Under the pieces are notes generated by a model. That model did no database searches. It was not told the DNA's origin and saw only the letters and a list, made by a program, of their open reading frames with translations. Made by a program: the position numbers and the translations under genes. Positions 1 to 17,819 of a DNA stretch of 17,819 nucleotides are shown piece by piece (position 1 is the stretch's first letter; each line of letters opens with the position of its first letter). The stretch is from an uncultured delta proteobacterium. GTDB taxonomy: Bacteria > RBG-13-61-14 > DRUE01. The stretch lies in NCBI GenBank assembly GCA_903930515.1, contig CAIYYW010000314.1:1-17819 (forward strand), read 5' to 3'.

Positions 1-1
1 G

Positions 2-634
2 ATCGTCCTGATCGTGCTCCTGATCCGGTGGCTGGCGATCGAGCCGTTCCGGATCCCGAGCGGGTCAATGATCCCGACCCTTTTGGTCGGAGACCAGTTG
101 ATGGTGAACAAGTTCACCTACGGATGGCAGATCCCCTTCACCACCAAAAAGCTGACCAATTTCAAACAGCCCGAGCGCGGAGAGATCATTGTGTTCAAGT
201 TCCCCAATAATCCGCGCGAGGATTATGTCAAGAGGGTGGTCGGTCTTTCCGGAGATGAATTGATGATGCGCGACGGCGTTCTGTTCATCAACAACAAGGA
301 AGTCCCGCGTCAGTATGTCAGCCCCTACACCGGCCCGACCGACGGCGGCTTTTGCGACCAATACGACCTTTATATGGAACAGCTGGACCGTCACGAGCAC
401 CAGATGATCCTGTGCCACCGAGCCCATCTCGGGAATGATTACGGACCGGTCCAGGTCCCCGAAGGGTTCCTGTTCGGGATGGGGGACAACCGCGACAACT
501 CCTCCGACAGCCGCGACTGGGGGTTCATCCCCAAACAGAACATCAAGGGCCGAGCCCTGTTCATCCATCTCCCCTTGAATCCACAAAACCACTACCTGCC
601 GAGATGGAACCGGTTCTTCAAGATGATCAGGTGA
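2..634 (+). CDS. lepB: Signal peptidase I, 5'-truncated by window edge
   Basis: Membrane-bound serine/lysine protease that removes signal peptides from exported proteins on the outer face of the cytoplasmic membrane. The frame is open to the window edge and begins inside the transmembrane helix. A GTG at 14 is only an internal codon: the paralogue at 706 has about 95 residues before this point, so the true start lies upstream. All family boxes are present. Counting from the codon at 14, the nucleophile is Ser18 in IPSGSMIPTL, the general base is Lys73 in YVKRVVGL, and the C-terminal box is GDNRDNSSDSRDWGFIP. The periplasmic domain has a Cys pair matching one in the paralogue. The last 91 bases are almost identical to the end of the next gene although the rest has diverged. 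The family is certain and the enzyme is likely active; the N-terminus is unseen. Confidence 0.93.
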   Translation: MVLIVLLIRWLAIEPFRIPSGSMIPTLLVGDQLMVNKFTYGWQIPFTTKKLTNFKQPERGEIIVFKFPNNPREDYVKRVVGLSGDELMMRDGVLFINNKEVPRQYVSPYTGPTDGGFCDQYDLYMEQLDRHEHQMILCHRAHLGNDYGPVQVPEGFLFGMGDNRDNSSDSRDWGFIPKQNIKGRALFIHLPLNPQNHYLPRWNRFFKMIR

Positions 635-635
635 A
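545..635 (+). repeat. Near-identical 3' block shared by the tandem lepB genes (copy 1)
   Basis: This 91-base block covers the last codons and stop of the first signal peptidase gene. It matches 1522-1612 with two mismatches (C557/T1534 and A609/C1586). Upstream of the block the two genes differ at many synonymous and replacement sites. The sharp boundary suggests recent gene conversion or unequal exchange. Confidence 0.85.
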
Positions 636-705
636 CCCGGGGCTGGAGCCTTCAGCCGTCCGGATGGTTAATGCTCGCCGGGGCGGTTGATCGGATCCGG
701 AGACG

Positions 706-1611
706 ATGATGGAAAAGAAGTGGAAAGAACTGGCGGAAGCGGCCAAAGCCGAGTTGAGCGACTACCCGCTGCTGTTCAAGAAGGCGCGGCGGTCGCTTTC
801 GGAGGATGAGCGGGAATCGGCTTCGGCGCTGATCAAGTCGGTGCGGCAATCGTTCTCGGACCGGGACGAGGCCGGTCTGCAAAAGAGCCTGGCCGGGTAT
901 CAGGCCTTCAAGTCCAAATATTTTTCGCGCATCCATTTCAACCGTTATTGGGAAACCGCCAAGGAAATCTTCTGGGTGGCGCTGGTCGTGCTCTGCATCC
1001 GCTGGATCCTGATCGAGCCCTACCGGATCCCCAGCGGGTCCATGATTCCCACGCTCCTGGTGGGAGACCAGTTGATGGTCAACAAGCTGACTTACGGGGT
1101 GCAGATCCCCTTCACCACCAAAGCGCTGTTCACGCTCAAGACCCCCAAGCGCGGGGATGTGATTATATTCAAATATCCGCCCAAGCCCACGGAGCCGGCC
1201 TATGTCAAGCGGGTGGTCGGCCTGCCCGGCGACGAGGTGATGGTCCGGCAGGGCCAACTCCTGATCAACGGCCGCGAAGTCCCGCGACAACCGGCCGGGG
1301 TTTACACCGGGCCCAATGACCGCAGCCCCTGCTCGAGCATGTACCGGTTCGTGGAGAATCTGGACGGGGTGAGCCACAATATTCTGCTCTGCCATGGGAG
1401 CCACGAGGCGGATAATTTCGGGCCGGTCCGGGTTCCGCCTGGGAATTTGTTCGGCATGGGCGACAACCGGGACAATTCGGCGGACAGCCGCACCTGGGGC
1501 TTCATCCCGCTTGGCAACCTTAAGGGCCGAGCCTTGTTCATCCATCTCCCCTTGAATCCACAAAACCACTACCTGCCGAGATGGACCCGGTTCTTCAAGA
1601 TGATCAGGTGA
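706..1611 (+). CDS. lepB: Signal peptidase I with cytosolic N-terminal extension
   Basis: Signal peptide-cleaving serine protease of the inner membrane, 301 aa. Residues 1-82 are charged and probably a helical cytosolic extension. Residues about 88-103 form the single transmembrane segment. The catalytic periplasmic domain follows: Ser112 in IPSGSMIPTL, Lys168 in YVKRVVGLPGDE, and the GDNRDNSADSR box at 252-262. Cys209 and Cys229, in an insert before the last box, are also conserved in the upstream paralogue and may form a disulfide. The ATG at 706 follows a short GGAG at 699-702; the ATG at 709 is an alternative. It lies 71 bases after the first lepB, so co-transcription is likely. Tandem full-motif copies suggest split substrate preference or dosage, which the sequence cannot decide. 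Confidence 0.95.
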   Translation: MMEKKWKELAEAAKAELSDYPLLFKKARRSLSEDERESASALIKSVRQSFSDRDEAGLQKSLAGYQAFKSKYFSRIHFNRYWETAKEIFWVALVVLCIRWILIEPYRIPSGSMIPTLLVGDQLMVNKLTYGVQIPFTTKALFTLKTPKRGDVIIFKYPPKPTEPAYVKRVVGLPGDEVMVRQGQLLINGREVPRQPAGVYTGPNDRSPCSSMYRFVENLDGVSHNILLCHGSHEADNFGPVRVPPGNLFGMGDNRDNSADSRTWGFIPLGNLKGRALFIHLPLNPQNHYLPRWTRFFKMIR

Positions 1612-1612
1612 A
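1522..1612 (+). repeat. Near-identical 3' block shared by the tandem lepB genes (copy 2)
   Basis: Second copy of the 91-base block at 545-635, offset by 977 bases. It encodes the same C-terminal peptide (FIHLPLNPQNHYLPRW and the final RFFKMIR). Similarity stops one base after the stop codon, so the shared tract does not extend into the intergenic DNA. Confidence 0.85.
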
Positions 1613-1654
1613 ATTTTCCTGGATTTTGATTCAAATTCGGTGACGGAGGAGTCC

Positions 1655-3256
1655 ATGAAAAATTTCCTTTTCAGCCTCTCGGTCTTGATCTGCCTTTTGA
1701 TACAGTCCGGCTTGCCCGCTCAGGCCGCGGATGAGGAATTTTGTTCCGCGCCGATCAAAACTGCGCAAGGCCCGGTGATGGGCAGGAAGGAAAAGTCCGC
1801 GCACGTTTGCGTTTACCAGGGCATTCCCTATGCGGCGCCGCCGGTGGGGGAGCTGCGCTGGAAACCTCCCCAACCCGCGTTGAAAAGAGCATCAGCTTTG
1901 ATCGCAACCGAGTTCGGCCCGCAATGCCCGCAGGCAAAAGGCAATACCCTGGAGCTGCTGGTCGCCGGTTCAATGAAGCAAAGCGAGGATTGCCTGTCCC
2001 TAAATATCTACCGCCCGGCCGCGGCTGGCGCGTTGCCGGTCATGGTCTGGATCCATGGCGGGGACTTGCTCCAGGGGTCCGGTTCCTCCGGGATGTATGA
2101 CGGCAAAATTATGGCCGGCGAAAAAAAACTTGTGCTCGTGACCATCAACTACCGGCTCGGGCCGTTCGGCTATCTCTATCATCCGGCCCTGGCCGCTGAA
2201 GACGCGCATCAAAGCTCGGGCAATTATGGGCTGATGGACCAGGTGAAGGCTTTGGAATGGGTGAAGGAAAATATTTCCGGTTTCGGCGGAAACCCGGAGA
2301 ACATCACCATTTTCGGTCAGTCGGCAGGCGGATGGTCGGTCTGTCATTTGCTGGCCTCGCCTCTGGCAAAAGGACTTTTCCTGCATGCGATCATTATGAG
2401 CGGCGGGTGCGAGTGCGCAAGGACCGTTGAACAGGGAGAGAGCTACGGCAGGGAATTTGCCCAGCGGCTGGGATGCGATGGAGCCGATGTCGCGGCGTGT
2501 CTGCGCTCAAAGCCGGCCCCAGAGGTAGTCGCGGCCATGGGCAAGGACTGGCAGGAAATGCTCGGGATATTTTTCCCGCATGTTGACGGATACGCGCTCA
2601 AGGAAATGCCCCTGGAGGCGCTCCGCTCCGGCAGATACAACCAGGTGCCGCTGATGGCCGGGTCAACTCGGGACGAGTTCAAGCTTTTTGCCAATGAGAT
2701 CAAAGGAAGAAACAGCAAGACCTTGCCGGAGCTTAAGTCCGCCACGGAAAAATATATGAGCGCGAAACTGGGGGATGAGCTGTTCACGCTCTACCCTCCG
2801 GATCAATATCCCAAGCCCAAGGACGCGGTTTATGACGCGGTGGGAGACGCTTATATCGGCTGCCCGACCTTCCGCGCCGCGGCGGCCGCGAGCAAGTTCC
2901 AGCCAGCCTATTACTACCGGTTTGATTTTGACGAATTGATTTTTTCCAAAATGATCGGCGCCGCGCACGGTTTGGACTTGCCCCTGGTTTTCGGAAACTA
3001 TGGAGATCCGCCGATGAGCCTGCTTTATACGGGCGGTCAGGAAAAAAAGGCCGCACAGCTCTCGGAAATTATGATCGGCTATTGGACTGATTTTGCCAAG
3101 ACCGGAAACCCGACCGGCCCGGGCCTGCCCGACTGGAAGCCCTATGCCGGTGCCGCAGGCGCCCGGCTAATCCTTGATCTGCCGGTTGGCTCAAATAAAG
3201 AACAGATGCTGGAAAAATGCGACTATTGGGCAAAACAACCGATTATGGTGCATTGA
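1655..3256 (+). CDS. Exported type-B carboxylesterase (alpha/beta hydrolase)
   Basis: Secreted or periplasmic ester hydrolase of the cholinesterase/para-nitrobenzyl esterase family, 533 aa, the normal family length. The ATG at 1655 is preferred over the in-frame GTG at 1640 because GGAGGA (1645-1650) sits correctly before it and the protein then begins with a clean signal peptide (KNFLF, hydrophobic core, cleavage near AQA-AD). From this ATG the parts are: EDCLSLNIYRP near 111, oxyanion segment WIHGGD near 132, nucleophile elbow GQSAGG with Ser223, acid Glu341 in GSTRDEF, and His438 in AAHGLDLP. The complete triad predicts an active esterase; the substrate is unknown. It follows the lepB pair by 43 bases and may read through from it. 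Confidence 0.92.
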   Translation: MKNFLFSLSVLICLLIQSGLPAQAADEEFCSAPIKTAQGPVMGRKEKSAHVCVYQGIPYAAPPVGELRWKPPQPALKRASALIATEFGPQCPQAKGNTLELLVAGSMKQSEDCLSLNIYRPAAAGALPVMVWIHGGDLLQGSGSSGMYDGKIMAGEKKLVLVTINYRLGPFGYLYHPALAAEDAHQSSGNYGLMDQVKALEWVKENISGFGGNPENITIFGQSAGGWSVCHLLASPLAKGLFLHAIIMSGGCECARTVEQGESYGREFAQRLGCDGADVAACLRSKPAPEVVAAMGKDWQEMLGIFFPHVDGYALKEMPLEALRSGRYNQVPLMAGSTRDEFKLFANEIKGRNSKTLPELKSATEKYMSAKLGDELFTLYPPDQYPKPKDAVYDAVGDAYIGCPTFRAAAAASKFQPAYYYRFDFDELIFSKMIGAAHGLDLPLVFGNYGDPPMSLLYTGGQEKKAAQLSEIMIGYWTDFAKTGNPTGPGLPDWKPYAGAAGARLILDLPVGSNKEQMLEKCDYWAKQPIMVH

Positions 3257-3306
3257 ATACAATCCGGGGAGCGCTTCCGCGTCGCCCCAGGCGCCCGCTA
3301 TTCGTG

Positions 3307-3328
3307 GCGCAGACACTTTTGTCTGCGC
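3307..3328. repeat. Palindromic stem-loop in convergent intergenic gap
   Basis: Perfect 9-bp arms, GCGCAGACA (3307-3315) and TGTCTGCGC (3320-3328), enclose a CTTT loop. It lies 50 bases after the carboxylesterase stop and just before the end of the convergent SnoaL-like gene. There is no strong T-run, so it is not a classical intrinsic terminator. It resembles the dispersed palindromic units (REP-like) found in many genomes. Confidence 0.6.
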
Positions 3329-3340
3329 GCTATCTTTAAA

Positions 3341-3370
3341 CCCCGCAGGGTTACGCCCGGCGTAACGGGG
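3341..3370. repeat. Second palindrome, overlapping the end of the SnoaL-like gene
   Basis: The arms CCCC...GTTACG (3350-3355) and CGTAAC...GGGG (3361-3370) form a stem around CCCGG, with a GCAGG bulge on one side. The TAA stop and the last codons of the minus-strand gene (PLRRA) lie inside it. It may act with the 3307 hairpin as a bidirectional transcript end. Confidence 0.55.
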
Positions 3371-3731
3371 CAGGGTCAAAATAAACCTCGTTCCTCCGGA
3401 TCAGGCCGGCCTGATCAAACTGCACCAAACAAACCCCGACGCGCTCCACAACTTTCTCCCCGACCGGGATTTTGGCCAGCCATTTGTTCAAAAATCCCCC
3501 CTCCATCGGGATCCCCTCAATCTGACTCCAGACCCAATCCGGGTTATGACCGAGCAGTCGGCTAAAATATTTCAGCAATGCCCCTTTGCCCTTTACCCCC
3601 TCCGGCATTGCCGGGTCCAAATAAAAAGCGTCCTCCGAGTAGTACGCCGCCAATTTCTCCGGATCATTCCCGCTCCACGCCGGCAACCACCTGCCGGCAA
3701 ACTCCGCGGCTTGTTCCTTGGTCAGCATCAT
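3351..3731 (-). CDS. SnoaL-like / NTF2-fold protein
   Basis: Small 126-aa protein of the SnoaL-like polyketide cyclase/NTF2 superfamily. Evidence is the family-typical opening (helix, then SGNDPEKLAAYYSEDAFYLDP, then a GKGALLKYF segment), the alternating beta strands that follow, and a length normal for the fold. Members range from isomerases and cyclases to binding proteins, so no reaction is assigned. GGGGGAG lies just before two tandem ATG codons (3731 and 3728). The final residues come from the palindrome at 3341-3370, so the natural C-terminus may have been altered by repeat insertion. It is transcribed in the same direction as the metallophosphoesterase, 126 bases downstream of that gene's stop, and has its own possible promoter. 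Confidence 0.75.
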   Translation of the reverse strand: MMLTKEQAAEFAGRWLPAWSGNDPEKLAAYYSEDAFYLDPAMPEGVKGKGALLKYFSRLLGHNPDWVWSQIEGIPMEGGFLNKWLAKIPVGEKVVERVGVCLVQFDQAGLIRRNEVYFDPAPLRRA

Positions 3732-3773
3732 TATTCTCCCCCATTCTTCTTCATAACGCGTGAACGGAAAATT

Positions 3774-3782
3774 AGAATATCA
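3774..3782 (-). promoter_or_regulatory. Possible extended -10 promoter for SnoaL-like gene
   Basis: On the minus strand the sequence reads TG-A-TATTCT, an extended -10 element about 43 bases before the ATG at 3731. I see no good -35. The same TGN-T-rich -10 pattern recurs at 8139, 10768 and 15380, which gives it some support. Confidence 0.3.
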
Positions 3783-3857
3783 TGGCGCGGGCAAAGCGGC
3801 CATCCTCAAAGCCAGGCTCAGACGCTCTGCGGCGAACAATGTTTTTTAATCGCATTT

Positions 3858-5180
3858 TCAGGGTTTAATCAGGTTTTGAATTTGCTCCGGGAAAGGATAG
3901 AGGAAATTACGGTCCTGCAAAGTTCCGCCGTTGATCCGGGGGGCCATTCCGGAATATTCGCCCATAGTGACGCTCCGCCATTCCAGGCAGTTCTCGCAAT
4001 CCTCGGGCTGGAAGTTATAGACGATGCCGTTTTCAAAAACCCGGACCAGCGCAAACCCCGCGGGATATTCCTTGGTGGTTGGGACCAGGATTTGCGGAAT
4101 TTCGCGGCCGCCCAATTTGAGCAACCCTATTTTCGCGCCGTGTTTGTGGCCGTAGAAGCAGGCGATAATTTGCGGATAGGCCGATAAAATATCCAGGAAT
4201 TTCTTCCGGTCATTCTTATTGATGCCGGCCCCGCCCAAGGCGAGCGGATAGTGGCTGAAGATAAAACTCGGCACACCCGTGTGTTCCTTCAGGGTATTCT
4301 CCAGCCAAGTCCATTGCTCGGGCGTGATCTCCTCCCAGCCGTCCTTGAGCCGGATTGAGTCCAGGCAGATGAACAGGAACCCGCCCTGCTTGAAAGCGTA
4401 ATAGCTCCGCTCCAGATGGAACGCCTTTTTGAACCAGTCCTCCGGCTCCGCGCCCTGCCGGTCGTGGTTCCCGCGCAAGGGATAATAAGGCATTTGTAAT
4501 CCATCTAACATTTGTTTGGCCAGTTTAAACTCGGCCTCCGTGAACCAGCTGGTCAGGTCTCCGTTCACGATCACCAGTTCCGGGCTCAGCCCGTTGATCT
4601 GTCGGACCGCGCTTCTGTTGGTGAAATTCCAATACGGGTCATTGGGGTCTTTCCATTTGAAGCCCGGAGTCAGCGACGCCTTTTTGGCCCCGGGCAAGAG
4701 CATCAGCCCCGCGGCCTCTTCGTTAATGTGAAGGTCGTTCATCACCGCGAAGCTGAAAAGCAACTTGCCGTCCGGCAGGGTCAGGGTGGTCAATTTTTCC
4801 GGCGACAGGGGCGTCTGCCCGGATATTTCTTTGCCGCACTTGATCTGATAAAAGTATTCGGTCCCGGGCTTGAGCCCATTGACCTTGAGCAGATGAAACA
4901 AACCTTGTCCGCCTTTTTCCTCCTGACTCTGATCCCGCCGGGAAATTTGCCCGCCGTATTCTACCCGGCAGCCTGTTGCCTGGTCCGTTTCCCAGTAAAG
5001 CGTGAACGAGTCCTCGGTGACGGTGAGCAGTTCCGGGCGGGAAATTTTCGCGGCCAAAAAAGAAGGGAACCAGCCGATCAGAACGATGGAGAAAAGGATT
5101 CTCAGGCGGATCCGCCCTGCCGGTCCTGCCTTAAAATTCCAGGGCGAAAGAAAAACCGCGGTTGAATTCAGTCTTCGCAT
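3858..5180 (-). CDS. Secreted metallophosphoesterase with N-terminal fibronectin-III-like domain
   Basis: Purple-acid-phosphatase-like calcineurin-fold phosphoesterase, 440 aa, probably exported. An N-terminal arginine-rich stretch is followed by a hydrophobic segment (about 27-44) consistent with a signal peptide or anchor. An FN3-like beta domain follows (about 47-135: SFTLYWETD, GLKPGTEYFYQI). The catalytic domain has the metal-ligand motifs in order: DLH (Asp149, His151), NGDLT (Asp208), RGNHD (Asn238, His239), FSHYPLA (His310) and YGHKHG (His345, His347). All ligands are present, so it should be active on phosphoester substrates. The ATG start overlaps the end of the upstream DUF4177-like gene by 13 bases in another frame, which suggests translational coupling. 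The unusually long pre-signal N-region leaves the exact start somewhat open. Confidence 0.9.
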   Translation of the reverse strand: MRRLNSTAVFLSPWNFKAGPAGRIRLRILFSIVLIGWFPSFLAAKISRPELLTVTEDSFTLYWETDQATGCRVEYGGQISRRDQSQEEKGGQGLFHLLKVNGLKPGTEYFYQIKCGKEISGQTPLSPEKLTTLTLPDGKLLFSFAVMNDLHINEEAAGLMLLPGAKKASLTPGFKWKDPNDPYWNFTNRSAVRQINGLSPELVIVNGDLTSWFTEAEFKLAKQMLDGLQMPYYPLRGNHDRQGAEPEDWFKKAFHLERSYYAFKQGGFLFICLDSIRLKDGWEEITPEQWTWLENTLKEHTGVPSFIFSHYPLALGGAGINKNDRKKFLDILSAYPQIIACFYGHKHGAKIGLLKLGGREIPQILVPTTKEYPAGFALVRVFENGIVYNFQPEDCENCLEWRSVTMGEYSGMAPRINGGTLQDRNFLYPFPEQIQNLIKP

Positions 5181-5359
5181 TCGTCCGGCTCATCGCGCGT
5201 GAACAGGACAAAGGCCATTGCCGGCCGCTTGGTCCCATCCCGCATCGCGAACTGGATCCCCTCTAGGTTCCAGCCCTCGCCCACCTTCTCGTTGATCACC
5301 TCTTCCAGACGCTGATCGGTCACGGTGGAAACCTCCACCACTTTGTAGAAAAGCGACAT
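5168..5359 (-). CDS. DUF4177-like small protein
   Basis: A 63-aa protein with the layout of the DUF4177 family: an opening strand (FYKVVEVS), a helix ending in EGWNLEGIQ, and a second strand (AMAFVLFTRDEP). The family has no known reaction. It ends in an acidic tail (DEPDECED) that overlaps the start of the metallophosphoesterase, making a two-gene operon. No Shine-Dalgarno sequence precedes the ATG, and a promoter-like -10 ends only 7 bases before it, so the mRNA may be leaderless. Confidence 0.7.
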   Translation of the reverse strand: MSLFYKVVEVSTVTDQRLEEVINEKVGEGWNLEGIQFAMRDGTKRPAMAFVLFTRDEPDECED

Positions 5360-5366
5360 CGGAAAT

Positions 5367-5396
5367 ATTTTATTCCGAAAGTCCGGGGTTTTGCAA
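5367..5396 (-). promoter_or_regulatory. Sigma70-like promoter for DUF4177 / metallophosphoesterase operon
   Basis: Read on the minus strand, TTGCAA (5391-5396), an 18-base spacer and TAAAAT (5367-5372) stand directly before the ATG at 5359. The predicted start of transcription falls at or within a few bases of that ATG. Confidence 0.5.
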
Positions 5397-5454
5397 GGCG
5401 CGTAAAATCCGAGCGCGGTTTTGGGGGGAATTGTTGGTTCCAGGGGGATGGAGC

Positions 5455-5473
5455 AAAAAGGGCCTTTGGCCCT
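5455..5473 (-). terminator. Intrinsic terminator-like hairpin, minus strand
   Basis: AGGGCC (5459-5464) and GGCCCT (5468-5473) pair around a 3-base loop. Read on the minus strand the stem is followed by five T residues (complement of 5455-5459). It lies in the 197-base divergent gap between 5359 and 5557, where no minus-strand gene ends. The rest of that gap shows only isolated TTGAC-like words. Confidence 0.45.
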
Positions 5474-5556
5474 CCCGGTGATATTAAAATTGCGAAAAGG
5501 TGCTAAGATAAAATATCAGTTCTTGACACTTTGACCTACGGGGATGGGGAAATAAA

Positions 5557-6348
5557 ATGGAAAATATGGTGGAAAAACTGATCGGGGAAAAATTCGGGGC
5601 CGAGTTCGGGGACTGGCCGGTGGGAGATGACAAGCCGGCGATCATTTTCGTTCACGGCGCCGGGGGCTCGCATTTGATGTGGCTGGGCCAGTTGGCCTAT
5701 TTCCGGAAGCAGTATCACACGGTTTCGGTGAACCTTCCGGGACACGGCCTTTCTCCGGACAAGGGCCTGGAGAGCATCGGCGGGTACGCCGATTTTGTGC
5801 TGGACTTCGCGGACCAGATCAAGCTCCGGCGTTTTCTCTTGGTCGGCCTGAGTATGGGCGGCGCGATCGCGCAGGAAATCGCGCTCAAATCGCCGTCTCG
5901 GATCTCGGGCCTGGTCCTGATCAGCACCGGCGCCAGGCTCAAGGTGATGCCGGAGATTTTCAAGATGATCCGAGAGAACTGGCCGGCCTATCTGCAGATG
6001 TTTCCCAAATTCGCCTTTTCCAAAAATGTGAAGGAGGCGGTGTTGAAGCTGGCGTTGGAGGACCTTTCCCGGCGCGCTCCCGCGGTGGTGGAGGCTGATT
6101 TCCGCGCCTGTGACAGCTTTGATCGGAGGGAGCAGGTGAATGGGATCCAGACGCCGACCCTGCTCATTTCTGCCCGGCTGGACCTGCTCACTCCTCCGAA
6201 TTATATGGATTTCCTGCACAGCCGGATCGCGGGATCAAAACTGGTCCGGATTGAGGACGCCGGTCATATTGTCAATTTGGAAAAGCCGGAGGAAGTGAAT
6301 AGGGCGCTCTCGGATTTTTTCCGGGAGCACTTGCCAAAGGAGAGTTGA
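5557..6348 (+). CDS. Alpha/beta hydrolase
   Basis: A 263-aa single-domain alpha/beta-hydrolase of the lipase/esterase/MenH-like type, cytosolic (no signal peptide). It has the oxyanion motif FVHGAGGSH (31-39), the nucleophile elbow VGLSMGG with Ser99, the acid Asp209 in SARLDLLTP, and His237 in EDAGHIVNLEKP. The helical cap lies around 130-190. The triad is complete; the substrate cannot be read from sequence. It is the first gene of a tight operon: its TGA abuts the ATG of the homocysteine methyltransferase. A weak G-rich Shine-Dalgarno (GGGGA, 5546-5550) precedes the ATG. Confidence 0.9.
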   Translation: MENMVEKLIGEKFGAEFGDWPVGDDKPAIIFVHGAGGSHLMWLGQLAYFRKQYHTVSVNLPGHGLSPDKGLESIGGYADFVLDFADQIKLRRFLLVGLSMGGAIAQEIALKSPSRISGLVLISTGARLKVMPEIFKMIRENWPAYLQMFPKFAFSKNVKEAVLKLALEDLSRRAPAVVEADFRACDSFDRREQVNGIQTPTLLISARLDLLTPPNYMDFLHSRIAGSKLVRIEDAGHIVNLEKPEEVNRALSDFFREHLPKES

Positions 6349-7236
6349 ATGGATTTGTTGGACCGGTTGAAGGATGCGCGGAAAAAGGGGAAGCCCGTTT
6401 TCTGGGACGGCGCCATGGGCACGCAACTGATCGGACGGGGCCTGGCGGGACAGGCGCCGGAGCTGTGGAATTTGGAGAGGCCTGATGAAATCCGGGAGAT
6501 TCACCGGGACTATGTGTTGGCGGGTTCCGATGTGATCCAGACCAACACCTTTGGCGCGAACCGGCTCAAGCTCAAGGGCGCGGGCCTGGAGAGCCGTCTT
6601 TACCAGATCAATCTTTCCGCGGTGAAGCTCGCGAAAGAGGCTGCGGGGGGAAAGGCCTTGGTGGCCGGAGACATCGGCCCGACCGGGGAGATGATGGAGC
6701 CGATGGGGAGCCTGACTGTGGAGCAGACCGAAGCCGCGTATCAAGAACAGGCCAGCATCCTGGCCGAGGCCGGGGTGGACCTGTTCAACATTGAGACGAT
6801 GTTTGATTTGGCAGAAGCCCAGGCCGCGATCCGAGCGCTCAAGTCGGCGGCGCCGAGGATCCCGGTGGCCGCGGAGATGACTTTCAAAAAGAACCGCCGG
6901 GGATTTTTCACGATGATGGGGGTAAGCCCGGAAAAGGCGGTCCGGGGGATGGCGGAGGCGGGAGCGGAAGTGGTGGGGGCCAATTGTTCCATCGGTCCGA
7001 AGGAGATGGTGGAATTGGTGCGGGAATTGAGGGCGCATACGGTCCTTCCGATCCTGGCCCAGGCCAATGCCGGGGACCCGAAGCTTGAGCACGGGAAAGA
7101 GGTTTACGGGGTGAGCGCGAAGCAGTTCGCGGAATTCGCGAGGCCGACTTTTGACGCGGGCGCGGAGGCGATCGGGGCCTGCTGCGGAAGTTCTCCGGAG
7201 TTCATCCGGGAAATGGCGGCGAGGTTTGAAAGATGA
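6349..7236 (+). CDS. Homocysteine S-methyltransferase, stand-alone MetH N-terminal-type domain
   Basis: Zinc-dependent (beta/alpha)8-barrel methyltransferase, 295 aa, equal to only the homocysteine-binding module of cobalamin-dependent methionine synthase. It has DGAMGTQL (20-27), the IQTNTFGAN strand, GDIGPTGE (108-114), and the three zinc cysteines: Cys213 in GANCSIGP and Cys278/Cys279 in GACCGSSPE. It transfers a methyl group to homocysteine to give methionine. The donor (methyl-cobalamin protein, betaine or S-methylmethionine) is undetermined because no B12-binding or folate domain is fused and none is seen nearby. The ATG directly follows the upstream stop, and the last bases overlap the aroE start (ATGA), so the three genes are translationally coupled. 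Confidence 0.88.
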   Translation: MDLLDRLKDARKKGKPVFWDGAMGTQLIGRGLAGQAPELWNLERPDEIREIHRDYVLAGSDVIQTNTFGANRLKLKGAGLESRLYQINLSAVKLAKEAAGGKALVAGDIGPTGEMMEPMGSLTVEQTEAAYQEQASILAEAGVDLFNIETMFDLAEAQAAIRALKSAAPRIPVAAEMTFKKNRRGFFTMMGVSPEKAVRGMAEAGAEVVGANCSIGPKEMVELVRELRAHTVLPILAQANAGDPKLEHGKEVYGVSAKQFAEFARPTFDAGAEAIGACCGSSPEFIREMAARFER

Positions 7237-8090
7237 TCCGGATCAATTCTCAGACCAAGCTTTGCGTGATCATCGGCAACCCGCTGGAACATTCGGTCTC
7301 GCCCCAAATCCACAACGCGGCTTACCGGGCGATGGGGCTGAATTTCGTTTACCTCGCCTGCAAGGTGGAAACGGTGAGGGAAGCGGTCGCGGGGATCCGG
7401 GCGCTGGGCATCCGGGGAGCGAGCGTGACCATCCCGCACAAGGAATCGGTGATCCCGTTTCTGGACCAGTTGAGCGAACTCGCGGAGCGGATCGGCGCGG
7501 TGAACACGGTGGTGAATGAAAACGGCAGGCTGATCGGATATAACACGGACGGCGAGGCCGCGTATCAGTCCCTGGTTTCGGCCGGGATCAAACTGGAAGA
7601 CAGGAAGATCACCATCCTCGGGGCCGGGGGCGCGGCCCGGGCGATCATTTTCACCATTGCCGGCAAGCGCAAGTCCGGCCGGATCACCATTATGGATACG
7701 CGGGATCAGATGGCGCTGGCGTTGGCCGAGGAGGTCGGCGATAAGACCGGCGCCCGCATAAGATCCGTCAAGATGAAAGCGGATACCCTCTCGGCCGAGC
7801 TTAAAGATTCTTCCGTCCTGATCAACGCCACTCCGGTCGGGATGTATCCGGGCATAAATCAAAGCCCGGTTCCGGCCGAACTGCTCCGGCGCGACCTGAG
7901 CGTGTTTGACATTGTCTATAATCCGCTGCGCACCCGGCTGATGAAGGAGGCCGGAAAAAAGGGAGCAAAAGTGGTGGGCGGACTGGAGATGCTGGTCCGG
8001 CAGGCCGGAGAGCAGTTCCGGTTGTTCACCGGCAAGAAGCCTCCGCTCAAGATCATGCTGGCCGCGGGCCGGAGAGCCCTTAAGCGCTGA
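7233..8090 (+). CDS. aroE: Shikimate dehydrogenase (NADP+)
   Basis: Reduces 3-dehydroshikimate to shikimate in aromatic amino acid synthesis; cytosolic, 285 aa, normal length. The substrate-binding Ser21 and Ser23 lie in PLEHSVSP, the catalytic Lys70 in SVTIPHKE and Asp106 in GYNTDGE. The Rossmann glycine loop is GAGGAARA (130-137), followed by NATPVGM and the C-terminal GGLEMLVRQAGEQF signature. It overlaps the upstream gene by four bases (ATGA) and ends the operon. A promoter for the next unit begins 25 bases after the stop. Assignment as AroE rather than quinate/shikimate dehydrogenase YdiB rests on overall motif match only. Confidence 0.95.
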   Translation: MIRINSQTKLCVIIGNPLEHSVSPQIHNAAYRAMGLNFVYLACKVETVREAVAGIRALGIRGASVTIPHKESVIPFLDQLSELAERIGAVNTVVNENGRLIGYNTDGEAAYQSLVSAGIKLEDRKITILGAGGAARAIIFTIAGKRKSGRITIMDTRDQMALALAEEVGDKTGARIRSVKMKADTLSAELKDSSVLINATPVGMYPGINQSPVPAELLRRDLSVFDIVYNPLRTRLMKEAGKKGAKVVGGLEMLVRQAGEQFRLFTGKKPPLKIMLAAGRRALKR

Positions 8091-8114
8091 CCCTCCCAAA
8101 ATAATTTTTACCCA

Positions 8115-8147
8115 TTGACCGGATCTGTCATTAGACTGTGATATAAT
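8115..8147 (+). promoter_or_regulatory. Extended -10 promoter with TGAC-N7-GTCA operator (copy A)
   Basis: TTGACCGG starts the element. The dyad TGAC-N7-GTCA spans 8116-8130, and TG-A-TATAAT (8139-8147) is a perfect extended -10. The distance from TTGACC to the hexamer is 21 bases, too long for a normal -35/-10 pair, so the dyad is better read as a regulator site. The arrangement is repeated before the DnaE-like gene at 10744. The start codon is only 8 bases past the -10, which predicts a leaderless or near-leaderless mRNA. Confidence 0.6.
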
Positions 8148-8155
8148 AAATCATT

Positions 8156-9421
8156 ATGAAAATAATTATCCATAAAGGCTCCCAAGAAATCGGGGGCAAC
8201 TGCGTCTCGATCACCGAGTCAGGAAAGACCATCTGGCTGGATTTCGGCCTGCCGCTCAAAGAGGGATCGGCCATTGTGGAAGTGGGCAAGCTCCAGCCGA
8301 AGCCGGATGCGGTGCTCTTGAGCCATGTCCACCTGGATCACTCCGGCAGGATCAATGAACTAAATGAATTGGATAATCGCATCCCGATCTATATGGGCAG
8401 ACTAACCCATGATCTGATCAAGGCTTTATGCGATTTCAATAAAAACTATAAAAGGCCAAAGAATCCGGTCGAATATTTCCAAGGATTTATAACGTTTCCA
8501 ATCGGCCCTTTCCAAATCACCGCCTGGCCCGTGGACCATTCCGCCCCGGATGCCTATTCCTTTATGGTCGAGGCCGGAGGCAAAACCATATTCTATAGCG
8601 GAGACCTCAGAGCGCATGGCCGCAAGCCAAAAACATTTGAAAACCTGCTAAAAAATCCGCCCGCCAAAGTTGATCTAATGTTTTTGGAAGGAACCATGTT
8701 CGGCCGGTCCGGGGAAAAGGTCAAAACCGAAGAAGAGCTTGAGCTGGAAATGGCTGAGATCTTCAAGAACCAAACCAACATCAGCTTCGTGGTCAGCTCG
8801 GGTCAGAACATAGACCGGATTGTCACTTTTATATGCGCTTGCAACCGCGCCCGAAAGATTCCAGTCGTGGGTATTTACGGCGCCTGGGTGCTGGAGCAAT
8901 TTTACCGGAATTACCCGGAAACCGAAGTCCCTAATTTACATAAATTCGAAGACCTGGAGGTATTCTTTGAACCTTCACAGAAAAAGAAACTGGAATCAGC
9001 CAAAGAATTCTTCGGAGACTTTTATGGCCTTGCCTATGAGCATCATGCCTTTAAGAAAAAAGACTATCGCCATTATGCGATGCTTATTGGAGCATCGGAC
9101 TTTTATGCCGAGCTAGTGAAAAAATGCGCTTCACACGAAAAGGTCAATGTCATCTTTTCCATGTGGCCCGAATATCTGACCAAGCCCGAACATTTGAAAA
9201 AGCCGGGCTTTCGAGCGATCTCCCGATTAAAAAACCATCCCAGGGTCCAGTTCCACAAAAAGCATACCAGCGGCCACGCGAGCATCCCGGACTTGGAAAA
9301 ACTGGTTGATGCCCTCAAGCCCCAAAAGCTTTGCCCGATCCATACTGAGCATGCATTGGACTTCACCGGGCTTTTTGATAATGTAATTTATGTTGAAGAT
9401 GGCCAAGAGCTAGAAATCTGA
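8156..9421 (+). CDS. Beta-CASP metallo-beta-lactamase nuclease (RNase J / CPSF-like)
   Basis: A 421-aa metallo-beta-lactamase-fold protein of the beta-CASP branch, whose known members are RNA or DNA nucleases. It has the zinc motif HVHLDH (His57, His59, Asp61, His62), His128 in VDHSAPD and Asp150 in YSGDLRAHG. The beta-CASP insert covers about 165-340. The C-terminal return has HKKHTSGHAS (His374) and PIHTE (His396), typical of beta-CASP motifs B and C. The RNase J C-terminal dimerisation domain is absent, so it is a short form. There is no Shine-Dalgarno before the ATG. Base composition is more AT-rich than aroE before it. It is followed after 16 bases by a PD-(D/E)XK-like gene, forming a two-nuclease operon. 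Nuclease function is a confident family inference; the substrate and process are unknown. Confidence 0.85.
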   Translation: MKIIIHKGSQEIGGNCVSITESGKTIWLDFGLPLKEGSAIVEVGKLQPKPDAVLLSHVHLDHSGRINELNELDNRIPIYMGRLTHDLIKALCDFNKNYKRPKNPVEYFQGFITFPIGPFQITAWPVDHSAPDAYSFMVEAGGKTIFYSGDLRAHGRKPKTFENLLKNPPAKVDLMFLEGTMFGRSGEKVKTEEELELEMAEIFKNQTNISFVVSSGQNIDRIVTFICACNRARKIPVVGIYGAWVLEQFYRNYPETEVPNLHKFEDLEVFFEPSQKKKLESAKEFFGDFYGLAYEHHAFKKKDYRHYAMLIGASDFYAELVKKCASHEKVNVIFSMWPEYLTKPEHLKKPGFRAISRLKNHPRVQFHKKHTSGHASIPDLEKLVDALKPQKLCPIHTEHALDFTGLFDNVIYVEDGQELEI

Positions 9422-9437
9422 ATCGGGGGTGCAGTAA

Positions 9438-10145
9438 ATGGGATACTCAAAAGATGAAACAATCAAAGCCGCCAAGAATTTGCTGCCAGCCTCGTGGTAC
9501 AAAAAACCTTGTGTAGGCTGGAGAGGGAAAACTTCTGATACCAGAAAGAGATATTCAGATATTATTGCTGAAGAGATATGGGAAAATATCTCAGCATTCG
9601 AAACTATTAAGCCACTGGAGAGGCGCAAATCTTATAAAGTGAATCATGATAAGAATAAGAAACAAACCGGCACCAATCGTGCTGAGGAAAATTTTGCTAA
9701 AAAAATCGTTAGCAAAAAGATCGATATTTTAGGGTATATTTTTGACTTTCAAGTACCATTAAAGGACAAAGAAGATGACAAGGCCGGGAAAATTGATTTA
9801 GTCTCTTTCAATAAAAATACTGGAAGATGTTATCTAGTAGAATTGAAAACAAAAAATAATAAAGAATCGCTTTTAAGGCCTGTTCTAGAAATAGCCACCT
9901 ATTATAGACAGCTGCACCTTGCCAAGTTTATTGCTGATTTTTCAAATGAGCTTCCCGGGTTGACCGAGAAGGATATATATAAAGCCGTCCTGCTTGAAGA
10001 AGGATCCAAATCAGAGGAAATTTATAGCATACTTGGTAGCGAGTCTCCACTGCGAAAATTGATAAACGCACTTGGTGTTGATATTTTGATATTTAGAGAA
10101 GTGAAGGACTCCGTCATTATCATAAGTCAGGAGTCAATCCGCTAG
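9438..10145 (+). CDS. Putative PD-(D/E)XK-fold nuclease
   Basis: A 235-aa protein not recognisable as a named family. It carries the hallmark of the PD-(D/E)XK nuclease fold: Glu83/Glu84 in an N-terminal helix, Asp120 in GKIDLVSF, then Glu135 and Lys137 in CYLVELKTK, followed by a helix ending in YYRQLHLAKF. The first 75 residues are basic and may bind nucleic acid. GGGGGTG (9424-9430) precedes the ATG. It is strongly AT-rich compared with its surroundings: the 60 bases from 9841 contain 18 G/C, against 35 in the 60 bases from 6961. This suggests horizontal acquisition. It is coupled to the beta-CASP gene. Nuclease activity is inferred from motifs; it could also be a nucleic-acid-binding relative. 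The 136 bases downstream of its stop hold no gene I can support. Confidence 0.65.
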   Translation: MGYSKDETIKAAKNLLPASWYKKPCVGWRGKTSDTRKRYSDIIAEEIWENISAFETIKPLERRKSYKVNHDKNKKQTGTNRAEENFAKKIVSKKIDILGYIFDFQVPLKDKEDDKAGKIDLVSFNKNTGRCYLVELKTKNNKESLLRPVLEIATYYRQLHLAKFIADFSNELPGLTEKDIYKAVLLEEGSKSEEIYSILGSESPLRKLINALGVDILIFREVKDSVIIISQESIR

Positions 10146-10281
10146 ACGACCTACAGAACCCCCAATTGGCCCCAGAAATTACGGACGGCTTCGCCATCTC
10201 TGTCCCAACGAACATAAAAATTTCTGCGTCTTGTATTATATAGGTATGGGCTTGCCAAAATCCTGCCGGAGGTGTGTATAA

Positions 10282-10740
10282 ATGTTTAAAATCGCCAGGG
10301 GTCTGTTTAATCTTTTGCTTTTAAAATCAATGCGTTCCAGGAGTTTGGACTGGCTTTACCGACAATTTAACCGGCCCTGGGACTATGGGTATCGGGACAA
10401 GGTCAGCCTTGGGCAGGCGGTTATTTTATTGAATGAACTGGTCAAGGCCGGCCCGGAAACGATGAAGGCTTTGCTGGAGGCCCGGGTGCCGTGCGCGGAG
10501 AATCTGGCCAGGCATCCGAGCGTGCAGGTGCTGATGAAGGACGGCCGGCCCATGGTGGGTTTGCTGGGCGTGCTGAACGGGCTGTTTGGCAAGGGCGCCG
10601 ATGGGCAGGCGCAGATTATAGCGGAAAGCGACGGAACCAACTGCCAGCTGTGCCATTTTTGGACCCGCGAGGACTGGAAATTTCAGATCGACCTGGCCAA
10701 GGCCCTTCGGGAAATGGAAGAAAAATCTCCGGAAAAATAA
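10282..10740 (+). CDS. Hypothetical protein, unrecognised
   Basis: A 152-aa protein I do not recognise. It begins with a hydrophobic amphipathic stretch (GLFNLLLL) and a basic segment, then a helical middle (GQAVILLNELVKAGPETMKALLEA), a GLLGVLNGLFGKG segment, a Cys-x-x-Cys pair (CQLC, about 131-134) and a charged C-terminus. It has no clear signal peptide or catalytic motif. Translation is well supported by GGAGGTG (10268-10274) seven bases before the ATG, and by a return to GC-rich codon use after the AT-rich nuclease gene. The next promoter (10744) starts right after its stop, so it is transcribed separately from the DnaE-like gene or by read-through. Confidence 0.7.
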   Translation: MFKIARGLFNLLLLKSMRSRSLDWLYRQFNRPWDYGYRDKVSLGQAVILLNELVKAGPETMKALLEARVPCAENLARHPSVQVLMKDGRPMVGLLGVLNGLFGKGADGQAQIIAESDGTNCQLCHFWTREDWKFQIDLAKALREMEEKSPEK

Positions 10741-10743
10741 TTG

Positions 10744-10776
10744 TTGACCGGTCCTGTCATTGATCGGTGTTAAACT
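10744..10776 (+). promoter_or_regulatory. Extended -10 promoter with TGAC-N7-GTCA operator (copy B)
   Basis: This is the second copy of the 8115-8147 architecture. The first 18 bases match copy A at 16 positions. The dyad TGAC-N7-GTCA is at 10745-10759, and TG-T-TAAACT (10768-10776) lies at exactly the same offset as the extended -10 of copy A. It begins 3 bases after the preceding stop codon and 63 bases before the DnaE-like ATG, which has a Shine-Dalgarno (AAGGAG, 10793-10798). Confidence 0.55.
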
Positions 10777-10806
10777 CAGACTCTAAAATTTCAAGGAGAA
10801 GCCAAA

Positions 10807-12117
10807 ATGAGAACCGCTCAATTCAACTATCTGCCCGACCCGTATCCGAACGAACCGGGCACGCCGGATGATCGGCTTAAGAGCAAGGCCATGGCGGGAT
10901 TGAAAGAACGGCTGGCCTTTTTCAAACAGCCGGGGCCGTTGTTCGCCTCAGAGGCAAAGGAATACAAGAAGCGGCTCAATTTTGAACTCAAGGCCATCAA
11001 GGAAGCTGGCTTTGCCAACTATTTGCTGATTGCCGCTGATTTCGTTGATTATGCGCGCAAGCACGGCATCTTGATCGGACCCGGCTGCAATTCCGCTCCG
11101 GGCTGCCTGGTCAATTATGCTTTGGGTATAACCAAAATTGACCCTATCGCGTACGGACTGATTTTTGAGCGATTTTTTACAGTCGGTCAGGACCGATTAC
11201 CCGCTATTGATTTTGACTGCTGCGTGGAACGGCGTCGGGAAATTCATCGGTATTTAATGGCGAAATACGGCGCTCCCCATTTCAAGCAATTTATCCGCGG
11301 CTCCAACGGCTACGCTTTCGGAATCGTCTTATCAAATCATCCCATCGCGGAAATTTATCCGCTTTACTCGGCTCAGGGCACGGACGAAGTTTGCAACGCC
11401 ATAGCCGATGAGGAGGGGGCTAGGAAAATAGGCATGGCGCTTTATGTTTTACTTGGTCTGCGCCACCTGGATGGGATTGGCCAATGCCTCAAGCTGGTCA
11501 AGGAAAGCGGACGCGGCGAAATAGTCATTGATTCGATCCCGCTTGACGACCGGAAAACCTGGGAGCTTTTAGCCGCCGCCGACACCTACGGCGTGTTCAT
11601 GTCCGCAGCCCAGGGCATGCGCGACTTGCTCAAACAGATCCAGCCGCAAACGATCGAGCAGCTTGCGGCGGTTTATACCCTTTACTGGCCAGACCCGATA
11701 GAAAAGGGTATCCCCGAGACATATATCCGCAGGAAAGGCGGCCAGGAAGCCATTCCTGCTATTCATCCGGTTTTCGATGAAATCACCCAGGAGACCTTTG
11801 GCCTGATTCTTTTTCAGGAACAGGTGATGATGATCGTCCACGCCATGGCGGGAATCCCCTTGGATGAGGCACACGGCTTTTTCAAAAGAATCCTCCAGAA
11901 CGATCCGGAAGCTGAAGCCCTATTTCTGTACGGCTGCTCCCGGAAGCGCATGGGCAACGAGCCGTCTGGCAAAGTCTTTTCGGAACTCGACCGGCTTGAC
12001 CGCCATGCCTCTATTAAGGCGGATGACCTATGCTATGCATTGCTGACTTACCAGACCGCCTGGCTCAAGGCCAACTTTCCCGGCGAATTTGCCCGCGCCT
12101 TTCCCGCCACGGCCTAA
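10807..12117 (+). CDS. Truncated, catalytically degenerate DNA polymerase III alpha (DnaE-like) homologue
   Basis: A 436-aa protein clearly homologous to the DnaE polymerase core, against about 1,160 aa for the E. coli protein. It lacks the PHP domain, the beta-binding and OB domains, and about 100 residues around the thumb (junction near 157-172). Matching segments run in order: RLNFELKAIKEAGF, GPG..S.PG.LVNYALGITKIDP (91-113), FERFF, LPAIDFDCCVERR (131-143), LLGLRHL (215-221), GMRDLLKQIQP, FGLILFQEQVMMIVHAMAG and YQTAWLKANFPGEF. Against E. coli recalled from memory, catalytic Asp401 is Ala133, Asp555 is Val214, GPGRGS is GPGCNS, FQLESRGM is FMSAAQGM, RPGPL is WPDPI and LRRAMGKK is FKRILQND. 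The frame is intact with good translation signals, so it is probably expressed, but polymerase activity is very unlikely. A structural, DNA-binding or regulatory role is possible, as is a decaying relic. Confidence 0.82.
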   Translation: MRTAQFNYLPDPYPNEPGTPDDRLKSKAMAGLKERLAFFKQPGPLFASEAKEYKKRLNFELKAIKEAGFANYLLIAADFVDYARKHGILIGPGCNSAPGCLVNYALGITKIDPIAYGLIFERFFTVGQDRLPAIDFDCCVERRREIHRYLMAKYGAPHFKQFIRGSNGYAFGIVLSNHPIAEIYPLYSAQGTDEVCNAIADEEGARKIGMALYVLLGLRHLDGIGQCLKLVKESGRGEIVIDSIPLDDRKTWELLAAADTYGVFMSAAQGMRDLLKQIQPQTIEQLAAVYTLYWPDPIEKGIPETYIRRKGGQEAIPAIHPVFDEITQETFGLILFQEQVMMIVHAMAGIPLDEAHGFFKRILQNDPEAEALFLYGCSRKRMGNEPSGKVFSELDRLDRHASIKADDLCYALLTYQTAWLKANFPGEFARAFPATA

Positions 12118-12121
12118 CCTT

Positions 12122-12159
12122 ACCCGTGCAAGCCCGCGCGCGGCTTTTCCCCTCCGGGT
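12122..12159 (+). terminator. Probable terminator after the DnaE-like gene
   Basis: AAGCC (12130-12134) and GGCTT (12142-12146) form a GC-rich inner stem followed by a short T-run (12145-12148). An outer ACCCG (12122-12126) / CGGGT (12155-12159) pairing could extend the fold. It starts a few bases after the stop codon. The T-run is short, so strength is uncertain. Confidence 0.4.
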
Positions 12160-12179
12160 CCCAAAAATCTTTGCCCCGC

Positions 12180-12208
12180 TTGACTAAACCGGTTTAATCA
12201 GATATTTT
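12180..12208 (+). promoter_or_regulatory. Sigma70-like promoter with palindrome in the spacer
   Basis: TTGACT (12180-12185), a 17-base spacer and TATTTT (12203-12208) precede the kinase-like gene. The spacer contains TAAACCGGTTTA (12185-12196), a perfect 12-base palindrome and a candidate repressor site. The predicted transcript start is about 12215, followed by a Shine-Dalgarno at 12225-12231. Confidence 0.5.
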
Positions 12209-12237
12209 TTTGGGCAACCCCTAAAAGGAGGATAAAT

Positions 12238-13167
12238 TTGGGCGGGATTGGCATCATCCATAACCCTTTTGCGCGCGGAAACCTTCGCCGGCCCGGGATC
12301 ATTGAGCAGTTGAAAAGCATCGTGGGCGATTCCGGGGAGGTGATTCTTACCCGCAACATCTCCGAGCTTCCGGAGGTGATGAAAGAATTCTCCAAAAAAG
12401 GATATGACCTCCTGGCCGTGAACGGCGGAGACGGCAGTATGCACCTGGTCCTGAGCGCGTATCTCAACGCCCTTCCCGGACAGCCGCTTCCCAAAGTGGC
12501 CTCCCTCCGGGGCGGCACCATGAACACCATGCCCAACTCGGTCAAGCTCAAGGGAAACACCCTTTACATCGCCCGGAAGCTGGTGACCAAATACCGCTCC
12601 GGCGCGCCGATGGAGGTGTTCAAACAGCACCTGGTCCGGCTCAATGACAAATACGGCTTTATGACCGGAATCGGGGTTCCTCCCAATTTCCTGGCCGCGT
12701 ATTACAGCGGAACCTCCACCGGCCCCTGGCAGGCAGTCAAGGTGATCGCGCGCGTGATCGGCTCCGCCCTGACCAGAGGCCCTTATGTCAAACACCTCTT
12801 TGAGCCGGCCAAATGCATCGTCAAGGTCAAGGGCCAGGAGATTGCTCCCCGGGAATTCTCCGGCATACTCGCCTGTTCCATCAAGGAAATCGGACTGGGG
12901 TTCACTTTCACCCCTCACGCCTATGACCAGCCCGGCCATTTCCAGTTACTCGCCACCACGATGAGTCCCTTCCAGATCATCCCCAATATTCATAAGTTCT
13001 GGCTGGGACAGGACATCATTCATCCCCAGGTTTTTTCCTTTGTCACCGACCAGGCCCTGATCACCCCCCTGGCGAATATGCGCTATACGATTGACGGAGA
13101 GATTTACGAAACCGAGGAGCCGATTGAGATGAGCTGCGGACCGACTATTGACTTGGTGAAAATATAA
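12238..13167 (+). CDS. Diacylglycerol/sphingosine-kinase-like protein, paralogue 1
   Basis: A 309-aa protein of the DAGK-catalytic / NAD-kinase-like superfamily, likely a lipid or related small-molecule kinase in the cytosol or at the membrane surface. Its motifs are GIIHNPFARGN (4-14), the phosphate-binding VNGGDGSMHLVLSA (61-74) and SLRGGTMNTMPNS (89-101), which stands where canonical members have a PxGTxND-type loop. The TTG start at 12238 is supported by AAGGAGG (12225-12231) at good spacing and by gap-free alignment with the ATG start of the paralogue at 15578. It is followed after 22 bases by methylthioadenosine phosphorylase, so the two are probably co-transcribed. The substrate is unknown; the altered second motif suggests a divergent subgroup. 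Confidence 0.78.
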   Translation: MGGIGIIHNPFARGNLRRPGIIEQLKSIVGDSGEVILTRNISELPEVMKEFSKKGYDLLAVNGGDGSMHLVLSAYLNALPGQPLPKVASLRGGTMNTMPNSVKLKGNTLYIARKLVTKYRSGAPMEVFKQHLVRLNDKYGFMTGIGVPPNFLAAYYSGTSTGPWQAVKVIARVIGSALTRGPYVKHLFEPAKCIVKVKGQEIAPREFSGILACSIKEIGLGFTFTPHAYDQPGHFQLLATTMSPFQIIPNIHKFWLGQDIIHPQVFSFVTDQALITPLANMRYTIDGEIYETEEPIEMSCGPTIDLVKI

Positions 13168-13189
13168 TTGAATCATTCAGGAGTGGAAA

Positions 13190-14050
13190 ATGGCTGAGCG
13201 GGTAGTGGGTGTGATCGGCGGGAGCGGTTTTTATCAGATGCCCGGTTTTAAAAAAAGTCGGGAGGTGTCCATCAAGACCCCGTTCGGAAAACCCAGCGAC
13301 AAGATCACCATCGGGAATCTCGCCGGAGTGAAAATAGCGTTCCTCCCCAGGCACGGCCGCGGACATTTCATTCTCCCCGGCGAGATCAACTACCGCGCCA
13401 ATATCTGGGCCTTGAAAAAACTGGGCGCGCAGTTCATCATTTCCTCCGCGGCCTGCGGCAGCCTCTCCGAAAATATTCATCCGGGCGAGATCGTGATCAT
13501 AGACCAGTTCATAGACCGGACCAAGCATCGGGTTGACACCTTTATGGGAAACGGAGTCGTCGGCCACCTGGTCTTCGCCGACCCGGTCTGTCAAAACCTC
13601 GCCCAAATCCTCTTTGACGCCACCGACCGGCTCCGCATCCCCGCGCACCGCGCCGGAACCTATGTCTGCATAGAAGGCCCCTCCTTTTCCACCCGAGCCG
13701 AAAGCCATCTCTACCGCGAATGGAAAGCCGATGTGGTCGGGATGACCAACCTGACCGAGGCCAAGCTCGCAAGAGAAGCCGAAATCTGCTACGGCGCCAT
13801 CGCGCTCTGCACGGATTACGATTGCTGGAGAGACGCTTGCGAGTCCGTGACCATGGAAGAAGTGCTCAAGGTGATGCGGCGCAACATCCAAAACTGCTGG
13901 GAAATCATCCAGGCCGCTCTTCCCCTGCTTCCCAAAAACAGGGCCTGCGCCTGCCAGAGCGCGATGAAGAACGCCATCATCACCGACCCCAAAAAAATCC
14001 CGGCCAAGACCAGGAAAGACCTGGAAATTATTGTCGGGAAATATTTATAA
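13190..14050 (+). CDS. mtnP: S-methyl-5'-thioadenosine phosphorylase
   Basis: Cleaves methylthioadenosine with phosphate to adenine and methylthioribose-1-phosphate, the entry to methionine salvage and the removal of polyamine-synthesis by-product. It has 286 aa, normal for the family. The phosphate and base motifs are in order: VIGGSGFY (8-15), LPRHGRGH (52-59), AACGSL (87-92), EGPSFSTRAES (162-172), GMTNLTEAKLAREAE (184-198) and TDYDCW (208-213). The paired Asp209/Asp211 in the last motif favour 6-amino purines and MTA over guanosine/inosine phosphorylases. AGGAG (13179-13183) precedes the ATG. It is downstream of a lipid-kinase-like gene, an unexpected partner. Some family members also accept S-methylthioinosine. 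Confidence 0.92.
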   Translation: MAERVVGVIGGSGFYQMPGFKKSREVSIKTPFGKPSDKITIGNLAGVKIAFLPRHGRGHFILPGEINYRANIWALKKLGAQFIISSAACGSLSENIHPGEIVIIDQFIDRTKHRVDTFMGNGVVGHLVFADPVCQNLAQILFDATDRLRIPAHRAGTYVCIEGPSFSTRAESHLYREWKADVVGMTNLTEAKLAREAEICYGAIALCTDYDCWRDACESVTMEEVLKVMRRNIQNCWEIIQAALPLLPKNRACACQSAMKNAIITDPKKIPAKTRKDLEIIVGKYL

Positions 14051-14124
14051 ATGATTTTTTCTCGCTTGGACACCGCATAAAAGGCACGGTCCGGCTTATT
14101 TCCAGGAGGAAATCGGCATCAATC

Positions 14125-15339
14125 TTACCGAAGCTCAACCGCCTTGAGCGGCGCCGCTACAAATCTCGGCCGGTAGATTGAGGCATTGTTGACCAGTTCC
14201 TTGAAGTCGTTGCTGTTGACAATGTAGCTGATAAGGAGCGACCCCGGCTCGGAGAGCGGGGCATGGCCTTTGGCCGCGTAAGCAAAAAGGGTCTTGCTGC
14301 CTTTGACCCCGGACACGGTGAACACCGGCTGCGCTTCCGACCAGGGACCTTCGGGATTCGGCGCGGCGCGGACAAAAATCCGGTTCCCCGGGAACGGCTC
14401 ACTGTAAACCATCACATAATGAACACCCCCGGTTCGGTCCGCGATCCGGTCCACGCTTAGCTCGCTTGCGACTCCTTTCACAATCGGTAAGGCCTGGTCC
14501 GGAGAATTCAGCCATTGTCCGCCCCCGGCGAAAAATTCCCAGTGGTCGGTCTGCTCAAGTTTGGAAGAGGGAACGCGCGCGAGCAACAAGTCGCGCTTGT
14601 CTGACGGATCCATCTCCGTTCCATAAATATATATGTATCCCGGCGAGCCTTGGGAGCGGGTATCCATCAGAGCGGCCTCGCCCCATTCCATCCGGCCGGC
14701 AACATAGGAAATTCCTCTCACGCGCGGTTTCCATTTCTCGGCCGGGTCCTCAATATTGTCAACGATGGCAACCGCGCCGCCGACCACCTCAAAACCCCAC
14801 ACCGAATTGTCCGCCGGGATTTTCTCAAGTTGGATCAGGAACAACGCCAGCCGCTGCCCGCCATCCACTCCGGGAAACACCACCCCGCCTCCGGTCGGCC
14901 AGTACCAGCTTTTGGAATCCTCAAACGGTTTCACCCAGGCGGATGGTTTCCCGGATGCATCAGGCGGCCCCCAATAAAATTTTATCCCGCCGGGCATAGG
15001 CGCTTTTCCCGGCCAGTCCGGATGATAAGCATGCACCGCGATGGAGTTGTTGACCATTACTGCGCGGAGATGCCGATCAGCTTCAACATCTCCCACGAAC
15101 GAATCCCCGAACACCCATAAGACGCGGTTGCCGGGAATGAGAAAACTTGACCCCACATCGCCCCCGGTCCATCCCGATTTGCGAGAAAATGCGCGGTCCC
15201 ATTGGTCTTGCGCAACGGTTTGTCGGGCAGGGACTCCCGCAGGGTAATTTTTGAAAAGACCCCGGCAAGCGCAGGCGGTGAAAAGGATCAGCGCCCATGC
15301 GGCAAATAATTGAAAATATTTTTTATTCAAATGCCTCAA
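14125..15339 (-). CDS. Exported DUF4185-like beta-propeller protein, possible lipoprotein
   Basis: About 404 aa. An N-terminal Lys-rich stretch, hydrophobic core and FTACACR sequence (about 20-26) fit a lipoprotein signal with an imperfect lipobox (Phe at -3), or an ordinary signal peptide. The mature part begins with SGWTGGDVGSSF, then VLWVFGDSF, matching the first blade signature of DUF4185-type five-bladed propellers related to glycosidases. Repeated Trp/Gly-rich blades follow (WYWPTGGGVVFP, WGEAALMD, GYIYIYGTEMD, NRIFVRAAPNPEGPWSEA). Activity is unknown. The start is uncertain: TTG at 15339 gives the longest form with a nearby G-rich patch, and TTG at 15330 is an alternative. It is transcribed toward mtnP with 74 bases between them. 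Confidence 0.72.
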   Translation of the reverse strand: MRHLNKKYFQLFAAWALILFTACACRGLFKNYPAGVPARQTVAQDQWDRAFSRKSGWTGGDVGSSFLIPGNRVLWVFGDSFVGDVEADRHLRAVMVNNSIAVHAYHPDWPGKAPMPGGIKFYWGPPDASGKPSAWVKPFEDSKSWYWPTGGGVVFPGVDGGQRLALFLIQLEKIPADNSVWGFEVVGGAVAIVDNIEDPAEKWKPRVRGISYVAGRMEWGEAALMDTRSQGSPGYIYIYGTEMDPSDKRDLLLARVPSSKLEQTDHWEFFAGGGQWLNSPDQALPIVKGVASELSVDRIADRTGGVHYVMVYSEPFPGNRIFVRAAPNPEGPWSEAQPVFTVSGVKGSKTLFAYAAKGHAPLSEPGSLLISYIVNSNDFKELVNNASIYRPRFVAAPLKAVELR

Positions 15340-15371
15340 AATCCGCCTGTTTCCTTTCCGGCAATATTTTT

Positions 15372-15400
15372 ATTTTAACATTCAAAAACATCCCCGACAA
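15372..15400 (-). promoter_or_regulatory. Extended -10 promoter for the DUF4185-like gene
   Basis: On the minus strand: TTGTCG (15395-15400), a 17-base spacer and TG-T-TAAAAT (15372-15380). The predicted start is about 15365, leaving a leader of roughly 25 bases before TTG 15339. It is the best promoter match on the minus strand in this window. Confidence 0.5.
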
Positions 15401-15494
15401 ATCCGCCCGGACTTGAGGGGATCGCCCTCCAACCGCGCCCCTGCGTTCAAGCATGCCGGAGAAGAAAACTTTACCAAAATGCCCTCCCTTGCGG

Positions 15495-15540
15495 CAATCC
15501 CGGAATTGGTTTGACGCGACCCCGGGATTGGGTGTTTAAT
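15495..15540 (+). promoter_or_regulatory. Promoter with long inverted repeat centred on its -35
   Basis: TTGACG (15511-15516), an 18-base spacer and TTTAAT (15535-15540) precede the second kinase-like gene. Perfect 9-bp arms CAATCCCGG (15495-15503) and CCGGGATTG (15522-15530), plus an inner GGT/ACC pair, surround the -35. The position fits a repressor or activator operator. The rest of the gap between 15340 and 15577 shows no gene. Confidence 0.5.
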
Positions 15541-15577
15541 AAGGAGTAGCGGAATTCCGGCTGAGAAGGAGAAGTTG

Positions 15578-16510
15578 ATGGGCGGAATAGGAGTAATCCA
15601 TAACCCCTTTGCCAAAGGGAATCTAAAACGGCCGTGGATCGTGCAGAAACTGCAGGAGTTGGTGACCGACATCGGCGAGCTGTGGGAGACACGCAACATC
15701 GCCGAGCTGCCGAAAGTGGCGGAGGATTTTCTCAGGCATAAATTAGAAATCCTGGCCATAAACGGCGGAGACGGGACCCTGCACCTGGTGCTTTCCGCTT
15801 TCATCAAGGTCTATGGCGACCAGCCCCTGCCCAAGGTGATCTCACTCCGGGGCGGGACTATGAACACGATGACCAACTCGCTCAAGATCAAGGGCCGCAC
15901 CCTTTCCATCCTGAAGCAGGCGGTGGAGAAATACCGGCAGGCGGAACCGATGCGGGAGTTGAAACAGAACCTGCTCAAGATCAACGACAATTACGGCTTT
16001 ATGGGCGGCGGCGGTATGGTTGCCAATTTCCTGGATGAATATTACTCGGTCCCGCACCCGACCCCGTGGCATGCCCTCAAGCTCGTCGCCCGGGCCACCG
16101 CCTCCGGGCTCGCCGGCACCGAATACGCCCGCAAGCTGTTCCGGGCCACGCCGATGCGGGTGACTGTTGACGGAAGGAAACTAGATCCCGAGGAGTTCAC
16201 CGGGTTCCTCGGATGCACCATTGAGGAGGTCGGGCTCCACTTCCGGCCAACCTTCCGAGCCAATGACCAGCCGAACCATTTCCATTTCATCGCCACCACC
16301 ATCAAGCCGATCTGGATGGCCCCGCGCATCCCGGTGTTCTGGTTTAACCGCGACTGGGTGCATCCCAAGGTCCAACATTCCGGAGTGACCAAAGGAGTGC
16401 TGGTAGAGCCGATCAAGCCCTTCCGCTGGACCATGGACGGAGAGATGTACACCGCGGACCTGCCCCTGCATCTCTCAGTCGGGCCGACCGTCTCCGTGCT
16501 GGCGCCCTAA
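15578..16510 (+). CDS. Diacylglycerol/sphingosine-kinase-like protein, paralogue 2
   Basis: A 310-aa paralogue of the 12238 gene, aligning without gaps over at least the first 100 residues (MGGIG.IHNPFA.GNL.RP). It has INGGDGTLHLVLSA (61-74) and SLRGGTMNTMTNS (89-101), so the nucleotide loop and the unusual GGTMNT motif are both kept. The ATG at 15578 is chosen over the in-frame TTG at 15575 because AAGGAG (15566-15571) gives 6-base spacing and the paralogue starts at the same residue. It is a single-gene unit with its own promoter and is convergent with the phosphodiesterase gene 62 bases downstream. Two copies within 3.4 kb, each with a different dyad-bearing promoter, suggest separately regulated isoforms. 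The reaction is inferred only at superfamily level. Confidence 0.78.
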   Translation: MGGIGVIHNPFAKGNLKRPWIVQKLQELVTDIGELWETRNIAELPKVAEDFLRHKLEILAINGGDGTLHLVLSAFIKVYGDQPLPKVISLRGGTMNTMTNSLKIKGRTLSILKQAVEKYRQAEPMRELKQNLLKINDNYGFMGGGGMVANFLDEYYSVPHPTPWHALKLVARATASGLAGTEYARKLFRATPMRVTVDGRKLDPEEFTGFLGCTIEEVGLHFRPTFRANDQPNHFHFIATTIKPIWMAPRIPVFWFNRDWVHPKVQHSGVTKGVLVEPIKPFRWTMDGEMYTADLPLHLSVGPTVSVLAP

Positions 16511-16572
16511 ATATAATTTCACCGCAAAGCAGCGGCAGAGAGGATTGATTGTTTTTTACTGTGCGGGCCTGC

Positions 16573-17819
16573 TTAGAATTTATTCAGGAAAATTCCGGCC
16601 AGGTCGGTGATTTTGATTTTGGGCTGGGTGGATTCCTTGGCCCAGAAGAAGGCGTCGTCAAAGGTGTGCATCCCGGTAAGGTCTGAGTTTCCGAAGATCT
16701 CGGTTTTGGTGATATTGCCTTTGAGATCAAAGCCGGGCTTGCTGACCAGGATCAGGTCCGGGGCGCGCCGGGTTTCCGGGCCGGAGTAAATCTCTTCCGG
16801 GAAATAAATGGCGCGCAGCACTTTCTCGCCTTCAAATTGCAGGTTGAGCAGTTTTTCCTTCAGCTCGGCGCGGAGTTGTTCGGCCTGGGAGTCGGAGAGG
16901 ACTCCCTGGGGGAATCTGGATTTGCGGTTGAGGTATATTCGGGACGGATCCAGGGCAAAGGCGCGGCTGGATTTCTTCAGGTCTTTCATTTCTTCCGGAG
17001 GCTCTTTCTCAAATTGCAAATAGCCGTTCTTCCGGAGCCATGCGTTGAGATAAATTTCGCGTTTGATCAGGCAGAAGCCGTGGTCGCTGAGCATAAAGAA
17101 ATTATCGCCCTCCTGGTCCGCGCTCTGTCCCTGATAGAAAAGCTCCCAGCAGAACTGGATGAAGCCTTCAATCTTTTGGTAATATGCAATGGCCTGGCCG
17201 TGCCGCGGATGACCCTCGTTTTCCACCGCGTCAAAAAGATAATGCTGGAGCCGGTCGGTGCCGGTCTTGACCACTTCAAACAAATCCCAGTCAATCTCGT
17301 CCCAGAAGAATTCCACGGCCTGCTTGCGCAGGGCAAGGGTTTGGTCCAGCTCGAGGAACATCTGGTCATGGTCGCTGCGGCAGCGGTGGGTGTCAATGTC
17401 CACCAGGTAGTTCATCCGGCGGAGTTGGGCCAGATAGCGGAGGGGTTGGACCGACTTGGCCAGTTCAATTGCGACAAAGCCGGAGACCAGGATTCCGGGG
17501 ATGGGCTTGGCCGGGTAGGTGCTCGGCTGGTTGATGATGATGCTTTGCTTTTTTTTCTCGCCCAGTTTTTGCCAGAAGGTCGGGGATTTCAGGTCGTTGA
17601 AATTAGGGTATCGGATTTCATAGGAATTATCAGACCAGTCGGTGAAGCCGTAGATGCCGTGCTCGCCGGGATTGACCCCGGTCATAAAGCTGGGCCAGGA
17701 TACCGCGCTGATCTCCGGAAGCGTGACCTCCATTTGCCGGAGCGATCCGCTCTTCGCGAGCTTGGACATAAACGGCCAGGTCCCGTCCGCGATCAACCTT
17801 TGGATCAGCGTATAGGGCA
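16573..17819 (-). CDS. Alkaline-phosphatase-superfamily phosphodiesterase, N-terminus outside window
   Basis: Type I phosphodiesterase/nucleotide pyrophosphatase-like metalloenzyme. The frame is open to the window edge (PYTLIQRLIADGTWPFM), so the TTG at 17796 is not the true start; the missing part should hold the first metal-binding Asp strand. Numbered from 17796: the nucleophile region is SWPSFMTGVNPGEHGIYGF (33-51), followed by TGTDRLQH (Asp181, His185), LSDHGF (Asp238, His239) and a C-terminal TGMHTFDDAFFW carrying the last His ligand. These match proteins that hydrolyse phosphodiesters or phosphonates using two metals. The stop is TAA at 16573-16575. No partner gene is visible upstream, so the substrate is unknown. 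Confidence 0.87.
   Translation of the reverse strand, partial: PYTLIQRLIADGTWPFMSKLAKSGSLRQMEVTLPEISAVSWPSFMTGVNPGEHGIYGFTDWSDNSYEIRYPNFNDLKSPTFWQKLGEKKKQSIIINQPSTYPAKPIPGILVSGFVAIELAKSVQPLRYLAQLRRMNYLVDIDTHRCRSDHDQMFLELDQTLALRKQAVEFFWDEIDWDLFEVVKTGTDRLQHYLFDAVENEGHPRHGQAIAYYQKIEGFIQFCWELFYQGQSADQEGDNFFMLSDHGFCLIKREIYLNAWLRKNGYLQFEKEPPEEMKDLKKSSRAFALDPSRIYLNRKSRFPQGVLSDSQAEQLRAELKEKLLNLQFEGEKVLRAIYFPEEIYSGPETRRAPDLILVSKPGFDLKGNITKTEIFGNSDLTGMHTFDDAFFWAKESTQPKIKITDLAGIFLNKF

What the first reader, a model, noticed from the sequence alone, without database searches (positions are those of the whole stretch)
10807..12117. Intact but catalytically degenerate mini-DnaE
Seen: a 436-codon open frame keeps the order of DnaE polymerase-core segments but lacks the PHP domain, the C-terminal domains and about 100 residues around the thumb. 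Asp401 maps to Ala133, Asp555 to Val214, the GPGRGS loop is GPGCNS, RPGPL is WPDPI and LRRAMGKK is FKRILQND. Established: those Asp residues are required for Pol III alpha catalysis (E. coli sequence recalled, not aligned by software). Inference: nearly every active-site motif changed while scaffold segments such as LILFQEQVMMIVHAMAG and YQTAWLKANFPGEF stayed and no stops arose. That fits a repurposed, non-catalytic polymerase homologue better than random decay.
Basis: partly seen in the sequence, partly recalled or inferred. Interest (0 to 1): 0.8.

Follow-up and report, generated by a model that had tools for sequence, protein, structure and literature searches.

The report
Lone catalytically dead DnaE core protein
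This bacterium carries, besides two normal replicative-type polymerases, an intact gene for a cut-down copy of the polymerase core in which the catalytic residues are gone but the fold appears kept; no other genome searched has it, so it may be a polymerase turned into a non-enzyme, but its job is unknown.

Summary
The frame at 10807-12117 (436 aa, good ribosome-binding site, no stops) is a DnaE homologue made only of palm and fingers: no PHP domain, no C-terminal domains, and the thumb (E. coli ~433-504) removed in frame. Against 29 DnaE proteins it loses 23 of 65 near-invariant residues, including two of three catalytic aspartates (D401->A133, D555->V214), K553, R362/G363 of the GPGRGS loop and the steric gate H760; D403, D405, S364 and the QEQ motif stay. 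Catalysis is very unlikely. The predicted fold is intact (pLDDT 86.7; TM 0.85-0.89 to Pol III alpha). Unconstrained decay to the same loss would give 6-8 stop codons, and losses fall more on polar than on structural conserved sites, so a simple relic is disfavoured. The genome has its own intact DnaE1 and DnaE2. No orthologue was found in two related genomes or ~780 others, so dN/dS could not be computed and conservation of the inactive state is unproven. I judge it a probable maintained pseudo-polymerase derived from a DnaE1 paralogue, function unknown; a young relic remains possible. I found no report of an inactive C-family group in the two surveys consulted.

The parts
10807..12117 (+). 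mini-DnaE: palm and fingers of a C-family polymerase, catalytic residues lost, 436 aa
   Evidence: Pfam/NCBIfam/PDB sequence matches; alignment to 29 DnaE; AlphaFold2 pLDDT 86.7, Foldseek TMq 0.85-0.89 to Pol III alpha
10793..10798 (+). Shine-Dalgarno-like AAGGAG, 8 bases before the ATG
   Evidence: sequence read directly
11077..11094 (+). altered nucleotide-binding loop GPGCNS (residues 91-96; GPGRGS in DnaE)
   Evidence: alignment, R94C and G95N in the mini
11197..11226 (+). altered first catalytic motif LPAIDFDCCV (PDxDxD in DnaE; D401->A133, D403 and D405 kept)
   Evidence: alignment
11287..11304 (+). junction where the ~72-74-residue thumb is missing, in frame (around residues 161-166)
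   Evidence: phmmer blocks end/start at E. coli 432/505; 74-residue deletion against the same-genus DnaE1
11437..11463 (+). altered third catalytic motif ALYVLLGLR (KFDFLGLR in E. coli; K553->L212, D555->V214)
   Evidence: alignment
11998..12027 (+). altered O-helix motif (GYGFNKSH in DnaE; Y754->H400, F756->S402, H760->D406)
   Evidence: alignment; role of H760 from PMC8485763
10282..10740 (+). 152-aa upstream ORF, same strand, phage-type orphan; possibly one transcription unit with the mini, link not shown
   Evidence: phrog_21281 E=4.5e-7; kin in two large phages and in G336

Best explanation
A translated, folded, catalytically dead paralogue of DnaE1: a pseudo-polymerase reduced to palm plus fingers. 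Shown: ORF intact, homology, loss of catalytic and dNTP-binding residues, loss of the thumb and of all known partner domains, intact DnaE1 and DnaE2 elsewhere in the genome. Inferred: that it is made, that selection keeps its fold, and that its present role is binding (most likely to a protein partner; less likely to DNA or a nucleotide), for instance as a competitor or scaffold in replication or repair, by analogy with inactive polymerase homologues such as ImuB. The exact role is a guess (below 0.2 for any single one).
For: Two of three catalytic Asp, K553, R362, G363 and the steric gate H760 are lost; 23 of 65 near-invariant columns changed, while 26 of the 29 other DnaE keep 95-100% of them (two DnaE2 and one viral DnaE keep 79-85%). 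Neutral drift to 35% loss at those columns gives 6-8 stops, P(no stop) below 0.003; all seven indels are in frame, including a clean thumb excision. Losses are commoner at polar than non-polar conserved columns: Fisher p=0.009 at the 95% cut-off, 0.003 at 90%, 0.026 at 85%. AlphaFold2 pLDDT 86.7, pTM 0.88; Foldseek TMq 0.85-0.89 and VIA-align Z 34-46 to DnaE structures. Codon usage fits the genome (z 6.7) and the ORF starts behind a good RBS at the PHP/palm boundary. In 107 genomes it is the only open frame under 780 aa with a near-whole finger domain. Finger half net charge -10 against a mean of 0 in DnaE, consistent with loss of DNA/dNTP binding.
Against: No orthologue in the same-genus or same-order genome or elsewhere, so no direct sign of conservation and no dN/dS. 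The polar/non-polar bias is not significant at 100% conserved columns (p=0.16). AlphaFold2 was given true DnaE rows and may return the family fold for a decaying sequence too. No expression data. Neighbouring genes give no functional clue.
Confidence: 0.55

Rival explanations
1. Young relic: a diverged dnaE paralogue, perhaps already fast-evolving or brought in by a mobile element, lost its PHP, thumb and C-terminal parts and is now drifting without function, by luck still open.
For: No orthologues; very long end branch 3.12; upstream ORF 10282 is phage-type and 9438-10145 is low-GC, so the stretch may be a degraded element; genus-level duplication not rejected, AU p=0.073.
Against: Neutral loss of 35% of conserved residues predicts 6-8 stops, and even a 20% neutral share predicts 3-4 stops, P(no stop) 0.01-0.03; in-frame, domain-exact deletions and a proper RBS; bias of losses to polar sites.
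Confidence: 0.3
2. Still a nucleotidyltransferase: the retained D135-x-D137 pair shifts register and serves a changed, minimal polymerase-beta-type activity.
For: D403 and D405 are kept as an hDhD motif in the right strand; the palm aligns weakly to polymerase-beta-type nucleotidyltransferases (Z about 5).
Against: Third Asp, K553, R362, G363, steric gate and thumb lost; no acidic residue replaces D555 in MALYVLLGL; Z about 5 is in the range of common arrangements.
Confidence: 0.07
3. Element-encoded interference protein: a dead polymerase core that, with the phage-type neighbour ORF 10282, blocks replication of the host or of rival elements.
For: The neighbour ORF 66 bases upstream is phage-type; both are absent from the two related genomes.
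Against: The phages that carry kin of 10282 have no match to the mini; the mini groups, weakly, with its own phylum's DnaE1; no PADLOC match.
Confidence: 0.08

Closest known systems
DnaE1, alpha subunit of DNA polymerase III (C-family)
   Same: Palm and fingers homologous along the whole length, about 34-43% identity in the first palm part and 29-35% in the rest; predicted fold superposes
   Different: No PHP, thumb, HhH/clamp-binding, OB or CTD parts; two catalytic Asp and the steric gate lost
DnaE2 (error-prone C-family polymerase)
   Same: An additional, presumably non-essential DnaE in the genome; the host's own DnaE2-like protein is G000:C292
   Different: DnaE2 keeps the catalytic residues and full architecture; the mini is less similar to it (24-33% identity)
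ImuB and other inactive Y-family homologues; PolX with an inactivated polymerase site
   Same: Polymerase homologues without catalytic residues, kept as accessory or non-polymerase proteins (PMC12926913)
   Different: Other polymerase families; those have conserved orthologues and partners, the mini has none known

Membership tests
C-family DNA polymerase (DnaE), homology | Significant match to DNA_pol3_alpha and finger profiles over palm and fingers | tested here: met
   Pfam E=1.5e-38 and 5.2e-36, above the curated cut-offs
C-family DNA polymerase (DnaE), as active enzyme | Catalytic Asp triad D401, D403, D555 | tested here: not met
   A133, D135, V214; the triad is called absolutely conserved in PMC3919608
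C-family DNA polymerase (DnaE), as active enzyme | Steric gate His (H760) and GPGRGS loop | tested here: not met
   D406; GPGCNS; H760 role from PMC8485763
DnaE1/DnaE3/DnaE2 architecture | PHP domain, thumb, HhH/clamp-binding and OB domains | tested here: not met
   Protein covers only E. coli 278-432 and 505-785; no credible PHP piece upstream
DnaE1/DnaE3/DnaE2 (NCBIfam models) | Score above the curated cut-off | tested here: not met
   Best 332 bits against cut-off 1002
Maintained pseudo-polymerase | Orthologues share the inactive state under purifying selection | tested here: inconclusive
   No orthologue found; only three genomes of the phylum are held
Pseudogene/relic | Stops or frameshifts at the level expected for the divergence | tested here: not met
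   0 stops against 6-8 expected under full neutrality; a shorter neutral phase is not excluded

The most novel reading that the evidence does not exclude
The first maintained non-catalytic member of the C-family polymerases: a DnaE palm-finger core turned into a binding or regulatory protein, as ImuB is for the Y family.
Probability: 0.35. Interest if true: 0.65.

Novelty: new variant of a known kind. Interest (0 to 1): 0.45.

Why it matters
Inactive homologues are known for other polymerase families and act as partners in repair. The C family, which holds the bacterial replicases, is described as having an absolutely conserved catalytic site, though the 2013 survey removed fragments without an intact site before analysis. 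A maintained dead member would show that this fold too can be reused, and that such proteins may have been filtered out of surveys.

Tried and rejected
Orthologue searches: genome contigs and viral contigs by protein, an alignment-based viral scan, phages and plasmids by tblastn, 60 relatives with the whole protein, the three held genomes of the phylum, 386 relatives and 395 genomes of another phylum with the thumb-junction peptide: only ordinary or interrupted DnaE. A PHP remnant at the end of ORF 10282 (10-residue match to a PHP motif, lowest E=0.002 in a 1.4-kb target) was rejected, because that stretch lies in the part of the ORF that aligns to its kin in G336. Flanking repeats or a tRNA that would mark an element: none convincing. 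Promoter/terminator scan at chance level. Phages with kin of ORF 10282 carry no match to the mini. AU test of a genus-level duplication gave p=0.073; the test of grouping with DnaE2 was not finished.

Full report
What is there. The frame 10807-12117 on the + strand is open for 436 codons, begins with ATG behind AAGGAG and has codon usage close to its neighbours (codon score z 6.7; GC by codon position 0.59/0.40/0.63). Shuffled versions of the stretch give longest stop-free runs of 107 codons on average and at most 257. It matches DNA_pol3_alpha (1.5e-38) and DNA_pol3_finger (5.2e-36) in Pfam, stays far under the NCBIfam cut-offs for DnaE (332 of 1002 bits) and aligns to E. coli Pol III alpha in two blocks, 278-432 and 505-785. 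So PHP, thumb and everything after the fingers are missing. The thumb deletion is about 72-74 residues.

Catalytic site. I aligned it with 29 DnaE proteins from its own genome, its phylum, other phyla and one virus. Of 65 columns conserved at 95% or more, 42 are kept and 23 lost: among them R94C and G95N (E. coli R362, G363), D133A (D401), K212L (K553), D214V (D555), R294W, R359F, K364Q, K365N, Y400H (Y754) and H406D (H760). E. coli numbers are read off the alignment. D135 (D403), D137 (D405), S96 (S364), Q337 and E338 are kept. PMC3919608 says D401, D403 and D555 are absolutely conserved in the C family (its authors removed fragments without an intact site); PMC8485763 says H760 is the steric gate and invariant. 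Polymerase activity is therefore very unlikely. The surveys PMC3919608 and PMC12926913 describe inactive members of other polymerase families; I found no inactive C-family group in the passages read. I did not read them in full, nor their supplements.

Relic or protein? There is no orthologue from which to compute dN/dS. I used three indirect tests. First, starting from the genome's own DnaE1 and drifting without selection until 35% of these conserved residues are lost gives 6-8 stop codons, with P(no stop) below 0.003; at 20% loss it is 3-4 stops and 0.01-0.03. Frameshifts were not simulated and would add to this. Second, all seven indels against the same-genus DnaE1 are in frame, and losses fall more on polar than on non-polar conserved columns (p=0.009 at the 95% cut-off, 0.003 at 90%, 0.026 at 85%, but 0.16 at 100%). 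Third, AlphaFold2 with 13 rows gives pLDDT 86.7 and pTM 0.88, matching Pol III alpha structures at TMq 0.85-0.89 and Z 34-46; this is weaker evidence, because the rows are true DnaE. Together they disfavour a simple relic but do not prove selection.

Origin. The genome (G000, 93.5% complete) has a DnaE1 (C89, cut by the contig start) and a DnaE2-like protein (C292), both with intact motifs. The tree puts the mini beside the phylum's DnaE1 with unstarred support 87/66 and an end branch of 3.12 against 0.13-0.32; a duplication inside the genus is not rejected (AU p=0.073). The same-genus genome (87% complete) and the same-order genome lack it. In 107 genomes no other short frame has a near-whole finger domain, and the thumb-junction peptide finds no other copy in 386 plus 395 genomes. 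The DAGK-like gene followed by a nucleoside-phosphorylase-like gene (named by eye), which lie after the mini, are also neighbours in G002:C44, where the upstream side differs, so the mini lies in a variable stretch. Its upstream neighbour ORF 10282-10740 is a phage-type orphan, but those phages have no match to the mini.

Working. That is inference. I put 0.55 on a translated, fold-keeping, non-catalytic paralogue, 0.3 on a young relic, and small weights on a residual nucleotidyltransferase or an element-borne interference protein.

Noticed in passing
window 9438-10145 (+): 235-aa ORF of 37% GC in a ~56% GC neighbourhood with atypical codon usage; by eye a D-x(n)-E-x-K pattern (VELKTK) as in PD-(D/E)XK nucleases; only weak profile matches (PADLOC PDC-S11 0.005, PriA 3'BD 0.017).
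   Followed up: partly
window 10282-10740 (+): Phage-type orphan (phrog_21281, 4.5e-7) with kin in Virus Rctr197k, Tunturiibacter phage Tunturi_5 and genome G336, where by eye it lies beside a DNA-methyltransferase-like ORF.
   Followed up: partly
window 12238-13167 and 15575-16510: Two DAGK-domain paralogues, 49% identical; the first is followed by a nucleoside-phosphorylase-like gene, as in G002:C44.
   Followed up: partly
window 14-634 and 706-1611: Two tandem signal-peptidase-I-like genes (by sequence reading only).
   Followed up: no
L059, L063, L064, L074 (viral contigs): Phage dnaE genes whose frame breaks off or is interrupted at or near the GPGRGS/PDxDxD catalytic region, some with intein-like inserts (by eye).
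   Followed up: no
G081:C10:161595-161711: 95-aa frame with a 39-position piece of the finger domain, perhaps a true dnaE relic.
   Followed up: no
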